A stretch of 64,000 bases of DNA. Source: Elusimicrobium minutum Pei191 (lineage in GTDB: Bacteria > Elusimicrobiota > Elusimicrobia > Elusimicrobiales > Elusimicrobiaceae). The translations under genes and the position numbers were made by a program. Below the pieces are notes generated by a model. It did not search any database and was not told where the DNA came from. It worked only from the letters and a program-made list of their open reading frames with translations. Positions 1-64,000 of this stretch are shown here, in pieces. Positions within the stretch are counted from its first letter, which is position 1. Each line of letters begins with the position of its first letter. The DNA is taken from contig NC_010644.1 in NCBI RefSeq assembly GCF_000020145.1, positions 248,001 through 312,000 of the forward strand. Reading direction: 5' to 3'.

Positions 1-2
1 AA

Positions 3-683
3 CACCCAACCCTTTCCAAGGTTAAATATTATTCTAGGGTGGGTAATAATGGCTATCAGGTGGGGCTCCACACAAAAGAATATGAAATTTGTGCCTACGA
101 TAAGACCACAGCCGCTATCTATAATGGCACAGGGAACGATAAGGAGATTTTCAAAGACTTGTTAGATAGGCACAATTTACAAGTTTTAAGGGTGGAAGTT
201 AAATTATTCAAGAGCAAGTATATTAAAAAGCATTTAGGGAAGTTGAAATATATGCACAGCTTCAAATTATTTGACTTGTTTAATTCCATCCTTGAACAGC
301 GAGCCCTAAAGCATTTTTGGGCAGCGATTGAGGATGCTCTACCTAAAGTAAAATACTCCAAAGTGGCCTTGATAAAGCAAATAGATGCTGCTGCCAAGAA
401 CGATGTCAGTATTAACGATATTATTTTTAAAGTAGGCATGGATTATTTAGAGCACTCTTTGGGGAGGACGGTATTAAAACAGCTTTTAGTACCAACCTCA
501 GCCAAGATAAAAGGTAAGGCAAGAGAATCACAACATAGCACGTTGTTGAAGAAGCGGAAGGAAATACAGAAAAAATTCAAGACCAAAAAGTTTTATATTG
601 CCAGTAGAATAAATAACTATCTTAATGAGTTTAAACCCATTTGGATAGACAAGGAAAATGACGACATTGAGGGGGTAATGTGA
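3..683 (+). CDS. Putative phage/plasmid replication-initiator-like protein (5' end outside the window)
   Basis: The reading frame is open from the first bases of the window, so the gene begins upstream. A GTG at 39 could be read as a start, but the codons before it continue the same frame without a stop. The visible part (about 226 residues) has the stretch YEICAYDKTT followed by LRVEVKLFK, which resembles the 'YDK ... R-E-R/K' pattern of replication proteins of filamentous phages and small plasmids. The C-terminal third is Lys-rich and basic. Its stop overlaps the next ATG (TGATG), and an HTH gene and a serine recombinase follow, so a role in an integrated element is likely. The family assignment is tentative; no catalytic Tyr motif can be judged because the N-terminus is missing. 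Confidence 0.5.
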   Translation, partial: HPTLSKVKYYSRVGNNGYQVGLHTKEYEICAYDKTTAAIYNGTGNDKEIFKDLLDRHNLQVLRVEVKLFKSKYIKKHLGKLKYMHSFKLFDLFNSILEQRALKHFWAAIEDALPKVKYSKVALIKQIDAAAKNDVSINDIIFKVGMDYLEHSLGRTVLKQLLVPTSAKIKGKARESQHSTLLKKRKEIQKKFKTKKFYIASRINNYLNEFKPIWIDKENDDIEGVM

Positions 684-847
684 TGAGCACTAGCCTCCCT
701 GAAAATGCAAACTCTACGCAAAAAGCCATATTCAAAGATTATGGTGTAGTGGTAACGGAAGAAGAAGCCTTTGAAATTAAAAGAAGTCTTATCGGTTTAA
801 TCAGGTTGCTTGACAAAGTTGACCGAGAGCTGGGGCCAGAATCATAA
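683..847 (+). CDS. Small hypothetical protein (54 aa) of the integrated element
   Basis: The ATG shares its A with the stop codon of the preceding gene (TGATG), which suggests translational coupling. The product is 54 residues, acidic, with no membrane segment, ending in a helix-like tract with repeated Leu/Ile (IKRSLIGLIRLLDKVDREL). I recognise no family. A position directly after a replication-like gene and before an excisionase-like gene suggests a small accessory protein of the same element. The coupling is the main support that it is real. Confidence 0.5.
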   Translation: MSTSLPENANSTQKAIFKDYGVVVTEEEAFEIKRSLIGLIRLLDKVDRELGPES

Positions 848-865
848 TATAAGCAATAAAAAACC

Positions 866-894
866 TTGACTAGCGGTGTATTCTATTGTAAACT
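866..894 (+). promoter_or_regulatory. Predicted promoter of the HTH/recombinase genes
   Basis: TTGACT (866-871) and TAAACT (889-894) are separated by exactly 17 bp, a good sigma-70-type arrangement. Transcription would start around 900-902, only a few bases before the ATG at 904. There is no Shine-Dalgarno sequence before that ATG, so the mRNA may be leaderless. Confidence 0.45.
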
Positions 895-903
895 ATTGTT
901 AAT

Positions 904-1083
904 ATGAAAAACACACAATTTTTTACCATAGAAGAGGTTGCAGAACTTCTTAAAGTCAGTGAAATGACTATATACCGCTATATCAAGGCCAGGAAACTTA
1001 CCGCCTACAAATTAGGGCGAAAGGCTTACCGTATAAACAATACCGACTTAAAAGCCTTCTTAAATAAAGTAAAAACAAAATAG
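904..1083 (+). CDS. Small helix-turn-helix DNA-binding protein (excisionase family)
   Basis: The 59-residue product is an almost complete HTH_17/MerR-like excisionase domain: FTIEEVAELLKVSEMTIYRY gives the helix-turn-helix, followed by a wing with KLTAYKLGRKAYRI and a terminal helix. Proteins of this family bind short DNA sites and often set the direction of site-specific recombination or act as small repressors. It ends 8 bp before the serine recombinase gene and is probably co-transcribed with it, which fits a role as recombination directionality factor or regulator of the element. The exact role is inferred from context. Confidence 0.75.
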   Translation: MKNTQFFTIEEVAELLKVSEMTIYRYIKARKLTAYKLGRKAYRINNTDLKAFLNKVKTK

Positions 1084-1091
1084 GAACTTTT

Positions 1092-2651
1092 ATGAAAAAT
1101 TATATAGCGAAAAAAGCAGTCATTTTATCAAGAGTATCAAGCTCTTCACAAGAAGACGGGCAATCTCTGGACGCTCAGCTTGAAAAAACACGTGAATATA
1201 GCAAACAAAAAGCTTTTAAAGTATTGAAAGAATACAGGATAATAGAGTCTTCTACAAGAGGTAATCGTACAGAGTTTAATGAAATGTTGGATTTTGTTAA
1301 AGCACAAAAAGAAGCTATTGCAATAATTGTTTATAACGTAGACCGTATGCAAAGAAGATTTAATGAGTCTGTATCTTTGGAGCCTCTTATAAAAAAAGGG
1401 AAATTAGAGCTGCATTTTGTAACTACGGGGCTAGTACTTCATAAAGATTCCCCTGCAAGTGACTTTATGGTCTGGGATTTTAATGTTGTGGGTGCAAGGT
1501 CTTATGTGCTAATGCTTTCGGAAAGCACAAAACGTGGGGTGTCTCGCAAAATTTCTCTTGGACAGCTTCCAGGACGTGCTCCTATTGGATATAAGAACAT
1601 AGGCACAGGTAAGAACAAGACTATTGTTATAGATGAGCTTATCGCTCCCATACTAAAAGAGGTATTTGAAATGCACGCTACTGGCAACTACTCATTATTA
1701 GAGCTTGTGAGGGTATTTAACCAGAAGTGCAAGGAAATAGGCTGTGGTAAAAAAACGTCTAAAAATCCTTTATGGCGTGCCTTTCGCAATCCTTTTTACT
1801 ATGGGGTAATGAAAATAAAAGGACTGGAGTTCCCGCATATTTATGAACCATTAATTACTAAAGAACTATTTGATAGAAACCAAGCCGTAATAAGAGGACA
1901 TAAAAGGCAGAATACAAAATGTGCCTGTAAAGAAAACGTGTTTAGGGGTATAGTTAAATGTAAAGATTGCGGAACTATTATAAGCCCTTATACCAAAGAT
2001 AGAAAGGTTAAAAATGGTATTAACCAGCACTCTTATTTAAGATGCTCAAGATATCAGGCAAATAAAAACGGGGTTGAATGCCACGCCGAAAACGTAGCAG
2101 AAGAAAGTGCATTGAAACAAGTTAAAGCAGAAATCTCTAAGTTGTGCATAGGCCCTAGCCTTGCTGAAGATATGCTTAATGACCTAGACTCCTTTGGTAA
2201 AGAGGCAGTTAATATTAAACAACGTGCAGAACAAAATATAAGAACTCGTTTAACAGCAATAAACACACAGCGTGATAATCTGTTTTCTAAAAACGCCTCT
2301 GGCCTGATAAAGGATGATTATTTAGACCAACAGCTTAAAAAACTCAAGCAAGAGGAAGAGCTGTTAAACGCCAAGATAAATAATAGTGCACAAGAGACAG
2401 CACAGTCAATATTTGATATGAAGAGGGTGGTTAAGCTTACAGAGCAACTGCCTAGAATATTTGAGCGTTCGCAAATAAACCATAAGGGTTTAATTTTGAA
2501 GACTATTTTTGCGAACGTACTTTTGAATGGTAAAACCCTTGAATTTACCTATACAAAACCCTTCCAAGTAATCTCGGAAGGGTCATTGTGTTCCAAAACT
2601 TACCGGGAGTGGGAATCGAACCCGCACGGCCTTGCGGCCAATGGTTTTTGA
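1092..2651 (+). CDS. Large serine recombinase (site-specific integrase)
   Basis: A 519-residue large serine recombinase. The N-terminal resolvase domain (about 8-150) has the catalytic Ser16 in SRVSSSSQ and the DR..R motif (Asp84, Arg85, Arg88). A recombinase domain follows (about 155-265), then a zinc ribbon with CKDCG and a later Cys pair (about 285-335), then a helical, charged coiled-coil-like stretch (about 370-430). Such enzymes integrate and excise phages or ICEs between short att sites. The last 16 or so codons, including REWESNPHG, are simply the antisense of tRNA-Leu, so the C-terminal tail was acquired from the chromosomal target or the att site lies in the 3' end of the gene. The neighbouring HTH gene may control direction. 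Confidence 0.9.
   Translation: MKNYIAKKAVILSRVSSSSQEDGQSLDAQLEKTREYSKQKAFKVLKEYRIIESSTRGNRTEFNEMLDFVKAQKEAIAIIVYNVDRMQRRFNESVSLEPLIKKGKLELHFVTTGLVLHKDSPASDFMVWDFNVVGARSYVLMLSESTKRGVSRKISLGQLPGRAPIGYKNIGTGKNKTIVIDELIAPILKEVFEMHATGNYSLLELVRVFNQKCKEIGCGKKTSKNPLWRAFRNPFYYGVMKIKGLEFPHIYEPLITKELFDRNQAVIRGHKRQNTKCACKENVFRGIVKCKDCGTIISPYTKDRKVKNGINQHSYLRCSRYQANKNGVECHAENVAEESALKQVKAEISKLCIGPSLAEDMLNDLDSFGKEAVNIKQRAEQNIRTRLTAINTQRDNLFSKNASGLIKDDYLDQQLKKLKQEEELLNAKINNSAQETAQSIFDMKRVVKLTEQLPRIFERSQINHKGLILKTIFANVLLNGKTLEFTYTKPFQVISEGSLCSKTYREWESNPHGLAANGF
2559..2582. repeat. 7-bp perfect inverted repeat inside the recombinase 3' end
   Basis: CCCTTCC and GGAAGGG are separated by 10 bp, about 20 bp before the tRNA-Leu gene. 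It may be a recombinase binding arm or just an RNA hairpin; the sequence alone cannot tell. Confidence 0.3.
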
Positions 2652-2684
2652 GACCATCCTGTCTACCAGTTCCAGCATCCCGGC
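2601..2684 (-). tRNA. tRNA-Leu (anticodon CAA)
   Basis: On the minus strand a complete class II tRNA can be folded: acceptor GCCGGGA/TCCCGGT with a terminal G-U pair, a D arm, an anticodon stem ATGGT/ACCAT with loop CTCAAAA (anticodon CAA, reads UUG), a long variable arm and a T loop TTCGATT. Discriminator A; CCA is not encoded. The T stem GCGGG/CCCAC contains a C-A mismatch at the 50-64 pair, which is unusual. The 3' end abuts and overlaps the serine recombinase gene, so this tRNA is the likely integration target. Confidence 0.9.
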
Positions 2685-2760
2685 GTTAAATTTTTTTAAT
2701 TAAAAATCTTTTAAAACGTACATCTATTTTAGCAAATTTTAATACTTTAACAAATTAAAA

Positions 2761-4686
2761 CTATTTTGCTTGAGCGGCGGATTTTGCCATAATAGGTTTT
2801 TTAACCTGCGTGTTTTTGGTAATTTTCTTTTTATGCCTGTATACCTTTGGCTTTGTGGCCGCGGTGGCGGGCTCGTCAATTTTTACATTATAAAAATTCA
2901 AAATACCTTCGTAGATAGCTTTAACAAAAGCCTGGCGGGTTTTGTCGTTTCGCACCATTTCTTCCTGGTTGGGGTACATTAAAAAGGCGTTTTCCGTCAG
3001 CACAGCGGGCAGTTGGGGTGTGCGCACAACATAAAAATCACCGGGCCAGGTGCCCATATTGGGCAGTTTTACATTTTTAACAAAACCTTTTGTTATATCC
3101 TCAGCAAGTTTTTTGCTGTGTTCATGGAAATAATAAACTGTAAATCCCCTTTCTTTTGAAAGCGGGTTGGCGCCTACAGGTAAAGCGTTGTGGTGTATGC
3201 TTACAAAAATATGCGCTCCGCTTTTTAAAGCCGCCGCAGCTCTTTGCTGCAGGGAAGTTTGTTCAGTTTCGTTTTTACTCATAATAACTTCCGCTCCCGT
3301 TTTTGCAAGAAGACTGGCCAGCTCTTTGGCGGTTTGCATATTAACTTCGTATTCCAAAAGGCCTGTAGGGCCGATGGCGCCGTCATAGTCGGGCTTCCTT
3401 CTGGGGGAATGGCCCGGGTCAAGCATAATTTTAGCGCCTGCCAATGGTTTGCCCGGCTGCGGGTTTAAAAAAGGTTTATGCATAAGCTCTAAAACAAGGT
3501 TGCCTTTTTCGTCATATGCGTAATCATAACCCCAAAGGATTTGGCCTTCCGCATAATTTAAATTAAATTTTATTGTAGTGTCATCAATAATTTCAAAAAC
3601 TATATTGTTAACCAAAGTGCTTATAGGGTCTTCAATAACAGGGATATTGTAATCGGTATAAAAGAAAGTCATGTTAAATGACGTCGGCCCGCTTTCAGTA
3701 AGTACGGGTACAATATTTTTGCCGTAAAAGGTAATTCTTGTTTTTGTTGTAAGATCTTCCGTTGTAACGGTTTCTATTTTATTAAGCGAAGGTGTTTTTC
3801 TTACCGGCCTTACTTTTGATTCCTCTATCCACCCGCTGTGTTTTTCACCTAAGCGTACACGGTACATTCCTTCGTACAAACCGTCTATTACTATATTACC
3901 GTACATATTATAAAAAGGATATAAGCTTCCTTTTTTTACCGCTTGATTTCTTATGCGGCTTCCTGGGGCCTTTATTTCAGCAGTTACAAAATCTTTAGGT
4001 TCCAATATTTTTAGCCTGCCCGGGGCGACAGCTCTGTTTTTTGTGCCGGTGGGCTCATGGAATATTCTGTAAGTAATTTTTGCGGCTTTAGCTTGGTCTT
4101 TGTCTGTAATAATATAAAACGCTTGGTAAAAACCGGATTCAACTTCTTTAAGCTCAATATTTTTTGCTTCTTTTAAACCGGAAATCGCCGCGGTTACCGA
4201 AGAGCCGGGCATTCCAAAGGCGGAAAGCTCTATTTTATCGCCGGGTACAGCCCAAATATCCGTTTGCGGTTTTATTGTTTTTATTTCAAAAGAGGCTTCT
4301 TTAAATTCCTTTATTTTTACTCCGTCTACATTAACGGTTCTGGTTGCTTGATGTTTTACAACGCCGTCGTCTGTTTCAATATTAAAAGTAAACTTACCTT
4401 CCTCGATGGGTAAAAAAGCTAAAAATCCGCCTGTTTTATAAACGGGAACAGGTACATTGTTTATTGTAAGAGCCGCCTTGGGGTTGCTTATGTTTCCAAA
4501 AATAAAAGTTGCTTTTGTACCCATCGGAATGTACATATTTTCATGAGGATACTCAACTGAAATCGGGTAAACCGTTTCGGGGTTTTTCTCCCTCAGCGGC
4601 AAGTTGGCCGCCACAGGGACGTCTTGCGCATATGAAAGCGCCGCCGATATAAGCAATAAGAATGCAAAAAAATAGTTTCTTTTCAT
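2761..4686 (-). CDS. N-acetylmuramoyl-L-alanine amidase (Amidase_3) with signal peptide
   Basis: A 641-residue exported cell-wall hydrolase that cleaves the bond between MurNAc and L-Ala. A signal peptide (about residues 1-20, ending SYAQ) is followed by a long beta-rich N-terminal part with an SH3-like stretch near 235-290 (LYEGMYRVRLGEKHSGWIEE). The zinc amidase domain occupies about 418-605: His426 in LDPGHS, Glu445 in LLEYEVN and His498 in SIHHNA are the expected metal ligands, and LTENAFL carries the likely catalytic Glu. The C-terminus (about 610-641) is Lys/Ala-rich and probably unstructured. It is divergently arranged with the NIF3-type gene, with only 25 bp between the two start codons, so the promoters must overlap the genes or be very compact. 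Confidence 0.92.
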   Translation of the reverse strand: MKRNYFFAFLLLISAALSYAQDVPVAANLPLREKNPETVYPISVEYPHENMYIPMGTKATFIFGNISNPKAALTINNVPVPVYKTGGFLAFLPIEEGKFTFNIETDDGVVKHQATRTVNVDGVKIKEFKEASFEIKTIKPQTDIWAVPGDKIELSAFGMPGSSVTAAISGLKEAKNIELKEVESGFYQAFYIITDKDQAKAAKITYRIFHEPTGTKNRAVAPGRLKILEPKDFVTAEIKAPGSRIRNQAVKKGSLYPFYNMYGNIVIDGLYEGMYRVRLGEKHSGWIEESKVRPVRKTPSLNKIETVTTEDLTTKTRITFYGKNIVPVLTESGPTSFNMTFFYTDYNIPVIEDPISTLVNNIVFEIIDDTTIKFNLNYAEGQILWGYDYAYDEKGNLVLELMHKPFLNPQPGKPLAGAKIMLDPGHSPRRKPDYDGAIGPTGLLEYEVNMQTAKELASLLAKTGAEVIMSKNETEQTSLQQRAAAALKSGAHIFVSIHHNALPVGANPLSKERGFTVYYFHEHSKKLAEDITKGFVKNVKLPNMGTWPGDFYVVRTPQLPAVLTENAFLMYPNQEEMVRNDKTRQAFVKAIYEGILNFYNVKIDEPATAATKPKVYRHKKKITKNTQVKKPIMAKSAAQAK

Positions 4687-4711
4687 ATCAATAAAATGAT
4701 AGCATAATCAT

Positions 4712-5458
4712 ATGGTTACTAGAAACTCCATAATTGATTATATAAATGACTATTTGGGTTCCGCGCTTATTAAGGATGCGTCCCAAAACGGCTTGCAGGT
4801 TGAAGGGAGGGAAAATATACGTAAAATAGTATTTGGCGTGTCGGCCAACCTTGAATTTTTTAAAAAAGCGGCCGCCGCTAAAGCCGATATGGTTATTACC
4901 CATCATGGTTTGCTTTGGTCCCAAAATCCTGCCGTAACAGGCATTTTTAAAAAAAGGATAGAGTTTTTAATTAAGCATGATATAAATCTTGCCTCCTGGC
5001 ATTTGCCGTTGGATATGCACGCTGTTTTAGGCAATAACGCGCAGATGGTAAAGAAACTTGGGGTAAAAAACATAAAGTCTTTTGGCGTTTATCACGGCGT
5101 AAAGATAGGTTTTATGGGGCTGCTCCCCAAAGAAATGACTCTTAAGGAAGTTGAAAGCAAATTTGCCGTAAAGCCTAATTTGGTTTTCAATTTCGGCAAG
5201 AGTAAAAATAAAATCGTTGCTATAATTTCAGGCGGCGGGTATGATATGTTTGAACAAGCCGTTGACGCAGGGGCGGATTTGTTTATAACCGGCAGTTCCG
5301 AAGAATTTGTGCAGGAAATTGCCAGAGAAGGAAAAATAAACTACATGGCGCTTGGCCACTATAATTCTGAAGTGTACGGCGTAAAAGCGCTTATGGGACT
5401 TGTGGGTAAAAAATTTAAAGTCAGCACGGAATTTATAGACGTGGCTAACCCTATCTGA
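4712..5458 (+). CDS. NIF3/YbgI-family dinuclear metal-centre protein
   Basis: A 248-residue member of the DUF34/NIF3 family, which forms hexameric toroids with a two-metal site; the physiological substrate is not settled (GTP cyclohydrolase I type 2-like activity has been proposed for some members). Visible motifs are VITHHGLLW near residues 65-73, ASWHLPLDMH near 95-104 with further metal ligands, and FITGSSEEFVQEIAREG ... LGHYNSEVYGV near the C-terminus supplying the last His and Glu. Length is typical for the short form without the PII-like insert. It starts a run of four same-strand genes ending in the prepilin peptidase; the M20 peptidase follows after 13 bp. Confidence 0.88.
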   Translation: MVTRNSIIDYINDYLGSALIKDASQNGLQVEGRENIRKIVFGVSANLEFFKKAAAAKADMVITHHGLLWSQNPAVTGIFKKRIEFLIKHDINLASWHLPLDMHAVLGNNAQMVKKLGVKNIKSFGVYHGVKIGFMGLLPKEMTLKEVESKFAVKPNLVFNFGKSKNKIVAIISGGGYDMFEQAVDAGADLFITGSSEEFVQEIAREGKINYMALGHYNSEVYGVKALMGLVGKKFKVSTEFIDVANPI

Positions 5459-5471
5459 GAGGAGAATTAAT

Positions 5472-6707
5472 ATGAGCATTAAGGAAATTTTAAAAAAAAT
5501 TGACGGTTCAAAACAATTTGTTATCGATATGCAAAAAGGTTTAACTGCTATACCGGCGCTTTCACCCACGTTGCCCGGTGGCGAAGGGGAATATGATAAA
5601 GCGGTTTATTTGGAAAGTGTTTTGAAGAAAATGAAATTTGACGAAGTTTACCGTTTGGACTGCCCGGACAAAAAAGCTAAAAACGGCGTAAGACCCAACA
5701 TTATAGCCAAGTATTACGGCAAAGATAAAACAAAAAACTTTTGGGTTATGGCGCACATGGACATTGTGTCCCCCGGCGATTTAAGCCTTTGGAAAACGGA
5801 CCCTTATAAAGCGGAAGTAAAGGGGGATTTAATTTACGGCCGCGGAACTGAAGATAACCAGCAAGGTCTTATCTCAGGTTTGGTAGCCGTTAAAGCTATG
5901 ATGGACCTTGGCATAAGGCCCGATATTAATTTTAGTTTTATTTTTAACGCTGACGAAGAAACAGGCAGCGCGTACGGTATAGGACATATCGTAAAAAAGC
6001 ATTTTAAAATTTTCGGTAAAAATGACTGTGTTATGGTGCCGGACGGCGGCAACAAGGAAGGCACTCAGGTTGAAGTGGCTGAAAAATCTATTTGCTGGCT
6101 TAAATTTAAGGTGTTCGGCAAGCAGTTCCACGCCTCAATGCCGGAAAGCGGAAATAATGCCCATAGAGCGGGTGCTAACTTAATAGTAGCGCTTGATGAA
6201 GCTTTGCATAAAAAATTTAATAAGAAAGACAAAATGTTCGCGCCTTCGGTAAGCACGTTTGAGCCTACAAAAAAGGAGTCAAATGTTGACAGCATTAACA
6301 TTTTGCCCGGTGAGGACGTTTTTTATTTTGACTGCCGTATCCTGCCTGTTTATAAAGTTGAACAGGTTATGAAAGAGGTTAACGCCGTAGTTAAAAAAAT
6401 CAGCCAGAAATTTAAAACAAAAATTACCGTTGAGGTAGTTCAAAATGAAAGCTCTATACCCACTAACCCTAAGGCTGAAATTGTTAAAGCCACTGTAAAT
6501 GCCGTTAAACTTGTTTATAAAAACAACCCCAAAGTTGTAGGTATAGGCGGGGGCACAGTGTCCGCGTTTTTAAGAAACAAAGGCGTTCCTTGTGTTGTAT
6601 ACTCGAAGCTGCTTGAAACGCTGCACAGCCCGAATGAATGTTCAAGTATTAAGAATACTTTGGGCGACGCTAAAGTATTCGCTCATATGGCAATGACTTT
6701 AAAATAG
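5472..6707 (+). CDS. M20-family metallopeptidase (dipeptidase/deacylase type)
   Basis: A 411-residue cytosolic M20 enzyme related to ArgE/DapE/CPG2. Metal and catalytic residues are visible: His95 and Asp97 in AHMDIV, Asp128 in GRGTEDNQ, Glu162-Glu163 in the DEETGS motif, and a C-terminal His in LHSPNECSS. A dimerisation (lid) domain lies between about 195 and 310. The ribosome-binding site GAGGAG precedes the ATG. Such enzymes hydrolyse dipeptides or N-acyl amino acids; the exact substrate cannot be read from the sequence. It follows the NIF3-like gene by 13 bp and precedes a pseudopilin gene, so it is probably transcribed in the same operon. Confidence 0.88.
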   Translation: MSIKEILKKIDGSKQFVIDMQKGLTAIPALSPTLPGGEGEYDKAVYLESVLKKMKFDEVYRLDCPDKKAKNGVRPNIIAKYYGKDKTKNFWVMAHMDIVSPGDLSLWKTDPYKAEVKGDLIYGRGTEDNQQGLISGLVAVKAMMDLGIRPDINFSFIFNADEETGSAYGIGHIVKKHFKIFGKNDCVMVPDGGNKEGTQVEVAEKSICWLKFKVFGKQFHASMPESGNNAHRAGANLIVALDEALHKKFNKKDKMFAPSVSTFEPTKKESNVDSINILPGEDVFYFDCRILPVYKVEQVMKEVNAVVKKISQKFKTKITVEVVQNESSIPTNPKAEIVKATVNAVKLVYKNNPKVVGIGGGTVSAFLRNKGVPCVVYSKLLETLHSPNECSSIKNTLGDAKVFAHMAMTLK

Positions 6708-6724
6708 TTTGTAAAGAGTTGGTT

Positions 6725-7180
6725 ATGAAACAGAAAATATTTGTAAATACAGTAAAAACTTTGCGCGGGAATTTATGCTCGCGCAAAGGTTTTTCTAAGG
6801 TTGAGGCGCTTTGCGCTGTAATAATAGTTATTTTTTTAATAGGTATAAGCGTGCCTAAATTTATTTCTCTTCACAATGAGTGCCAAGAAGGCAACACTAA
6901 CTATAACCTGGCAAGGCTAAGAAGCGCCATAGCCGCTTACTACGGCAATAATAAAGGCACATATCCTACGGATAATTTGCAGTCTTTAATACCTGTGTAT
7001 ATTGAAAGTATTCCTTTTGCCAAAGTAAAAGGCCATAAAAAATCAAACATGGTAAGCACAGAGTTTACGGGCAAAGGCGGCTGGTATTATATAAACGATA
7101 AAAATGACCCTGCCTGGGGTGAAGTTAAAATTAATCTTGACGGCGCTGATTCCAGCGGCGTTGACTGGCGGAATCACTAG
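6725..7180 (+). CDS. Type II/IV pseudopilin-like protein with degenerate prepilin motif
   Basis: A 151-residue protein with a 22-residue basic leader ending in RKG, then FSKVEALCAVIIVIFLIGIS: the cleavage site Gly22/Phe23, the Glu at mature position +5 and a hydrophobic N-terminal helix match type IV prepilins/pseudopilins, although the usual TLI is SKV. The remainder contains SAIAAYYGNNKGTYPTD and a WYY...DPAWGEV region typical of G-type pseudopilins. I use the ATG at 6725 because AAAGAG lies at the right distance; a TTG at 6719 is less likely. It overlaps by one base with the prepilin peptidase gene that follows, which would process it. Confidence 0.8.
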   Translation: MKQKIFVNTVKTLRGNLCSRKGFSKVEALCAVIIVIFLIGISVPKFISLHNECQEGNTNYNLARLRSAIAAYYGNNKGTYPTDNLQSLIPVYIESIPFAKVKGHKKSNMVSTEFTGKGGWYYINDKNDPAWGEVKINLDGADSSGVDWRNH

Positions 7181-7962
7181 TGGATATATTTATAATAATT
7201 ATTGCCGTTTTATTCGGCCTTATAATAGGAAGTTTTTTAAACGTTTGCATATGCAGAATACCCGAAGGCAAAAGCGTTGCTTTCCCGCCTTCGCACTGTC
7301 CTAAGTGCAACGTTAAAATAAAATGGTATGACAATGTGCCCGTGCTGTCTTATATTATTTTATGCGCCAAGTGCAGACATTGTAAGGAAAAAATTTCATG
7401 GCAATACCCTGTTGTGGAGCTTTTAACTGGGCTGCTTACGGGATTATTTGTTTACAGGTATGGTATTACAATATGGACAGGCGTTGTTCTTGTTGTGGTA
7501 TACAGCCTTATAATATCTTCCGTAATTGATATTAAAATAATGATTATACCTGACAGGTTTTCAATAGGACTTATTGTTTGGGGTCTTGCGTTTTTTTGGT
7601 GTAATCCTAACTTTAGCGGAACAACTTTACAAATGTTTGGGCAAAGTTTATTGGGCGCGGCAGTGGGTTTTGGCGGGCTTTTGGCGGTTGCTTTGCTGGG
7701 GTACGCTTTGTTTAGGAAAGAAGCTATGGGCGGCGGCGACATTAAACTTATGGGCGGGGTAGGCGCCTTGCTCGGGTGGCAGGGTGTTATAACTACTTTG
7801 GTTATAGCCTGTTTAATAGGACTTGTTTATTCTATTTTTTTAATGGTTACCAAACGCGCCGACAAAGGTTCCGCAATTCCGTTCGGTCCGTTTTTAAGCT
7901 TCGGCGCTTTAGTAAATTTGTTTTATTTTATATCGCCTTCTCTGTTTTTGATTAGATATTAG
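7180..7962 (+). CDS. pilD: Prepilin leader peptidase / N-methyltransferase (A24 family)
   Basis: A 260-residue polytopic inner-membrane aspartyl protease that cleaves and N-methylates type IV prepilins. The N-terminal cytoplasmic domain has two Cys pairs (Cys40/Cys43 and Cys65/Cys68) expected to bind zinc. The catalytic Asp residues are Asp117 in SVIDIKIMIIPD and Asp187 in GGGDIKLMGG, both in the expected motifs. About eight hydrophobic segments are visible. The start is GTG and shares a base with the preceding stop. It is the only prepilin peptidase in the window and should serve the pseudopilin here and the prepilins at 33.8, 41.1 and 45.3 kb. Confidence 0.95.
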   Translation: MDIFIIIIAVLFGLIIGSFLNVCICRIPEGKSVAFPPSHCPKCNVKIKWYDNVPVLSYIILCAKCRHCKEKISWQYPVVELLTGLLTGLFVYRYGITIWTGVVLVVVYSLIISSVIDIKIMIIPDRFSIGLIVWGLAFFWCNPNFSGTTLQMFGQSLLGAAVGFGGLLAVALLGYALFRKEAMGGGDIKLMGGVGALLGWQGVITTLVIACLIGLVYSIFLMVTKRADKGSAIPFGPFLSFGALVNLFYFISPSLFLIRY

Positions 7963-7970
7963 GAGAGCCT

Positions 7971-8804
7971 ATGAAAAAAATAATTATATTAATTGTTTTT
8001 ATTTGTGTCGTTACCGCGGGTTACGCGCAAAATTATTATTCAACAAGGTACCACAATAAATATTATTATGAGGAGGACGTTCATCCATACCGTTTGAGCG
8101 ATCCTTTTTACATTCAAGACTTGGGTGTTATTGTTCTGGATACGACAGGGTGGGTTGGCAGGAATATACACGGCGATAAAGAAAGAAGATATGTCGCCAA
8201 CCAGACATTAACTTTGGGTCTGGCTGACTGGTTTGTTTTAGGCGGCGGTATAAGCTATAAAAAGTATGACACTTTGCGCAACGGCAAGAATGAAAAAATT
8301 AAAGGGTTTCTTAACCCCTACGCCTTAGCTAAAATAAGGTTTTTAGATAAGCTCTTTAAAATAGATTTGCTGGGCAAAGTTACGTTTGACGCGTTTGACA
8401 CTGTTGCCGAAGGCGGTATAGAATCAGGCACTCAAAAATACGAAGGGGAACTTTTGGCAGGCCCGAAATTTGAGAAACTTTCAATAGGCGCTAAAGCAAT
8501 GTACGGATATTGGCGTAAAGGAACCGAAATTATAAACCCGGATAAAAATTATCAGTCAAACGTTGGCGGCGGAGCGATTGTTTCCGTAAGGCCGTTAAGT
8601 TTTTTTGATTTCGGCGGGGAAGCGGGATATATAGTTTACGATGTTGCTGAAACAAAAGATGAAAAAGAATTTTACTTTTCATTAAACGCGAATTTTGAGA
8701 TTATAAAAGGCATTGTGCTTTTAGGCGCCTTTTATGATTTTCATAATCTTTCAAAAAATGAAGACTACCAGAATTTGGGTATACGATTTAAAGTAGCTAT
8801 TTAA
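7971..8804 (+). CDS. Predicted outer-membrane beta-barrel protein
   Basis: A 277-residue protein with a cleavable signal peptide (residues 1-20, ending GYAQ) and a body of alternating hydrophobic/polar strands rich in Tyr, Gly and Phe, ending in an aromatic-rich strand (YQNLGIRFKVAI). This pattern suggests an outer-membrane barrel of about 10-12 strands. I do not recognise a named family. It starts 8 bp after pilD with a GGAGAG ribosome-binding site, so it may be the last gene of the pilD operon; a strong terminator follows it. The next gene encodes another barrel-like protein but shares no obvious sequence with it. Confidence 0.6.
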   Translation: MKKIIILIVFICVVTAGYAQNYYSTRYHNKYYYEEDVHPYRLSDPFYIQDLGVIVLDTTGWVGRNIHGDKERRYVANQTLTLGLADWFVLGGGISYKKYDTLRNGKNEKIKGFLNPYALAKIRFLDKLFKIDLLGKVTFDAFDTVAEGGIESGTQKYEGELLAGPKFEKLSIGAKAMYGYWRKGTEIINPDKNYQSNVGGGAIVSVRPLSFFDFGGEAGYIVYDVAETKDEKEFYFSLNANFEIIKGIVLLGAFYDFHNLSKNEDYQNLGIRFKVAI

Positions 8805-8828
8805 AAACCAGTAAAAATTCAAAAAAAT

Positions 8829-8861
8829 AAACGATATCCCTTTTTTAGGGATATCGTTTTT
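8829..8861 (+). terminator. Intrinsic terminator between the two outer-membrane protein genes
   Basis: Perfect 10-bp stem ACGATATCCC/GGGATATCGT with a T-rich loop and a following T run. It ends only about 17 bp before the next ATG, so the downstream gene must depend on read-through or on a promoter within or just after the hairpin. Confidence 0.8.
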
Positions 8862-8878
8862 AAAGAGGTAAAAAGAAA

Positions 8879-9754
8879 ATGAAAAAGACTTTTATATTTT
8901 TGTCGGCGGTAATTTTATTGAATATAACCCTATTTGCGCAGGAAGGCGGCAAAAGCGGTTGGGAGCTGGAACTTAAAAGAATATCTTTAAATCTTACAAG
9001 CACAAGCGTTCAGCATGCCCAAAGATATGGAGGATTTGCTGATTCCAGACTTTCAGCTGACGGCCAGACTTTAATACAGGGGTATGGTAATTTATTTGCC
9101 GGTTATTACGCGGAAATGTTTTTGTGGTCTAATAATTTGGTGGCTGAATACGGCAGAACGGAAATCAGGCCCGCGGACGGTAGCCCGGCAACTAAGTCTG
9201 AAAATGTTGACAGAATTACAATTACAACAGACCTTGCTTACAGGCTTTGGGAGATTGAGGATTTTCTAGGCGGGTTTGAAGCCGGGCCTTTTGCTAATTT
9301 AGAATACCAAACAGAATTTACCACTGCTTCAAGCGGACACAGGAAGCAGGTAGGCAGAGCCAGAGGAGGGGCTAAATTATTTAAAGGAAAATATATAAGA
9401 GAGTTTTATTTAGCCGGCGTTTTGGAGGAAGATTTTACCATTACCCCATATTCAACCAACTTCGCCTGGGAAACCGGTTTAAGGCTTGAACATGAATTAA
9501 GAGATGGTGTTAAAGCGCTTTTTGACGCGTATTTTAGGGATTATGTTTATAGGAGTGATGAAAGAAATATTGACCTTGATTATGAAATAGGTATTGAGGC
9601 CCGCATGGACGTATTAGTTTATAAAAACTTAAGCGTTGCGCCGTTTATTAACTGGTATGCCGCGCAGGCCACCAACTTTGGCGGACTAGGTCAAAATTTA
9701 TTTGTAGGCGTGTCATTTTCATTTAGCCGTTTGTTTATAGCCGCTGGCAAATAA
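8879..9754 (+). CDS. Predicted outer-membrane protein (291 aa)
   Basis: A signal peptide (residues 1-21, ending LFAQ) and about 270 residues of beta-strand pattern with many aromatic girdle residues; the C-terminal strands (FVGVSFSFSRLFIAAGK) look membrane-spanning. No enzymatic motif is visible. It is preceded by AAAGAGG, a plausible ribosome-binding site, immediately downstream of a terminator. The arrangement next to a similar barrel-like gene suggests a pair of surface proteins, but no function can be assigned from sequence. Confidence 0.6.
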   Translation: MKKTFIFLSAVILLNITLFAQEGGKSGWELELKRISLNLTSTSVQHAQRYGGFADSRLSADGQTLIQGYGNLFAGYYAEMFLWSNNLVAEYGRTEIRPADGSPATKSENVDRITITTDLAYRLWEIEDFLGGFEAGPFANLEYQTEFTTASSGHRKQVGRARGGAKLFKGKYIREFYLAGVLEEDFTITPYSTNFAWETGLRLEHELRDGVKALFDAYFRDYVYRSDERNIDLDYEIGIEARMDVLVYKNLSVAPFINWYAAQATNFGGLGQNLFVGVSFSFSRLFIAAGK

Positions 9755-9770
9755 CAATTGATTTTAATTT

Positions 9771-9800
9771 AAAACCCCGCTTAGTTTAAAGCGGGGTTTT
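9771..9800 (+). terminator. Intrinsic terminator
   Basis: AAAACCCCGC/GCGGGGTTTT with a 10-nt loop follows the outer-membrane protein gene. The A/T flanks make it usable from both strands, and it also lies downstream of the minus-strand gene at 9892-10155. Confidence 0.85.
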
Positions 9801-9891
9801 GTATTTAAGCGGGAAAAACCGGATAGACCAAAAATTCCAATATACTAAAAATACGGAGTCTGTAGTTTTGACAGCAAAATTTATTTGTTTG

Positions 9892-10155
9892 TTATTTAGT
9901 TTTTTTGCTTTTAAATAGCATCCTAATAATAACAAATAACAAAAACGCCAAAAGAAATGAGAAAAGAAAAATCCAACCAGTTTTTGCAAAGATTTCAAGT
10001 TCAGGATTGGGGACGGAAAGACATAAGGTTGCGCCGTTTTTGCCGATAGTGCATCGGTATTGCGAGGGGAAAAGGTAAAATCCTGCGAAAAATAAACCAA
10101 CTGTTGCAATAATCCACAACCCAATAAAAACTATTATAGATTTAAAAAGTTTCAT
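9892..10155 (-). CDS. Small two-helix membrane protein (87 aa)
   Basis: The 87-residue product has two long hydrophobic segments (about 5-27 and 59-78) and a short periplasmic or cytoplasmic loop with two Cys (YRCTIGKNGATLCL), ending in a basic tail KSKKTK. A good AGAGGA ribosome-binding site lies before the ATG. A longer overlapping frame on the same strand lacks such support. I know no family; an inner-membrane location is the only safe prediction. It marks the edge of the accessory region. Confidence 0.6.
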   Translation of the reverse strand: MKLFKSIIVFIGLWIIATVGLFFAGFYLFPSQYRCTIGKNGATLCLSVPNPELEIFAKTGWIFLFSFLLAFLLFVIIRMLFKSKKTK

Positions 10156-10712
10156 AATATATCCTCTTTTAATATTATAAGTATTTTTCGTACAAATGTG
10201 GCTGTGAAAAAGGCAAATAGAGAATTTTATGCTGTTTTATTCATGTTTTTGCCTTAAAGCACTATATAAAACTCTCTCATAGGAAAAGGTTAGGATATTC
10301 TGAAGAAAAATAAAAAATACCCGGGTTTAACGGTGATTTTCACCAAACTTGGGTATTAAATGGCGAGTACATAGTATTGGCAGCAAATGCTCTCTGTTTA
10401 TATTTTTCAAAATTTTCGTATATCAGGGACTTTGCAGGAAATTTTAGCGTTTTGGGGCATTTTATGCAGATTTTTTAGATGATTTGCCGTATACAATGGA
10501 AAGAGATTCCCGTTAGAAAATAACAGCGAATTAATTCTTTTTATCAGGGATTTTTATAAAAAAAATATAAAAAGAGGTAATTAAAAATCAGTCTTTTTTA
10601 GACATATTTTGCGACATTGATCTTGAAAAACATTCTATTTTAGGCAAACTTTGCACGCTTTTGCAATTTTGCAACCTTGCACAATTATATCGGATAAAAA
10701 AGCATATATTTA
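10156..10712. other. Gene-free AT-rich stretch (557 bp)
   Basis: No convincing reading frame on either strand. It contains a hairpin with outer arms AATACCC/GGGTATT and inner arms GGTG/CACC at about 10316-10357, which could be a terminator or old structured element. The rest looks like decayed sequence. Confidence 0.5.
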
Positions 10713-11450
10713 TTACTTTTGTATCCAATTATGGCTGTCATGCGCTTTCATAAAACTATATGCATCAGAAAGAACAGAATTCCATGCTTTTATGAATAAT
10801 TCTTTATCAATAAATATATCTATCAAAGTTTCAAAATCTTTCTCATTGTCTCTTCGTATAGCAAAACGTAGCTTTCCGTTATTTTTTTGCCAAATAAATA
10901 GTTCTTCATGTGAGTAGTATTCAAAGTAAGCCTTGGCATCTTTGCCATCTTTAATATTTTTAAGAAAGCTATCCATAGAAGAAAACAAATGTTTTGTTTC
11001 CCAGGCTATATCTGCTATCCTTTCTGGACCGGCTGTAATTGTTAGTGCAATTACGATTACGTCATTACAAACAGGGTCGGCTTTGTTATCCTTACACTCT
11101 TGTTCATCTATCTTCCATAAAATCTTGAGTTCATTAGCCTGTTGTGGCTTGGAAGAGAATTCTGTGGGCATTTCATCAGGGGCGCGCCAACATCCATTTT
11201 CGAAATCTAAAGTCCAGCCATCATACATGATTATATGGTGGAGATGATGGAAGGTGCGAAAATCGTTCGTAAGCTTCTGATATATATTCCAATCACCATG
11301 GCAGATCATTTCCACCTTTTCCACATCAGGATTAGAAATGAAATCCTTTTTTAACTTTTCGTCGGATATCCCACCGTCATAAATTTGCCATCCGGCTTGT
11401 CCTTTATATTTAACAGCAAAAGTTTTTGTTTTATATGGAAATTCTTTCAT
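10713..11450 (-). CDS. Hypothetical soluble protein (245 aa)
   Basis: The 245-residue product lacks a signal peptide and membrane segments. It is rich in Asp/Glu, Trp and His, with a central stretch HHLHHIIMYDGWTLDF and a C-terminal region resembling a small alpha/beta fold. I recognise no family. Orphan genes of this composition in accessory regions are often immunity proteins of polymorphic toxins, but no toxin gene is next to it, so that is speculation. It stands alone, with long non-coding stretches on both sides. Confidence 0.6.
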   Translation of the reverse strand: MKEFPYKTKTFAVKYKGQAGWQIYDGGISDEKLKKDFISNPDVEKVEMICHGDWNIYQKLTNDFRTFHHLHHIIMYDGWTLDFENGCWRAPDEMPTEFSSKPQQANELKILWKIDEQECKDNKADPVCNDVIVIALTITAGPERIADIAWETKHLFSSMDSFLKNIKDGKDAKAYFEYYSHEELFIWQKNNGKLRFAIRRDNEKDFETLIDIFIDKELFIKAWNSVLSDAYSFMKAHDSHNWIQK

Positions 11451-11895
11451 GTTTTAATTCCGTTTTAGGTGTCTGTTAATTATTGGCGATAGAGTAATTC
11501 TGCAACACGACTATATAGCCGTCGAATTTCAAACAGTCTGCATCTTTTTCTTAATCATACATCGAGGTTAGCTCAACTGTTTTTGCATAAATTCTATGGA
11601 CAATTTTATAATTATTAAATTATGGGGAGATGTGGTTTTCATACTGCTTATAAAGAGCCTTAATTTCTTTTACAACTCCTATTATTTTAAATAGCGGCTT
11701 TCTGTTATCGTAATGATTTTCGTAATAATAATCTATATCAAAGATAGCATATATAAATTTTCTATTCGTTTTGCAGCACGCCATTTTATATTGTCGCCAA
11801 TTTTTTAAAGACTTCCCTTAGTTATTGTATTTGCCACTCTTCAACTAAAGCCATACATTTTTTCTTTTTTCAGAATTCATTTACCAATCTGCAAT
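11451..11895. other. Mostly non-coding stretch with one possible small frame
   Basis: Apart from the possible 54-codon frame at 11620-11784 on the minus strand I see no gene, tRNA or strong terminator. AT-rich and probably decayed. Confidence 0.4.
11620..11784 (-). CDS. Possible small ORF (54 aa), perhaps a gene remnant
   Basis: A 54-codon frame beginning MACCKTNRKF and ending KQYENHISP. The amino-acid pattern (FDIDYYYENHYDNRKPLFKII) looks protein-like rather than random, but there is no clear ribosome-binding site. It may be the C-terminal piece of a larger decayed gene belonging with its two orphan neighbours. Confidence 0.3.
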   Translation of the reverse strand: MACCKTNRKFIYAIFDIDYYYENHYDNRKPLFKIIGVVKEIKALYKQYENHISP

Positions 11896-12525
11896 TTATA
11901 ATATTTCAGTATTTAATAATTGAAGTTCTTTTTTTAATGACCAATTTTTGGTTTTTCCTTCCTTACTTATATACAATATCTTGTTATAAAGTAGGTAATA
12001 CTTTAATTCAAGGAACTGGCTTAATGGGAATTGTGTGTTTGTAGCCCAATTTCCTCTAAATCCCAAAAGCCCGTATTCTTTAACAATAGCGTCAATTTGT
12101 GTTAGAATTACAGCTAAAAAAGCTTTGAAATTTACTATTTTGTCTAAAACTATTTTGTTATATTTTTCTTTTCCACTTTCGTCCTCATATAAACTTTTAA
12201 TGATTATTCTAAGGTTTCTTCTCCTATGCCGTTCCAAGCTCCACGCGTAACCGCCTGGCTCATCTTCCCATATAAAAACAGAGTCGTCATTTGTAATTTT
12301 AGTATTTTTACCTTGTTTTGAAATTATATCCCATTCCGCAATAATACTTAATAGCCCTTCCAATAAATCCGTGATGGGAAAACACAAATAACTTATACTT
12401 GGAAAAATAACTTTCGTGTCACCTATTTTAAGATAGGCTTTTGAGCAACCAAACCCTTCAAGTTTATATTTGAATTCTATGTTTGTTTCAGTTTTAATTA
12501 TAGGTTTTATCTTTTTAATTTTCAT
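11896..12525 (-). CDS. Hypothetical protein (209 aa), possibly immunity-like
   Basis: A 209-residue soluble protein without signal peptide. The middle contains WEDEPGGYAWSLERHRRRNL followed by IIIKSLYEDE, a pattern (W.DEPGGY.W plus a beta strand) that I associate with immunity-type proteins of polymorphic toxin systems, but I cannot name the family. The C-terminal half is helical. It lies in the accessory region among gene debris and next to another orphan gene on the same strand. No toxin partner is visible within the window. Confidence 0.6.
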   Translation of the reverse strand: MKIKKIKPIIKTETNIEFKYKLEGFGCSKAYLKIGDTKVIFPSISYLCFPITDLLEGLLSIIAEWDIISKQGKNTKITNDDSVFIWEDEPGGYAWSLERHRRRNLRIIIKSLYEDESGKEKYNKIVLDKIVNFKAFLAVILTQIDAIVKEYGLLGFRGNWATNTQFPLSQFLELKYYLLYNKILYISKEGKTKNWSLKKELQLLNTEIL

Positions 12526-12642
12526 AACGAAATTTTATCAAAAAATAAGAAACATTATATTGTAATATTTATACGGCTGTTCTTAATCAGAAGAGAATGA
12601 AAAAATGCCAAATATAATACAATATAATCATATGGAAAACAT

Positions 12643-12822
12643 ATGAAAAATTTCCACCATGTCTTTATTTTCCCACAAATGATTTGCCACGATTTGTTTT
12701 TTGTAAGTTCTTATTATATCCCTTTTATTAAAATAGTAAAAAGACAAGCTTTACAGGAAGAGTTTGACGACGAAATAACCAACTCTAAGATAGCGCCGCC
12801 CACAAAAACCGAGCCAAACTAA
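12643..12822 (+). pseudogene. Small ORF or gene remnant (59 codons)
   Basis: A frame from ATG 12643 to TAA 12822 has a hydrophobic/aromatic first half and a charged second half (LQEEFDDEITNSKIAPPT). The following bases keep protein-like composition in other frames, suggesting a longer gene broken by frameshifts. No family recognised. Confidence 0.3.
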
Positions 12823-12824
12823 CT

Positions 12825-13084
12825 CTAACGGCTAAGGACGGCAAAGAAGTAATATTCAATGGAATTGCATCAGATATTTTCGCTTTTTAAATAGGGTCTA
12901 CAACAGTATTGAAAAATTGTTAAAATACTGCAAAGCTGACACCGGTGTCTTAGGCATAGAAGATTTGGTGCACATTAAGAACAGGATAATAATACTTGAA
13001 CACACTATGCTTATCATGGAACAAATAAACTCCCTCAATGCCAAAAAGGAATATAGAAGATATATCAGAAATATGCTTAAATGA
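12825..13084 (+). pseudogene. Gene debris upstream of cas9
   Basis: Two overlapping frame fragments: one reading TAKDGKEVIFNGIASDIFAF to a stop, the other from about 12887 to TGA 13084 giving a helical, charged piece (SIEKLLKYCKADTGVLGIED, then EQINSLNAKKEYRRYIRNMLK). Neither has its own start or ribosome-binding site. This looks like a frameshifted, truncated gene, and its decay contrasts with the intact cas genes that follow. Confidence 0.35.
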
Positions 13085-13118
13085 CTATAGATAAATAGAA
13101 TTAATAAGGCGGGGGAAT

Positions 13119-16100
13119 ATGCAAAAAAATATAAATACCAAACAAAATCATATATATATTAAACAAGCTCAAAAAATAAAGGAAAAACTAGGGGATAAAC
13201 CTTATCGCATAGGCTTGGATTTGGGCGTGGGGTCTATAGGTTTTGCAATAGTTTCCATGGAAGAAAACGATGGTAATGTCTTATTGCCGAAAGAAATAAT
13301 AATGGTAGGAAGCAGGATTTTCAAAGCGTCCGCCGGGGCGGCAGATAGGAAATTATCACGAGGGCAAAGGAATAATCACAGGCACACCCGAGAAAGAATG
13401 CGGTATTTGTGGAAAGTTCTGGCGGAACAAAAATTAGCTTTGCCAGTTCCTGCCGATTTGGATAGGAAAGAAAACTCTTCAGAAGGGGAAACGTCAGCCA
13501 AACGATTTTTGGGAGACGTTTTGCAGAAAGATATATATGAGTTGAGAGTAAAATCTCTTGATGAAAGGCTTTCTTTACAGGAACTGGGCTATGTTTTATA
13601 TCATATTGCAGGGCACAGAGGCTCGTCTGCCATAAGAACTTTTGAGAATGATTCAGAGGAAGCCCAAAAAGAAAATACCGAAAATAAAAAAATAGCAGGA
13701 AACATAAAAAGATTGATGGCAAAAAAGAATTATAGAACATACGGCGAGTATCTATATAAAGAATTTTTTGAAAACAAAGAAAAACATAAGCGGGAAAAAA
13801 TAAGCAACGCAGCGAATAATCATAAATTCTCCCCCACAAGGGATTTGGTGATTAAAGAAGCGGAGGCTATATTAAAAAAACAAGCCGGGAAGGATGGTTT
13901 TCATAAAGAATTAACAGAAGAATATATTGAAAAGCTTACAAAAGCAATTGGTTATGAGTCGGAAAAACTAATCCCGGAAAGTGGTTTCTGCCCTTATTTA
14001 AAAGACGAAAAACGCTTGCCTGCATCTCATAAATTAAATGAAGAACGCAGACTTTGGGAAACACTAAACAACGCAAGATACTCTGACCCCATAGTTGATA
14101 TAGTAACGGGCGAAATTACAGGATATTACGAAAAGCAATTCACCAAAGAACAAAAGCAAAAACTGTTTGATTATCTGTTAACCGGGAGTGAACTTACGCC
14201 GGCCCAAACAAAAAAACTGCTTGGGCTAAAAAATACAAACTTCGAAGATATCATTTTACAAGGCAGAGATAAAAAAGCACAAAAAATAAAAGGTTATAAA
14301 TTAATCAAATTGGAAAGCATGCCCTTCTGGGCAAGATTATCTGAGGCGCAGCAAGACAGTTTCCTTTACGATTGGAACTCCTGCCCTGATGAAAAACTGT
14401 TGACCGAAAAACTTTCAAACGAATATCACTTAACAGAGGAAGAAATCGATAATGCGTTTAATGAAATTGTATTGTCTTCTTCCTACGCGCCGCTTGGCAA
14501 GAGTGCCATGCTCATAATTTTAGAAAAAATTAAAAATGATTTATCTTATACGGAAGCTGTGGAAGAAGCCTTAAAAGAAGGAAAATTAACCAAAGAAAAA
14601 CAAGCGATAAAAGACAGGCTACCATATTATGGCGCGGTACTCCAGGAAAGCACGCAAAAAATAATTGCAAAAGGCTTCTCCCCGCAATTTAAAGATAAAG
14701 GCTATAAAACCCCACATACAAATAAATATGAACTGGAGTATGGGAGGATAGCCAATCCCGTCGTTCACCAAACTTTGAATGAACTTCGCAAATTGGTTAA
14801 TGAAATTATAGATATTTTAGGGAAGAAACCCTGCGAAATAGGTCTGGAAACCGCCAGAGAACTAAAAAAATCCGCCGAAGACAGGTCGAAACTTAGCCGT
14901 GAGCAAAACGATAATGAAAGCAACAGAAATAGAATTTATGAAATTTATATAAGACCTCAGCAGCAGGTGATAATTACAAGAAGAGAAAACCCACGAAATT
15001 ATATTTTGAAATTTGAATTATTGGAGGAACAAAAAAGCCAATGCCCATTTTGTGGGGGACAAATAAGCCCTAATGATATTATTAATAACCAAGCCGATAT
15101 AGAACACTTATTCCCCATTGCCGAAAGCGAAGACAACGGCAGGAATAACCTTGTAATTTCCCACAGCGCTTGCAATGCCGATAAGGCAAAACGTTCCCCG
15201 TGGGCCGCGTTTGCTTCGGCAGCAAAAGACAGCAAGTATGACTATAACAGAATACTTTCTAATGTAAAAGAAAACATTCCGCATAAAGCATGGCGTTTTA
15301 ATCAGGGTGCTTTTGAAAAGTTTATAGAAAATAAACCAATGGCTGCCAGGTTTAAAACGGATAACTCTTATATTTCAAAAGTCGCGCATAAATATCTTGC
15401 CTGTTTGTTTGAAAAGCCCAATATAATCTGCGTAAAAGGCTCTCTAACAGCGCAGTTACGTATGGCGTGGGGACTGCAGGGGTTAATGATACCTTTTGCC
15501 AAACAGCTGATTACCGAGAAAGAGTCGGAGAGCTTTAATAAGGATGTAAACAGCAATAAAAAAATAAGACTGGACAACAGACATCACGCGTTAGACGCTA
15601 TCGTTATCGCGTACGCTTCGAGAGGATACGGCAATCTGCTAAATAAAATGGCCGGTAAGGATTATAAAATTAATTATAGCGAGCGCAATTGGCTTTCTAA
15701 AATTTTATTACCTCCTAATAATATTGTCTGGGAAAATATTGATGCTGATTTAGAAAGTTTTGAGAGTTCGGTAAAAACTGCGCTTAAAAACGCCTTTATC
15801 AGTGTTAAACATGACCATAGTGATAACGGCGAGCTTGTAAAAGGAACTATGTATAAAATTTTCTACTCGGAAAGGGGATATACTTTAACAACATATAAAA
15901 AATTAAGTGCTTTAAAATTAACAGATCCCCAAAAGAAGAAAACCCCGAAAGATTTTTTAGAAACGGCTCTTTTAAAATTTAAAGGCAGAGAGAGTGAGAT
16001 GAAAAATGAGAAAATAAAATCTGCCATTGAGAATAATAAAAGATTATTTGATGTTATACAAGATAACTTGGAAAAAGCGAAAAAGCTTCTGGAAGAAGAA

Positions 16101-16706
16101 AATGAAAAGTCAAAGGCGGAAGGAAAAAAAGAAAAGAATATTAATGATGCGAGTATATATCAAAAAGCTATTTCTTTATCCGGCGATAAATATGTGCAGC
16201 TTTCCAAGAAAGAGCCCGGTAAATTTTTTGCTATTTCTAAGCCCACGCCTACAACTACCGGATACGGTTACGATACGGGCGACAGTTTATGCGTGGATTT
16301 ATATTATGATAATAAAGGCAAACTCTGCGGAGAAATTATAAGGAAAATTGACGCACAGCAAAAGAACCCTTTGAAATATAAAGAACAGGGATTTACTTTG
16401 TTTGAAAGGATTTATGGCGGGGATATTTTAGAGGTTGATTTTGATATCCACAGTGATAAAAACTCTTTTAGAAACAATACCGGCTCTGCGCCAGAAAATA
16501 GAGTTTTTATTAAAGTGGGAACATTTACCGAAATTACAAATAACAATATTCAAATATGGTTTGGCAATATAATAAAAAGTACCGGCGGGCAGGATGATTC
16601 ATTTACTATAAACTCAATGCAGCAATACAATCCCCGTAAGCTTATTTTAAGTTCTTGCGGATTTATAAAATATCGTTCGCCGATATTAAAAAATAAAGAA
16701 GGTTAA
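13119..16706 (+). CDS. cas9: CRISPR-associated endonuclease Cas9 (type II-C)
   Basis: A 1195-residue RNA-guided DNA endonuclease. RuvC-I holds Asp34 (IGLDLGVGSIG); an Arg-rich bridge helix follows at about 78-105 (KLSRGQRNNHRHTRERMRYL); RuvC-II has Glu577 (LETARE); the HNH domain has His663 (DIEHLFP) and Asn686, preceded by a Cys pair (CPFC); RuvC-III has His823 and Asp826 (NRHHALDA). All catalytic residues are present, so both strands of a target should be cut. The N-terminus is about 25 residues longer than usual before RuvC-I, and the C-terminal WED/PAM-interacting part has a Lys/Glu-rich helical stretch near 960-1015. The ATG follows GGCGGGGG. cas1 begins 2 bp after the stop. No csn2 or cas4 is present, which together with gene order gives type II-C. 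Confidence 0.97.
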   Translation: MQKNINTKQNHIYIKQAQKIKEKLGDKPYRIGLDLGVGSIGFAIVSMEENDGNVLLPKEIIMVGSRIFKASAGAADRKLSRGQRNNHRHTRERMRYLWKVLAEQKLALPVPADLDRKENSSEGETSAKRFLGDVLQKDIYELRVKSLDERLSLQELGYVLYHIAGHRGSSAIRTFENDSEEAQKENTENKKIAGNIKRLMAKKNYRTYGEYLYKEFFENKEKHKREKISNAANNHKFSPTRDLVIKEAEAILKKQAGKDGFHKELTEEYIEKLTKAIGYESEKLIPESGFCPYLKDEKRLPASHKLNEERRLWETLNNARYSDPIVDIVTGEITGYYEKQFTKEQKQKLFDYLLTGSELTPAQTKKLLGLKNTNFEDIILQGRDKKAQKIKGYKLIKLESMPFWARLSEAQQDSFLYDWNSCPDEKLLTEKLSNEYHLTEEEIDNAFNEIVLSSSYAPLGKSAMLIILEKIKNDLSYTEAVEEALKEGKLTKEKQAIKDRLPYYGAVLQESTQKIIAKGFSPQFKDKGYKTPHTNKYELEYGRIANPVVHQTLNELRKLVNEIIDILGKKPCEIGLETARELKKSAEDRSKLSREQNDNESNRNRIYEIYIRPQQQVIITRRENPRNYILKFELLEEQKSQCPFCGGQISPNDIINNQADIEHLFPIAESEDNGRNNLVISHSACNADKAKRSPWAAFASAAKDSKYDYNRILSNVKENIPHKAWRFNQGAFEKFIENKPMAARFKTDNSYISKVAHKYLACLFEKPNIICVKGSLTAQLRMAWGLQGLMIPFAKQLITEKESESFNKDVNSNKKIRLDNRHHALDAIVIAYASRGYGNLLNKMAGKDYKINYSERNWLSKILLPPNNIVWENIDADLESFESSVKTALKNAFISVKHDHSDNGELVKGTMYKIFYSERGYTLTTYKKLSALKLTDPQKKKTPKDFLETALLKFKGRESEMKNEKIKSAIENNKRLFDVIQDNLEKAKKLLEEENEKSKAEGKKEKNINDASIYQKAISLSGDKYVQLSKKEPGKFFAISKPTPTTTGYGYDTGDSLCVDLYYDNKGKLCGEIIRKIDAQQKNPLKYKEQGFTLFERIYGGDILEVDFDIHSDKNSFRNNTGSAPENRVFIKVGTFTEITNNNIQIWFGNIIKSTGGQDDSFTINSMQQYNPRKLILSSCGFIKYRSPILKNKEG

Positions 16707-16708
16707 AA

Positions 16709-17605
16709 ATGTGGCGAGTTTTGGATATCCCCGGGGACGGGTACCATTTATGCGTAAAAAACAATAACTTCTCCGCAGTAAAAGACAGAGAGGAAAAACT
16801 GCATTGTTTATTTGACGATATAAACAGCATTATACTTTACGGTAATAATATTACCATTTCCAATACTTGCATACAAAAATGTTTAGAGCATAAAGTACCG
16901 GTCATCTTCTGCGATAAAACCTATAACCCCGCCGGAATGCTGCTTTCTTCTTTTACCACAAATATTTACGGACGCAGACTCCAGTTACAAATAAATGCCT
17001 CAAAACCACAAATAAAACAAGCCTGGCAACAAATAATCACAAGTAAGTTAAACAACCAAGCTGAGGTGTTAAAAAGATTTGACACGCTTAAGGCGGCGGA
17101 AACCATTTTTAATATGGCCCGCGAGGTGCGCTCTGGCGATGCTACTTTTAAAGAAGGTGTCGGCGCAAAGGTATATTTTGAAAATTTATTTAATGATTTT
17201 CATAGAAATACCGACGATAAGGATATTATAAATTCAGCGTTAAATTATGGCTATGCGATTGTTAGAAGTTCTATTGCGCGGGCGGTTGTTTCCGCCGGAT
17301 TAAATCCCGCCATCGGTATTTTCCACAGTAAGAACCATAATCCGTTTTGTTTAATAGATGATTTGATAGAACCACTGCGTCCTCTTATAGATTTTATGGT
17401 AAAAAATAAATTGGATGTTTTGACGCAAGAGGAAAGTCTGTCGCCTTCGGCTAAAAAATATATGGCAAGCGTGATAGAAAGTAACTTGTATTTTGAGGAT
17501 GGTGCCTTTAATCTTACGGCCGGGATACAAAAATATATCCAGTCGTATATCGCGTTTTTGGAAGAACGGGAAAACAGGATAATTTTCCCGGCAATTTTAA
17601 AATGA
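16709..17605 (+). CDS. cas1: CRISPR integrase Cas1
   Basis: A 298-residue Cas1 that, with Cas2, inserts new spacers at the leader end of the array. The metal-binding residues are Glu149 (FKEGVGAKVYF), His206 (IFHSKNHNPF) and Glu221 (LIEPLRP), at the canonical positions for the type II family, with the beta-rich N-terminal domain (1-85) before them. The gene starts 2 bp after cas9 and its stop overlaps the cas2 start by 4 bp (ATGA), so all three cas genes form one translationally coupled operon. Nothing suggests inactivation. Confidence 0.96.
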   Translation: MWRVLDIPGDGYHLCVKNNNFSAVKDREEKLHCLFDDINSIILYGNNITISNTCIQKCLEHKVPVIFCDKTYNPAGMLLSSFTTNIYGRRLQLQINASKPQIKQAWQQIITSKLNNQAEVLKRFDTLKAAETIFNMAREVRSGDATFKEGVGAKVYFENLFNDFHRNTDDKDIINSALNYGYAIVRSSIARAVVSAGLNPAIGIFHSKNHNPFCLIDDLIEPLRPLIDFMVKNKLDVLTQEESLSPSAKKYMASVIESNLYFEDGAFNLTAGIQKYIQSYIAFLEERENRIIFPAILK

Positions 17606-17928
17606 TTTCACCTTATAAAACAATGTGGATTTTAATAGCCTTTGACCTTCCTGTAAAAACAAAAACCCAAATGAGAATTGCCAATAAATTTAGGCAAACG
17701 CTTAAAAATTCCGGTTTTATCATGCTGCAAAAATCTATTTACAGTTACTATGCTTTCAGCAAAGAAAGATGCGACATTATTGAAAAACAAATAAAGCAGA
17801 TAGTACCCGATAATGGACACATCTGCTTTTTATTTTTTACGGACAGAATGTTTAAAATGACAAAACATTTTTACGGCAGGTTGAAAGTACAGGCCGAGCG
17901 GCCAGACTTTTTTGATACTCTTCTTTAA
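17602..17928 (+). CDS. cas2: CRISPR adaptation protein Cas2
   Basis: A 108-residue Cas2. The ferredoxin-like fold starts with WILIAFDLPVKTK, where Asp15 is the conserved acidic residue, and contains the LQKSIYSYYAFSKE strand-helix unit. Cas2 dimers bridge two Cas1 dimers during spacer acquisition. Its ATG overlaps the cas1 stop. Downstream, about 210 bp separate it from the CRISPR array; that gap carries the candidate tracrRNA on the opposite strand. Confidence 0.95.
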   Translation: MISPYKTMWILIAFDLPVKTKTQMRIANKFRQTLKNSGFIMLQKSIYSYYAFSKERCDIIEKQIKQIVPDNGHICFLFFTDRMFKMTKHFYGRLKVQAERPDFFDTLL

Positions 17929-17977
17929 ATTGAGGCTGGCTCCAATCGCCTTCTCGCCAATTTTTTAATACTTTACT

Positions 17978-18082
17978 AAAAAACTTCTTTGAACCAGTAA
18001 GCTGGCATTTTACGAAAAAACTCTTATTAGAGTTGCCCATTTTTTAAAAAATTTCTTAAAAATCCCCGAGATTTTAACTATA
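17978..18082 (-). ncRNA. Candidate tracrRNA with split anti-repeat
   Basis: Read on the minus strand (same direction as the crRNAs), 18038-18026 gives GGGCAACTCTAAT, which pairs with the first 13 nt of the CRISPR repeat with only two G-U wobbles. Upstream, 18073-18066 gives AATCTCGG, complementary to the next part of the repeat (CCGAGA.TT). The two blocks are separated by a 27-nt AT-rich insert with its own small palindrome. Downstream are a hairpin AACTCT/AGAGTT followed by T residues, a second hairpin GCCAG/CTGGT, and a T6 run at 17983-17978. Location between cas2 and the array, strand and complementarity all fit a tracrRNA. The ends are estimates. The first hairpin overlaps the anti-repeat, so hairpin and crRNA pairing exclude each other. 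Confidence 0.55.
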
Positions 18083-18139
18083 TTTTAGTATTTTTTATAA
18101 AAAATAATTTAATTTTTTATACGGAAAATTGAGTTTAAT

Positions 18140-18175
18140 ATTCTATAAAATCAATTCTCGGAGGGCAACCCTAAC
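18140..18175 (-). promoter_or_regulatory. Promoter-like sequence embedded in each CRISPR repeat (shown for the leader-distal repeat)
   Basis: In crRNA orientation the 36-bp repeat has TTGCCC at positions 8-13 and TAGAAT at positions 31-36, 17 bp apart, so a sigma-70-type promoter ends exactly at the repeat/spacer boundary. Transcripts would start about 7 nt into the spacer. In this last repeat the promoter would instead fire toward the candidate tracrRNA about 50 bp away. Confidence 0.5.
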
Positions 18176-19032
18176 CCTTTATTTCGGAGTACGGTGACAC
18201 TATAATTCTATAAAATCAATTCTCGGAGGGCAACCCTAACATATTGTCCGCGGCAAAGGCAACCCGGAAAATTCTATAAAATCAATTCTCGGAGGGCAAC
18301 CCTAACTCTGCTGCTCCTTATACATATCCAAATATTATTCTATAAAATCAATTCTCGGAGGGCAACCCTAACGCAAAAGTGTAATGGTCGCCGGAATTAA
18401 CCATTCTATAAAATCAATTCTCGGAGGGCAACCCTAACACAATTACAGTATAACATTGACAGAACAACATTCTATAAAATCAATTCTCGGAGGGCAACCC
18501 TAACCTCTTATAGCATATATCCCCAACACCACTCATTCTATAAAATCAATTCTCGGAGGGCAACCCTAACAGGAACGAATCCAAAAACAGAACCAGGACT
18601 ATTCTATAAAATCAATTCTCGGAGGGCAACCCTAACCTTAACGCCGGGCATATATTGTATTTCGTTATTCTATAAAATCAATTCTCGGAGGGCAACCCTA
18701 ACATTAGTTACTGCATACACAACAGAAGATTTATTCTATAAAATCAATTCTCGGAGGGCAACCCTAACATGTAATCTTCCCTATATCGTCGCTTCAAAAT
18801 TCTATAAAATCAATTCTCGGAGGGCAACCCTAACTCAAGGCTTAGAGGTATGGGAACTGGTTTTATTCTATAAATTCAATTCTCGGAGGGCAACCCTAAC
18901 AGGGTATTGCTGTCTAAAGAGAGTGAAGACATTCTATAAAATCAATTCTCGGAGGGCAACCCTAACGAGTCAATAACTTGATATTGTACTCACAACATTC
19001 TATAAAATCAATTCTCGGAGGGCAACCCTAAC
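18140..19032 (-). CRISPR. Type II-C CRISPR array: 14 repeats of 36 bp, 13 spacers
   Basis: Fourteen 36-bp repeats start at 18140, 18205, 18271, then every 66 bp to 18997. On the minus strand the repeat begins GTTAGGGTTGCCC and ends TTTTATAGAAT. Spacers are 30 bp except the one next to repeat 1, which is 29 bp. All repeats are identical except the one at 18865-18900, which has one A-to-T change. Orientation is minus: the repeat begins with GTT like other type II repeats, the embedded promoter and the flanking leader promoter both point that way, and the anti-repeat is on the same strand. The newest spacer should therefore be the one at 18967-18996. I could not match any spacer to other sequence in the window. 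Confidence 0.98.
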
Positions 19033-19055
19033 CTTGGTACCGTGCACCGTTAATG

Positions 19056-19084
19056 AATATAGAATATCTCTTAACCGTTTTCAA
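19056..19084 (-). promoter_or_regulatory. CRISPR leader promoter
   Basis: On the minus strand TTGAAA (19084-19079) and TATATT (19061-19056) are exactly 17 bp apart. Transcription would start near 19049, about 17 bp before the first repeat at 19032. This supports the right-hand flank as the leader and transcription toward the cas genes. Confidence 0.6.
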
Positions 19085-19094
19085 CGTTTAATAA

Positions 19095-19313
19095 ACTTTC
19101 GCTACAGCCTTTAGCAAAAACTTAAGACATGTTAATCGTATGATTTTAGAAAACGGGTCAGACACTCCGCGCTTACAAGGCACTTTTAGAATGCTGTGCA
19201 AAACAAGCGTTACTCAAACAATGGTTCGTAGCGTTGACATAAAAGATGCTTCTCTTTATGCAGGGCATGCCAGTAAACAGGTGACAGAAGACATTATTTA
19301 TCCAAAGAAGTAA
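19095..19313 (+). pseudogene. Remnant of a tyrosine recombinase/integrase (C-terminal end)
   Basis: An open frame of about 72 codons from just after an in-frame stop (19092) to TAA 19313; the only ATG is at 19140. Its end, LYAGHASKQVTEDIIYPKK, resembles the GHxS...T..Y box of tyrosine recombinases (His of the catalytic set and the Tyr nucleophile), and the part before it could be the R..C/H..T region. The N-terminal two thirds of an integrase are missing. It lies between the CRISPR leader and tRNA-Ser, a usual place for a decayed island integrase. The identification rests on a short motif, so confidence is moderate. Confidence 0.4.
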
Positions 19314-19455
19314 GAAAATAGCGTGAAATGAAAGAAAAAAATAAAGCATTTAAAAAGGTAAAAAATAAGTAATATGTCTCCCTTTTTTACCTAAAAAGTC
19401 AACCAGCACAAGCCACACAAGGCCGTACAAAGCCATATTTTGCGATGACAAAATA

Positions 19456-19492
19456 CAAAAAAGAGCCTGTCTCATCAAAGAAACAGGCTCTT
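19456..19492 (-). terminator. Terminator of tRNA-Ser
   Basis: Read on the minus strand, AAGAGCCTGT and ACAGGCTCTT form a 10-bp stem followed by six T residues, directly downstream of the tRNA-Ser 3' end. Confidence 0.85.
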
Positions 19493-19501
19493 GTCAATCT
19501 A

Positions 19502-19587
19502 CGGAAAGGGAGGGATTCGAACCCTCGATACCTTTAGGGTATACAGTCTTTCCAGGACTGCGCCTTAAACCGCTCGGCCACCTTTCC
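19502..19587 (-). tRNA. tRNA-Ser (anticodon GGA)
   Basis: Minus-strand class II tRNA: acceptor GGAAAGG/CCTTTCC, discriminator G, anticodon stem CAGTC/GACTG with loop CTGGAAA (anticodon GGA, reads UCC/UCU), a long variable arm (TATACCC ... GGTATC) and T loop TTCGAAT. CCA is not encoded. Its 3' end faces the CRISPR-bearing accessory region, with an integrase remnant nearby. Confidence 0.95.
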
Positions 19588-19624
19588 TTAAATCTATATT
19601 ATTATATCAAATATTAAGTATTCG

Positions 19625-20212
19625 TTAAATTTTAACGCCTTTGGAAAAAAATCCTGGCGCTTTTTCCTGCACTATAACTTGTTTAAAACCGGCTGAGGCG
19701 TAAAAATATTTCATTTGTTCTGAGGAAGGCAGTAAATCTTTTGATGTTTCTTTCTTTCGTCCATGCATTGAGTTAAGTTCTTCCCTTGTCATGGAGTGCG
19801 CCACAACAAAAATTCCGCCGTGTTTTAAAAATTTAAAAGCGTTATAAAAAACCGCCTCTTTGTTAACAAAATGCGGGAAAACATTGTAGGCGATAATATT
19901 GTCATAATAATCTTCTTCTAATTTAATGTCTTCAAAATCAGCAAGCAAAGCGTTCGCTTCGGGGTGCTTTCTTTTAAATTCCTCAAGCATTTTAGAAGAC
20001 AGGTCAATACTTAAAATTTCCCCGGGATTGTATTTTGAAAGGAAAGGGAATAAAACGCCAGTGCCGCAGCCGATATCTAAAATTTTAGCTTTTTGCGTTA
20101 TCTCACACTTAGCTAATATTTGCTCTATTTTAGCGTAAACTTCGGATCTTTCTTTCGCGTCCCATCCGCAGGCTATGGAATCAAAAAAGGCGGCTATTTG
20201 TTTTTTGTCCAT
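19625..20212 (-). CDS. Class I SAM-dependent methyltransferase
   Basis: A 195-residue Rossmann-fold methyltransferase. Motif I is ILDIGCGTGVLFPF (about residues 43-56), followed by ILSIDLSSKML (motif II, acidic residue binding the SAM ribose) and YDNIIAYNVFPHF (motif IV/post-I region). The substrate is not evident; the C-terminal part lacks features of a specific RNA or protein methyltransferase. Its start overlaps the 3' end of the upstream ECF-like gene by 19 bp, so the two are translated from one mRNA, which suggests the methyltransferase may modify the small molecule or cofactor imported by the partner. Confidence 0.8.
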   Translation of the reverse strand: MDKKQIAAFFDSIACGWDAKERSEVYAKIEQILAKCEITQKAKILDIGCGTGVLFPFLSKYNPGEILSIDLSSKMLEEFKRKHPEANALLADFEDIKLEEDYYDNIIAYNVFPHFVNKEAVFYNAFKFLKHGGIFVVAHSMTREELNSMHGRKKETSKDLLPSSEQMKYFYASAGFKQVIVQEKAPGFFSKGVKI

Positions 20213-20712
20213 ATCAACGCTATTAAAGGAAGTAAAACGGCCTGCAAAATAATGCCGGGCAAAGATGTTTGTATAAAAGCAAAAGAAGCGCTGCCCGCCA
20301 AAGTATATGCGGTTAAAATATAAACAGCTTTCCCTAAAATCATAGCACCCAATAAGGAGAAAATAAAATTTAATTTTAACTGCTGCCTAAAAGCTCCGGC
20401 GGCAAAACCGTATACGGCAAGTTCAAGGGTCATAATCGGTAAAATATGGGCTGGAGGCATACCGCTTAAAGCGAAGCTTGCTAAGGGGGCGGATATGCCT
20501 AATGTAAGACCGCTTCTCCATCCGTAAACAAGGCCTGCTAAGAGCACGGGCCAGTGCATCGGCAAAAATACTTTAGTTTGCAAATTTAAGTGGTGACACA
20601 CCGCAGGTAAAACCAAAGCCGAGGCAAGCAGTAAAACCTGTAAAATAATCGCTTTTTTTGTTTTGTAATCTAAAACGTTTGTTTTTGTTCGCAGGGCTAA
20701 AATATTTTGCAT
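20194..20712 (-). CDS. ECF-transporter S-component-like membrane protein
   Basis: A 172-residue integral membrane protein with about five or six hydrophobic segments, including PMHWPVLLAGLVYGWRSGLT and a Gly/Ala-rich later part. Size, topology and the 'P..W..L..G..YG...G...G...P' pattern resemble substrate-binding (S) components of energy-coupling-factor vitamin transporters. No ECF ATPase or T component is adjacent, so a shared module elsewhere would be needed. It overlaps a methyltransferase gene. The ligand is unknown; other small membrane families cannot be excluded. Confidence 0.55.
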   Translation of the reverse strand: MQNILALRTKTNVLDYKTKKAIILQVLLLASALVLPAVCHHLNLQTKVFLPMHWPVLLAGLVYGWRSGLTLGISAPLASFALSGMPPAHILPIMTLELAVYGFAAGAFRQQLKLNFIFSLLGAMILGKAVYILTAYTLAGSASFAFIQTSLPGIILQAVLLPLIALIWTKNK

Positions 20713-20768
20713 ATGGAATCCTCTTTTAAGAATATATTACATGATAACAAATTTAATAAAATATAAAC

Positions 20769-21476
20769 ATGAGCGTAAAAAACAAAATACTTAATGACTT
20801 AAAAAAAATATCTGATAAAGGAAAGGCTGTGCACTTAAGCCGTTTTTTTAAAACAGGCAAAGGCCAGTACGGTGAAGGGGATATTTTTATAGGCGTGATT
20901 GTACCTGATAATAGAAAGATTGCAAAAAAATACTTTAAAGAAATATCTTTAGCCGAGACGGAAGAACTTCTCCGTTCCCCCGTGCATGAACATAGGCTTA
21001 ACGCCCTTATAATTTTACGTTTAAAATTTGAATGGGAAGAAGAAAAAGAAAAAGAAAAAATTGTAAAACTGTACCTTAAAAACACAAAAAATATTAATAA
21101 TTGGGATTTGGTTGATTTATCCGCCTGTTATATTTTAGGTCCGTGGTATTACAAAAATAAAAATTATTCCCAAATATATAAAATGGCCCGTTCGGGCTTT
21201 TTGTGGGAAGAGCGCATCGCCATGCTTACAACTTTTTATTTTATAAGGGAAAAAGACTTTAACCTAACGCTTGAGCTTGCAGAATATTTTTTAACGCATG
21301 AACATGATTTAATGCATAAAGCTTGCGGGTGGATGCTTCGTGAAATGGGTAAAAGGGATATTAAACCTTTGCTTGTTTTTTTAGATAAACACGGCGCTAA
21401 AATGCCGCGTACAATGCTTCGCTACGCTATAGAAAAACTGCCGCAGCATATAAGGAAAAAATATTTAGCAAGATAA
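20769..21476 (+). CDS. DNA alkylation repair protein, AlkD-like
   Basis: A 235-residue all-helical HEAT-like protein of the AlkD family, DNA glycosylases that remove N3- and N7-alkylated purines without base flipping. Typical elements are HLSRFFKTGKGQYGEGD at the N-terminus, EHRLNALIIL, NINNWDLVDLSA (the Trp/Asp region of the active cleft) and WEERIAMLTTF ... HKACGWMLREMGKRD. Length matches the family. It is followed directly by a DMT transporter gene (1 bp gap). The window also encodes an AlkZ-like protein, so two unrelated alkyl-base repair families are present. Confidence 0.9.
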   Translation: MSVKNKILNDLKKISDKGKAVHLSRFFKTGKGQYGEGDIFIGVIVPDNRKIAKKYFKEISLAETEELLRSPVHEHRLNALIILRLKFEWEEEKEKEKIVKLYLKNTKNINNWDLVDLSACYILGPWYYKNKNYSQIYKMARSGFLWEERIAMLTTFYFIREKDFNLTLELAEYFLTHEHDLMHKACGWMLREMGKRDIKPLLVFLDKHGAKMPRTMLRYAIEKLPQHIRKKYLAR

Positions 21477-21477
21477 T

Positions 21478-22395
21478 ATGATTTATATAAAACTTTTTGC
21501 CTCAATACTTTTTTGGAGTTTAACTTTTTATTTTGTAAAAACCGCTTTAGCCGAATGCGGCGTTACAACACTTGTTTTTGCGCGCAGCGTTTTGGGGCTT
21601 TTGGTTGTAACTTTATTTTTGCGTGAATTTAAATGGCTTAAAACCTTAACTAAAAAAGACTGGCTGCGTTTTTTCTTTTTAGCCATGGTAGGAGTGGTTA
21701 TACAACAAAACGTTCAAGGCTACGCTACTATGCACACAAGCACAAACCATGCCGGCTGGCTTGTTGCGTTAAGCCCTATTTTTGTGGCTTTTACAATGGT
21801 AGCCTTTTTTAAGGAAAGGCTGCCGAAAGATAAAATGATGGGCTTTATAATTTGTATTTTGGGCGTGCTTCTTATTTTCCTTTCCAAACAGACATTTGTT
21901 GACGGCAGTTCAATGAGTACGTTAAAGGGTGATTTGATTTTTGTAGCCACTGCGGTTAACTGGGTTTTTTACGTTGTGCCAATGAGTATTTGGTTTAAAA
22001 ACATGCCTAATTTAAGGATTACTTTTTGTTTGTTTTTGGCAGCGGTTACGATAATGCTTCCTATAGAAATTGTAAGCGGTTCTTTAAAGGATTTCGCGCA
22101 TATGGGCCCGAGGGCTTTGTCCGCTCTTGCTTACTTAGGTATTTTTTGCAGCGGATTTGCCTTTATTTTTTATAATGAAGGTATTGAAAAAATCGGCCCT
22201 TCTAAAGCAAGCGCTTTTATATACGCGCAGCCTTTGTTTACCATGGTTTTCGGCTATATTCTTTTGGGCGAAGTTATCAGCAAAGAGGCTTTTATAGGAG
22301 GCGCGCTTATTTTATGCGGGCTGTACTTAATAAACGTAAGAAGAAAGCGCCTGAAACGGTTTTATATAACTTTAATAAGATATTTTAGAGTTTAG
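21478..22395 (+). CDS. DMT-superfamily permease (EamA type)
   Basis: A 305-residue inner-membrane protein with about ten hydrophobic segments arranged as two EamA repeats (about 4-135 and 150-290); ARSVLGLLVVTLFLREF and SKASAFIYAQPLFTMVFGY are the characteristic repeat parts. Members export metabolites such as amino acids or nucleosides; the substrate cannot be predicted. It starts 1 bp after the alkD-like gene and ends next to a convergent small membrane-protein gene, with no room for a terminator between them. Confidence 0.85.
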   Translation: MIYIKLFASILFWSLTFYFVKTALAECGVTTLVFARSVLGLLVVTLFLREFKWLKTLTKKDWLRFFFLAMVGVVIQQNVQGYATMHTSTNHAGWLVALSPIFVAFTMVAFFKERLPKDKMMGFIICILGVLLIFLSKQTFVDGSSMSTLKGDLIFVATAVNWVFYVVPMSIWFKNMPNLRITFCLFLAAVTIMLPIEIVSGSLKDFAHMGPRALSALAYLGIFCSGFAFIFYNEGIEKIGPSKASAFIYAQPLFTMVFGYILLGEVISKEAFIGGALILCGLYLINVRRKRLKRFYITLIRYFRV

Positions 22396-22662
22396 TTACT
22401 TAAACCTGCGGATTTGGAAGTCGCTTTTTATAAGGCCCAGCGCCTTTAAAATTAAAACGGGTATAAACAAGATTATAAAAACAACCGCTATTAATACGGA
22501 CATTAAAAAGCCCGCCGCCAAAACAACTATGGCTTTAAGGATGGTTTCAACCCCTTTGGCTGTTTGGGTGTTAGCGGTTTTTTTAGAGTTAACGGGTCTG
22601 CCGTTCTCATCAAGCACTTCGGCTTCTATAATTTCCGTTTCAATGATATCTTTGTTATCCAT
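22396..22662 (-). CDS. Small membrane protein (88 aa)
   Basis: An 88-residue protein with an acidic N-terminus (MDNKDIIETEIIEAEVLDEN) and one long or two short hydrophobic segments between about 40 and 75, ending in a basic tail. No family recognised. Its 3' end touches the convergent permease gene and its start lies 64 bp from the divergent valS start. Confidence 0.55.
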   Translation of the reverse strand: MDNKDIIETEIIEAEVLDENGRPVNSKKTANTQTAKGVETILKAIVVLAAGFLMSVLIAVVFIILFIPVLILKALGLIKSDFQIRRFK

Positions 22663-22726
22663 ATCTTAATATTATAAAATATATAAATATAAAGACAGAG
22701 GGAAAACCCTAAAAGAGGAGACTTGT

Positions 22727-25441
22727 ATGTTGCCTAAAGCTTACGAACCTAAAGAAGTTGAGGAAAGACTTGTCAAAGAATGGCAGGCAAAAAAAATATT
22801 CGCGTCTAATATTGACAAAAATAAGGTTCCCTTTGTTATAGTAATACCGCCGCCTAATATAACGGGCGCGCTTCATATAGGGCACGCGCTTAACTGCACA
22901 TTGCAAGACGTTTTAATAAGAACGGAGCGTATGCTTGGCAAAGAATCTTTTTGGGTGCCGGGTACAGATCACGGCGGCATAGCAACGCAAAACGTTTTAG
23001 AGAAAAAACTTGCCAAAGAGCAAAAAATAACCAGGCATGACCTCGGCCGTGAAAAATTTTTAGAAGAAATGTGGAAGTGGTATAAAGAATGCGGCGGCGC
23101 TATTTTAAACCAGTTTGAAAAAATGGGCTGGGCTATAGATCTCTCGCTAGAAAACATACGCTTTACCATGGATGAAAAACGCGCCGCTTCCGTTTACGAA
23201 TGTTTTAAACAATGGTGGGATAAAAAATATATTTACCGTGGCAAACGCATGATTAACTGGTGCGTGCGTTGCAATACCGCTTTATCAGATATTGAGGTCG
23301 ATCACGAACAGCAAAAAGGCAAACTTTACCATCTTCACTATAAAGGGGAAGAAAGCTTTGACGGTATTATTATAGCCACCACAAGGCCCGAAACCATTTT
23401 TGCCGACGCCGCCATAGCGGTTAACCCTAAGGATGAAAACTACCAGGGTGTTGTAGGCAAAAAAGTAAGAATTCCTTTAACTGACCGCTACATTCCAATA
23501 ATAGCTGATGAGGACGTTGAAATAGGTTTCGGCAGCGGCGCTTTAAAAATTACGCCCGCGCACGACCCTGTTGACTATGTTATCGGACAGCGCCATAATT
23601 TGCCCGTAATATCCGTAATTTCGGATAAAGGCAAACTTATTAACTGCCCCGAAAAATATGTTGGCATGGACCGTGAAGCTGCCCGCAAGGAAGTTGTTAA
23701 AGATTTAGAAGAGCAGGGCTTTTTGGTAAAAGAAGAAAAGCATGACAATGCCGTTGGCACCTGTTACCGCTGCGGCAGCGTTATAGAACCATATTTAAGC
23801 GAACAATGGTTTGTTAAAATGGAAGAACTTTGCGCTCCCGTAATTGAAGCGGCCGAAAAAGAGGAATTAAAATTTCACCCCGCAAGCTGGAAGCATTCTT
23901 TTGTAAACTGGCTTAAAAATATACAGGACTGGTGCATTTCCCGCCAAATTTGGTGGGGTCACAGAATACCCGTTTGGTATTGCACAACCTGCAGTAAAAA
24001 CGGTTTAACCTATATGGAAACAAAACAAGGCGTAAAGGAAGTAGCCAAAGTATCTTTTGAAGACGGCGCCAAGCCTGTGGTTTCCCATACAAAACCGCAT
24101 TCCTGCCCGGATTGCGACGGCACGGATTTTGTTCAAGATCCCGATGTTTTAGATACTTGGTTTTCATCCGCCTTATGGCCTATTTCAACCTTAGGCTGGC
24201 CAGAAAAAACCAAAGAGCTTGAGTATTTTTACCCAACCTCAACAATGGTTACGGGATATGAAATTTTGTACTTATGGGTTGCCCGCATGGCTATTACCGG
24301 CATTGATTTTACGGGCAAACTGCCTTTTAAAGACGTTTTCTTAAACGGTATTATAAGGGATAAAACGGGGAAAAAAATGTCTAAATCCTTAGGCAATGTT
24401 ATCGACCCGCTTGATATGACGGCCAAATACGGTACCGACGCGGTCAGATTTTCCCTTTTAATGCAGGCCGTGCTTGGTAAAGATATACCTTACGCCGAAG
24501 AGTCTATTGTAGGCGCGCGCAATTTTTGTAATAAAATTTATAACGCTTCACGCTTTATATTAATGAATATGGGTGACTTAAAAGGCCCGCTTAAAATGCC
24601 CGCAGAACCCAAAGAACTTGCGGACGCGTGGTTAATTGACCGCTATAACACCGCTATTAAAACCGCTAAGGACGCCACTTTAAAATATAATATGGCGGCC
24701 GCCGCAAATGTTTTATACCACTTTTTATGGGGCGACTTTTGCGATTGGTACGTTGAACTCGCAAAAGCCAGGTTTGAATCTGACAGAGAGTACGTTATGA
24801 GTATTTTAGTTAACGTGCTTTACGGTACTTTAAAAGCGCTTCACCCGATGATGCCTTTTATTACCGAGGAAATATCTTCGGTGCTTAAACCTTATACAGG
24901 TGCGGATAAAGAGTTTTTATTGCAAGACTCTTACCCGCTTTGTGATGAAAGCGCTTTAAACCCCGGGGCCGTAGCTAAAATGGACCTTATTAAAGGCATT
25001 ATTTCGGCGGTGCGCACGGTACGTTCGGAGTTTAACGTTCCGCCCGCGCAAAAGCTTAATGTTTCTTTAAAAGCGGTTGATGATGAAGAACTTAAAACAG
25101 TGTCTGATTATGCCGACTACATTAGGCTTTTATGCAAAACAGACAATTTAACCGCTTCCAAAGAAGCAGTTAAAAAACCTATGAGTGCCACGGCAGTATA
25201 CTCCGCGGTAACGGCTTTTATAGAGCTTGAAGGCATTATTGACGTTGAAAAGGAAAAGGCCAGACTTAGCAAAAATATTGCCGCGGCACGGGCCAATATA
25301 GCAAACCGTAAAGCCAGGCTTTCAGATGAACGTTTTGTAAACAATGCTCCTAAAGAGCAGGTTGAAAAAGTAAAGGCGGAGCTTGCCGCCGAGGAAATTA
25401 AACTTACCAGCGCCGAGCAGGCTTTGGCTGATTTTGCTTAA
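22727..25441 (+). CDS. valS: Valyl-tRNA synthetase
   Basis: A 904-residue class Ia aminoacyl-tRNA synthetase charging tRNA-Val. The HIGH motif is at 50-53 (TGALHIGHAL) and the KMSKS motif at 550-554 (KKMSKSLGNV). Between them is the CP1 editing domain (about 190-345), and further on a zinc-type Cys cluster (CTTCSKNG ... CPDCDG, about 420-470). The C-terminal coiled-coil arm with VEKEKARLSKNIAAARANIA is typical of ValRS and separates it from IleRS. Length fits the family. The ATG follows GAGGAG. A strong terminator follows the gene. Confidence 0.98.
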   Translation: MLPKAYEPKEVEERLVKEWQAKKIFASNIDKNKVPFVIVIPPPNITGALHIGHALNCTLQDVLIRTERMLGKESFWVPGTDHGGIATQNVLEKKLAKEQKITRHDLGREKFLEEMWKWYKECGGAILNQFEKMGWAIDLSLENIRFTMDEKRAASVYECFKQWWDKKYIYRGKRMINWCVRCNTALSDIEVDHEQQKGKLYHLHYKGEESFDGIIIATTRPETIFADAAIAVNPKDENYQGVVGKKVRIPLTDRYIPIIADEDVEIGFGSGALKITPAHDPVDYVIGQRHNLPVISVISDKGKLINCPEKYVGMDREAARKEVVKDLEEQGFLVKEEKHDNAVGTCYRCGSVIEPYLSEQWFVKMEELCAPVIEAAEKEELKFHPASWKHSFVNWLKNIQDWCISRQIWWGHRIPVWYCTTCSKNGLTYMETKQGVKEVAKVSFEDGAKPVVSHTKPHSCPDCDGTDFVQDPDVLDTWFSSALWPISTLGWPEKTKELEYFYPTSTMVTGYEILYLWVARMAITGIDFTGKLPFKDVFLNGIIRDKTGKKMSKSLGNVIDPLDMTAKYGTDAVRFSLLMQAVLGKDIPYAEESIVGARNFCNKIYNASRFILMNMGDLKGPLKMPAEPKELADAWLIDRYNTAIKTAKDATLKYNMAAAANVLYHFLWGDFCDWYVELAKARFESDREYVMSILVNVLYGTLKALHPMMPFITEEISSVLKPYTGADKEFLLQDSYPLCDESALNPGAVAKMDLIKGIISAVRTVRSEFNVPPAQKLNVSLKAVDDEELKTVSDYADYIRLLCKTDNLTASKEAVKKPMSATAVYSAVTAFIELEGIIDVEKEKARLSKNIAAARANIANRKARLSDERFVNNAPKEQVEKVKAELAAEEIKLTSAEQALADFA

Positions 25442-25463
25442 GCAAAAAATATTAAAAAACTAA

Positions 25464-25494
25464 AAAAGCCCGGAATTTAATTCCGGGCTTTTTT
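25464..25494 (+). terminator. Intrinsic terminator after valS
   Basis: AAAAAGCCCGGAA/TTCCGGGCTTTTT stem with a short loop and T run. Confidence 0.9.
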
Positions 25495-25686
25495 AGTTCA
25501 CTCTGAAATAAAGCCAAAAATATTATATAGTAAAAACAGCTTTGTAAAAAACAGGACCAAGGCCCAAGTTACAGATAGGTCTTTTGGCCCATGAAAATTT
25601 TATACGAAGGCTTTAAAGTATTTGTAATACGCTATTTCAATTCCACGCGCAAAATATCTGCTTGCGTTGACACGAGAGGTGCATCA

Positions 25687-26817
25687 ATGAAAATTAAGTT
25701 TATAGCGGGGATGTCTGTTCTTTTAGTAATGCTTACCGGAACGTCTGTTTGTGCTCAGGCGCCGGTTACGCTTAAAGATTATCAGGCCCGCACGAAACAT
25801 GATTTGCAGTTGTTGGAAAAGAAGTTGGGAAAGCCGCTCGATTTAAAAGAAAATAAAGAAAGCGTTTATAATTTGGCAGGAGGGGTAGCTTTATTAGCTT
25901 TAACATACCAAATGCCCAAAGCCCTTCTGTCCGCTGCCGGTAAAGCCGAAATCGAACTTTATGAAAAAGTTTTAAGCTACGCGGTTAAGGAAGACGCTTT
26001 GTTGTATTCGTATCTTGTAAAAACGGAACCAAGGCATGTTTTATACCATTTAGAATATTGGGGCCTTAAAGAGGAACTTTCGTCAGTTATCCACAGGGGA
26101 ACCTCACATAAGGGATATATTATTAACTTTGAAAAAGAATATTCCCAACTCAGCGATGAATTGCAGCGCTTTATCCGCAAAACGGAAAGGATGGACAAAA
26201 GCCTTTTTGACCACGCCGCGTTTTTAAAAGAAAAACGCGCCGTTTTAGAGCCTTATGTCGTAGGGCGCCAGCATATACATTTTAATTATACGCAGACTTT
26301 GGAAACCCGAATCGCCATAAAGAACTTTAAAACAACCTCGAAAGCTGCGGCCAAAGCGGGGCAGATAGCGGTAAACCCGCTTGAAGCAAAAATAACAAGA
26401 AAAATTGCGGAAATTAACAAAGCAAGACCTTCCGGCGCCACTCTTACAATTAAAGGCGGTAAAAATATTGCCACGGCAGCTCTTTTAATAGCGGGCAGCG
26501 CCATTGTGTTAGATTCTTTTGCTTCCAACCCTGAACTTGGCAGACTGGCCCAAAACCCGGCCCTTTTTACCGATGCGGATGTTAAAATATTAAATGAAGC
26601 GGAAAAAAATGATGTTTTAGCCCAAAGCCTTAAAGCCCATTCGGACGCTATTAACTGTATGACTTCTTTAGATAAAGAAGAACTTGAAGAGCTGCTTGGT
26701 GAAAGCGATAAACGCGTTGAAACAGTGAAAAAAGCGGTTAAATTCGGGAATAATTCTAAATTAAAAGAAAATCTTAAAAAGTACGGGCTTTCAAAAGGCG
26801 TTTTTGAAATGCCCTGA
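25687..26817 (+). CDS. Exported helical protein of unknown function (376 aa)
   Basis: The ATG at 25687 is chosen because GAGAGGTG precedes it and the product then begins with a clear signal peptide (MKIKFIAGMSVLLVML ... SVCAQ); a start 96 bp upstream in the same frame would bury it. The mature part is Lys/Leu/Glu-rich and predicted mainly helical, with a hydrophobic stretch ATAALLIAGSAIVLDSF near residue 260 that could be a membrane segment. I recognise no domain. Elusimicrobial genomes carry several such exported orphan proteins, and no neighbour hints at function. Confidence 0.65.
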   Translation: MKIKFIAGMSVLLVMLTGTSVCAQAPVTLKDYQARTKHDLQLLEKKLGKPLDLKENKESVYNLAGGVALLALTYQMPKALLSAAGKAEIELYEKVLSYAVKEDALLYSYLVKTEPRHVLYHLEYWGLKEELSSVIHRGTSHKGYIINFEKEYSQLSDELQRFIRKTERMDKSLFDHAAFLKEKRAVLEPYVVGRQHIHFNYTQTLETRIAIKNFKTTSKAAAKAGQIAVNPLEAKITRKIAEINKARPSGATLTIKGGKNIATAALLIAGSAIVLDSFASNPELGRLAQNPALFTDADVKILNEAEKNDVLAQSLKAHSDAINCMTSLDKEELEELLGESDKRVETVKKAVKFGNNSKLKENLKKYGLSKGVFEMP

Positions 26818-26830
26818 TAAAAAGTTAAAT

Positions 26831-26868
26831 AAAAAAGCCTCGTTTTTAATAAAAACGGGGCTTTTTTT
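26831..26868 (+). terminator. Intrinsic terminator
   Basis: AAAAAAGCC(T)CGTTTTT/AAAAACGGGGCTTTTTTT stem-loop directly after the exported-protein gene. Confidence 0.85.
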
Positions 26869-27041
26869 GTGTTAATACCTTATAGACAACCCTGGGCGTG
26901 AGCTCGGGGAGTTTCATTTTTTTTGCAAAACAGCCAATAGACAACAGTATAAAAAACCTTTATTATCCATAAACAAAAATTTATTTTTTTAAACTATTTT
27001 TCAGAAGATAAAAATATGCTTTTTGTTAGGAAGATTAATAT

Positions 27042-27070
27042 TTGCATGTTTTGATAAAAATTACTAAAAT
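27042..27070 (+). promoter_or_regulatory. Predicted promoter of the TRL-like lipoprotein gene
   Basis: TTGCAT (27042-27047) and TAAAAT (27065-27070) are 17 bp apart; transcription would begin near 27077, leaving a leader of about 30 nt with TAGGAG before the ATG at 27108. The stretch from 26869 to 27041 holds only a short piece of the dispersed repeat (near 26885-26925). Confidence 0.5.
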
Positions 27071-27107
27071 TTAAAAGTAGTAAATAAAAAACATTAGGAG
27101 ATTTTAA

Positions 27108-27410
27108 ATGAAAAAAGTATTAGCATTAGCAGCAGTAGTAGTTATGCTCGCAGCCTGCGCGGCCCCCGCTTCATACATGGGTTTTGCGTTAGTTTCAGAA
27201 ACATCTGAACCCACACTCGTAACAGCCTCAACAGGTACAAAAACAGGCAAAGCTTGCGCAAAGAACTTCCTTGGTATCTATGCCACAGGTGATATGTCAG
27301 TTGAAGCCGCTAAAAAAGCCGGCAACATCAGAACAGTCGCTACAGTTGACAGAGAAGTCAAACACATGGTTATCATTGGTGAAGTTTGCACAGTCGTAAC
27401 CGGCAACTAA
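27108..27410 (+). CDS. TRL-like family small lipoprotein (100 aa)
   Basis: A 100-residue protein starting MKKVLALAAVVVMLAACAA: a lipoprotein signal with the lipobox LAAC (Cys17). The mature part has TGTKTGKACAKNFLGIYATGDMSVEAAKKAGNI and ends VDREVKHMVIIGEVCTVVTG, matching the TRL-like protein family (small lipoproteins of unknown role, named from tRNA-locus-associated copies). It is a monocistronic unit with its own promoter and terminator, an AGGAG site and codons suggesting high expression. Confidence 0.8.
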   Translation: MKKVLALAAVVVMLAACAAPASYMGFALVSETSEPTLVTASTGTKTGKACAKNFLGIYATGDMSVEAAKKAGNIRTVATVDREVKHMVIIGEVCTVVTGN

Positions 27411-27428
27411 TTAAAAGCTTTTAAGCTT

Positions 27429-27457
27429 TAAAAAAGGCTCCTTCGGGAGCCTTTTTT
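27429..27457 (+). terminator. Intrinsic terminator
   Basis: AAAAAAGGCTCC TTCG GGAGCCTTTTTT: a tetraloop hairpin with T run after the TRL-like gene. Confidence 0.92.
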
Positions 27458-27501
27458 GTATTTATCGGCTGTTTATCCTTTTAAAAAGTTAAAATATATA
27501 T

Positions 27502-28794
27502 ATGGCTAAAATATTTACAATAAGTTTGGGATGCTCTAAAAACCTTACGGATACCGAGGAAATGCTTGGTATTTTAAATCATAAAAAACATTACCTCGTG
27601 GCTGACGAAAGCGAGGCCGACACCATTTTAATTAATACCTGCGCTTTTATTAAACCGGCAAGGGAGGAAGCAGACAGGGAAATTAAACGCGCTTCAAAAC
27701 TTAAAGCCCAGGGTAAAATAGAAAAACTGATAGTAGCGGGCTGTTTAACTCAAAAAGAAGGGAAATCCTTACCCAGTAAATACCCGTTAGTTGACGCTTT
27801 TATAGGTTTAAAAGGTATTGAAAAAATTGATAATGTCATTAAAAGGCCCAAACACTCGTTTTGTCCCGCGCCAGACTATATTAAAGCGCCCGATTTTAAA
27901 CTTCAGCTTACAGCGCCCCACAGCGCTTATTTAAAAGTAGCTGACGGCTGCAACAACCGTTGCGCTTATTGCACAATTCCCGCAATAAGGGGGCCTTTCC
28001 GCTCAAAAAGTATGGAAGATATTGTTGCCGAAGCTAAAGCCATGGAAAAAAACGGAGTTAAGGAAATTTCTTTAATAGCGCAAGATACCACAGCTTACGG
28101 ACAGGATATTTTTGGCAAACCTTCTTTAGTTAAACTTTTAAAGAAACTGGTTAAAATAAAGGGTATAGAGTGGTTTAGAATAATGTACGCCTACCCGGAA
28201 ACGGTTACAAAAGATTTGCTTGATTTTATAGCTTGCGAACCTAAAATATGCCGTTATTTAGATATGCCGCTGCAGCATATATCGGCCCCGGTATTAAAAG
28301 CTATGAACAGGCGTTCAACGGAAGATGAAGTAAGAGCAAAAATTAAACTAATACGCCAAATAGTGCCCGGTATGTCTTTAAGAACAAATTTTATAGCCGG
28401 CTTTCCCGGTGAAACTGCGGAAGATTTTGAAAAACTTAAAAAATTTATAGCTGAGGCAAAATTTAACAATGTAGGCGTTTTCGCTTACAGTAAAGAAGAC
28501 GGTACCCCCGCCGCTGTTATGAAACGCCAGGTAGCGGAAAAAATAAAAAAGCAGCGTGTTGAGGAGCTTGTCAGCGCGCAAAGCAGGGTAATTGACTCTA
28601 TAAACCGTAAACTTAAAGGAAAAACGGTTAAAGTTTTATTAGATAACCTTTTTTGCGGACGCTCGGAAAGCGATTCCCCCGATATTGACGGAAGGGTGGA
28701 AGTTAAAGGTAATAAGAAGTATAAAGCAGGTGATTTTGTTAAAGTAAAAATCACTTCCGCCAAAGGTTATAACAGGACAGGCAAAATAATATAA
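27502..28794 (+). CDS. rimO: Ribosomal protein S12 methylthiotransferase RimO
   Basis: A 430-residue radical-SAM methylthiotransferase that adds a methylthio group to an Asp of ribosomal protein S12. The N-terminal MTTase domain carries Cys11, Cys47 and Cys81 for the auxiliary [4Fe-4S] cluster; the radical-SAM cluster is Cys150-x3-Cys154-x2-Cys157 (DGCNNRCAYC). A TRAM domain ends the protein (about 365-430). The opening FTISLGCSKNLTDTE, with Asp in the linker, is characteristic of RimO rather than MiaB. The start codon has no clear Shine-Dalgarno and sits a few bases after an AT-rich -10-like element. Confidence 0.95.
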   Translation: MAKIFTISLGCSKNLTDTEEMLGILNHKKHYLVADESEADTILINTCAFIKPAREEADREIKRASKLKAQGKIEKLIVAGCLTQKEGKSLPSKYPLVDAFIGLKGIEKIDNVIKRPKHSFCPAPDYIKAPDFKLQLTAPHSAYLKVADGCNNRCAYCTIPAIRGPFRSKSMEDIVAEAKAMEKNGVKEISLIAQDTTAYGQDIFGKPSLVKLLKKLVKIKGIEWFRIMYAYPETVTKDLLDFIACEPKICRYLDMPLQHISAPVLKAMNRRSTEDEVRAKIKLIRQIVPGMSLRTNFIAGFPGETAEDFEKLKKFIAEAKFNNVGVFAYSKEDGTPAAVMKRQVAEKIKKQRVEELVSAQSRVIDSINRKLKGKTVKVLLDNLFCGRSESDSPDIDGRVEVKGNKKYKAGDFVKVKITSAKGYNRTGKII

Positions 28795-28800
28795 AATTTA

Positions 28801-28965
28801 CAGGACTCACGTTTGGGATTTCTTTTGTTTCAAAGTTTCACTTTGCGATTTCACTCAACAACAAACGGCAACGCCTCCGCTGTAGCAAGGCGGAGGCGTT
28901 GTGAAATCAGAGGACTATCCTTCCCCGTCTTACGCTAATGGGTTATTACATACTTTCATAAAATA
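28801..28965 (+). repeat. Dispersed intergenic repeat, copy A
   Basis: About 160 bp with the core hairpin CAACGCCTCCGC (28869-28880)/GCGGAGGCGTTG (28890-28901), preceded by a CTTTGCGATTTC block and followed by a CTATCCTTCCCC...CTTACGC block. The same order of blocks occurs in copies at about 39.5 kb (inverted) and 61.0 kb. Confidence 0.8.
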
Positions 28966-28991
28966 AAAACCCCGCTTTAAGCGGGGTTTTT
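28965..28991. terminator. Bidirectional intrinsic terminator
   Basis: AAAAACCCCGCTT/AAGCGGGGTTTTT between the convergent rimO and the minus-strand gene at 29008; T runs on both strands. Confidence 0.88.
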
Positions 28992-29007
28992 ATTTGCTTA
29001 AATTTAA

Positions 29008-29475
29008 CTATCTTGCGGCTGTTCTAAAGAAATTACCTCTGGTGTTTACCATTTTTGGCGTACCTGTCATTTTATCGGCCGAGATAATAATATTTTTTGA
29101 GTTCATTGCATAGGTGCCTTCGGCGGCGCCAAAGATATCGCCCGCTTTTAAAATTCCTAAATTACCGTGGTTGTTGATTTGCACGTCAATTTTAACCTTG
29201 CCGTCAACTTCGCCTACCAATAAATCCTTAGTATCTACTTTAAACTGCAAAGGAAAAGTAGGATTGATAATTCTTTTAATAGCTATCGGAACATCAGCCT
29301 CATTCTTTATAATAATAGATGCGGTATTGTTCTTTGCCTGTGCGTGCTTAAGAAGTCTTTGCGGCACTTCTACCGTGCCTGAGATTGTAAATTTGCTTTC
29401 CTCAGACTTGTTGTAGAATGTGTAAGCGCAAAAAACTAATGCTGTAAGTACTATAAATGTAAAAAAGTTCTTCAT
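29008..29475 (-). CDS. Membrane-anchored protein with a CcmH/CcmI C-terminal-like beta domain
   Basis: A 155-residue protein with one N-terminal hydrophobic anchor (residues 1-18) and a periplasmic domain. SGTVEVPQRLLKHAQ, ASIIIKNEADVPIAIKRI and VKIDVQINNHGNLGILKAGDIFGA match the pattern of the Ig-like domain found at the C-terminus of cytochrome c biogenesis factors (IFVFAR...PLAVKR ... V.V.A..S..G......GDL). No other ccm gene is nearby, so it need not act in cytochrome assembly; it may be a free-standing version of the fold. It lies in a three-gene minus-strand group with an SH3 protein. Confidence 0.6.
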   Translation of the reverse strand: MKNFFTFIVLTALVFCAYTFYNKSEESKFTISGTVEVPQRLLKHAQAKNNTASIIIKNEADVPIAIKRIINPTFPLQFKVDTKDLLVGEVDGKVKIDVQINNHGNLGILKAGDIFGAAEGTYAMNSKNIIISADKMTGTPKMVNTRGNFFRTAAR

Positions 29476-29513
29476 ATATATATTTTACCAAAAATCAACT
29501 TATAAACAATAGG

Positions 29514-29987
29514 CTATTTTGCTGTTTTTGCTCTGGGCCCCCAAACATAGGCCGAGTATACCCAGCCTTTACAGATGCCTTTGTTTTTATCTGCGGGTTC
29601 GTCCTGAACCTGGTACCAGCCGCCATTTTTAGAAATAAACTTTAATGCGTAACCCTTTTCAACAGTGCAAACTATAGGAGCATTTGAACTGGGGCTTTGG
29701 CGTATGTTTACGTCTGATGTGGCGGAAAGACCTATTTGTGTGCTTAACAATGTATTGTGAATCCAGCCTGTGTGGCCCTCAAAATCTTTTACCTGAACCC
29801 ATACTTTATCTTTACTAAGCCCTATCATCTGAAGGGGGGTATATTTCCACGCTTTCCATTTAACGGCGCATTTTGTGCCCGCGCAACTGCGAATGTTTGC
29901 TTCGTACGAGCTTACTGTTGCGAATTTAGCCGCGAAGGCGGGAGCCGCGAAAGCGAGTAATAATGTAACAGCCAATATTTTTTTCAT
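29514..29987 (-). CDS. Exported bacterial SH3-domain protein
   Basis: A 157-residue secreted protein using the ATG at 29987 (AAAGGTG precedes it at good spacing; a GTG three codons upstream is less likely). The signal peptide is MKKILAVTLLLAFAAPAFAA. Two bacterial SH3-like units follow: about 25-80 (YEANIRSCAGTKCAVKWKAW ... WVQVKDFEGHTGWIHNTLL) and about 90-145 (DVNIRQSPSSNAPIVCTVEKGYALK ... WYQVQD ... GWVYSAYV). Such domains bind peptidoglycan or act as targeting modules. Four Cys may form disulfides. A cell-wall sensing or stress role is plausible but unproven. Confidence 0.85.
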   Translation of the reverse strand: MKKILAVTLLLAFAAPAFAAKFATVSSYEANIRSCAGTKCAVKWKAWKYTPLQMIGLSKDKVWVQVKDFEGHTGWIHNTLLSTQIGLSATSDVNIRQSPSSNAPIVCTVEKGYALKFISKNGGWYQVQDEPADKNKGICKGWVYSAYVWGPRAKTAK

Positions 29988-30063
29988 GAGGTTCACCTTT
30001 ATAACTAAAATAAACGACCTTTTTAAATACTTAATAGACAGTATATCAAAATAATATCAAATT

Positions 30064-30513
30064 TTAGATATATTTTGAAGTAACAGCGGCAAGATATTTG
30101 CCGCTGTGGTTAATAAACGCTAAAACGGAAGAGTCCGTAATATTAAGTTCCGTCAGGTAACTTTCGGCCAAATGGCATTTTGCCAATGCATTTCTTAACG
30201 CGGTTTCCGTTTCATTGCAACCCGGAAGCTGCGCAGCTGTGTTTTTGCCGCCAAAATCCGAATTTTTTATTACGTCCTCTATACCGGCAAGCGTTGTTAG
30301 GTTTAATTCCGCCTTAGCGCCGGAAACTATTTGCATAACGGATAACAGAGAATTTTGTATAAGGTCAATGTTATTATCCTGTGTTTTTAGTTTTACCATT
30401 CCCAACGCGGCCATAAAATCCTCCAAATAGGCTAAAACACGCACTCTTAAGTCTGATTTCTTTACGCTTTTTTCACCTATCAGGTCTGTAAGTCCCAAGT
30501 CCCCTTTTTTCAC
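30064..30513 (-). CDS. Hypothetical helical protein (149 aa)
   Basis: A soluble 149-residue protein, predicted mostly helical, beginning MKKGDLGLTDLIGEKSVKKSDLRVRVLAYLEDF. Its N-terminal part resembles ATP:cob(I)alamin adenosyltransferase-type four-helix proteins (a short Lys-rich start followed by helices with repeated Leu), but the nucleotide-binding signature cannot be confirmed. It faces the divergent NifU-like gene with 55 bp between the starts. Confidence 0.5.
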   Translation of the reverse strand: MKKGDLGLTDLIGEKSVKKSDLRVRVLAYLEDFMAALGMVKLKTQDNNIDLIQNSLLSVMQIVSGAKAELNLTTLAGIEDVIKNSDFGGKNTAAQLPGCNETETALRNALAKCHLAESYLTELNITDSSVLAFINHSGKYLAAVTSKYI

Positions 30514-30568
30514 TTAGTTTCTCCTAAAATACTATAATATATTATATATTACAAAAAGAGGAAATGAT

Positions 30569-30793
30569 ATGCACAGCAAAATTGAAGAAGTTATAGCTAA
30601 AATAAAACCCGTTCTCCAAGCTGACGGGGGGGATTTGGAATTTGTTTCTTTTGATGAAAATACGGGAACCGTCTATGTGTCTCTTAAAGGACGCTGCGGC
30701 GGCTGTCCTGCGGCCCAAATGACGCTTAAAGCCGTTATTGAAAGAAAAATCATGCAGGAAATTCCCGAAGTTAAAGCGGTTGAAAGAGTTTAA
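30569..30793 (+). CDS. NifU-like Fe-S scaffold domain protein
   Basis: A 74-residue single-domain protein equivalent to the C-terminal NifU/Nfu domain. Cys43 and Cys46 in GRCGGCPAAQMTLK form the CxxC that binds a bridging [4Fe-4S] cluster between two subunits. It probably delivers clusters to proteins such as RimO or HydF encoded elsewhere in the window. It has an AGAGG ribosome-binding site, and its TAA stop overlaps the ATG of the PHP gene (TAATG). Confidence 0.93.
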   Translation: MHSKIEEVIAKIKPVLQADGGDLEFVSFDENTGTVYVSLKGRCGGCPAAQMTLKAVIERKIMQEIPEVKAVERV

Positions 30794-31605
30794 TGCCTGT
30801 TATAGACCTGCATACACATTCTAAATTTTCGGACGGCACTTCAAAGCCGTCTGAAGTTGTTGTGGCTGCCGTAAAAAAAGGGGTAAAACTTTACGCTCTT
30901 ACGGACCATGACACTATAGAAGGCGTACCGCAGGCTAAGGAAAAAGCGCAAAGCTATAAAATGAACTTCGTTACAGGCGTTGAAATAAGCACTAATGAAG
31001 ATGAACATTTGCACTTTTTGGGCTACAAAATAAAAGAAGATTGCGCGGATTTCAAATCTTTTTTAAAAGAAAATTCCGAAAAAAGGGTTTTTAGAATAAA
31101 AAAGATAATAAAGCAGCTGCAAGCGGCGGGCCTTGATATTACGCAAGAGGACGTTTTTTCCCGCGCTAAAACAATAGTGTCGCGCGCGCATGTGGCGGAC
31201 GCTTTGAAAGCCAAAAGAATAGTCGCGGCACGCCAGGAAGGGTTTAGAAGATATTTAGTACCGGGCGCGGTTGGCTACGTTCCTTCTTTGGGCGTAAGCG
31301 TTGTTGAAGCTATAAGAAAAATAAGGTCAGCGGGCGGGCTTGCCGTTATAGCGCACCCCGGACTTGTAAAAGAAAAGTGGGATTTTAAAAAATGGACGGA
31401 CGCGGGGCTTAACGGAATAGAAGTTTTTTACCCTTCGCACAATACGGCCATGATACAGGAACTTTTATCTGTGTCAAGAGAGTACGGCCTGTTTGTTACG
31501 GCCGGATCTGATCATCACGGCCCGGCCAGCGGCAGAACCCCTAAAGTAGGTATGGAAATACCTGATATGTATTATGACAAGCTGTTGGAATCCTTTGGTT
31601 TTTAA
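30793..31605 (+). CDS. PHP-domain phosphoesterase
   Basis: A 270-residue PHP-family metal-dependent phosphatase/nuclease. The typical motifs are DLHTHSKFSDGT (His7, His9 region), LTDHDTIEGV, VEISTNED, an AHPGL motif near residue 195 and a C-terminal GSDHHGP. Homologues include RNase AM/YciV-type 5'-3' exonucleases and 3',5'-nucleoside bisphosphate phosphatases, which share this length and the trimmed middle domain. It overlaps the preceding nfu gene and is followed by a glycerophosphodiesterase start after 1 bp, giving a compact three-gene unit. Confidence 0.9.
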   Translation: MPVIDLHTHSKFSDGTSKPSEVVVAAVKKGVKLYALTDHDTIEGVPQAKEKAQSYKMNFVTGVEISTNEDEHLHFLGYKIKEDCADFKSFLKENSEKRVFRIKKIIKQLQAAGLDITQEDVFSRAKTIVSRAHVADALKAKRIVAARQEGFRRYLVPGAVGYVPSLGVSVVEAIRKIRSAGGLAVIAHPGLVKEKWDFKKWTDAGLNGIEVFYPSHNTAMIQELLSVSREYGLFVTAGSDHHGPASGRTPKVGMEIPDMYYDKLLESFGF

Positions 31606-31606
31606 T

Positions 31607-32281
31607 ATGAAAATTATAGCACACAGAGGCGCGCCTCTTCTTGCGCCGGAAAATACTTTAAAATCTTTTAGACTCGCTAAAGAAAGCGGACTTGTATATT
31701 TTGAGCTTGACGTGCATTTGAGTAAAGACGGGCAGCTTGTTGTTACCCATGACGAAAGTCTTAAACGGGTAACCGGGCGCGATGCTTTTGTTAAAGATTT
31801 GGACTATAAAGAAATTTTTTCTTTAGACGCCGGCGAGGGGGAAAAAATACCCCTTTTAGCCGAAGTCATGAAGGTTTTGGGTGAGGATACTGTATTAAAT
31901 ATTGAAATTAAAACAGATATTACCGCTTATCCCGGTATAGAGGAAAAAGTTTTATCATCAGTAAAAACATTGTGGGTCGATTGGAGTGAACGCGTAATAA
32001 TTTCAAGTTTTAATTTTAATACGCTTATAAATGTGCGGGCTTTAGATGAAACTGTAAAAATAGGTTTGCTTACCAGGGAGTTTAATGCGGAGCAGGCTGA
32101 AAGGCTAAAGGCTTTTAGCCTTAATATGAGCTATAAACGCATAACAAAAGATATTGTTAATAAAGCTAAAGAGATGGGGCTTGAAGTTTGGATTTATACT
32201 ATTAACAACCGTGAAATTTTTGCTCAAATGAAAGAACTTGGAGCGGACGCTGTTTTTACTGATAATCCTTATTTGGTTTAA
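31607..32281 (+). CDS. Glycerophosphodiester phosphodiesterase
   Basis: A 224-residue cytosolic GDPD using the ATG at 31607, immediately after the PHP gene; a start 33 bp upstream would overlap that gene and add unrelated residues. Motifs: IAHRGAPLLAPENTL (catalytic His and Glu), ELDVHLSKDGQLVVTHDE (Glu/Asp metal ligands and second His), LNIEIK, and a C-terminal VWIYTINN ... DAVFTDNP. It hydrolyses glycerophosphodiesters to glycerol 3-phosphate and an alcohol (UgpQ-like). A strong terminator follows. Confidence 0.93.
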   Translation: MKIIAHRGAPLLAPENTLKSFRLAKESGLVYFELDVHLSKDGQLVVTHDESLKRVTGRDAFVKDLDYKEIFSLDAGEGEKIPLLAEVMKVLGEDTVLNIEIKTDITAYPGIEEKVLSSVKTLWVDWSERVIISSFNFNTLINVRALDETVKIGLLTREFNAEQAERLKAFSLNMSYKRITKDIVNKAKEMGLEVWIYTINNREIFAQMKELGADAVFTDNPYLV

Positions 32282-32300
32282 AAAATTTTCTTAAGTAAAT

Positions 32301-32334
32301 AAAAACCCCCTCCGTTTAAACGGAGGGGGTTTTT
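32301..32334. terminator. Bidirectional intrinsic terminator
   Basis: AAAAACCCCCTCCG/CGGAGGGGGTTTTT between convergent genes, with T runs on both strands. Confidence 0.92.
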
Positions 32335-32345
32335 ATTTGTTAAAA

Positions 32346-32783
32346 TTAATATCCGTCTTCATTAAAATATTCGTCCGCTAAAGCTGAACTATATGAAGAT
32401 TCGTCATCTGCCGCCGTCGCTGTCGAAGAAGACGAAGAGTCGGAAGATGATGAGTCTGTTTTGTATTCGCCCGGCATATATCTTTTTGGCCTGGTCCACA
32501 ACCTGCCGGCCTTGTAGTCCGAGGCCGACTTTGTTACATCGTCCAAAGGCATATTTTTTTCATCAAAGAAATAAGTAGACTGCGGAATAAGGCGGAAAAG
32601 ATAGTTTGATTCATGCATAAGCCTTGCGCCGCGCCTTTCATTTTGCGTTGACTCGTTTAACGAGGCTTCGTATTCGCCTTCTTCAATAAAAAGCATTTTG
32701 TTTTCATTTTTTTTGTTTGAAGAAGAGCACGCCGCTATTAAAAAAATGCAACATACTGATAAAACAGGTATCAACTTTTTCAT
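32346..32783 (-). CDS. Small lipoprotein with Ser/Asp-rich tail (145 aa)
   Basis: A 145-residue protein with a lipoprotein signal peptide ending LIAAC (Cys19), followed by SSSNKKNEN as a flexible linker. The middle (RGARLMHESNYLFRLIPQSTYFF) may form a small domain; the last 35 residues are a low-complexity run of Ser, Asp, Thr and Ala with Tyr. No family recognised. It lies just downstream of folD on the same strand (27 bp gap) and is probably co-transcribed with it. Confidence 0.7.
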   Translation of the reverse strand: MKKLIPVLSVCCIFLIAACSSSNKKNENKMLFIEEGEYEASLNESTQNERRGARLMHESNYLFRLIPQSTYFFDEKNMPLDDVTKSASDYKAGRLWTRPKRYMPGEYKTDSSSSDSSSSSTATAADDESSYSSALADEYFNEDGY

Positions 32784-32810
32784 AAATTCTCCGTTAATTA
32801 TAAAATGCTT

Positions 32811-33677
32811 TTATAATTTTCTTTCTCCTGATATTATAATGTTTTCAAGCAAACATGCAAGTGTTACCGGCCCTACTCCTCCCGGAACAGGCGTTATTGC
32901 GGAGGTTATTTTTTTTACATTTTCAAAATCCACGTCGCCGCAGAACACGCCGTTTTCGTCCTGGTTTGTACCTACGTCAATAACCATGGCGCCTGTTTTT
33001 ACCATATTTTCAGTTACAAATTTAGCTTTTCCTATGGCGCTTATAACAATGTCGCACTGGCTTAAGGAAGAAGTCAGGCTCGGCGTTTTTGAATGGCATA
33101 TTTTTACAGTTGCGTCTTTGCAGCTTAGCATGTGGGCAAGGGGTTTTCCTACTGTAGCGCTTCTTCCTAAAACACCTGTTTCCACGCCGGAAAGTTTTAT
33201 TTTATAAAAATCTAAAAGTTTTATTACGGCCATTGCCGTGGCCGGGGCAAAACCCTGCATGGCCTCAACTTCAGCCCAGTTTTTGCACATAAAAAGCCTG
33301 CCCATATTTAAAACGGAAGAACCGTCTATATCTTTTAACGGGTTAAGCGCTTCCCAAATTTCTAAAGTGTTTAAATGCCTTGGCAGCGGTTTGGGCACGA
33401 TTACAGCGTCAACCGTTTCATCTGTGGAAAGTTTTTTAATGATATTAAGCATTTCTTCATGTGAAGTTTGCTCCGTGATATCAATAACTTCACCTGTTAT
33501 TCCTGTTTTTTCGGCGGCTTTAATTTCTTTGTCTAAATAAACGTAGGAGGCGTAATCCGCCGCCCAGCCGATGCCTGTCAGTTTTAACGGGCGGCCAAGT
33601 TTTGTTTTGCATATCTGCGCGCGCGCGGGCAAATTTTCCCTTATCGCGGCGGCTAAAGTTTTGCCTTCTAGTATCAT
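32811..33677 (-). CDS. folD: Bifunctional methylenetetrahydrofolate dehydrogenase/cyclohydrolase FolD
   Basis: A 288-residue enzyme interconverting 5,10-methylene-, methenyl- and 10-formyl-THF. I chose the ATG at 33677 (MILEGKTLAAAIREN), because an upstream in-frame extension encodes an unrelated hydrophobic segment. Motifs: YASYVYLDKE with the catalytic Lys region, VDAVIVPKPLPRHL (the family's PLP site), GRSATVGKPLAHML for NADP binding, and DVDFENV...ITPVPGGVGPVT near the C-terminus. The substitution of PLP.H by PKPLPRHL is within family variation. Divergent from a prepilin gene. Confidence 0.95.
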   Translation of the reverse strand: MILEGKTLAAAIRENLPARAQICKTKLGRPLKLTGIGWAADYASYVYLDKEIKAAEKTGITGEVIDITEQTSHEEMLNIIKKLSTDETVDAVIVPKPLPRHLNTLEIWEALNPLKDIDGSSVLNMGRLFMCKNWAEVEAMQGFAPATAMAVIKLLDFYKIKLSGVETGVLGRSATVGKPLAHMLSCKDATVKICHSKTPSLTSSLSQCDIVISAIGKAKFVTENMVKTGAMVIDVGTNQDENGVFCGDVDFENVKKITSAITPVPGGVGPVTLACLLENIIISGERKL

Positions 33678-33787
33678 ATGTATATAATACAAAAATTTAA
33701 TCGAAATATATATCAGAAGCGGGCTTGGTAAGAAAACCATATAAATAGAGCTATATTTTTTTTGAAAAAATAGTACAATCAAAGTAT

Positions 33788-34288
33788 ATGAAAAAGGGAT
33801 TCACGTTGATAGAACTTTTAGTGGTAGTTTTAATTATCGGCATTTTGGCCGCTATTGCGCTGCCCCAATATCTTAAAGCGGTTGAAAAATCACGCGCGGC
33901 GGAAGCGTGGGTTATTATAAAAAATATGCATGACGCTTTGGAGCGCACAAGGCTTAACAGCGGCGTGTACGCTAATGATTTTGAAGTTTTAGATATTACC
34001 TTTCAAGCTGATGAGGACGCCTCCTTAAAACACAGTGACGACGTTACAAACCCTATAAAAACAAAAACTTTTGTTTTTCATCTTACCAACGAGTGTATTA
34101 CGGCCGAGCGTGTGCCGGATAGAACCAAATATGCTTTAAGGCAATATCTTACGGAAGGCGCAAACGCTTTAAGAAAAGGCACCAGAGGCTGCGTTGCCTA
34201 CGATGATAAAAATGCTGAGATTTGTGAATCAATGGCGGGTGATTTAAGCGGCACGGAAAGCGGCGCTTATTATTACATGTTACAGTAA
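33788..34288 (+). CDS. Type IV prepilin (PilE/PilA-like)
   Basis: A 166-residue prepilin with a 4-residue leader MKKG, cleavage before Phe5 and Glu9 at mature +5 in [14 protein letters not shown]. The N-terminal helix continues through AIALPQYLKAVEKSRAAEAW, followed by a variable globular domain with a Cys pair (Cys102 region and Cys near 138) and a second Cys before the C-terminus that could form the D-loop disulfide. It is one of three full or broken prepilins in the window with nearly identical first 45 residues and divergent C-terminal parts, as in multi-pilin genomes. A TACAAT -10 element sits 8 bp before the ATG with no Shine-Dalgarno. Confidence 0.93.
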   Translation: MKKGFTLIELLVVVLIIGILAAIALPQYLKAVEKSRAAEAWVIIKNMHDALERTRLNSGVYANDFEVLDITFQADEDASLKHSDDVTNPIKTKTFVFHLTNECITAERVPDRTKYALRQYLTEGANALRKGTRGCVAYDDKNAEICESMAGDLSGTESGAYYYMLQ

Positions 34289-34306
34289 AAACAGTTTTTA
34301 ACAAAG

Positions 34307-34342
34307 AAAGCGGGCCGCGTTTTTAAACGCGGCCCGCTTTTT
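34307..34342. terminator. Bidirectional intrinsic terminator
   Basis: AAAGCGGGCCGCG/CGCGGCCCGCTTTTT, one of the strongest hairpins in the window, downstream of the prepilin gene. Confidence 0.93.
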
Positions 34343-34363
34343 AATTTTTATCAGAGCGTAAAA

Positions 34364-34500
34364 AAAACTTGCGTAAGCAGGGGAACGGGCAGTTTTGTTT
34401 GCTTATAATCTACGCGCTGGCCAGGGTGTTTATTACCGGCTTGCAAACGGAAAGTGAAACTTTAAAGCAAAAGAAACTCCGGGACAGAGCCAGGAGAGTT
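34364..34500 (-). repeat. Dispersed intergenic repeat, degenerate copy
   Basis: Read with copy B, the segment shows the CTTGCGTAAGCAGGGG block at one end and GAAACTCCGGGACAGAGCC followed by a GAGAGTTT block at the other, but the central GC hairpin is lost. It fills the space between the convergent prepilin and hydF genes. Confidence 0.5.
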
Positions 34501-35673
34501 TTATTTTTTAAATATTTTAACCGAGCGTTTAAAAATGCCGTTTGTGTAAGCTATGGACATACCGTAATTGGTAACCGCAAGGCCGTTTTCTATAGCCGTA
34601 AGCAGGCGGTTTTTTAATTGCGTCTGCGTTATCATGCAGCCGCCGCATTGCACGGCAAGTTTATAGCCGGCAAGATTTTCGGGCAATTCCTGAAGCCCGG
34701 GTATTATTGTAAATTCTAAATTTTTGCCGCTGTAGTTTTTTATAAGGTTTGGGATTTTTGTTCTGCCTATATCAACGCATTCGTTAACCGTGTGCGTGCA
34801 GGATTCCAAAATTAAGATTTTGTCCCCATCTTTTAAAGCGTCTAAAGTTTTTACTCCTTTTAGCATTTGTTCAAACTCTTCTGTCTGTCTTGCCAGTAAA
34901 ATACTGAAACTTGTAAGGGCTATTTCTTGGGGTACAATGGCGTTAACTTCTTTAAAAGCTTGACTGTCTGTAATAACTAAAGAAGTTTGCGGATTTTGGT
35001 TAAGCGCCTGCTTAAGGTCGGACACTTGAACGCCTATGGCCACGGCGTTTAAATCAAGCGCCGCCCTAATCGTTTGTACCTGCGGCAAAATAAGCCTGCC
35101 CTGCGGGGCGGACGCGTCTATAGGCATAACAAGTATGATAGTGTCGCCTTTTTTTACAATACCGTCCAAAAGGCCTTTTGGTTTTTTATTTTGTTTATTT
35201 AAAACGGTTTTAACTGCTTCTAAAATCGGGGCGGTATTATTATTTTTAGCGGAAAAATCTATAATTTCATGGTCCTCTATTTTTAATTTTAAGGGAGTCA
35301 AATCACTTTTATTATGTATAAGTATTACCGGTATTTTTTTGGCTTTAATAGTTTCTAAAAAATCTTGTTCATAAGGGCCGAAATTGTTGTCTGTAAAAAC
35401 AAGTAAAGCTAAATCTATCTGGTTAACGGCGTTAACGGATTTTAAAACTCTTCTTTCACCGAGTTTTGTGCTTTTATCGTCTATACCGCCGGTATCTAAA
35501 AGTACAACGGGGCCAAGCCCTTCAATTTCAATAATAAGCCTGACAGGATCTGTGGTGGTTCCGGGGGTGGAGTCAACAATAGCCTGCGCTCTGCCGGCCA
35601 AAGCGTTAAATAAAGAGCTCTTGCCTACGTTCATTTTGCCGAAAATTCCTATATGTGGTCTGTTTATTGACAT
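34501..35673 (-). CDS. hydF: [FeFe]-hydrogenase maturation GTPase HydF
   Basis: A 390-residue scaffold protein that carries the 2Fe precursor of the H cluster and delivers it to the hydrogenase. The GTPase domain (1-165) has GKMNVGKSS (P-loop, 12-20), a TPGTTTDP switch and DTGG. The C-terminal iron-sulfur domain has the hallmark CTHTVNECVDIG and VQCGGCMITQ, matching CxH...CxxC of HydF. Its presence implies H2-evolving fermentation with HydE, HydG and the hydrogenase encoded elsewhere; none is in this window. Starts divergently from the polyprenyl synthase gene. Confidence 0.95.
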   Translation of the reverse strand: MSINRPHIGIFGKMNVGKSSLFNALAGRAQAIVDSTPGTTTDPVRLIIEIEGLGPVVLLDTGGIDDKSTKLGERRVLKSVNAVNQIDLALLVFTDNNFGPYEQDFLETIKAKKIPVILIHNKSDLTPLKLKIEDHEIIDFSAKNNNTAPILEAVKTVLNKQNKKPKGLLDGIVKKGDTIILVMPIDASAPQGRLILPQVQTIRAALDLNAVAIGVQVSDLKQALNQNPQTSLVITDSQAFKEVNAIVPQEIALTSFSILLARQTEEFEQMLKGVKTLDALKDGDKILILESCTHTVNECVDIGRTKIPNLIKNYSGKNLEFTIIPGLQELPENLAGYKLAVQCGGCMITQTQLKNRLLTAIENGLAVTNYGMSIAYTNGIFKRSVKIFKK

Positions 35674-35747
35674 AGTGTTGGTGTTTTAAATGTATATCTT
35701 TAATGATATAATTATTTTATATACAAGTCCAATTAAGGGGAAAAGGA

Positions 35748-36752
35748 ATGAATGAATTTGAAAAATATCTCAAAACAAAAGCAGCGTTTGTAGAAAAAGG
35801 GCTTTCAAAATATATTTTAAAAATAGCAAATTCCCCTGAAGTTATTAAAGATTCCATGGCATATTCTTTAGAAGCCGGCGGTAAACGCGTGCGCCCGGTG
35901 CTTGTAATGGCCGCGGCTGAAGCTTTTGGCAAAAAAGCGGCTGACGTTATGCCCGCAGCCTGCGCTGTAGAAATGGTGCACACATATTCTTTGATACATG
36001 ACGATTTACCTTCCATGGATAATGACTCTTTACGCAGGGGGAAACCTACAAACCATAAGGTTTATGGTGAGGATCTTGCCCTTTTAGCGGGCGACGCGTT
36101 GCTTACCTACGCTTTTGAGGTTTTTGCCCAAAACGGGGATGTTAAATCTATAGGCCATAAAAACACTTTAAAAGCCTTACAGCTTTTTGCTAACGGCGTA
36201 GGCAGCGAAGGTATGGTAGGCGGACAGGTAACCGATATTTACGCCGAGGGGCTTATTGAAGGCAAATTTAAACGTATTACGGCTGTCAAAAAAGAAAGCA
36301 AGGCGCTTTCCAAAAAATCTGTTAAATACTTTTTAATGCCCGCTAAACTTAAAGAAGTAAGCGCAGAAACTGTTCTTTCTTATATCCACGCCAATAAAAC
36401 AGGCGCCTTAATACGTTCAAGCATAGAAGCCGGCGCGGTACTGGCTGGCGCTTCCGAAGCGGACAGGGCCAATATGAGAAAGTACGGTAACGCCATGGGT
36501 CTCGCCTTCCAGATCGTGGACGATATTTTAGACGTTACCGTAAGCGAAAAGAAATTAGGCAAAAGCGGCAGCGATAAAGAAAATGCCAAACTTACATTCG
36601 TTTCTTTATACGGGCTTGAAGTCAGCCGTAAATACGCTAAAGCCGTTTTAGGGGAAGCCGTAAACGCTTTAAACAAAGTTAAAGCTATCAACAAGAAGAA
36701 AGCAGCCCCTCTTTATGAAATGGCTGATTTCTTTTTAACTAGGAGCATGTAA
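35748..36752 (+). CDS. ispA: Polyprenyl (farnesyl/geranylgeranyl) diphosphate synthase
   Basis: A 334-residue trans-isoprenyl diphosphate synthase. The first Asp-rich motif is in LIHDDLPSMDND (about 83-94) and the second in FQIVDDILDVT (about 255-265); GGKRVRPVL near the N-terminus binds IPP. There is an extra stretch of about 35 Lys/Ser-rich residues (EGKFKRITAVKKESKALS ... LMPAKLKEV) between the two motifs, which makes it longer than the usual 290-300. The stop overlaps the dxs start, as in many bacteria, placing it in the isoprenoid operon. Product length cannot be deduced with certainty. TATAAT lies at 35707-35712 and AAGG precedes the ATG. Confidence 0.92.
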   Translation: MNEFEKYLKTKAAFVEKGLSKYILKIANSPEVIKDSMAYSLEAGGKRVRPVLVMAAAEAFGKKAADVMPAACAVEMVHTYSLIHDDLPSMDNDSLRRGKPTNHKVYGEDLALLAGDALLTYAFEVFAQNGDVKSIGHKNTLKALQLFANGVGSEGMVGGQVTDIYAEGLIEGKFKRITAVKKESKALSKKSVKYFLMPAKLKEVSAETVLSYIHANKTGALIRSSIEAGAVLAGASEADRANMRKYGNAMGLAFQIVDDILDVTVSEKKLGKSGSDKENAKLTFVSLYGLEVSRKYAKAVLGEAVNALNKVKAINKKKAAPLYEMADFFLTRSM

Positions 36753-38617
36753 TGAAAATCCTTCCGGGTATTAACAAAACGCAAGATTTAAGAAATATAA
36801 AAGAAGAACTTCTTCCTGAAATTTGTAAGGAAATACGAGATACAATTTTAAACACTGTAAGCAAAAACGGCGGACATTTGGGCTCAAGCCTTGGCGCTGT
36901 TGAACTCATTACCGCGCTTCACTATACTTACAATACGCCTAAAGATAAAATAGTTTTTGACACCGGGCACCAGGCTTACGCCCACAAACTTTTAACCGGC
37001 AGATATAAAGATTTTTCTAAAATCAGAACAAAAGGCGGTATCAGCGGTTTTCCAAAACGCTCGGAATCCGAGTATGATACATTCGGCGTGGGGCACGCTT
37101 CGACCTCTCTTTCGGCGGCGCTCGGCATGGCTGTGGCCAGGGATTTAAAAAAGGAAGAAAGCAAAGTCATTGCTGTTGTTTCTGACGGCGCTTTAACGGG
37201 CGGAATGTCTTACGAGGCTTTGCAAAATATAGGCCAGCTTGCCACAAGCATGCTTGTTGTTTTAAACGATAACCAAATGTTTATTTCACAGCGCGTTGGT
37301 TCTTTGGGTAAAATGCTTACAAGGCTGTTAACCAAAAAGTACGTGCAGCTTGCGGAAGAACGTTCAATAAGATTTTTACAGAACTTCAGCAAACTGGGTA
37401 ATGACGCGGCTAAACTTGCTAAAAGAGCAAGAGCGATTTTATTTCCCGGAACTATTTTTGAGGAAATGGGCTTTAGGTACTTTGGTCCGATTAACGGAAA
37501 TGATTTAAATGAACTTTTGCCCGTATTAAACGACATTAAAGATACCGCGGGGCCTGTCCTTTTGCATGTTGTTACCAAAAAAGGAAAAGGCTATGATTTG
37601 GCTGAGGAAAATCCTACCGATTTTCACGGTCTTGGAATTTTTGATAAAGACACAGGTAAATCCAAGTCTAAAGTTCCGGTCGCGCCCACATTTACAAAAG
37701 TATTTGGCGACACTATAGTTAAACTTGCCCAAAAGGACTCAAAAATTGTTGGTATAACAGCCGCCATGCCTGAAGGTACGGGCTTAGATAAATTCAGGGA
37801 CGCTTTTCCCCACAGATATTTTGACGTAGGCATAGCGGAAGAACACGGCGCCACATTCGCCGCAGGCCTTGCGGCCGCGGGAATGAAGCCCGTATTTGTT
37901 TTATATTCTTCTTTCGCGCAAAGATGTTATGATCAGATTTTGCATGATGTTTGTTTACAAAATTTACCGGTTGTTTTCGCGCTTGACCGCGCGGGTGTTG
38001 TGGGGGAGGACGGGCCTACGCATCACGGCGTTTTTGACCTTAGTTTTTTAAGAAATATACCCGGGCTTATTATAGCCGCTCCCGCAGATGAAAATGAACT
38101 TCAGCATATGTTAAAAACCGCCTTTGATTTAAAAAAACCTGTTGTCGTGCGTTACCCAAGAGGGGCCGGTTTTGGAGTTGAAATGGATAAGGAGTTAAAA
38201 ACTTTTGAAGTAGGAAAAGGCGTTTTTGAACATAAAGGCAAAGATGTAAATATTTTAGCCGCGGGCAATCGCTACCACCCCGCTTTGGCCGCCGCTGCAA
38301 TTTTGAAAAAAGAAAATATAGACTGCGGCGTGGCAAATATGCGTTTTGTTAAACCTTTAGATACGGGTATTATAAACGCGGCGCTTAAAAAAACCGCCAA
38401 CATGGTTACGGTTGAGGATAATATGCTTTCCTGCGGTTTTGGTTCTGCCGCGGCGGAATATATTTCCGATAATAATTTGACATGTAATATGTTAAGACTT
38501 GGTATTAAAGACGAATTTGTGGAACATGCCAAATCTTCGGAACTGTATGACAGTATAGGCATATCTCCGGAGAAAATAGCACAAAATATAAAAATATGGT
38601 TAAAATCAAAAAAATAG
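36752..38617 (+). CDS. dxs: 1-Deoxy-D-xylulose-5-phosphate synthase
   Basis: A 621-residue thiamine-diphosphate enzyme making DXP from pyruvate and glyceraldehyde 3-phosphate, the first step of the MEP pathway. Visible parts: GGHLGSSLGAVELITALHY, DTGHQAYAHKLLTGR, the TPP-binding VSDGALTGGMSYEAL...NDNQMFIS, FGPINGND, the catalytic IAEEHGATFAAGLA and DRAGVVGEDGPTHHGVFD. The C-terminal transketolase-like domain is complete. Its ATG overlaps the ispA stop; a LOG-family gene follows 10 bp later, so the three are probably one transcript. Confidence 0.97.
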   Translation: MKILPGINKTQDLRNIKEELLPEICKEIRDTILNTVSKNGGHLGSSLGAVELITALHYTYNTPKDKIVFDTGHQAYAHKLLTGRYKDFSKIRTKGGISGFPKRSESEYDTFGVGHASTSLSAALGMAVARDLKKEESKVIAVVSDGALTGGMSYEALQNIGQLATSMLVVLNDNQMFISQRVGSLGKMLTRLLTKKYVQLAEERSIRFLQNFSKLGNDAAKLAKRARAILFPGTIFEEMGFRYFGPINGNDLNELLPVLNDIKDTAGPVLLHVVTKKGKGYDLAEENPTDFHGLGIFDKDTGKSKSKVPVAPTFTKVFGDTIVKLAQKDSKIVGITAAMPEGTGLDKFRDAFPHRYFDVGIAEEHGATFAAGLAAAGMKPVFVLYSSFAQRCYDQILHDVCLQNLPVVFALDRAGVVGEDGPTHHGVFDLSFLRNIPGLIIAAPADENELQHMLKTAFDLKKPVVVRYPRGAGFGVEMDKELKTFEVGKGVFEHKGKDVNILAAGNRYHPALAAAAILKKENIDCGVANMRFVKPLDTGIINAALKKTANMVTVEDNMLSCGFGSAAAEYISDNNLTCNMLRLGIKDEFVEHAKSSELYDSIGISPEKIAQNIKIWLKSKK

Positions 38618-38627
38618 AAGGAAACTT

Positions 38628-39440
38628 ATGAATAAAAAAACAAGCAGCAGACATATACAATCTTATACAAAAGCTTATGAAGATATCTCTTTTTTAAAAA
38701 GTAACGGGCTTAGAGCCATAAGATTGCAATTGGAACTTTTAAAACCGGAAATAATGTTAAATGAAAAACAGATAGACTCTACAATAGTCTGCTTTGGCAG
38801 TGCCAGGGTTAAACCTGAGGCGGAAATGAAAAAAGATATCGCGGTTACGGAAAAAAAGTTAAAGAAATCTCCTTCTGATAAAAATCTTAAAGAAAAATTA
38901 CGTGAAGAAAAAGGCCTTTTGGATCTTGCAAGATATTACGACGAAGCGGTTAAATTCGGCGAATATGTTGTTAAAAAAGGTAAAAATAAATTCGCTGTCG
39001 CGACAGGCGGCGGTCCCGGTCTTATGGAAGCTTCCAACAGAGGCGCCTATAAAGCGGGCGGCAAAAGCGTGGGTTTTAATATAACGCTTCCGATGGAGCA
39101 AAAGCCTAACGACTATATTACTGAAGGTATGGCATTTTTGTTTCACTATTTCGCTATACGCAAAATGCATCTTGTAATCCGCGCGAAAGCCATAGTGGTT
39201 TTTCCAGGCGGCTTTGGCACTTTTGATGAAATGTTTGAGGTGCTTACCTTGGTGCAGACAGGTAAAAAATCCAAAATACCAGTGGTGCTTGTAGGCAAAC
39301 AGTTCTGGACAGAGGTTGTTAACGTTGAAAAACTTGCCCATTACGGTGTTATTTCAATAAACAATTTAAAACTTTATAATATTGTCGATACCGCTGAGGA
39401 AGCATGGAACATTATTTCTAAGTTTTATAAACTTAAATAA
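38628..39440 (+). CDS. LOG-family protein (TIGR00730; cytokinin riboside phosphoribohydrolase-like)
   Basis: A 270-residue Rossmann-type protein of the LOG/lysine-decarboxylase-like family. Motifs are ATGGGPGLMEASNRGAYKAGG and PGGFGTFDEMFEVLT, where the Gly-rich loop and Glu form the active site for hydrolysing nucleoside monophosphates to base and ribose 5-phosphate. It has an N-terminal extension of about 100 residues with a charged helical insert (EMKKDIAVTEKKLKKSPSDK). The old label 'lysine decarboxylase' is misleading. AAGGAAAC precedes the ATG. Confidence 0.9.
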   Translation: MNKKTSSRHIQSYTKAYEDISFLKSNGLRAIRLQLELLKPEIMLNEKQIDSTIVCFGSARVKPEAEMKKDIAVTEKKLKKSPSDKNLKEKLREEKGLLDLARYYDEAVKFGEYVVKKGKNKFAVATGGGPGLMEASNRGAYKAGGKSVGFNITLPMEQKPNDYITEGMAFLFHYFAIRKMHLVIRAKAIVVFPGGFGTFDEMFEVLTLVQTGKKSKIPVVLVGKQFWTEVVNVEKLAHYGVISINNLKLYNIVDTAEEAWNIISKFYKLK

Positions 39441-39456
39441 TCTTATTATTTACAAC

Positions 39457-39488
39457 AAAATCCCCGCTTTTTTAAGCGGGGATTTTTT
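39457..39488. terminator. Bidirectional intrinsic terminator
   Basis: AAAATCCCCGCTT/AAGCGGGGATTTTTT with T runs on both strands, between convergent genes. Confidence 0.9.
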
Positions 39489-39657
39489 ATAAGAGTACGG
39501 AGCATCCTCTGCGTAAGCGGGGGGAAGAATAGACCCCTGATTTTACAACGCCTCCGCAGCAGCAAGGCGGAGGCGTTGCTGTTTATTGCTGGGAGAAATC
39601 GCAAAGCGAAATTTTGAAACAAAATAAACTCCCCAGGCGTGAGCCTGGAGAGTTTCA
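39489..39657 (-). repeat. Dispersed intergenic repeat, copy B (inverted relative to copy A)
   Basis: Core hairpin CAACGCCTCCGC (39546-39557)/GCGGAGGCGTTG (39567-39578) identical to copy A. On the minus strand it is preceded by TTTCGCTTTGCGATTTC and an outer hairpin CTCCAGGCTCACGCCTGGGG, and followed by CTATTCTTCCCCC...CTTACGC. It fills the gap between the convergent LOG and ankyrin genes. Confidence 0.8.
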
Positions 39658-39679
39658 TGTATAAAAGATTTTTTATTTA

Positions 39680-41017
39680 TTAATTTTTTTCAAGCATATC
39701 AAAAATATTAACATAACCCCGTTGTACCGCTATATCGGAAGCTTTTAAACCTTCTTTATTTTTAAACCTGTTGGAGGCTCCTTTTTGCACAAGTGTGCGG
39801 CACATGCTGTAGCTGCCTCTTCTTGCTGCGAGCATAAGAGCTGTAGTTCCGTTTTTTGCCTGAGTGTTAACGTTTGCGCCGGCTTCAATAATTTTATTGG
39901 CAAGAGTGTAGTTTCCGGTTTGTATAGCCATCATTAAAGGGGTAAAACCGTTAAAGTCGGCCAAATTAACGTCTGCTTTTGCGTCTAGAAGTTTATTTGT
40001 TAAAATATCGTCTTTTTTAGATATGGCAAGCAAAAGAGGAGTTACCCCGTTATTATCCTGAACGTTAATATCGGCACCGTTTTCAACAAGAAAATTGATA
40101 GTTTTTTCCGACCTTGTTTGGCCTGCCGTATAAAAAAGCGGAGTTCTGCCGTTATTGTCTTTTAAATCAAGGTCTATGCCTTTAAGCGCAAAATTTCTAA
40201 CAGTATCGGCTTGCAGGTTAGCGGCCGCGACATGCATTACGGACATGCCGTTCTTAAACGTTTGGTTCAAGTCAGCCCCGGTATTTTCAATAAGAAAGTT
40301 GATAAAGTGTTCTCTTCCTTCGGCTATAGATTTTTCAAAATCAGGTATTAATGAAGAAACGTCTATATTGTTTTTTACCGCACCTTTATAAATAATCGTA
40401 GCAAGCGGAATATTATATGTTTGAAAAGCTAAGGAAAGATAATTGTTTTTATCAGTCGGGTCAATTACAGGGGCCAAACCGTTGTTTAACAAAATTTCGA
40501 GTACGGAAATATTATTATGCTTAGCCGCGATGGCAACCAAATCTTCCCCATTTGGTCCTTTTACTTTAAAGTCGGCATTTCGTTCGTTTAAATATTTAAC
40601 CAACTCGGTATTGTTAGACGCTACCGCCATAAAAACCAGCGTCCAATTAGTGGTGTTAGGTTCGATATATGCCAATAAAGGCTGTTTAATTTCAGAGCGG
40701 AAAAGAGGAAAGTTATCTACCATATCTGCCATATTTACGCTAAAATCAGGGGAAACATTTTGTTCTAAAACAGATTTTATGCTTTTAGTGTCGCTTTTCG
40801 CCGCCATTAAAAAAAGATATCTTTTTTGCTCTTCAGTAGGCAAAGAAGGAGGCAATTTTGCAACTTCCTCCGCCACGGTTTCCTGAGCTGCTTTTTCCGC
40901 AGCTCTTTGTTTGGCTCTTTTTGACATCTTAGGCCCTTTGTTTTTTTGATAGTATTTATAACCTAATATTAAGGCAACCAATACTATCGCTATAATTAAT
41001 ATTTTTTTCATTTGCAT
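39680..41017 (-). CDS. Membrane-anchored ankyrin-repeat protein
   Basis: A 445-residue protein with one N-terminal transmembrane helix (about 3-21) and a Lys/Ala/Glu-rich linker, followed by ankyrin repeats from about residue 120 to the end. The best repeats are NGMSVMHVAAANLQADTVR, NNGRTPLFYTAGQ, DNNGVTPLLLAISKKDD, DFNGFTPLMMAIQTGNY, KNGTTALMLAARRGSY. Each has the TPL-type turn and a 33-residue period; the N-terminal repeats are more decayed. Ankyrins mediate protein binding; an anchored periplasmic or cytoplasmic scaffold is likely. Translation may start at this ATG or two codons later. Confidence 0.9.
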   Translation of the reverse strand: MQMKKILIIAIVLVALILGYKYYQKNKGPKMSKRAKQRAAEKAAQETVAEEVAKLPPSLPTEEQKRYLFLMAAKSDTKSIKSVLEQNVSPDFSVNMADMVDNFPLFRSEIKQPLLAYIEPNTTNWTLVFMAVASNNTELVKYLNERNADFKVKGPNGEDLVAIAAKHNNISVLEILLNNGLAPVIDPTDKNNYLSLAFQTYNIPLATIIYKGAVKNNIDVSSLIPDFEKSIAEGREHFINFLIENTGADLNQTFKNGMSVMHVAAANLQADTVRNFALKGIDLDLKDNNGRTPLFYTAGQTRSEKTINFLVENGADINVQDNNGVTPLLLAISKKDDILTNKLLDAKADVNLADFNGFTPLMMAIQTGNYTLANKIIEAGANVNTQAKNGTTALMLAARRGSYSMCRTLVQKGASNRFKNKEGLKASDIAVQRGYVNIFDMLEKN

Positions 41018-41146
41018 ACAGTTAACCCCATCTATAATAATTTAAACTGTCAAACCTTCTTTTAAAAGAATAGCAAAATAAGAAGTTTTTATAAATATAA
41101 ATTGCAAAAAAATATTTTTTTGATATTATAAAAAAAGTAGTAAAAA

Positions 41147-41626
41147 ATGAATAAAAAAGGCTTTACATTAATAGAATTATTAGTTGTTGTGCTTATTATA
41201 GGCATACTTGCCGCTATAGCTTTGCCGCAATACAACGCGGCTGTGGCAAAATCACGCTTTACGCAGCTTGTTTTGTTAGCTTCCGCCATAAGAAATTCCG
41301 AACAAATATATTTTATGCAAACAGGCACATATACAGATGATTAAACCGCTTTAGATATAGAGCTTCCTTCCGGGGGCGCTTATTCCTCAGGCAACAGTGT
41401 ATATAAGGTTGGTGATTTCACTGTTTCTGTCATGCTTGTTCCGCACAACACTGTTTGCGTCGGCGGAACAAAAATACCGGTTACTCATTGTAATTATTTT
41501 GTCAGTTCCAGAAGAGACTGCCGTGTCTCTCAAGGGGATGCGTTGTCCGCCAAAATATGCAAAAGTTTGGGCGCAAAATTTAATCACACCGACTCTAATA
41601 ATAAAGATATGTATTTTTTGGAATAG
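41147..41626 (+). pseudogene. Type IV prepilin gene interrupted by one in-frame stop
   Basis: The frame begins [19 protein letters not shown] (leader of 5, Glu at +5) and runs 65 codons to TAA at 41342-41344 (TYTDD-stop). Translation in the same frame continues without any further stop for 93 codons, beginning TALDIELPSGGAYSSG and containing Cys residues and a C-terminal NNKDMYFLE before TAG. Together this is a normal-length prepilin (159 residues if the stop were sense). One base change would explain the interruption. A TATTAT -10 element lies upstream at 41124-41129. It may be a recent pseudogene, or a sequencing error. Confidence 0.85.
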
Positions 41627-41627
41627 A

Positions 41628-42074
41628 TTAGCGTTGCTGTCTTAACGCTTCAAATAAAACGACTCCGGCGCTGGTGGAAAGATTTAAAGATCTTACCGGC
41701 CCTGTCATAGGTATTGTGAACAGCTTTTCTTTATAAGTTTCGTAAATCTCTTTGGGAAAACCGCAGGACTCGCTTCCGAAAATAAGGTAGCTGTCCGGAG
41801 GATATTTTATATCCCAAAAACTTTTTTTGCCTTTTGTGGAAAAGAAAAACATGGATTCTTTATTTTCAACGGAAGATAAAAATCCGTCAAAATCTTTGTA
41901 AGTTTTATAATCTAAGTTTACCCAATAGTCAAGGCCGCTTCTTCTTATTTCTTTATCTTCTATTTTAAAACCGAGTTTGCCCACAAGATGGAGTTTTGTG
42001 CCCGTGGCCACGCAAGAGCGGCCGATATTACCGGTATTAAAAGGAATTTCTGGGTTGATTAAAACGATATTCAT
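41628..42074 (-). CDS. trmL: tRNA (cytidine/uridine-34-2'-O)-methyltransferase TrmL
   Basis: A 148-residue SPOUT-class methyltransferase that methylates the wobble base of tRNA-Leu isoacceptors. It starts with LINPEIPFNTGNIGRSCVATG, has the knot region YLIFGSESCGFPKEIYE and ends LNLSTSAGVVLFEALRQ, the family hallmarks for SAM binding in the trefoil knot. Length is typical (150-160). Its end lies 1 bp from the convergent broken prepilin gene. tRNA-Leu(CAA), encoded in the same window, is one of the expected substrates. Confidence 0.95.
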   Translation of the reverse strand: MNIVLINPEIPFNTGNIGRSCVATGTKLHLVGKLGFKIEDKEIRRSGLDYWVNLDYKTYKDFDGFLSSVENKESMFFFSTKGKKSFWDIKYPPDSYLIFGSESCGFPKEIYETYKEKLFTIPMTGPVRSLNLSTSAGVVLFEALRQQR

Positions 42075-42129
42075 AATTTTTTAAATAAGTAAGCGCGGGA
42101 CAGTGTGTCCCGCGCTTGGCAGAATTTAT

Positions 42130-44682
42130 TTAGTTTTCCCAACTGATATACAAAGGCATATATTGGTTAGGCAGATAAGGAATATTTTGCAATATTCTTA
42201 ACGCGTAATCCTGTCGGCCGCTGTTTTCCGGTCTTATAACAGTTTCGTAGATTAAGGCGTCTTCTTCCTTGCCTGTCTGCGTCATGTTAATTAATTGGCC
42301 TGAAATAAGGTCCCCGGTTGTGCCTCTTACGCCTATCGCGGCTTGCACGTTTACATATTCCGCGGGTATCGCTCCTAAAAACACTCTCGCGCGCAGAGTA
42401 ATTGTATCGCCTATCTTTGTTTCCGTTTCGAGTTTAGGTGAAATATCCGTAATGTTTACACGGTACCAATTGGCGGCGATAACTTTTCTTCTTTCGCCTA
42501 TGTCTTGCACTTTTTTATTGTCGGAAAGAATGTTGAAGTGCTTATGCGCGTGTGAGTAAAATCTTTCATAGTATTCGCAAACCATGCGGTGCGTGTTAAA
42601 GAAAGGCGCTATTGTTTTAATAGACTGCTTCATATAGCTTACCCATTTTTCAGGCACATTATCTTCATTCCTTTCATAAAATAAAGGGGCTATTTCCTGT
42701 TCAATAATGTTATAGATAGCTTCCGATTCCACAAGGTCCCTTTCATCAGGTGTTTTATAATGTTCAATGCCGCCTATTGACCAGCTGAAATCACAGGGAC
42801 CAACTTCATCCCACCACCCGTCTAATACTGAAAGGGTTAAAGCGCCGTTAGCCGCGGCTTTCATGCCGCTGGTTCCGCTTGCTTCCATAGGTCTTATGGG
42901 GTTGTTAAGCCAAACGTCAACACCCTGAACCATGTAGCGGGCCAAATTCATGTTGTAATCCTCAACAAAAATTATTTTGCCCGCGAATCTGGGGTCAGCC
43001 TGTATGTTGGATATATATTTAACAAACTCTTTGCCTTCAATATCGGCGGGGTGCGCTTTGCCGGCGAAAACAAATTGTATCGGTTGCTTTGGGTTGTTAA
43101 TCAATTTATCAAGCCTGTTTAAATCTTTAAATAACAGATTGGCGCGTTTGTAAGTGGCAAAGCGGCGGGCGAAACCTATTGTAAGAACGTCAGGCTTTAA
43201 TATTTTGGAGGCTTTGTTGATTTGGGTAGCATCAGCGCCATAGCGCTGAAGCTGCTTTTTTAGTCTCAAGCGGGCCATATTTATAAGCTTATCTTTTCTT
43301 ATATTATGCACATCCCAAAATTCATTGGCGGGAATGGAGTCAACGCCGCTCCATGTATTTCTGTCAGTTATATCAACGCTGTTTATATCTCTATCGTTAA
43401 AACTGTATTTTTTATAAAGTTCGCTGTGCTCGTGGCTTAACCAGCTTGATACATGTACCCCGTTGGTAATGCTTGTTATGGGAATTTCTTTTACGGGCAA
43501 AGTAGGCCAAATTTTTTGCCACATTTCCCTGGAAATTTCCCCGTGGAGTTTGGAAACGCCGTTATCATAGGCCGAAAGTTTTAACGCAAGTACCGTCATG
43601 CAAAATGTAGCGGAGGTTGGTTCATCTTTACCAAGGGATACAAACTCATCCCAGCTTATTCCCATTTTCTGCGCGTAAACTTCCATGTATTTACGTACTA
43701 AAGCCGGGTCAAAATGCTCATTGCCGGCGATAACGGGCGTATGCGTTGTAAACACGGAGGTTGACCATACAATGTCGGCCGCTTGGGCAAACTGTAAATT
43801 GCGTTCACGCATAATATCGATTATTCTTTGGCAAAGAAGGAAAGCTGAGTGCCCTTCGTTAATATGGAAAACGGTAGGTTTAATGCCCATTGCGGCTAAA
43901 GCTTTTACGCCGCCTATACCTAAAACCACTTCCTGGCGGATTCTGTTTTCTCTGTCGCCGCCGTAAAGCTGCTCGGTAATTGTACGGAACTCGTGCGCGT
44001 TTTCCTGCAGGTTTGTGTCTAACAGATAAAGCTTTATGCGCCCTACGCTTACAGCCCAAAGAGCGGCGTAAATAATGTCTTTACCAAGTTCAATTGAAAC
44101 CCTGAGATCCTGGCCTTGAGCGTCTTTAACTTTTTCAACAGGCATATGCGCCCAGTCGTTTTCCGGGTAGGCCTCAGTCTGCCAGCCGTCGCGGTTTAAA
44201 ACCTGCTGCACATAACCTCTTTGGTAAAACAAACCTACCCCTATTAAAGGTAGTCCGAGATCGCTTGCGCTTTTCATATGATCGCCGGACAGCATGCCTA
44301 ACCCGCCCGAGTATATGGGGAGGCCTTCGCCAATGCCGTATTCCATTGAAAAATATGCTGTTAAAAAGTTTTCTTCCCCTTCTTTTTTGTTGGAATGGTA
44401 CCAACCTGATGATTCTTTGTATTTATAAAAATCTTCCTTAACTTTATTTAAATGGTTTACAAATTCGGTATCGTTGCTTATTTCTTCTAATCTTTTTTGG
44501 GATATAGCGCCAAGGAACCATTTGGGGTTGCGTTTACTCTTATTCCAAAGGGCGGGGTCTATTTTAAAAAACAGTAAAATAGCCTGCCAATTCCAGCTAA
44601 ACCACATATTATCCGCTAATTCTTCAAGAAATTTTATATTTTCCGGTAAATTAGGCTGTACGTTAAAAGAATGAATTTTCAT
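42130..44682 (-). CDS. glgP: Alpha-glucan (glycogen/maltodextrin) phosphorylase
   Basis: An 850-residue GT35 enzyme that phosphorolyses alpha-1,4-glucans to glucose 1-phosphate. It belongs to the shorter 'alpha-glucan phosphorylase' type, starting with NIKFLEELADNMWFSWNW. PLP is bound by the Lys in EASGTSGMKAAANG; FHINEGHSAF and RFATYKRANLL are substrate/phosphate-site motifs. The last 100 residues form the extra beta domain (DUF3417-type proteins have it at the N-terminus). A role in storage-glycan use is expected. The promoter would lie in the about 140-bp AT-rich gap before the scrambled tRNA-Val locus. Confidence 0.95.
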   Translation of the reverse strand: MKIHSFNVQPNLPENIKFLEELADNMWFSWNWQAILLFFKIDPALWNKSKRNPKWFLGAISQKRLEEISNDTEFVNHLNKVKEDFYKYKESSGWYHSNKKEGEENFLTAYFSMEYGIGEGLPIYSGGLGMLSGDHMKSASDLGLPLIGVGLFYQRGYVQQVLNRDGWQTEAYPENDWAHMPVEKVKDAQGQDLRVSIELGKDIIYAALWAVSVGRIKLYLLDTNLQENAHEFRTITEQLYGGDRENRIRQEVVLGIGGVKALAAMGIKPTVFHINEGHSAFLLCQRIIDIMRERNLQFAQAADIVWSTSVFTTHTPVIAGNEHFDPALVRKYMEVYAQKMGISWDEFVSLGKDEPTSATFCMTVLALKLSAYDNGVSKLHGEISREMWQKIWPTLPVKEIPITSITNGVHVSSWLSHEHSELYKKYSFNDRDINSVDITDRNTWSGVDSIPANEFWDVHNIRKDKLINMARLRLKKQLQRYGADATQINKASKILKPDVLTIGFARRFATYKRANLLFKDLNRLDKLINNPKQPIQFVFAGKAHPADIEGKEFVKYISNIQADPRFAGKIIFVEDYNMNLARYMVQGVDVWLNNPIRPMEASGTSGMKAAANGALTLSVLDGWWDEVGPCDFSWSIGGIEHYKTPDERDLVESEAIYNIIEQEIAPLFYERNEDNVPEKWVSYMKQSIKTIAPFFNTHRMVCEYYERFYSHAHKHFNILSDNKKVQDIGERRKVIAANWYRVNITDISPKLETETKIGDTITLRARVFLGAIPAEYVNVQAAIGVRGTTGDLISGQLINMTQTGKEEDALIYETVIRPENSGRQDYALRILQNIPYLPNQYMPLYISWEN

Positions 44683-44771
44683 TATATCGTCCCCTTTTTT
44701 TTCTTTATTTGCTTTTTATTACATTTATTATATAAAAATATATTCATTAAAGCCTGTTTTGAAACCTGCGT

Positions 44772-44801
44772 TTTACAGCAAACTTTAAAATGTGTTATAA
44801 T
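44772..44801 (+). promoter_or_regulatory. Predicted promoter of tRNA-Val locus
   Basis: TTTACA (44772-44777) and TATAAT (44796-44801) are 18 bp apart, with TGT directly before the -10 (extended -10). Transcription would begin near 44808, just before the truncated tRNA 5' copy; the intact tRNA starts 145 bp further on. Confidence 0.6.
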
Positions 44802-44820
44802 ATATCAATAGTTAACAAGA

Positions 44821-44842
44821 TTTTAGCCCAGTTGGCGCAGCG
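44821..44842 (+). repeat. Truncated 5' copy of tRNA-Val (22-bp direct repeat)
   Basis: Identical to 44941-44962: four T-rich leader bases plus the first 17 nt of tRNA-Val. It then continues into unrelated sequence (98 bp with a short GGCAA/TTGCC hairpin). It marks a broken or duplicated tRNA. Confidence 0.85.
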
Positions 44843-44945
44843 AAAAGCGAGGCAAACTTGCCGAGCGTATTAATAAGTAACGCGCTACAGGTGTTAAAAC
44901 AATTAAACTATTAGTTTAAGATATATTGAAATTTAAGATTTTTTA

Positions 44946-45020
44946 GCCCAGTTGGCGCAGCGGTAGCGCGTTCCCTTGACATGGGAAAGGTCAGAGGTTC
45001 AATCCCTCTACTGGGCACCA
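44946..45020 (+). tRNA. tRNA-Val (anticodon GAC)
   Basis: Complete tRNA: acceptor GCCCAGT/ACTGGGC, discriminator A, encoded CCA, anticodon stem TTCCC/GGGAA with loop TTGACAT (anticodon GAC), T loop TTCAATC. Its 3' half (from 44973) is repeated exactly at 46382 and its 5' part at 44826, so the locus has been rearranged. Confidence 0.95.
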
Positions 45021-45028
45021 TTTTAAAA
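44973..45028 (+). repeat. 56-bp direct repeat, left copy (tRNA-Val 3' half)
   Basis: From the anticodon stem of tRNA-Val through CCA and the first eight bases after it. Identical to 46382-46437, 1409 bp away. This is the form expected of attachment-site duplicates at a tRNA gene. Confidence 0.9.
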
Positions 45029-45063
45029 GCAACCCTCTAATAAATAAAAATAGAGGGTTTTGC
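45029..45063 (+). terminator. Terminator after tRNA-Val
   Basis: AACCCTCTA/TAGAGGGTT stem with a following T run, just downstream of the intact tRNA. Confidence 0.8.
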
Positions 45064-45272
45064 TATTTTAAAGGTTGAAAGTGAAGGCTGCTTCTAAGAC
45101 CTGTTTTTCACTCTATTTTGTAGTTTTTCCCTGTGTTTTTGGCAATACCCTAATTATTGGATTATAAATAAAAGAAACTTTCTCAACAGCAGTAAAATAG
45201 TGTACACTATCTTTCCAGTAGATATTTTTACTACAATGTGTATCTATAATTAATTTTACAGGAATTAAATTT

Positions 45273-45797
45273 ATGAACCAAAGCAAATCTTTAAGCCTTA
45301 TTCCCTCATGCACCGCTCACTTCAGCAAACTTCTGAACAATCGTGCATTTACGCTCATTGAGCTTTTGGTTGTTGTCCTTATCATCGGCATACTTGCCGC
45401 TATAGCGCTTCCGATGTACACAAAAGCGGTGGACAAATCTAAAGCTGTCGAAGCTATTGGAATTGTTAAAAATTTTTCCGATGCAAACCAAAGATATCTT
45501 TTGGAATACGGAGTATGCGCACCGTCAGCAGATGATTTAGATATTGATTTAAATATCGATACAAACAAATATACCGTAACTTATAGTATTGCTGATCACT
45601 GCCGCTTTGAGATAAAAAATAAAAAAAACGGTTTATTAATAATGGCATATGGAGGCTCTTATGCGGCAGCACAGTGCCCAAACGGGGACTGTGTCTATTG
45701 TAAAGTAAGCAAAAACTCAACTTATCTTATTTCCTTATGTAAAACATTCGGTCCTTTAGCCACTGAAGGAACTTATTTGTATTATAGAATCAGATAA
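45273..45797 (+). CDS. Type IV prepilin with long leader, inside the tRNA-Val-flanked segment
   Basis: A 174-residue prepilin. Unlike the others it has a 25-residue leader (MNQSKSLSLIPSCTAHFSKL...NNRA) with Ala instead of Gly at -1; Phe26 would be the mature N-terminus and Glu30 the +5 Glu. [14 protein letters not shown] and AIALPMYTKAVDKSKAVEA follow as in the other prepilins. The C-terminal domain is Cys-rich (CRFEIKNKK, AQCPNGDCVYCKV, LCK). A later in-frame start that would shorten the leader is not available. Its location between 56-bp direct repeats suggests it was inserted with a mobile segment. Confidence 0.85.
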   Translation: MNQSKSLSLIPSCTAHFSKLLNNRAFTLIELLVVVLIIGILAAIALPMYTKAVDKSKAVEAIGIVKNFSDANQRYLLEYGVCAPSADDLDIDLNIDTNKYTVTYSIADHCRFEIKNKKNGLLIMAYGGSYAAAQCPNGDCVYCKVSKNSTYLISLCKTFGPLATEGTYLYYRIR

Positions 45798-46381
45798 ACA
45801 ATTGGTTTTGTACTATCATTTTAAATTAATAGCTGTTGTATAGAGTTTTATGTCTTTGCACGGCCTAGAGTAAGCCAGGATATCTTTTATCCGGCTTCCG
45901 GTTCTGCTGTCTTAGGGGAGGCGCATGCTTTCGGGTTTTGTTGTTCCGCTCAAGGCCTTGCTTCTCAAGTTTTCAACACCTAGCGATGAAGAGCGGGAAA
46001 AAGAAAAGCAATATCGCAGAAGCAATAAGAACCTAAAAACTATTCAACAGTATATGAAGTTCAAAAAAGGCGAAGGTGTGAATAAAATGTTAATGATGGA
46101 GGGAATTATTTTCCTTTCAATAGTGTAAAAATAAAGACAGCATTAAAATTGTGATCTTTATAATTTTAGATAGTGTTTGAAAAAACAAGATTTAGTAATA
46201 TTATTAAGTAAGTTAAAACAAGCTCAAGGGTGCCAAAAATAGGTAAAAAACGGCAAAAAAAGAGGTCGGCAGGTCGGTTGGTAGGATTGAGTTTTTGACA
46301 ACACAATTTTGAACAAATAAAAATCAATTTTCTCGATATGCAATTTAGAATTAGACCATAAAAATGTGAATTTTGCCTTCA
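45798..46381. other. Stretch with little coding evidence inside the tRNA-Val-flanked segment
   Basis: An ATG frame of 67 codons at 45925-46128 (MLSGFVVPLKALLL ... KFKKGEG) has a GGGGAGG upstream and a basic middle, so a small protein is possible, but the second half looks random. A piece at 45876-45905 contains AGGATATCTTTTATCCGG, a short palindrome. The rest looks like remnant DNA. Confidence 0.35.
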
Positions 46382-46437
46382 CCCTTGACATGGGAAAGGT
46401 CAGAGGTTCAATCCCTCTACTGGGCACCATTTTAAAA
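46382..46437 (+). repeat. 56-bp direct repeat, right copy (tRNA-Val 3' half)
   Basis: Exact copy of 44973-45028; the bases before 46382 do not match the tRNA. A different hairpin terminator follows directly. A minus-strand frame through it is just the antisense of the tRNA and not a gene. Confidence 0.9.
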
Positions 46438-46459
46438 CTCCTCCAATGAGGAGTTTTTT
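46436..46459 (+). terminator. Terminator after the right tRNA-Val repeat
   Basis: ACTCCTC CAAT GAGGAGTTTTTT. This may be the original terminator of the tRNA-Val gene before insertion. Confidence 0.75.
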
Positions 46460-46511
46460 ATTAACCTGAAAATATTTATAAACAGTGTTGGAATAAGGTG
46501 TTTTGATAATT

Positions 46512-46542
46512 AAAAATCCCCCGGAACACGGGGGATTTTATT
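46512..46542. terminator. Intrinsic terminator
   Basis: AAAAATCCCCCG/CGGGGGATTTTATT, downstream of the minus-strand methyltransferase gene; T-rich on both sides. Confidence 0.85.
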
Positions 46543-47212
46543 ATTTTTGAGCTACTATAGTGCAAACACATGAAGTGTGCTTAATTATCTGCAGCACGTT
46601 AAAACCCGTAAATAAAAAATGGTGCATCATTAAAGACAAATCACTCGGGTGCGCGTGATAAAGATCATGGTAAAAACTGTCTTTTAGCTCAGGCCATTTT
46701 TTGCCGTAATATTTTTTGCATTCGGCTTCAATCATTTCATGCCTTTCGTCTTTTCTGTGAAGGCCGAAAGAAGTTATTATATCTTGTACAATAAACAAAC
46801 CGCCCGGTTTAAGCCAGTTGCTTACTTTATTAATTAAAACGCCTTTTTCATGATTGTTCATGCTTCGCAAAACATCTTTAGCCGTAATTTTAGTAAAAGA
46901 ATTGTTTTCAAACCAAGCGTCTTGCAGCCAGCCTTCAATTAAAGTAATGTTGCCTGTTTTTTGAAGCGCTTTTTGCGCCTCGGTAAGATGTTCGGCGCTG
47001 CAGTCAATTCCTGTGGCAAAAGCGGTGGTTTTTGCCGCTGTTTTAAGAAATTCGCCTTTTCCGCACCCGAGGTCAAGCAAAACATCGTTTTTGTTAAGCT
47101 CAAACAAGTCAATAAAGCTGTCTGTTTTAACGGTTTTAGCCTTTTTATCCGCAGGTTTTTTCGCGGCGGCTTTTTTTGCCGTTTCTTTTTTTACTGTTTT
47201 CTTTTCCGTCAT
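46541..47212 (-). CDS. Class I SAM-dependent methyltransferase with basic N-terminal tail
   Basis: A 223-residue methyltransferase. Motif I is VLLDLGCGKGEFLKTA (about 59-74), followed by FATGIDCSAEHLTEAQ and LKPGGLFIVQDIITSFG, typical of small-molecule or lipid/quinone methyltransferases. The first 35 residues are a histone-like run of Lys and Ala (KKETAKKAAAKKPADKKAK), which could bind nucleic acid or be a disordered linker. HDLYHAHPSDLSLMMHHFLF in the C-terminal part may form the substrate pocket. Target unknown. Confidence 0.82.
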   Translation of the reverse strand: MTEKKTVKKETAKKAAAKKPADKKAKTVKTDSFIDLFELNKNDVLLDLGCGKGEFLKTAAKTTAFATGIDCSAEHLTEAQKALQKTGNITLIEGWLQDAWFENNSFTKITAKDVLRSMNNHEKGVLINKVSNWLKPGGLFIVQDIITSFGLHRKDERHEMIEAECKKYYGKKWPELKDSFYHDLYHAHPSDLSLMMHHFLFTGFNVLQIIKHTSCVCTIVAQK

Positions 47213-47285
47213 ACTTCAACCCCTTTTGTTTTCAGTTTATTCTTATTTAAATATATCATTTATTCCCGGATAATTAAAGAATTGT

Positions 47286-47320
47286 AAAAAAGAACCTGTT
47301 GTTTTAACAGGTTCTTTTTT
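47286..47320. terminator. Intrinsic terminator
   Basis: AAAAAAGAACCTGTT/AACAGGTTCTTTTTT. It ends immediately beside the stop codon of the minus-strand glycosyltransferase gene, for which it is the likely terminator. Confidence 0.88.
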
Positions 47321-47321
47321 A

Positions 47322-48284
47322 TTAATATTTTCTAAACGCATACTTAAAAGGATAGATAAGCAGGTATTTTAAAAACCTGGCCGGGTGCATTTGCGGATCC
47401 GGGGAGCGGTCAAAAAATCTAAAACGCTGTAAGTTATATTTTTTTATAAATTTAAGCCACGCATGTTCTTTGTCCGGGTGCGGCGCTCCGCCTAGTTCAA
47501 GATATTCTTTATAAAATTTTTGCCAGGGGGCATTCCAGGTATATGTCCAAAATCTTACGCCGCCGCCCGCGCAGTGATATATAAGAATGTCTTTTCTGCG
47601 TTTGTCTAAATACTTGGGGTTTGAAGGCAGGCAGTTGCAAATATCGGGCAGGACCTCAACCGTAATGCCGAATTCCTGAAACATTACGTTAACAACGCCC
47701 TGGTCGGGGCAGACAAGGTTGTCAAGCCATTCGGCGGTTCTTTCATAACACCACATTTTAAGATGTTGTCTGTCTTTTATATTATCGCAAAATAAAGTAA
47801 CGCCCGCGTTGTAGCAGGGTAGCGTCATATCATACTGCGGCATGGGGTTAACAAAATTTTTGGTAATAAGAGTAAGGCCTTTTTGAGTGTCTTCGCACAT
47901 GGCAACGCCTGTTTTGTCCCCGTAATTTTCAAAAATATAATTAAGTTCGCCGCCTATCATTACGTCAACGTCAATATAAAGAACTTTTTTATATGTGTCA
48001 AGCATGTCAAATATTTCGTAGCGGGCAAAAGTAAGCTGTGAAAAGTGTTTGAAATTAATATGGTCAAAATTTGTTTCCACGGCGAATTTATATTCAAAAA
48101 ATTTACAGGGAAGGATTTTGTTTAAAAGCGCTTTATCTTGTTCATTAAAACCTTGGTAGAAGACTAATACGTCGCTGTTTTCCAACGCTTTGGGGGAATT
48201 TTTTTTAAGGCTTAATAATGCAACCGCTAAAGTAAATAAAAAACGTTGGTTGCAGGCAAAAAATATTGCGTTTCTTTTTTCCAT
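47322..48284 (-). CDS. Family 8 glycosyltransferase
   Basis: A 320-residue retaining GT8 enzyme (GT-A fold) related to lipopolysaccharide glucosyl/galactosyltransferases. It starts with IFFACNQRFLFTLAVALLSL and has the nucleotide-sugar metal motif DVD in KVLYIDVDVMIGGEL (about residues 97-111), YNAGVTLFCDNI, CPDQGVVNVMF and a His in IYHCAGGGVRFW, all at expected spacing. It probably adds a hexose to a surface glycan or glycolipid. It stands alone, without other glycan genes beside it. Confidence 0.9.
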   Translation of the reverse strand: MEKRNAIFFACNQRFLFTLAVALLSLKKNSPKALENSDVLVFYQGFNEQDKALLNKILPCKFFEYKFAVETNFDHINFKHFSQLTFARYEIFDMLDTYKKVLYIDVDVMIGGELNYIFENYGDKTGVAMCEDTQKGLTLITKNFVNPMPQYDMTLPCYNAGVTLFCDNIKDRQHLKMWCYERTAEWLDNLVCPDQGVVNVMFQEFGITVEVLPDICNCLPSNPKYLDKRRKDILIYHCAGGGVRFWTYTWNAPWQKFYKEYLELGGAPHPDKEHAWLKFIKKYNLQRFRFFDRSPDPQMHPARFLKYLLIYPFKYAFRKY

Positions 48285-48411
48285 AAAATCTCCAATTTAA
48301 ATACGTTAAAATTATCATATAAATTAAAACGGTGTTTGTCCATTCTAGAAGCCCGTTTTACGTGAAAGCTATAATTGCCTGTTATTATTTTTATTGTTTT
48401 TTTAAATGAGG

Positions 48412-48417
48412 TATACT
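48412..48417 (+). promoter_or_regulatory. -10 element directly before murI
   Basis: TATACT ends 6 bp before the ATG at 48424, so transcription should begin at or near the start codon. No Shine-Dalgarno is present. This also argues against the in-frame ATG at 48406, which would lie upstream of the -10. Confidence 0.5.
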
Positions 48418-48423
48418 ATATAT

Positions 48424-49218
48424 ATGAATAATAAACCTATAGGAATTTTTGATTCCGGCCTTGGCGGGCTTACTATTTTGCGCGCTTTACAAAATGATTT
48501 GCCTAAAGAGAATTTTATTTATTTCGGCGATTCCGCGCGCGTACCTTACGGATCTAAAAGTAAGTCCACGGTTTTGCAGTATTCGCTTGAAATAGCAAAA
48601 TTTTTAGAAACGCAGAATATTAAATTTTTAGTTGTGGCCTGTAACACAGCGTCCGCTTTTGCGTTAGAAGCTCTTAAAAAAGAATTAAGCATTCCCGTGT
48701 TCGGCGTTATTGAGGCGGGCGCTTACGCCGCCGTGACCAAAACAAAAAACAAAAAAGTGGCTGTTATAGGCACAAGCGGTACGGTAAGCAGCGGTTCTTA
48801 TAAAAAAGTTATAAACGCTTTTGATAAAAAAGTTAAAGTTTTTGAAATCGCCACGCCTCTTTTTGTGCCGTTTATTGAAGAAGGCTGGGCCGATACCCGC
48901 GCCGCCAAACTGGTGGCTGAGGAATATCTGTCAGCGGTTAAAAAATCAGGCTCCGACACTTTAATTTTAGGCTGCACTCATTACCCTATAATTAAAACTT
49001 TAATAAAAAAAATAATGGGGTCTAAAGTTAATTTAATTGACTCGGCCGAAACAATTTCCAAAGCAACGGCGGGTTTTTTAAAATCTAAAGACATGCTTAA
49101 AACAAAAGGCAGCGGCAGCGTTAAAATTTACGCTTCGGACGCGCCCGATTTGTTCGCCAAAAAAGCGGGCGCAATTTTAAAATCAAAAATCAAAAAAGTT
49201 TACTTACACAAATTTTAA
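48424..49218 (+). CDS. murI: Glutamate racemase
   Basis: A 264-residue racemase supplying D-Glu for peptidoglycan. The ATG at 48424 (MNNKPIGIFDSGLGGLTIL) is preferred over an in-frame ATG six codons upstream. Motifs: FDSGLGGLTIL, FGDSARVPYGSKS, VACNTASAFALE (first catalytic Cys) and ILGCTHYPIIK (second catalytic Cys); Asp near the N-terminus and His after the second Cys complete the site. Length is typical (260-280). The yfiH-like gene begins 1 bp after the stop, suggesting a murI-yfiH operon, which makes sense because YfiH (PgeF) acts on peptidoglycan synthesis fidelity in some bacteria. Confidence 0.95.
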   Translation: MNNKPIGIFDSGLGGLTILRALQNDLPKENFIYFGDSARVPYGSKSKSTVLQYSLEIAKFLETQNIKFLVVACNTASAFALEALKKELSIPVFGVIEAGAYAAVTKTKNKKVAVIGTSGTVSSGSYKKVINAFDKKVKVFEIATPLFVPFIEEGWADTRAAKLVAEEYLSAVKKSGSDTLILGCTHYPIIKTLIKKIMGSKVNLIDSAETISKATAGFLKSKDMLKTKGSGSVKIYASDAPDLFAKKAGAILKSKIKKVYLHKF

Positions 49219-49219
49219 T

Positions 49220-49912
49220 ATGAAAAATATTTTTGCGGATGAACGTCTCCTTTCTTTAGGCGTTGTAAACGGAACTACAGGGCGTGATTTTGGCAGTATG
49301 CGCGTGTTTGAAAACCAAAACGCCGTGTTTGCCAAAGTGGGCGTTAATCCGGCGGCTATGCTCCGCTTTCACCAGGTTCACGGCGATAGGGTTGTTGAGA
49401 TAAATACGGACGCTGATTTTGAAAACGCCAAAAACAGCTTGTTAAACGCCGACGCGTGGCTTATTACAAGGCCTGCTACGGGCGCTGTTATTTTAACTGC
49501 CGACTGTGTGCCTTTTTATATATGGGACGGCGAAGTCAAAGTTGTGGGGCTGGCCCATGCGGGCTGGCGCGGCGTGGTGGCTAAACTGCCGCAAAAAATG
49601 GCCCGCCTGGTAAAAGAAAAAGGGGGCAAGGATATATGCGCTTTTTTAGGTCCGCATATCCAGGACTGCTGTTTTGAAGTTAAGGATGATGTTGTGGGTA
49701 ATTTTTTGCCTTCTTCCGTGATAAGAAAGGACGGTAAAATATTTGTTGATTTGCGCGCCGAAGTCAGAGTGCAGCTTTTAGCGGAAGGTTTGCAGCAGGA
49801 AAATATTCACACCCCATGCTTTTGCACATGCCATAACAAGGATATGTTTTTTTCCTACAGAAGGGACCATACAAAAGATGCCATTATGTCTTTTGTGTAT
49901 AAAATAAATTAA
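49220..49912 (+). CDS. YfiH/PgeF-family multi-copper-type purine nucleosidase/cell-wall fidelity protein
   Basis: A 230-residue member of the DUF152/laccase-domain family. HQVHGDRVV, TADCVPFYIWD and HAGWRGV provide the conserved His-Cys-His metal site. Family members act on purine nucleosides, and the E. coli protein corrects mis-incorporation of L-Ser in peptidoglycan precursors. The ATG is 1 bp after murI. The C-terminus has CFCTCHNKDMFFSYRRDH, matching the family's C.T...FFSYRR motif. Confidence 0.9.
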   Translation: MKNIFADERLLSLGVVNGTTGRDFGSMRVFENQNAVFAKVGVNPAAMLRFHQVHGDRVVEINTDADFENAKNSLLNADAWLITRPATGAVILTADCVPFYIWDGEVKVVGLAHAGWRGVVAKLPQKMARLVKEKGGKDICAFLGPHIQDCCFEVKDDVVGNFLPSSVIRKDGKIFVDLRAEVRVQLLAEGLQQENIHTPCFCTCHNKDMFFSYRRDHTKDAIMSFVYKIN

Positions 49913-49924
49913 GATTTTAATATT

Positions 49925-49952
49925 AAAAAGCCCGCTTTAGGCGGGCTTTTTT
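49925..49952. terminator. Bidirectional intrinsic terminator
   Basis: AAAAAGCCCGC/GCGGGCTTTTTT between the convergent yfiH-like and deoB genes. Confidence 0.9.
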
Positions 49953-49955
49953 GTT

Positions 49956-51149
49956 TTATAAGAAACTTGTTCCGTTATTTAATTTGGTAATGCCCAGATA
50001 TTCGGCCACGGTTTGTCCAAGGTCGGAATAAGTTTCCCGCCCTCCGATAAAACCGTTTTTTACATTTTTGCCAAACATAATTGCGGGCACATTTTCACGG
50101 GTATGATCGGTTCCTTTATAAGAAGGGTCACAGCCGTGATCAGCTGTTATAAAAACAAGGTCGCCTTCTTGTAAAATATTTGCCAGCTCTGGCAGTCTTG
50201 AATCGAAATATTCAAGGCCGCCAGCGTAACCTTTAAAATCACGCCTGTGGCCCCAAACCATATCAAAATCAACAAAGTTGGTAAATATTATGGAATTACC
50301 GGACGCATTCTTGGTTTCTTCAATAGTAGTGTTCCAAAGCTCTTCAAGCCCGCTGGCTTTAACGGCTTTTGTTATTCCCTGTTTGGCGTAAATATCATTA
50401 ATTTTACCTATTGATATTACATTGCCGCCGTTTTCTTTTAAAAAATCAAGCACTGTTGGTGCGGGCGGTTTAACAGCGTAATCGTGGCGGTTTTTTGTTC
50501 TTTTAAACTCGCCTTTGCGCTCCCCTTCAAACGGGCGTGCGATAACGCGCGCTATTTTATAAGGTTTTAAATATTTAAAAGCTATTTCGCAAATAGTATA
50601 AAGGCGTTCTAACCCGAAATGTTTTTCATGCGCCGCTATTTGGAACACGCTGTCGGCCGAAGTGTAACAAATTGGCTTACCTGTTTTAATATGCTCTTCC
50701 CCAAGTTCTTCAAGTATTTCGGTTCCCGAGGCTGCCTTATTGCCTAAAATTTTGTCAATTCCCGCTTCTTTGCAAATTTGTTCTATAAGCTCTTTTGGGA
50801 AGGAAGGATAACCGGGCTTAAAATAACCCCAGTCAAAAAGGACGGGTACGCCCGCCATTTCCCAATGTCCGGAAAGAGTGTCCTTGCCGTGGCTTTGCTC
50901 ACGCATAAAACCGTATTTGGAAGGGATGTTAACTTGCGCGGGCGGCTGGGGGCCTGTTTCAATTTTTACTCCCGCCGATGCTTCCGCCGCTTTTACAAGG
51001 CCTAAAGAAATTAAATTAGGTATTTTTAACCCGTTGTTTAATTTTGCCACGCTGGCTAAGGTGTTCGCGCCTTCATCGCCGAATTTGGCCGCGTCGGCCG
51101 CTCCGCCTATGCCGAAAGAGTCCATCATAAGTATAATAACGCGTTTCAT
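49956..51149 (-). CDS. deoB: Phosphopentomutase
   Basis: A 397-residue alkaline-phosphatase-superfamily enzyme interconverting ribose 1- and 5-phosphate (and the deoxy forms) in nucleoside salvage. The ATG at 51149 follows GGAGGA; an in-frame start 60 bp upstream would overlap the divergent ABC-F gene and is unlikely. Motifs: [11 protein letters not shown] (metal Asp), ANTLASVA with the phosphorylated Thr, [24 protein letters not shown] and [20 protein letters not shown] (metal Asp/His). Length is typical. Confidence 0.96.
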
Positions 51150-51199
51150 AATTGTCCTCCTACTATTAAATATAGCAAAAAAGGTATAATATTTTCTTA

Positions 51200-52609
51200 A
51201 TGCATACACCTCTGAAGATAAAAAACCTTTCCTTATATTTTAAAGAAAAAGTGTGTTTTGAAAACTTTAATACTGACATACTTTACGGGGACCGTATTGC
51301 CATTATCGGCCGTAACGGAAGCGGTAAATCAAGCCTTATTAAAATTATTTCAGGCCTTATGGAACAAACAGAAGGGGAAGTTTTAAAAGATAAAGGTATT
51401 GTTATAGGTTATGTGCCGCAAACGGTAATGGATTATGATAGTTTGAGCGGCGGGCAGCGTTTTAACAAAGCTCTTACCGAGGCGCTTGCCCTTAACCTAG
51501 ATATCCTTTTATTAGACGAGCCTACCAACCATTTAGATTTGCGTAACAGACGTTCTCTTATGGCCATGTTAAAACATTATTACGGCACGCTTATAATGGT
51601 GTCGCACGATGTTGAACTGCTTAATGGTAGCGTTAATACATTATGGCATATAGATAGCGGCCAAATAAACATTTTTAACGGCAAATATGACGACTATTTT
51701 AACCAAATGCAAATTAACAGGCATTCGCTTGAAAATGAGCTTGAAAATTTAAAAAAGGAAAAACGCCTTGCCCATAAAGATTTGATGAAGGAGCAAAAAA
51801 GGGCTAAATCTAAAAAAGAACATGGCATTAATTTAAACTCTTCAGGAAAATGGGCGCCGATAGTGGCGGGCGGCAAAAAACGACAGGCTGAAAATACGGC
51901 GGGCAGGAAAAACAAAGAAATGAAGGAAAGGCAAGATGATGTTAACTCAAAACTTTCTTCTTTATATATAACGGACGTAATTAAGCCAAAGTTTTCCTTA
52001 ACTTCCGAAGAAGTTGATAAAGGAGCCGTTGTTATTGTTACGGACGGCGCGGTGGGTTATGAAGATATTATTTTACGTGATATAAACTTTTCACTTACAG
52101 GCAGTGAGCGTATTGCCATAACGGGGGATAACGCTTCGGGCAAAACAACAATTTTGCGCGCCATTGTAAATGACCCTGCCGTAAAAAAACAGGGTTTTTG
52201 GACGGTGCCTAGTAAAAAGGACATAGGTTATTTGGATCAGCATTATAAAAATTTAAATCCTGATAAAACAGTTTTTGAAACCGTTGGAGAACTTTTGCCC
52301 GGGTTTACCCATGCGCAAGTGCGTGATTTCTTAAATGATTTTTTATTTAGAAAGCAGGAAGAAGTTAATTCAAAAGTGAGCGTTTTATCGGGAGGGGAAA
52401 AGGCAAGGCTGTCACTTGCCGTTATTTCAGCCAAAACGCCGAAACTGCTTATTTTAGACGAAATTACCAATAACGTTGATTTAGAAACAAAAAACCATAT
52501 CATACAAGCGCTTAACGAATACCCTGCGGCTGTTATAGCTGTTTCTCACGAGCCGGATTTTTTAAACAAAATAGGTATAATAAGATATTACGATATAAGC
52601 AAATCCTAA
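51200..52609 (+). CDS. ABC-F family ATPase
   Basis: A 469-residue soluble protein with two ABC domains and no membrane part. First domain: Walker [10 protein letters not shown], signature LSGGQ, Walker [12 protein letters not shown]; second: [34 protein letters not shown]. Between them is a Lys-rich linker (about 175-240), equivalent to the P-site tRNA interaction motif region. ABC-F proteins act on the ribosome (translation factors or antibiotic protection). It is shorter than Uup/EttA (520-640), with no C-terminal coiled coil. The start has a TATAAT element 9 bp upstream and no Shine-Dalgarno. A flavoprotein reductase gene follows after 4 bp. Confidence 0.9.
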
Positions 52610-52613
52610 AAAT

Positions 52614-53675
52614 ATGAAACATTTTGATATAGCTATTATAGGGCTTGGCCCCGCAGGCGCTACGCTGGCCAGGCTTTTAGACGGCAAATTTTTTAGAGTT
52701 GCCGCCATAGATAAAAAGGGCGCAGACTCTTCTTTTCAAAAGCCTTGCGGCGGGCTTTTAGCGCCCGACGCGCAAAAAGAATTAGCCAAATTTAACCTTA
52801 CTCTTCCGAAAGATATTTTGGTTGACCCGCAGATATTTTCCGTTAAAACAATTGATTTAAAAAATAGAATAACCAAACATTATCAGCGCATGTATTTAAA
52901 TATAGACAGAAGCAAGTTTGATAGCTGGCTTATTTCTCTTATTCCCAAAAACGTTAAAATTTTTAAAAATTCCATCTGCCAATATATGTTAAAAACGCAG
53001 AGAGGGTTTAAAATAGTGTTTGACGAAAACGGGCATAAACAGGAAATAACGGCTGATTATGTTGTAGGCGCGGATGGGGCGGACTCTTTTGTGCGCCGCA
53101 TGTTTTTTCCTAAATTTAATATAAGAAAATATACCGCCGTGCAGCAATGGTTTAAAGACGAGCACCAAAAACCTTTTTACTCCTGCATTCTTGACCCTGA
53201 AAATACGGACTGTTATTCCTGGGCGCTTTCTAAGGACGGGCATTTTATTTTTGGCGGCGCGTATCCCGTATCAAACAGCAGGGAAAAATTTGAAAGACAA
53301 AAAGAAAAATTAAGCGAGCTTGGTTTTAAATTCCCGGAGCCCGTAAAAACGGAAGCCTGCATGATTTTGCGTCCTAACAGTTTTACCGAGTTTTGCCTTG
53401 GCGGCGGCAATGTTTTTTTAATAGGCGAGGCTGCCGGCTTTATAAGCCCAAGCTCTTTAGAAGGCATAAGCAGCGCTTTTAAAACAGCCAAAATACTGGG
53501 TGATATTTTTAATAAACATAAAGAAAATAAGCACCGCGCGTACGCGTCCGCTTCAAGGGGGCTTCGCTTTAAACTCGCCGCCAAACTTATTTTTAAATGT
53601 CCTTTTATATACGATTCCGCTTTTAGAAAAGCCGTTATGAACAGCGGCATAAAAACAATTAGAACTGAAGAATGA
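52614..53675 (+). CDS. FAD-dependent geranylgeranyl-reductase-like oxidoreductase
   Basis: A 353-residue flavoprotein of the geranylgeranyl reductase/UbiH-like group. The FAD-binding Rossmann motif GLGPAGATLARLL is at residues 8-20; DYVVGADGADSFVRR and VFLIGEAAGFISPSSLEGISSA are the GD and second FAD motifs. PCGGLL near residue 45 contains the conserved Cys of the family. It may reduce prenyl chains of quinones or lipids, which would tie in with ispA/dxs, but other substrates are possible. Its stop overlaps the next gene by 4 bp. Confidence 0.85.
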   Translation: MKHFDIAIIGLGPAGATLARLLDGKFFRVAAIDKKGADSSFQKPCGGLLAPDAQKELAKFNLTLPKDILVDPQIFSVKTIDLKNRITKHYQRMYLNIDRSKFDSWLISLIPKNVKIFKNSICQYMLKTQRGFKIVFDENGHKQEITADYVVGADGADSFVRRMFFPKFNIRKYTAVQQWFKDEHQKPFYSCILDPENTDCYSWALSKDGHFIFGGAYPVSNSREKFERQKEKLSELGFKFPEPVKTEACMILRPNSFTEFCLGGGNVFLIGEAAGFISPSSLEGISSAFKTAKILGDIFNKHKENKHRAYASASRGLRFKLAAKLIFKCPFIYDSAFRKAVMNSGIKTIRTEE

Positions 53676-54775
53676 ATCTTACAAGAGAGCAAATTTTTTA
53701 CTTAAGAATATCTAAATCCGGTCTGTCCGAACCTTTTGACTGCCCGCTTTCCTGCGCGAAAAATTTGCTTGGCATACAGTCACAAGCCCAGCAATTTGGC
53801 GAAATAAGCATATTTAACAGAGTAAAAAATTTAAAAGAAGGCGGGCTTACCTCTTTTTTTAAAAATAAAAACCTTATTAAGCTTTGGGGCCAGCGTATGA
53901 CCGTGCACACATACCACAAAGACGATTGGCGTTTTATTTACAAAATATACGGCGGCGGAAGTGATAGATTAGAATCTTTTTTAAAGTCAGATAATAAACA
54001 TTTGCAGACAGTGCTTAAAAAAATAGAAAGCAAAGACATTTGGAATAAAAAAGAATTGCAACTTTTAGCTAAGGAAAAGTTCCCCCATATAACGCATTTT
54101 TATTTAGACACTGTGCTTATAATGTATGCGTGCTACAAAGGTGTTTTGTTCGCCGTGCCAGAGCGGCCTTACTCTAAAACTTTTCTACTTAGAAAACAAA
54201 TTGTTTCCGATAAAGAGTTTAAAACCTGGAACGCAGAAAATAAAGAAGACATTATGGCTGACCTTATGCTCCGTTATTTTGCTTGCTACGGGCCCGCAAG
54301 TTTTAAAGATTTTTTGCATTGGAGCGGGCTTAGAAAAATGGACGCAGCTAAATCTTTTGAAAAAATAAAAAATGGTCTTGAAGAATTTACTTTTAATAAA
54401 ACGTCTGTCTATCTTACTAAAAAGGACAAACATTTTGCGGATTTAAAAAAATCAGGTGTAAAAAACGTAATTAAACTGCTTGGCAAGTTTGACCCGCTGT
54501 TTGTAGCTTACTCGGATAAAACCTGGGCTATGGATACAAAACATAATAAGCATGTTTGGCGGCCCGCAGCCCATGTGGAAGCTGTTTTACTTATTGGCAC
54601 TGAAGCCGCCGGAACATGGCTTTATGAAATGAAAGGCAATAATATGAACTTTAATTTTAATTTATTTAAAACAATCACCGCGGAAGATAAATTAAAAATA
54701 AAAAAAGAAGCCTCTTTGCTTTGCGCTTTTATGGGTAAAAATTTAGGTCTGTTATCATATAAAAAAGCAAAATAA
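53672..54775 (+). CDS. Winged-helix protein of the AlkZ/YcaQ (HTH_42) family, probable DNA glycosylase
   Basis: A 367-residue protein of the HTH_42 superfamily, tandem winged-helix DNA glycosylases that unhook bulky alkyl lesions and interstrand crosslinks. LLGIQSQAQQFGEIS contains Q36-S37-Q38, fitting the QxQ catalytic motif of AlkZ-type (versus QxD of YcaQ-type) enzymes, and LWGQRMTVHTYHKDDW and a later KFDPLFVAY and HVWRPAAHVEAVLL are other family elements. It overlaps the reductase gene by 4 bp (ATGA). It complements the AlkD-like enzyme at 20.8 kb. A hairpin terminator follows. Confidence 0.82.
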   Translation: MNLTREQIFYLRISKSGLSEPFDCPLSCAKNLLGIQSQAQQFGEISIFNRVKNLKEGGLTSFFKNKNLIKLWGQRMTVHTYHKDDWRFIYKIYGGGSDRLESFLKSDNKHLQTVLKKIESKDIWNKKELQLLAKEKFPHITHFYLDTVLIMYACYKGVLFAVPERPYSKTFLLRKQIVSDKEFKTWNAENKEDIMADLMLRYFACYGPASFKDFLHWSGLRKMDAAKSFEKIKNGLEEFTFNKTSVYLTKKDKHFADLKKSGVKNVIKLLGKFDPLFVAYSDKTWAMDTKHNKHVWRPAAHVEAVLLIGTEAAGTWLYEMKGNNMNFNFNLFKTITAEDKLKIKKEASLLCAFMGKNLGLLSYKKAK

Positions 54776-54824
54776 AACTGCCCGTAAAAACGCAAATTTA
54801 CGCCGGCTTACGGGCAGTTTTTTT
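54776..54824. terminator. Intrinsic terminator
   Basis: AACTGCCCGTAA/TTACGGGCAGTT with a 25-nt loop and T7 run, between convergent alkZ-like and hom genes. Confidence 0.85.
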
Positions 54825-54836
54825 AAGTAATATTTT

Positions 54837-56162
54837 TTATTTAAATATAGGAATATATTTAAAGTCCTCAATAAGTTTGGGTTTGCGTTTTTTTATTAAA
54901 GAAACCGCCTTATTAAGCTGCTTAGCACTGCATTTGCTTACTTCAACGGGTAAAAACCAATCTTCGCCCGATATTATACTTTGCGCTATATTTTCTATAT
55001 TAACGCCCACATCGCCTATGGCTGTGCCTACGGTGCCTATTACGCCCGGATTATCTTTTGTTTTTATAATTAATAAGTAAGAAGCGGGGTAATCATTAAA
55101 ATCAGCCTGTTTGTGTTTAATAGGGGCGGTGGATTCTTTAATATCTTTTATGTATCCGTGTTTGGCTATAAAAACAACGTCCGATACAACCGCGCTGCCT
55201 GTTTCAATCGAACCCGCGCCCTGGCCTACAAACAAATGTTCGCCCGAGTAATTAGCGTTTATTTTTATGGCGTTTGTAGCGCCGTTTACGTTATATAAAA
55301 AATCCTGGTTAGATATTACGGCGGGCTGCACAAAGGAGTAAACTTTATTTTTTTCTTTTATAGCGAAGGCTATAAGTTTAATGGTGCTGTTTAAACTTTT
55401 TGCTACCATAAAATCTTCTTTTGTAATTGCGGTAATGCCCTTAACGGGAAAGCTTTGCTCAGTCGCGGGAATGCCGTAAATAAGCTGAATTAAAATTTTT
55501 AATTTATTTGCCGCGTCCATACCGTTGATATCCATTGTCGGGTCAAGCTCAGCGTAGCCCAGTTTTTGCGCAAGTTTTAAAGCGTCCTCAAAGGTGCTGC
55601 CTTTGGCGTTCATGCGGCTTAAAACAAAGTTGCTTGTTCCGTTAACAATGCCGGTAATGGAGTTAATAAGATCACCGGTAAAACTGTCCTGCACTACTTT
55701 TATTAAAGGTATGGCTCCGCAAACGGCGCCTTCAAAACCCACGGATTTATTTTTTTCTTTAGCGTAGTCGAAAATAGTGTTGCCGTGTTTTGCCAGTATC
55801 GCTTTATTTGCGGTTACAAGATGCTTGCCGCTTTTTAATATATTTTTGTGCAGGTTGTGTATATGGTTGGTGCTGCCGCCCACGGTTTCAATAACTAAAT
55901 CTATATCAGGGTCGTTAAGAACATTTTTTATACAAGCGTCGCTTTGCTCTTTTGTTATTTCTTCTTTATCAGAACAAAATAACTCTAAGGGTAACCCGTG
56001 GCGCTTTGCCTGGCGGCGGGGGTGCAAGGTAATAATTTTTTTAATTTTTATTTCTTTTCCGCCCGCTCTTTTTTTAAGTTCCGCGGCGGTTTCTTGTATA
56101 ATTTTTGCCGTGCCGCCGCCTACGTTGCCGCAGCCGATGATTGCAACATTAAAAGTTTTCAT
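54837..56162 (-). CDS. hom: Homoserine dehydrogenase
   Basis: A 441-residue enzyme reducing aspartate semialdehyde to homoserine, the branch point to Met and Thr. The NAD(P)-binding GCGNVGGGTAKII starts at residue 10; GIVNGTSNFVLSRM and GYAELDPTMDINGMDAANKL carry the substrate site and catalytic Lys; the C-terminus is an ACT domain (LLIIKTKDNPGVIGTVGTA), the usual site of amino-acid feedback. The gene overlaps metA by 14 bp and is the third gene of the metY-metA-hom operon, so it falls under the leader control described for metY. Confidence 0.96.
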   Translation of the reverse strand: MKTFNVAIIGCGNVGGGTAKIIQETAAELKKRAGGKEIKIKKIITLHPRRQAKRHGLPLELFCSDKEEITKEQSDACIKNVLNDPDIDLVIETVGGSTNHIHNLHKNILKSGKHLVTANKAILAKHGNTIFDYAKEKNKSVGFEGAVCGAIPLIKVVQDSFTGDLINSITGIVNGTSNFVLSRMNAKGSTFEDALKLAQKLGYAELDPTMDINGMDAANKLKILIQLIYGIPATEQSFPVKGITAITKEDFMVAKSLNSTIKLIAFAIKEKNKVYSFVQPAVISNQDFLYNVNGATNAIKINANYSGEHLFVGQGAGSIETGSAVVSDVVFIAKHGYIKDIKESTAPIKHKQADFNDYPASYLLIIKTKDNPGVIGTVGTAIGDVGVNIENIAQSIISGEDWFLPVEVSKCSAKQLNKAVSLIKKRKPKLIEDFKYIPIFK

Positions 56163-56955
56163 TTAACTCTCCTTTCAAATTAATAACATGATTTATTATA
56201 TTTTTGTAAAACTGCGCCGCTTGCTTTTGCCAGGTGTTAACAGGCTTAAGCGCGGGGTTATTTTCGGGGTAATAATTTTCAGGCAGCGCGGGGTTTTTGC
56301 CTGAAGCAAGGTCTCTTAAATATTCAAGGTGTATGGTGTCAGCCTCATATTCCGGATGCCCGGTTATATATAAGTTTTTTTGGTCACTACTTGAAACCAC
56401 GCTTACTTCGACCCCTGAGCAGAGGTCCGTTATAATATTTTTATTTTTTTTAATGTCCTCTTTTTTTATACCTGTATGGCGTGAATGGGGCATATAAAAA
56501 CCGTCGGCAATCTCTTTATAAAAAATGGAATCGGGATTTTGCAGACTTTGTTTAAATATGCCGCAGTATTTTTTATCAAATTTATATTTTTGTATTTTGT
56601 AAAAATGATAAAGCGCCGCTTGAGCGCCCCAGCATATAAAAATATTAAAAAGGCTGTTTGTTTTTGTAAAATCAAGTATTTTAGTAAGCTCTTGCCAGTA
56701 TGCAACATCCTCAAATTCCATAAGTTCAACAGGCGCGCCCGTAACAATAAAAATATCAAACTTACGGTTTGTAATATTTTCAAAAGTAATATAATTGGTC
56801 CTTAAATAATCTTCCGAAATATTTTTACTTTTATAAGTAGCTGTGGTAAGCCAGGCTATATTAATTTTTTTGCCCGCTGAGTTAAGCAGCGAACTTAACT
56901 GCCTTTCGGTAGCTTCTTTTGTGGGCATTAAATTTAATACGCAGGCTTCTATCAT
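56149..56955 (-). CDS. metA: Homoserine O-acyltransferase, MetA type (short form)
   Basis: A 268-residue MetA-like class I glutamine-amidotransferase-fold enzyme that acylates homoserine. The catalytic set is Cys108 (IFICWGAQAALYHFY), His200 and Glu202 (ITGHPEYEAD). VLNLMPTKEATERQLSSLL is the conserved N-terminal block, but the 30-40 residues that normally precede it in E. coli MetA are absent, so this is a trimmed version. Whether acetyl-CoA or succinyl-CoA is used cannot be read safely; acetyl is likelier given the metY partner. It overlaps metY by 4 bp and hom by 14 bp. Confidence 0.93.
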   Translation of the reverse strand: MIEACVLNLMPTKEATERQLSSLLNSAGKKINIAWLTTATYKSKNISEDYLRTNYITFENITNRKFDIFIVTGAPVELMEFEDVAYWQELTKILDFTKTNSLFNIFICWGAQAALYHFYKIQKYKFDKKYCGIFKQSLQNPDSIFYKEIADGFYMPHSRHTGIKKEDIKKNKNIITDLCSGVEVSVVSSSDQKNLYITGHPEYEADTIHLEYLRDLASGKNPALPENYYPENNPALKPVNTWQKQAAQFYKNIINHVINLKGELNENF

Positions 56956-58217
56956 ATAAGCGCTTTCTCCAAGTCGGCTATAATGTCATCAATATTTTCA
57001 ATGCCTACGGAAATCCTTATAAGGTCATCGCCTATTGCCGTTTTTTGTTTTTCTTCCTTCGTTAACTGGCTGTGCGTTGTGCTGGCCGGGTGAGTGACTA
57101 TTGTCCTTACGTCTCCTAAATTTGTGGCGTGCAGGCAAAGGGTTACGTTTTCTATTAGTTTCTTTCCCGCTTCATAACCGCCTTTTAACCCAAAGGAAAA
57201 AAGCGACCCGCAACCTTTTTTAAAATATTTTTCAGCCGTTTGTTTAAAAGGATTCCCTTCTACAAGCGGGTATTTTACCCACGCTATTTTGGGATTATTT
57301 TTTAAGTAATCAATAAGTTTTAGAGTGTTTTCCAAATGTCTGTCCATACGCACATGAAGAGTTTGTATGCCTTGCAATGTAAGATAAGAGTTAAAAGGGC
57401 TTTGGCACGCTCCGATATCTCTTAAAACCTGGGTGCGCAGTTTTACTATAAAAGCGTTTTGTGCAAAATCTTTGGCGTAAACTATATTGTGGTAGCTTGG
57501 GTCGGGGTTGCAAAAAGAGGGGAAACGCCCGCTTGTCCAGTCAAAAGTGCCGCAATCCGTTACAGAGCCGCCCATCACCGCCGCGTGGCCCGACAAAAAC
57601 TTTGTGGTTGAATGTATTATTATATCCGCGCCGAAATCTTTGGGTTTAAAAAGGTATGGGGTCATGCAGGTATTATCAACTATAAAGGGGATTTTATGTT
57701 TTTTAGCTATTTTGGAAAGTTGCTCAAAGTCAGGTATCTCACAGCCGGGGTTGCTTATGGACTCAACAAAAATGGCTTTTGTTTTATCCGTTACCAGGTT
57801 TTCAAACTCGGCGGGGTTTGAAACATCGGCAAATTTTACTTTTATGCCCAAACGGCGGAGCGAATGGGAAAACATGTTAAATGTGCCGCCGTATAAAGCG
57901 TTAGAGGAAATTATTTCGTCGCCCGTTTCGGCAAGGGCGCATATTGTCATAAACTCGGCCGAATGGCCCGAAGCCGTTACCAATGTTCCCGCGCCGCCTT
58001 CGAGAGCGTTAATTCTTTCTTCCAAAAAATTGTTTGTCGGGTTGTTTAGCCTTGTGTAAATATAACCCGGGGCTTTGAGGTCAAACAGGTCTTTTGCATG
58101 TTTAGCGTCATTAAATTTATAAGCGTTTGAAAGATATAACGGCGGGTTGCTTGATCCCGTTTCGTCAATTTCAAAGCCGTATGATACGGCCAAAGTTTCA
58201 ATATGTTGTTTTGTCAT
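56952..58217 (-). CDS. metY: O-acetylhomoserine sulfhydrylase (MetY-type, PLP enzyme)
   Basis: A 421-residue Cys/Met-metabolism PLP enzyme. Typical parts: ETLAVSYGFE at the start, GYIYTRLNNPTNNFLEERI, ALYGGTFNMF, DNTCMTPYLFKPKDFGADI and STTKFLSGHAAVMGG, in which the Lys binds PLP; TTHSQLTKEEK lies in the C-terminal domain. Length and the LNNPTN motif favour O-acetylhomoserine sulfhydrylation over cystathionine gamma-synthase, giving homocysteine directly. First gene of a tightly overlapping metY-metA-hom operon with an AAGGAG site. Upstream are a Met-rich leader frame and a terminator. Confidence 0.93.
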   Translation of the reverse strand: MTKQHIETLAVSYGFEIDETGSSNPPLYLSNAYKFNDAKHAKDLFDLKAPGYIYTRLNNPTNNFLEERINALEGGAGTLVTASGHSAEFMTICALAETGDEIISSNALYGGTFNMFSHSLRRLGIKVKFADVSNPAEFENLVTDKTKAIFVESISNPGCEIPDFEQLSKIAKKHKIPFIVDNTCMTPYLFKPKDFGADIIIHSTTKFLSGHAAVMGGSVTDCGTFDWTSGRFPSFCNPDPSYHNIVYAKDFAQNAFIVKLRTQVLRDIGACQSPFNSYLTLQGIQTLHVRMDRHLENTLKLIDYLKNNPKIAWVKYPLVEGNPFKQTAEKYFKKGCGSLFSFGLKGGYEAGKKLIENVTLCLHATNLGDVRTIVTHPASTTHSQLTKEEKQKTAIGDDLIRISVGIENIDDIIADLEKALI

Positions 58218-58231
58218 AAAATCTCCTTTTT

Positions 58232-58256
58232 AGCGGTTCGGTGCGGCGCCGAAACC
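58232..58256 (-). promoter_or_regulatory. Second hairpin between the attenuator terminator and the metY start
   Basis: GGTT-T-CGG and CCG-AACC can pair (7 bp with one bulged T) around a GC-rich loop, ending just before the AAGGAG of metY. It may protect the 5' end of read-through mRNA; no T run follows, so it is not a terminator. Confidence 0.4.
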
Positions 58257-58258
58257 AT

Positions 58259-58296
58259 AAAAAATAACCCGCCTGGCTTTTGCCTGACGGGTTATT
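58259..58296 (-). terminator. Attenuator terminator upstream of metY-metA-hom
   Basis: Minus-strand hairpin with outer stem AATAACCCG/CGGGTTATT (9 bp) and inner stem ending GGC/GCC around an AAAA loop, one A-A mismatch and one G-U pair, followed by T residues (T6 counting two stem bases) at 58264-58259. It lies 22 nt after the stop codon of the Met-rich leader frame and about 40 bp before metY. Its 5' arm (CCGTCAGGC) can alternatively pair with GCCTTTCGG at 58339-58331. Confidence 0.85.
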
Positions 58297-58318
58297 TTTT
58301 TGTTTTTATAAAATTATT

Positions 58319-58417
58319 TTAAAAATTTATCCGAAAGGCAAAAGAGTGCATGCGCATCATGCTCATCATGGCGCTCATGCTCATCATCATTGCTTTGTTA
58401 GATAAATTTTTCTGCAT
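58319..58417 (-). CDS. Methionine-rich leader peptide of the metY-metA-hom operon (32 aa)
   Basis: A minus-strand frame ATG 58417 to TAA 58319. Residues 1-9 are MQKNLSNKA, then comes MMMSMSAMMSMMRM (residues 10-23: nine Met in fourteen), then HSFAFRINF. Ten of 32 codons are ATG. TGCTATTAT (extended -10) lies six bases before the ATG, so the transcript begins near the start codon and is probably leaderless. A terminator follows 22 nt after the stop and then the methionine genes. Codons 26-29 (GCCTTTCGG) overlap the possible antiterminator arm. These are the parts of a ribosome-controlled attenuator in which Met-tRNA shortage stalls the ribosome on the Met run. The peptide itself probably has no other role. 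Confidence 0.8.
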   Translation of the reverse strand: MQKNLSNKAMMMSMSAMMSMMRMHSFAFRINF

Positions 58418-58423
58418 AACCAA

Positions 58424-58432
58424 ATAATAGCA
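58424..58432 (-). promoter_or_regulatory. Extended -10 promoter of the met leader
   Basis: Minus strand TGCTATTAT (58432-58424): TGn plus a 5-of-6 match to TATAAT. No good -35 is visible, which the extended -10 may compensate for. The predicted start is at about 58417, the A of the leader ATG. Confidence 0.55.
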
Positions 58433-58474
58433 TATTTTTTATAAAAAACTATTTTAACTGTTTTTTTACGTCAT

Positions 58475-58506
58475 AAAAAAGCCCTCTTGAAATAGAGGAC
58501 TTTTTT
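58475..58506 (-). terminator. Terminator of gpmA
   Basis: Minus strand AAGTCCTCT/AGAGGGCTTTTTT hairpin immediately after the gpmA stop. It isolates the met leader from gpmA transcription. Confidence 0.85.
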
Positions 58507-58511
58507 AAATT

Positions 58512-59258
58512 TTATTTCTTTTTAGCCTGGTTGGCCACGGCTTCCATAAGTTTTTTTACTTCCTCAGGATCGCCCAAAAAATAATCTCTTGTCATATTAA
58601 GATTATCGTCAAACTCGAAAACATAAGGTACCGCTGTAGGTAAATTTAAGTTTACAATATCTTCGTCCGAAATATTTTTTAAATGTTTTATTACGCCTCT
58701 TAAACTGTTGCCGTGGGCAACAACAATAAGCTGGTTTGATGTTTTTAACTGCTTCATTATAACATCCGTCCAATAAGGCATAGTGCGGGCTATAGTGTCT
58801 TTTAGTGATTCGGTAGCGGGCAAATCCGCGTTCGTTACGTTTTTATAACGTATGTCTTTACGCGGGTTTCTCGGGTCGTCTTCGGGTATCGGATCGGGCG
58901 CGATATCAAAACTTCTACGCCATAATTGAACCTGTTCGGCTCCGTATTTTTCGGCTGTTTCGGCTTTGTTTAAACCTTGAAGGGTGCCGTAGTGTTTTTC
59001 ATTAAGACGCCATGTTTTTTCAACGTTTATCCAATCCAAGTCCATTTTGTCAAGCACACAGTTAAGCGTTTTTACCGCGCGTTTTAAATAAGAAGTATAT
59101 GCTTTATCAAAAATAAAGCCCTCTTTTTTTAAGATTTCGCCGGCTTTGGCGGCTTCAGCCACACCTTTTTCCGTTAAATCAACGTCAGTCCAGCCTGTGA
59201 AGCGGTTTTCTTTGTTCCAGGTGCTCTCGCCATGTCTTAAAAGTACAATTTTTTTCAT
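58512..59258 (-). CDS. gpmA: 2,3-Bisphosphoglycerate-dependent phosphoglycerate mutase
   Basis: A 248-residue glycolytic enzyme interconverting 3- and 2-phosphoglycerate. [18 protein letters not shown] near the N-terminus carries the phosphorylated His10 and Arg9; ERNYG-type substrate loop appears as [17 protein letters not shown], and [15 protein letters not shown] gives the second His. Length is as in E. coli GpmA (250). Monocistronic, with its own terminator on the met-leader side. Confidence 0.96.
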
Positions 59259-59287
59259 AATATCCCCCTGTATATTTATTATAGCAC

Positions 59288-59316
59288 TTAACAGGCGGGC
59301 TTAAATTTTGTAAAAT
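59288..59316 (+). promoter_or_regulatory. Predicted promoter upstream of the guaB leader
   Basis: TTAACA (59288-59293) and TAAAAT (59311-59316) with exactly 17 bp between them. Transcription would begin near 59322, coinciding with an ATG. Confidence 0.6.
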
Positions 59317-59321
59317 AATTT

Positions 59322-59402
59322 ATGGAAAGATTAAATCATACAATAAGCATTTTCCGCAAGAGTTCAGGCTTTTGTACTTGTGTGTGGTTAAACGAAATTT
59401 AA
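59322..59402 (+). CDS. Possible leader ORF upstream of guaB (26 aa)
   Basis: A 26-codon frame (MERLNHTISIFRKSSGF then CTCVWLNEI) starts exactly where the predicted transcript would start and ends at the base of a strong terminator. No single amino acid is over-represented, apart from Cys-Thr-Cys and one Trp near the end. GGCTTTT at 59367-59373 can pair with AAAAGCC in the terminator's 5' arm, so an alternative structure is possible. Whether it is translated is unknown. Confidence 0.35.
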   Translation: MERLNHTISIFRKSSGFCTCVWLNEI

Positions 59403-59431
59403 AAAAGCCCCGTTTTTGCGGGGCTTTTTTG
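59401..59431 (+). terminator. Terminator 25 bp upstream of guaB
   Basis: AAAAAAGCCCCG TTTTT GCGGGGCTTTTTT. No plus-strand gene precedes it apart from the small leader frame, so it either ends a short RNA or attenuates guaB. Confidence 0.88.
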
Positions 59432-59444
59432 CATATACGAATAA

Positions 59445-60917
<1,473 letters not shown>

Positions 60918-60924
60918 ATATAAT

Positions 60925-60957
60925 AAAAAACCCCGGGCTTAAGCCCGGGGTTTTTTT
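60925..60957 (+). terminator. Terminator after guaB
   Basis: AAAAAACCCCGGGCTT/AAGCCCGGGGTTTTTTT, a very stable hairpin. Confidence 0.93.
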
Positions 60958-60959
60958 GT

Positions 60960-61090
60960 TTTAAAATTTCGCTTTGCGATTCCCCCCAACAACAAACAGC
61001 AACACCTCCGCAGCGGCAATACGGAGGTGTTGTGAAATCAGGGAGCTATCCTTCCCTGTCTTATGCAGGGAGTGTTCCGTACTCTCATAA
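60960..61090 (+). repeat. Dispersed intergenic repeat, copy C
   Basis: Same order of blocks as copy A. The hairpin is CAACACCTCCG (61000-61010)/CGGAGGTGTTG (61022-61032): relative to copies A and B one G-C pair is replaced by A-T in both arms, a compensatory change. It is followed by CTATCCTTCCC and ACTCTCATAAAAAA blocks. Confidence 0.8.
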
Positions 61091-61169
61091 AAAACAGGGC
61101 CGAGTTTTTTAAACGCGGCTCTGTTTTTTATTTTATTACTAAATATATTTTTGGGGGTAAGATAGAGAA

Positions 61170-61245
61170 TTTTGTTTGTGTATCACCAAGGCAGTGGTGT
61201 TGCTGCGGTTTTGTTGTTTGTCCGCAAAGCGGAACTATGAAAAAA
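61170..61245 (-). repeat. Dispersed intergenic repeat, partial inverted copy D
   Basis: On the minus strand CCGCTTTGCGGACAAACAAC and then CCGCAGCAACACCAC ... GGTGATACAC match the CTTTGCG and hairpin blocks of copy C, but the hairpin is degenerate. With copy C it fills the convergent gap between guaB and the next gene. Confidence 0.45.
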
Positions 61246-61368
61246 GAACCCCGCGCGTTAACCCGGGACTCTAAAATATATTTTTGCTTAAATTTAATAA
61301 ATAATTTTTTGAGCAGGATAATTTTATTTCGCAGATATTATTAAATTTTGCCAAACCGTGGAGTATCG

Positions 61369-61848
61369 TTATTTTAAATATATATAGTAATTCATTTTAG
61401 GTTCATGCTCCGCGCGGAACTGATAGGAAAGTAATGTTATTTTAGGCTTTTTTCCCTGAACGCTGCCCGAAGAATACGGAACAACCGCTTTAAAAGTGTT
61501 GCTCCAGGCCGGTTTCTTTTTGCCGTAAACCATAACAATGTGCCCGTTTCTGCTGTTGCCCGTATTATATGTTGCTAAAACGGTTTTGCCTTTACGGGCG
61601 GCCTCGTAGGCCGAGTCATGATTTAATTTGCCGTTTGATTTGCGCGGTATTTTTTGCCATTTGGGGGAAGTTTTTAAATAATTATCTATCCCGTTGGCTG
61701 TTGTGTTGGGCAGATATATACCGCGTTGTTTTGTTAAATCAATAACATGAATATTACATTTTAACTGCCGTCCGCCTGTTGCGCAAGCGGCTAAAATACC
61801 GGCCAGCAGAAGCAGTGCTGATATATTAAAAAGTTTTATTCTCGGCAT
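61369..61848 (-). CDS. Lipoprotein with possible Cys-His amidase-like domain (159 aa)
   Basis: A 159-residue protein with a signal peptide and lipobox LAAC (Cys22). After it come LKCNIHVIDLTKQRG and, about 70 residues later, TYNTGNSRNGHIVMVYGKKK. A Cys near the start of a helix and a His in NGHIVMV are spaced as in papain-like (CHAP/Tae-type) peptidoglycan amidases, and DYLKTSPKWQKI and AYEAARKGKTVLA fit such a fold. I cannot confirm the family. If real, it would be an outer-membrane-anchored wall hydrolase or effector-like enzyme. Confidence 0.6.
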   Translation of the reverse strand: MPRIKLFNISALLLLAGILAACATGGRQLKCNIHVIDLTKQRGIYLPNTTANGIDNYLKTSPKWQKIPRKSNGKLNHDSAYEAARKGKTVLATYNTGNSRNGHIVMVYGKKKPAWSNTFKAVVPYSSGSVQGKKPKITLLSYQFRAEHEPKMNYYIYLK

Positions 61849-61929
61849 ATTTTTATTATAGCAGTAATTTTTAAGTCTTAATATTGTAATATTGGGGTAG
61901 GAAAGGTGTATTTTTAGGAGAGTGAGTGT

Positions 61930-62787
61930 ATGAAAAATATAATTAAAATTATGTTTGGCGTTTTATTTTTAGCCGCCTTACCGGCATTTGCAGCGCAGGA
62001 TTTTTTGAAATACGATATAGGTTCGTATAAGTTTTACGCCATGATAAATAACACGGGCGCTATTTCTGACGTTCTTATAGGAAATAAAGATAAAATTACT
62101 TTTGATAAGTATAAAGCGGCGGGCTGGAACGCGAATGCCATAAATTATTTTTTACTTGATACCGGAACGCAAAAAATTCTTTTTGATACGGGGCTCCCTT
62201 TAGCACGCGGCGGCAAAGTGCTTGAACGGCTTGAGGCTATTGGCGTTAAACCTCAGGATATTAGTATTATCTGTCTTACTCATATGCATATGGATCATAT
62301 TGGCGGTATGTTAGATGATGAGGGAAAAAAAGTTTTTCCGAACGCTAAGGTTTTTCTCTCAAAAGAAGAGGCGGAATATTGGAATAATCCAAACAATGAT
62401 TCTTCCTCCTTTAAATCGGCAAAAAAGGTGTTGGAAGTATACGGTGAAAGTATTATAAAATTTCCCCAAAAACAAAAGATAACTGATGGCGTTACAAGTG
62501 TTCCTTTGTTTGGGCATACTCCCGGGCATACAGGGTTTATTATTGAAAATAAAGGAAAGAAACTTGTTATTTTGGGTGATGTTATACACGCCAATATTCA
62601 ATTTGTTAACCCTGATATTTATTTAACCTATGATGTGGACCCCAAAACCGCTATGAAAACAAGAAAACTTGTTTTGAAAAAGGCGGCCGCCGAAGGCGTG
62701 GATATCACAGGTATGCATATTGCTCCGCCCAGTGTCGGCAAAATAAAGAAAACGGGCAAAGGCTATCTTTTTGAAAGACATATTTAA
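61930..62787 (+). CDS. Exported metallo-beta-lactamase-fold hydrolase
   Basis: A 285-residue MBL-fold enzyme with an N-terminal signal peptide (MKNIIKIMFGVLFLAALPAFAA), so it acts outside the cytoplasm. The metal motif THMHMDHIGG (HxHxDH, about residues 117-126), a later His in FGHTPGHTGF, Asp in ILGDVIHA and a final His in GMHIAPP give a two-metal site. It resembles quorum-quenching lactonase/AHL-lactonase-like proteins (AttM/AidC type) and related hydrolases; the substrate is not known. GGAGAG precedes the ATG. Confidence 0.88.
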   Translation: MKNIIKIMFGVLFLAALPAFAAQDFLKYDIGSYKFYAMINNTGAISDVLIGNKDKITFDKYKAAGWNANAINYFLLDTGTQKILFDTGLPLARGGKVLERLEAIGVKPQDISIICLTHMHMDHIGGMLDDEGKKVFPNAKVFLSKEEAEYWNNPNNDSSSFKSAKKVLEVYGESIIKFPQKQKITDGVTSVPLFGHTPGHTGFIIENKGKKLVILGDVIHANIQFVNPDIYLTYDVDPKTAMKTRKLVLKKAAAEGVDITGMHIAPPSVGKIKKTGKGYLFERHI

Positions 62788-63117
62788 CTAATATTAAAAT
62801 ATAGTTAAAAAAATTAAAGGAACCGGAAGAAACTTTCAAAAATTCGCAAATTTAACAAGAAAGAGATTCGTGAATTAAATACTTTTGAATTTTCGGAATT
62901 AAGGATAAAAAGTTGAGTTTTGGCTACATAAGAACCCTTTAGAGACTTCTCCAAAGGGTTCTTATATAAATTATGGGGTGCGCCCGTAGACAAATACTTA
63001 AACTATATAATAAGATCACACGTCCCAATAAACGCCGCCGCCTTTTTGCAAGATACAGGCGGGCAGCATTTTTACAATAATACGGCAGTCATATTAAGGA
63101 ACAGCCTGGCATAGATA
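62788..63117. other. Intergenic stretch (330 bp) with one perfect inverted repeat
   Basis: No gene seen. TAAGAACCCTTT and AAAGGGTTCTTA (about 62929-62964) form a 12-bp perfect stem with a 12-nt loop; T residues are few, so it is a weak terminator at best. Next to it GGGGTGCGCCCG and CGCCGCCGCC give short GC-rich patches of unknown role. Confidence 0.45.
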
Positions 63118-63828
63118 TTATTTGCGTTTTTCAGTTCTTTTTTCGGCATCGTTACTTTCTGAGAAGCTGGTTCCAAGTAGTATTGCAACAAGCCAAAAAG
63201 CTGAATATAAAACATAGTTAATCCAAGGCTTAGCAGAAGTAATCGGCGGTATCAGACCCGCTAAAAATTGCAATAACCATATTAAAAAAGCAAGTATTAG
63301 TAAGCCTGCAAAATAACCAGGGAAATCTTTTGCCCGAAAGTTTTTTGAGAAAGGAACTCCAAATAAAACTGCCATAAAAGTAAGTATAAAAAGCCAGGCT
63401 GCCGACAACATAAGCCAAGGCTGCTTATATGGCGATGGGGTATCACTCTTTTCTATTATTGTGGTGGCAGGTGTTTCTGTGGGCTCACTAGTAGATGTTT
63501 GCTGGGGTAATTTGCTAGAACTATCTTTTTTTAGCCAAGAGGGTACATTTAGAGTGCTGAAAAAAGGCTTTCTTTCTAATATTTCTCTCTCTATTTTATT
63601 AATATGTTCTAAATATTCTTGAGTATGGGTGTTGCTTTTCTTTAATTCGACTATTGCTTGCAATTGCTTTATTTTTTGATTAGTGGAGTAGTTAAAAGAC
63701 CATCCCAAGAAATTATTTAACAAAAATAACATTGCAATAGAAAGGATTACTAAAGAGGCTTTTAAGGGAAGCGCGAACCTTTTGTCAGCTAAAAAATTGT
63801 ATATATGCTCTGCTATTGATTTAAGCAT
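63118..63828 (-). CDS. Membrane protein of unknown function (236 aa)
   Basis: The ATG at 63828 (MLKSIAEHIYNFLAD) follows AGGAGC and is preferred over one 69 bp upstream. The protein has one hydrophobic segment near 22-42, a soluble charged/Thr-rich part with a coiled-coil-like stretch (IKQLQAIVELKKSNTHTQEY), a Pro/Thr/Ser-rich linker (TSTSEPTETPATTIIEKSDT), then three or four further membrane segments to the C-terminus. No family recognised. It is the last gene before the right window edge. Confidence 0.6.
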   Translation of the reverse strand: MLKSIAEHIYNFLADKRFALPLKASLVILSIAMLFLLNNFLGWSFNYSTNQKIKQLQAIVELKKSNTHTQEYLEHINKIEREILERKPFFSTLNVPSWLKKDSSSKLPQQTSTSEPTETPATTIIEKSDTPSPYKQPWLMLSAAWLFILTFMAVLFGVPFSKNFRAKDFPGYFAGLLILAFLIWLLQFLAGLIPPITSAKPWINYVLYSAFWLVAILLGTSFSESNDAEKRTEKRK

Positions 63829-64000
63829 AAAAAGCTCCTTTTGATATGGCGTAACTATTGGTATATTGCGAACTTTCTTGTTAGTCGCAGCAGACACCCT
63901 TTAAATAAAGTATATAAAAATACAGCTCTTAATTCTTTTTATGCTAGAATTTAAGTAGTAAAAGCAGTATAAAATTTGATTTTGGACTTGTTTTTAGAGC

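What the first reader, a model, noticed from the sequence alone, without database searches (positions are those of the whole stretch)
17975..18139. Candidate tracrRNA with an anti-repeat split by a 27-nt AT-rich insert
GGGCAACTCTAAT (18038-18026, minus) pairs with the first 13 nt of the repeat with two G-U pairs; AATCTCGG (18073-18066) pairs with the following part; between them lie 27 nt including a 14-bp AT palindrome. Known tracrRNAs usually pair along the repeat with only small bulges. In addition the hairpin AACTCT/AGAGTT with T run overlaps the anti-repeat, so free tracrRNA could terminate or fold early while crRNA pairing would open it.
Basis: partly seen in the sequence, partly recalled or inferred. 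Interest (0 to 1): 0.62.

Follow-up and report, generated by a model that had tools for sequence, protein, structure and literature searches.

The report
CRISPR-Cas9 tracrRNA with short anti-repeat
This is the helper RNA gene (tracrRNA) of an ordinary Cas9 immune system in a bacterium; the gene is real and conserved, but the idea that its pairing region works in two separated pieces is only weakly supported.

Summary
The window holds a type II-C CRISPR-Cas locus (cas9-cas1-cas2, then 14 repeats). On the minus strand, 101 nt beyond the last repeat, lies a real tracrRNA gene. A 50-nt core (anti-repeat GGGCAACTCTAAT, AAGA..TTCGYAARATGC linker, compensating hairpin) recurs, in the same place and strand, in 9 of 14 Elusimicrobiota genomes with a close Cas9; in the other five the contig ends inside cas9 (3) or the locus is broken (2). 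In one relative a repeat change (G10 to C) is matched by C to G in both its anti-repeat copies. The core occurs once in the host genome.

The claimed split is much weaker. The distal piece (AATCTCGG) needs a bulge, is not conserved in the two nearest relatives, and falls where they carry a -35-like TTG box; in several loci the best sigma-70-like start lies at the anti-repeat's first base. However, co-folding tests with controls find more distal complementarity than chance in three or four of nine copies (strongest G037 and G127, borderline here). I read the window as a minimal 13-bp anti-repeat, with the AT-rich 'insert' as promoter or leader and the distal piece as a possible remnant. A transcribed split duplex is not excluded (about 0.2).

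The parts
18026..18038 (-). Anti-repeat GGGCAACTCTAAT, pairs with repeat nt 1-13
   Evidence: 13 pairs, two G-U; conserved in 10 copies; compensatory change in G303
17978..18038 (-). Predicted short tracrRNA (about 61 nt); the 3' end at the U-run 17978-17983 is inferred
   Evidence: Covariance model R1 hit G000:C1:265990-266038, E 3e-17, only hit in own genome; among the three closest loci the U-run is in window and G261 only
18007..18025 (-). Conserved linker AAGA..TTCGTAAAAT (nexus-like stretch)
   Evidence: Invariant AAGA, TCG, AA, ATGC columns in 10 copies
17993..18006 (-). tracrRNA hairpin GCCAG-CTTA-CTGGT
   Evidence: 5 pairs, 50 of 50 cells paired, two pairs with compensatory changes
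18039..18065 (-). AT-rich 27-nt 'insert': candidate tracrRNA promoter/leader; could fold as a 9-bp AT hairpin if transcribed
   Evidence: TCGGGG-17-TAAAAA ties for best sigma-70-like score, start at +4 of the anti-repeat; co-fold hairpin
18066..18073 (-).
   Evidence: p 0.007 to 0.56 depending on test; not conserved in G293 and G261
18041..18069 (-). Candidate promoter of the short tracrRNA: -35 18069-18064, -10 18046-18041
   Evidence: score not above shuffles
18140..19032 (-). CRISPR array, 14 repeats of 36 nt, spacers 30 nt (one 29); crRNA orientation minus: GTTAGGGTTGCCCTCCGAGAATTGATTTTATAGAAT
18140..18168 (-). sigma-70-like promoter TTGCCC-17-TAGAAT inside the last repeat, reads into the leader and tracrRNA (same site in all 14 repeats)
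19056..19084 (-). Promoter-like TTGAAA-17-TATATT upstream of the array in crRNA orientation
13119..16706 (+). cas9 (1195 aa)
   Evidence: TIGR01865, 539.5 bits, cut-off 100; HNH_4 and RuvC_III
16709..17605 (+). cas1
   Evidence: TIGR03639 type II Cas1, 247.6 bits
17602..17928 (+). cas2
   Evidence: TIGR01573, 58.4 bits

Best explanation
The minus-strand segment 18038 to about 17978 is the tracrRNA gene of a type II-C CRISPR-Cas9 locus. Shown by sequence: it sits just past the last repeat on the crRNA strand, its first 13 nt pair with the first 13 nt of the repeat, and its core and hairpin are conserved with compensating changes in nine Elusimicrobiota genomes. Inferred: crRNAs are transcribed on the minus strand from promoters inside each repeat (TTGCCC-17-TAGAAT), as reported for C. 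jejuni. The tracrRNA starts at or near the anti-repeat from a promoter in the AT-rich 27 nt and/or is read from the last repeat's promoter. The 13-bp duplex supplies the part of the repeat that Cas9 holds, followed by the nexus-like linker and hairpin. In the window's own clade the firm anti-repeat is only 12-15 nt; the diverged sister clade has anti-repeats of about 18-20 pairs without a large insert. The distal AATCTCGG is most likely a remnant of, or chance resemblance to, a lost distal half and not a required part of the mature duplex.
For: Locus and array. Core in 10 copies of 9 genomes, all next to cas2 and the array side, E 3e-14 or better, next hit 4e-5 and not at a CRISPR locus (of 340 genomes). 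Alignment, hairpin covariation, G303 compensatory change. Gap last repeat to anti-repeat 101-117 nt in the 8 loci with a repeat. Contiguous pairing extended in G240, G127, G037. Both nearest relatives differ at the distal piece. Predicted start within 0-4 nt of the anti-repeat for the single best promoter in G293, G261, G312, G249 and a tied best in the window, 5 of 10 copies, versus 342 of 2000 shuffles within 6 nt. Per-repeat promoter site; C. jejuni precedent (PMC3656092, passages). Broken loci: G288 and G267 keep neither array nor core.
Against: No RNA data. Promoter scores do not exceed shuffles of these AT-rich leaders except in G303b, and the best start in G037, G127, G240, G303a and G303b is not at the anti-repeat. 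Co-fold permutation tests give p 0.001-0.007 for matched distal complementarity over the family, which a mere chance reading does not explain; it rests mainly on G037, G127 and the window. No consistent terminator after the hairpin across loci (sequences).
Confidence: 0.65

Rival explanations
1. Functional split duplex. A long tracrRNA, started at the last repeat's promoter or upstream of 18073, pairs repeat nt 1-13 with the proximal piece and nt 14-20 or more with the distal piece, while the insert folds into its own AT hairpin. The result is a three-way junction in which the crRNA side stays contiguous. The distal helix could give RNase III its substrate.
For: Window co-fold: repeat nt 1-20 paired without a gap, 9-bp insert hairpin, binding -22.4 versus -13.8 kcal/mol for the short form. 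G037: repeat nt 1-28 contiguous around a roughly 40-nt insert. Gain beyond the last 20 nt: G037 8.9 (0 of 300 shuffled distal halves reach it), window 6.9 (p 0.007), G127 6.2 (0.010), G303b 5.2 (0.023); sum over 8 loci 25.4 versus shuffled 4.0 sd 3.8, 0 of 300. Permutations p 0.001-0.007.
Against: No signal in G293, G303a, G312, G249 and, beyond the contiguous part, G240. In G261 the window's piece is not conserved; its repeat is unknown. Lost in G293 although its repeat keeps CCGAG. Simple duplex and alignment tests of the distal region alone are not significant (p 0.08-0.42). The reversed-half control also reaches p 0.011. Without G037 and G127 the permutation p is 0.13.
Confidence: 0.2
2. 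The tracrRNA is mainly a read-through product of the array, driven by the last repeat's internal promoter (start near 18134), with a roughly 100-nt 5' leader later trimmed. (Not exclusive with the best explanation.)
For: TTGCCC-17-TAGAAT ends at 18140 and points at the tracrRNA; the 101-117 nt gap is held in 8 loci; no terminator is listed between array and tracrRNA; in C. jejuni repeats carry promoters and the authors state that most TracrRNA species come from upstream promoters (PMC3656092, passages).
Against: G303 has a second complete tracrRNA copy downstream of the first, which such a promoter would have to serve as well. Not testable without RNA.
Confidence: 0.3
3. Chance resemblance: no tracrRNA here, the real one lies elsewhere.
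For: A 2-mismatch match to the 24-nt anti-repeat pattern exists at C1:1070500.
Against: Nine-genome conservation with covariation; pattern hits elsewhere are no more than the reversed-pattern control apart from the array; the 1070500 site lacks the AAGA/hairpin core.
Confidence: 0.03

Closest known systems
Campylobacter jejuni type II-C CRISPR-Cas9 (PMC3656092, passages read)
   Same: Three cas genes, promoters inside each repeat with the -10 at the repeat's 3' end, and a short tracrRNA (about 62 nt form in C. jejuni).
   Different: C. jejuni tracrRNA has a long uninterrupted anti-repeat (about 25 nt, recalled); here only 13 nt are firm. Core and hairpin sequences differ (recalled).
Type II-C loci in general (PMC12080349, passages read)
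   Same: Each repeat with its own promoter; the first 15 nt of the repeat are the part that contacts Cas9 after processing.
   Different: That paper treats the extra repeat; no split anti-repeat was seen in the passages read.
Streptococcus pyogenes-type tracrRNA (type II-A)
   Same: Anti-repeat, nexus-like stretch, 3' hairpin (general scheme, recalled).
   Different: No Rfam family matched the region even at E 5; different locus type.

Membership tests
Type II-C CRISPR-Cas | cas9, cas1, cas2 only, next to a repeat array | tested here: met
   no csn2 or cas4 match among the 7 proteins scanned
Type II-C CRISPR-Cas | Promoter within each repeat (as in C. jejuni) | tested here: inconclusive
   TTGCCC-17-TAGAAT in all 14 repeats; the -10 region is less regular in G127 and G303 repeats; no start sites measured
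tracrRNA | Anti-repeat complementary to the repeat's 5' part, distinct from the array | tested here: met
tracrRNA | Conserved downstream structure (nexus/hairpins) | tested here: met
   one covarying hairpin, conserved linker; a nexus stem was not resolved
tracrRNA | Rho-independent terminator | tested here: inconclusive
   U-run in window and G261, not G293; none listed by the scan
tracrRNA | Expressed, binds Cas9 with crRNA | not testable with these tools
   needs RNA sequencing or biochemistry
tracrRNA with functional split anti-repeat | Distal piece kept by covariation with the repeat at a homologous position | tested here: inconclusive
   matched signal in G037, G127, window and G303b, none in five other tested copies; lost in G293, where the repeat keeps CCGAG, and not conserved in G261
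Rfam RNA families | Match in Rfam 15 | tested here: not met
   no match at E 5 or better in 17900-19100

The most novel reading that the evidence does not exclude
In part of this Elusimicrobiota Cas9 family the guide duplex is a three-way junction: the repeat pairs without a break to two anti-repeat segments that are separated in the tracrRNA by a 27-40-nt AT-rich hairpin, with the last repeat's promoter making the long tracrRNA.
Probability: 0.18. Interest if true: 0.6.

Novelty: new member of a known kind. Interest (0 to 1): 0.32.

Why it matters
It gives a covariation-supported tracrRNA for a Cas9 family that Rfam does not cover, and with it the guide RNA needed to test these Cas9 proteins. 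If the split duplex were real it would show that a Cas9 guide tolerates a large hairpin inserted in the anti-repeat. If only the 13-bp form exists, it raises the question how crRNA 3' ends are made without the usual longer RNase III substrate.

Tried and rejected
Another tracrRNA elsewhere: wobble patterns over the own genome and model R1 over 340 genomes gave nothing better; the 2-mismatch hit at C1:1070500 was read and lacks the core.

Early-termination hairpin AACTCT/AGAGTT: rejected as a conserved switch.

Distal piece, simple duplex and alignment tests over the family: not significant for the region upstream of -15 (p 0.08-0.42). Nt 14-24 with the adjacent region was significant by duplex energy (0.007), which I attribute to contiguous extension in G240, G127 and G037. 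G249's leader pairs with G127's repeat at -17.7 kcal/mol, about as strong as G037's own match (-18.3), and the window's leader pairs better with G293's repeat (-15.7) than with its own (-13.4).

Viral contigs: pattern GGGCAACTCTAAYAAGA gave 3 contigs, one shared stretch without the rest of the core; a Cas9 alignment scan found none. The genome-contig scan gave one locus, the same contig as G037.

Weak model hits (E 4e-5 to 0.01, 14 places): six of the 3-kb loci were printed; no array or core was noticed there; taken as chance, not followed further.

Papers: searches for Elusimicrobium minutum + tracrRNA, Elusimicrobia + tracrRNA, Elusimicrobium + Cas9, and split/interrupted anti-repeat or tracrRNA-promoter terms found no report on this tracrRNA in the listings. 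The main tracrRNA survey (PMC3737331) is not held, so an earlier prediction may exist there.

Full report
WHAT IS THERE. The window is G000:C1:248001-312000 of a single-contig genome of 1,643,562 bases. The phylum is taken to be Elusimicrobiota: the relative G037 has a contig of 77,319 bases that matches DYIF01000008.1 in length, titled 'Elusimicrobium minutum' (lineage). From memory, the genome length is that of E. minutum Pei191; no call confirms it. The locus is cas9 (13119-16706), cas1 and cas2 on the plus strand, then 14 repeats of 36 nt, 18140-19032. No Rfam family other than tRNA reaches its gathering score in the window, and nothing at E 5 or better matches 17900-19100.

ORIENTATION. 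Read on the minus strand the repeat is GTTAGGGTTGCCCTCCGAGAATTGATTTTATAGAAT. Each copy holds TTGCCC-17-TAGAAT, 9 of 12 matches to the sigma-70 consensus (one site seen 14 times, not 14 independent findings). Among eight loci, repeat nt 1-13 are nearly invariant (only nt 10 varies, in 1 of 8), nt 34-36 are each the same in 7 of 8 and nt 31 in 6 of 8, while nt 14-16, 22-23 and 29-30 vary most. This resembles the promoter-in-repeat arrangement reported for C. jejuni (PMC3656092, passages).

THE TRACRRNA IS REAL. GGGCAACTCTAAT (18038-18026, minus) pairs with repeat nt 1-13. Cas9 relatives at E 1e-100 or better occur in 14 of 340 phylum genomes, the own one included. In nine of them the same core lies just beyond cas2 on the crRNA strand: window, G293, G261 (contig ends before the array), G303 (two tandem copies), G312, G249, G240, G127, G037. 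A covariance model of the 10 copies finds these and nothing comparable (worst member 3e-14, next hit 4e-5). The five genomes without it: G006, G281 and G287 have cas9 cut by the contig end; G288 has cas9 and cas1 in shifted frames and a truncated cas2, with no array detected; G267 has cas9 fragments only. The 3' hairpin is paired in 50 of 50 cells with two compensatory pairs. In G303 repeat nt 10 is C instead of G and both anti-repeat copies carry the matching G. The own genome has one copy.

HOW LONG IS THE ANTI-REPEAT. Contiguous pairing from repeat nt 1: window 13, G293 13, G312 13, G303a 12, G303b 15; G249 is irregular at nt 10-11 and its cas9 is frameshifted. In the other clade of the Cas9 tree (G127, G037, G240; 100/100 support) it is longer: G037 19 pairs, G127 18 with one bulge, G240 about 20 with an internal loop. 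So the window's clade has the shorter form. The first 15 nt of the repeat are the part that interacts with Cas9 after RNase III processing (PMC12080349, passages), so 13 pairs may suffice for Cas9 but leave little for RNase III (inference).

THE CLAIMED SPLIT. The distal AATCTCGG needs a bulged A. The two nearest relatives (72 and 71% Cas9 identity) have TTTTGAGG and GTTTGTGG at the aligned position; G293's repeat still has CCGAG, so the pairing is lost there (G261's repeat is unknown). That position is where a -35-like TTG box sits in G293, G261, G312, G249 and G037. The single best sigma-70-like start is 0-4 nt from the anti-repeat's first base in four copies and tied best in the window (5 of 10; shuffles within 6 nt: 342 of 2000). 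Scores themselves are not above shuffles in nine of ten copies, so this is weak support for 'insert = promoter'.

TESTS IN FAVOUR OF A DISTAL PIECE. Simple tests are mixed: per-copy duplex p 0.048 (window), 0.70 (G293), 0.98 (G303a), 0.29 (G303b), 0.27 (G312), 0.71 (G249), 0.032 (G240), 0.028 (G127), 0 of 500 (G037); family permutation for the region upstream of -15 gave p 0.08-0.42. Co-folding the whole repeat with leader plus tracrRNA is more favourable. With only -80..-21 shuffled: window 0.057, G293 0.22, G303a 0.46, G303b 0.017, G312 0.20, G249 0.42, G240 0.69, G127 0.003, G037 0 of 300. Permuting distal halves among eight leaders gives p 0.0010-0.0073 over 16 settings, 0.0012-0.023 on dropping one locus, 0.13 without G037 and G127; a reversed-half control also reached 0.011 at half the size of the effect (12.2 versus 25.4). 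Shuffled distal halves: sum 25.4 against 4.0 sd 3.8, 0 of 300; window alone 0.007. In the window and in G037 the crRNA side would be paired without a skipped base across the insert (nt 1-20 and 1-28), with the insert folded as an AT hairpin. This is a genuine hint, resting on three or four of nine tested copies and found with tests refined after the first results. G261 was left out of these tests because its repeat is not assembled.

JUDGEMENT. The gene is an ordinary II-C tracrRNA in kind, without an Rfam match. Its most notable feature is the short anti-repeat. The distal piece may be a decaying remnant of the longer anti-repeat still seen in the sister clade, upstream of the start site. A transcribed split duplex is possible, more so in G037 and G127 than here.

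LIMITS. Searches naming the organism or phylum with tracrRNA found no paper in the held library, but the main 2013 tracrRNA survey is not held.

Noticed in passing
L037:8121-8170 and 8239-8288 (minus): G303 carries two tandem complete tracrRNA copies about 118 nt apart, both with the compensatory G opposite repeat nt 10 C.
   Followed up: partly
L008:11865-11905 (minus): G037's leader holds an inverted repeat, GAAATCGGATT ... AAGCCGGATTTC, one arm resembling the repeat's distal half and the other its complement.
   Followed up: partly
window:18039-18139: The gap between last repeat and anti-repeat is held at 101-117 nt in eight loci, although the leader sequence itself diverges; cause unknown (spacing for spacer acquisition or for the tracrRNA start?).
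   Followed up: no
L039:7120-7165: G249 cas9 continues in another frame (aa 938-952 region), and its anti-repeat is mismatched at repeat nt 10-11: a decaying system or an assembly error.
   Followed up: partly
L042:2845-7304: G288 has cas9 and cas1 in shifted frames and cas2 cut after about 23 aa, no array and no tracrRNA core: a dead locus.
   Followed up: partly
window:13119-16706: Close Cas9 relatives are rare in the host's own family (1 of 35 relatives, G006) but occur in a distant family of the phylum at higher identity (G293 72%), suggesting horizontal transfer.
   Followed up: no
window:19461-19628 (minus): A tRNA gene (19502-19587) with a TTAACG-16-TATAAT promoter-like site and a terminator-like hairpin just upstream of the array on the crRNA strand.
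   Followed up: no
L010:3998-5674: G029 carries a different repeat family (GTTCCTATTAGGCACCAAAGAATAAGGTAGAATTTA) beside a distantly related Cas9-like protein.
   Followed up: no

What the first reader, a model, noticed from the sequence alone, without database searches (positions are those of the whole stretch)
58219..58440. Methionine-codon leader peptide and terminator upstream of metY-metA-hom: a probable ribosome-mediated attenuator
Seen in sequence: on the minus strand an extended -10 (TGCTATTAT) is followed after six bases by a 32-codon frame with ten Met codons, nine of them at positions 10-23; 22 nt after its stop lies a 15-position terminator hairpin with a T run; then come an AAGGAG and metY, with metA and hom overlapping. 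GCCTTTCGG (58339-58331), 10 nt after the last Met codon, can pair with CCGTCAGGC, the 5' arm of the terminator (GCCT/AGGC and CGG/CCG around a 2x2 loop). Known: trp, his, leu and thr operons use this layout, while methionine genes are usually controlled by SAM or T-box riboswitches, MetJ or MetR. Inference: low Met-tRNA stalls the ribosome on the Met run, the antiterminator forms and the operon is read; with Met, the ribosome reaches the stop, covers 58331-58339, and the terminator forms. I know no described Met-codon attenuator of this operon. A classical 1:2 anti-antiterminator pairing is not obvious.
Basis: partly seen in the sequence, partly recalled or inferred. Interest (0 to 1): 0.93.

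Follow-up and report, generated by a model that had tools for sequence, protein, structure and literature searches.

The report
Methionine-codon attenuator of a methionine operon
In this gut bacterium of the phylum Elusimicrobiota, the methionine-making genes sit behind a tiny reading frame packed with methionine codons and an RNA switch that should turn the genes on when ribosomes stall for lack of methionine; sister leaders for lysine and threonine exist in the same genome, and I found only a much weaker proposal of a methionine version in the literature.

Summary
Confirmed and extended. The minus strand holds a 32-codon frame (ATG 58417) with 9 internal Met codons, an antiterminator, a strong terminator and then metY-metA-hom. 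Of 264 comparable short frames in the genome it is by far the most residue-enriched (p 1.6e-12). Related genomes keep it: indels inside the frame are all multiples of three, and the -10 lies exactly 6 nt from the ATG (leaderless). The 2:3 helix is present in all. One relative carries a second Met leader directly before metE. No SAM riboswitch or T-box is present at the locus; the method does find SAM riboswitches before metY in other bacteria. A genome-wide scan for leaderless, residue-rich short frames returns three top hits: Met (metY-metA-hom), Thr (hom-thrC-thrB) and Lys (lysA), i.e. the aspartate family. The Lys leader is conserved in about 25 genomes with strong covariation. The mechanism is a known kind; Met and Lys specificity and this phylum appear new. 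There are no expression data.

The parts
58424..58432 (-). extended -10 promoter element TGC-TATTAT, 6 nt from the ATG
   Evidence: the same 6-nt spacing in all 6 genomes with upstream sequence; genome-wide peak of -10 hexamers at 6 nt from start codons, 83/1184 vs 10-22 at other spacings
58319..58417 (-). leader peptide frame (32 codons + TAA), 9 internal Met codons at 10-23, predicted leaderless
   Evidence: indels in the frame all multiples of 3 in relatives (8/8) vs 1/12 after the stop
58349..58390 (-). regulatory Met-codon run (codons 10-23), the sensing part
   Evidence: MM at its head kept in all relatives
58401..58411 (-). region 1 (AAAAATTTATC, codons 3-6), pairs with the end of region 2 (anti-antiterminator)
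   Evidence: cognate duplex energies beat shuffles in 6 of 7 places at p<0.05
58331..58344 (-). region 2, antiterminator 5' strand CTTTTGCCT-TT-CGG
58321..58331 (-). region 2, part that pairs with region 1 (GATAAATTTTT), reaching the stop codon
58277..58290 (-). region 3, antiterminator 3' strand CCG-TC-AGGCAAAAG, overlapping the 5' arm and loop of the terminator
58259..58295 (-). intrinsic terminator (3:4 hairpin and T run)
   Evidence: -19.8 kcal/mol, z -4.98
58223..58228 (-). Shine-Dalgarno AAGGAG of metY
56952..58217 (-). metY, O-acetylhomoserine sulfhydrylase
   Evidence: TIGR01326 E 1.8e-174
56149..56955 (-). metA, homoserine O-acyltransferase
   Evidence: PF04204 E 1.2e-87; NF047918 acetyl type scores above the succinyl model, both below cut-off
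54837..56162 (-). hom, homoserine dehydrogenase
   Evidence: PF00742 E 1.3e-54

Best explanation
A ribosome-mediated transcription attenuator that senses charged elongator Met-tRNA. Transcription starts at or beside the A of the leader's ATG, so a ribosome loads on a leaderless RNA. With little Met-tRNA the ribosome stalls at the first Met codons (10-12) and covers region 1; region 2 (58344-58331) then pairs with region 3 (58290-58277) before the 3' arm of the terminator is made, the terminator fails and metY-metA-hom is transcribed. With enough Met-tRNA the ribosome reaches the stop at 58321-58319 and covers region 2, the 3:4 terminator forms and transcription ends near 58259. With no ribosome, or after release, 1:2 forms and favours termination. 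Shown: the parts, their conservation, co-varying changes and computed pairing. Inferred: transcription start, stalling and read-through.
For: Genome-wide rank 1 of 264 and of 59 leaderless short frames. Same layout before metY in G078, G079, G091, G092, partly G088 (contig starts in the leader), and in G089 before another gene, with different upstream genes. Frame-preserving indels 8/8 vs 1/12 outside, Fisher p 7e-5. 2:3 core UGCCU..CGG/CCG..AGGCA in all, with C-G to U-A in G088 and U-G in G079; in G078, G079 and G088 region 3's AGGC-type stretch is in the terminator loop yet still pairs. 1:2 helix in all 7 leaders with both sides changing together. Constrained folding of the nascent RNA: P(2:3) about 1.0 with a ribosome at the first Met codon in 6 of 7, and 0.00 with a ribosome at the stop in 7 of 7. 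Second Met leader with terminator directly before metE in G088. No SAM riboswitch in any of the 7 Met-leader genomes, although 29 of 90 in the family have one.
Against: No RNA-seq, term-seq or reporter data were available. The 2:3 helix alone does not exceed the shuffled control for covariation (too few sequences, few changes); in G092 one core pair is lost. In G078 the 2:3 core is not predicted in the stalled state. Without a ribosome the predicted 2:3 probability varies from 0 to 0.99 between species, so the strength of 1:2 is uneven. At equilibrium the terminator always wins, so the switch must act during transcription. G089 has the leader before an unrelated, truncated frame. Met starvation also limits initiator tRNA, which would weaken loading of the leader.
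Confidence: 0.9

Rival explanations
1. A simpler two-state attenuator without a functional 1:2 helix: the ribosome at the stop only blocks region 2, and the antiterminator forms by default.
Against: Region 1 and region 2 pair in all seven leaders, better than shuffles (p 0-0.05 in six, 0.085 in one), and change together: UUUAUC/GAUAAA, UUUUAUCCGC/GCGGAUAAAA, UUUCC/GGAAA, AUUUUGCA/UGCAAAAU. The Thr leader has a clear AACCGCCA/UGGCGGUU 1:2 helix.
Confidence: 0.2
2. A metabolite riboswitch (SAM, SAH) or Met T-box controls the operon and the Met-rich frame is incidental.
For: This is the usual control of met genes; metY homologs in Bacillota and Acholeplasmataceae MAGs do follow SAM riboswitches (L182, L183), and a third of the family's genomes hold one somewhere.
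Against: No Rfam match above cut-off at the locus or in six related loci, none of SAM or T-box class even at E<1, no SAM riboswitch found in the whole genome; the leader is only about 120 nt and mostly a conserved frame.
Confidence: 0.02
3. The frame encodes a small functional Met-rich protein, or the terminator merely belongs to the upstream gene.
For: The frame is conserved and probably translated.
Against: The peptide diverges outside the Met codons and varies from 26 to 32 codons, while the RNA pairing is kept; gpmA has its own terminator-like hairpin at about 58500-58475; in relatives the upstream gene differs.
Confidence: 0.05
4. The run is a His-codon leader on the opposite (+) strand (CAT is the reverse complement of ATG).
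For: The + strand frame 58280-58405 reads VHAHHAHHGAHAHHHC.
Against: The next + strand gene is about 1 kb away and looks like guaB (IMP dehydrogenase); promoter, frame, terminator and operon all match the minus strand; the his operon of E. minutum is reported under HisR (PMC9413887).
Confidence: 0.01

Closest known systems
thrL / trpL / hisL / leuL leader-peptide attenuators (Proteobacteria)
   Same: Short frame with consecutive codons of the pathway's product, mutually exclusive 1:2, 2:3 and 3:4 helices, intrinsic terminator before the operon.
   Different: Codons are Met; predicted leaderless; phylum Elusimicrobiota. No Rfam leader family matched above its cut-off.
metL of Streptomyces lividans TK24 (PMC8079986)
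   Same: Proposed leaderless leader peptide with Met codons, before methionine genes (metNIQ transporter).
   Different: Only 2 internal, non-consecutive Met codons among 29 (MSTTSDRTPATEATTTPGARCMCRRMCAF) and no typical terminator according to its authors; here 6-9 internal Met codons, terminator and antiterminator, comparative support, biosynthetic operon.
SAM (S-box) riboswitches before metY/metA
   Same: Same target genes; premature termination of met transcripts.
   Different: Senses SAM by an aptamer; absent here.
met operon (metA-metB-hom) 5'UTR of Xanthomonas campestris (PMC6230763)
   Same: Methionine-responsive 5'UTR before a similar gene trio.
   Different: Mostly translational control, SAM-I-like sequence, no leader peptide reported.

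Membership tests
ribosome-mediated transcription attenuator (leader-peptide type) | short frame enriched in codons of the amino acid made by the operon | tested here: met
   9 internal Met codons in 32, p 1.6e-12, best of 264 frames
ribosome-mediated transcription attenuator (leader-peptide type) | frame is under selection as coding sequence | tested here: met
   indels multiple of 3 in 8/8 inside vs 1/12 outside, Fisher p 7e-5
ribosome-mediated transcription attenuator (leader-peptide type) | intrinsic terminator between frame and first structural gene | tested here: met
   -19.8 kcal/mol, z -4.98; a terminator in all relatives
ribosome-mediated transcription attenuator (leader-peptide type) | antiterminator exclusive with the terminator | tested here: met
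   2:3 helix in all 7; covariation in the Met set is limited
ribosome-mediated transcription attenuator (leader-peptide type) | 1:2 anti-antiterminator helix (classical form) | tested here: met
   weak in G079 and G088-metE
ribosome-mediated transcription attenuator (leader-peptide type) | operon makes the amino acid | tested here: met
   metY-metA-hom; paralogous leader before metE
ribosome-mediated transcription attenuator (leader-peptide type) | transcription starts just upstream of or at the leader frame | tested here: inconclusive
   extended -10 and invariant 6-nt spacing only; no TSS data
ribosome-mediated transcription attenuator (leader-peptide type) | read-through rises when the charged tRNA is scarce | not testable with these tools
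   needs expression data
SAM riboswitch (RF00162) | aptamer match | tested here: not met
   positive control in L182/L183
T-box | T-box covariance model match | tested here: not met

The most novel reading that the evidence does not exclude
Elusimicrobiaceae control the Met, Lys and Thr branches of the aspartate pathway by a set of leaderless leader-peptide attenuators, two of which (Met before metY-metA-hom and metE, Lys before lysA) are amino-acid classes with no well-supported precedent; in this family the Met attenuator may stand in for the SAM riboswitch that other members use.
Probability: 0.8. Interest if true: 0.78.

Novelty: new variant of a known kind. Interest (0 to 1): 0.76.

Why it matters
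Textbook attenuators sense Trp, His, Leu/Ile/Val, Thr and Phe; methionine and lysine genes are known for riboswitches, T-boxes and repressors. A comparative case for Met- and Lys-codon attenuators extends the set of amino acids and adds a phylum. The Met case is special because methionine also starts every protein: the same shortage that stalls the ribosome on the Met run also limits the initiator tRNA needed to load a leaderless leader, so the device has a built-in conflict that can be tested directly. It also shows that leader peptides can hide in unannotated intergenic space of little-studied phyla.

Tried and rejected
SAM riboswitch and T-box: no match. Met leaders before metY elsewhere in the phylum or in other phyla: none in 24 further Elusimicrobiota loci nor in 11 metY loci from genome contigs outside the close relatives. 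Weak covariance-model hits (E 0.001-0.1) were dropped because none has a leader-like Met-rich frame. Leader-peptide search by protein similarity alone reached only G092 and G089 and one chance hit, G013. Covariation of 2:3 in the Met set does not beat shuffles, so the argument does not rest on it. MetE-like protein in E. minutum: none by tblastn in the family or phmmer. Literature: no Met-codon attenuator of a biosynthetic operon found; the closest was S. lividans metL. The library holds only open-licence papers, and Rodionov 2004 on methionine regulation is not held.

Full report
WHAT WAS CHECKED.

MORE THAN CHANCE. The complete genome was fetched and all short frames outside long genes that have a terminator within about 110 nt and a gene within 300 nt were scored for enrichment of one residue against intergenic codon frequencies. 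Of 264 frames the Met frame is first with p 1.6e-12; the second has 2e-6.

RELATIVES. A search for MetY in 341 Elusimicrobiota genomes found five close homologs in the same family (G078, G079, G088, G091, G092). Each has metY-metA-hom. Upstream of the four with intact contigs lies a Met-rich frame of 26-31 codons with 6 internal Met codons, followed by a terminator; in G088 the contig begins inside the leader. G089 has the same leader before a different, truncated frame at a contig end. The upstream neighbour genes differ, so the leader travels with the operon. In the alignment all eight gaps inside the frame are multiples of three, but only one of twelve after the stop (Fisher p 7e-5; gaps shared by sister genomes are counted separately). 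The -10 hexamer is exactly 6 nt from the ATG in all six genomes where it can be seen. Across the genome, strict -10 hexamers peak at that spacing before gene starts: 83 of 1184 against 10-22 at other spacings. So leaderless messages are common here and this leader is very probably one.

A COVARIANCE MODEL of the leader searched in the phylum gave, besides the known places, one strong new hit: G088 contig 63, E 6.6e-10. It is a second Met leader (MKENIFCTKMMSIMSMYMFAMMSMIWILYSSALQN) with its own terminator, directly before metE. This one has a longer 5' end with an AAGG before its ATG, so a leaderless start is not essential to the device.

RNA ANATOMY. The antiterminator is longer than first described: CTTTTGCCT-TT-CGG (58344-58331) with CCG-TC-AGGCAAAAG (58290-58277). 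Its core is kept in all relatives, with C-G replaced by U-A in G088 and a U-G in G079; in G078, G079 and G088 the AGGC/GGGC/AAGC partner lies in the terminator loop, where the terminator does not need it. Formal covariation is too sparse to beat shuffles. Duplex energies of region 1 with region 2 beat shuffled region 1 in six of seven leaders (p 0-0.05; seventh 0.085), and the two sides change together: UUUAUC/GAUAAA, UUUUAUCCGC/GCGGAUAAAA, UUUCC/GGAAA and, in the metE leader, AUUUUGCA/UGCAAAAU. Folding the nascent RNA with a ribosome footprint masked gives P(2:3) about 1.0 when the ribosome is at the first Met codon (6 of 7; in G078 an ACGGGG within the frame could pair with the same terminator arm) and 0.00 when it is at the stop (7 of 7). 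At full length the terminator always wins, so the switch is kinetic.

NOT A RIBOSWITCH. Rfam finds no SAM or T-box element at the locus or its relatives. The method works: metY homologs from Bacillota and Acholeplasmataceae MAGs sit behind SAM riboswitches. Within the family 29 of 90 genomes contain a SAM riboswitch but none of the seven Met-leader genomes does (suggestive only, Fisher p 0.09).

SISTER LEADERS. A scan for all leaderless short frames in the genome, ranked by residue enrichment, puts three first: the Met leader; MKLIRTASTTVTTTTTMDKLLAVFVLN before a second homoserine dehydrogenase, thrC and thrB (thrC and thrB named from their sequence starts, not by a profile search); and MLKNAKKTDSVKKGSKKTLGA before lysA. 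All belong to the aspartate family. The Thr leader has a classical 1:2 (AACCGCCA/TGGCGGTT) and 2:3 (GGCGG/CCGCC) layout. The Lys leader is found before lysA in about 25 related genomes, 22 with the 6-nt spacing; its antiterminator pairs in 99.0% of cells in 15 aligned sequences, with three pairs changed on both sides, and no shuffle of 500 reaches the observed covariation score. No lysine riboswitch occurs in the 90 family genomes.

MECHANISM. Low Met-tRNA: ribosome stalls at codons 10-12, covers region 1, 2:3 forms, operon read. Enough Met-tRNA: ribosome at the stop covers region 2, terminator forms. No ribosome: 1:2 favours termination. Sequence, conservation and pairing are shown; start site, stalling and read-through are inferred. 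An untested conflict is that methionine shortage should also reduce initiation on the leader.

NOVELTY. The kind (leader-peptide attenuator) is classical. For methionine the only precedent found is a weak proposal before metNIQ in S. lividans, with two internal Met codons and no typical terminator (PMC8079986). A survey of Actinobacteria found no conserved RNA element for methionine or lysine operons (PMC1262725), and in the passages read a broad attenuator survey names no Met or Lys leader peptide (PMC2965389). I found no lysine-codon attenuator of lysine genes (titles and abstracts only). The library is open-licence only, so priority cannot be certified.

Noticed in passing
G000:C1:768885-768950 (-), L117; lysA upstream regions in L194-L221: Leaderless Lys-codon leader before lysA (MLKNAKKTDSVKKGSKKTLGA; in relatives e.g. 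MAMILSVKRVSKQNKSKKCACVPAYNFADR) with strongly covarying antiterminator; no lysine riboswitch in 90 family genomes. It looks like a lysine attenuator, which deserves its own study.
   Followed up: partly
G000:C1:950983-951066 (-), L126: Leaderless Thr leader MKLIRTASTTVTTTTTMDKLLAVFVLN before a second hom, thrC and thrB, with classical 1:2, 2:3 and 3:4 pairing.
   Followed up: partly
whole genome G000: A -10 hexamer lies exactly 6 nt before the ATG at 83 of 1184 predicted gene starts versus 10-22 at neighbouring spacings, so leaderless mRNAs appear common in this Elusimicrobium.
   Followed up: partly
G000: No MetE-like protein and no B12-binding domain above cut-off were found, although metY, metA and hom are present; methionine may be finished by an unrecognised methyltransferase or by MetY using methanethiol.
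   Followed up: partly
L035/L038 (G089:C199:8651-8734): The Met leader with terminator follows dapA and precedes a truncated frame MTIYRYLKQKVLPIFLASAILCNLSLESFGQAI instead of metY; target unknown because the contig ends.
   Followed up: partly
window 58235-58255 (-): A second inverted repeat (GGTTTCGG...CCGAACC) lies between the terminator and the metY ribosome-binding site; not examined in relatives.
   Followed up: no
L224-L226 and other hits: 29 of 90 Elusimicrobiaceae genomes carry SAM riboswitches, none of them among the seven Met-leader genomes; which genes they control was not established.
   Followed up: no
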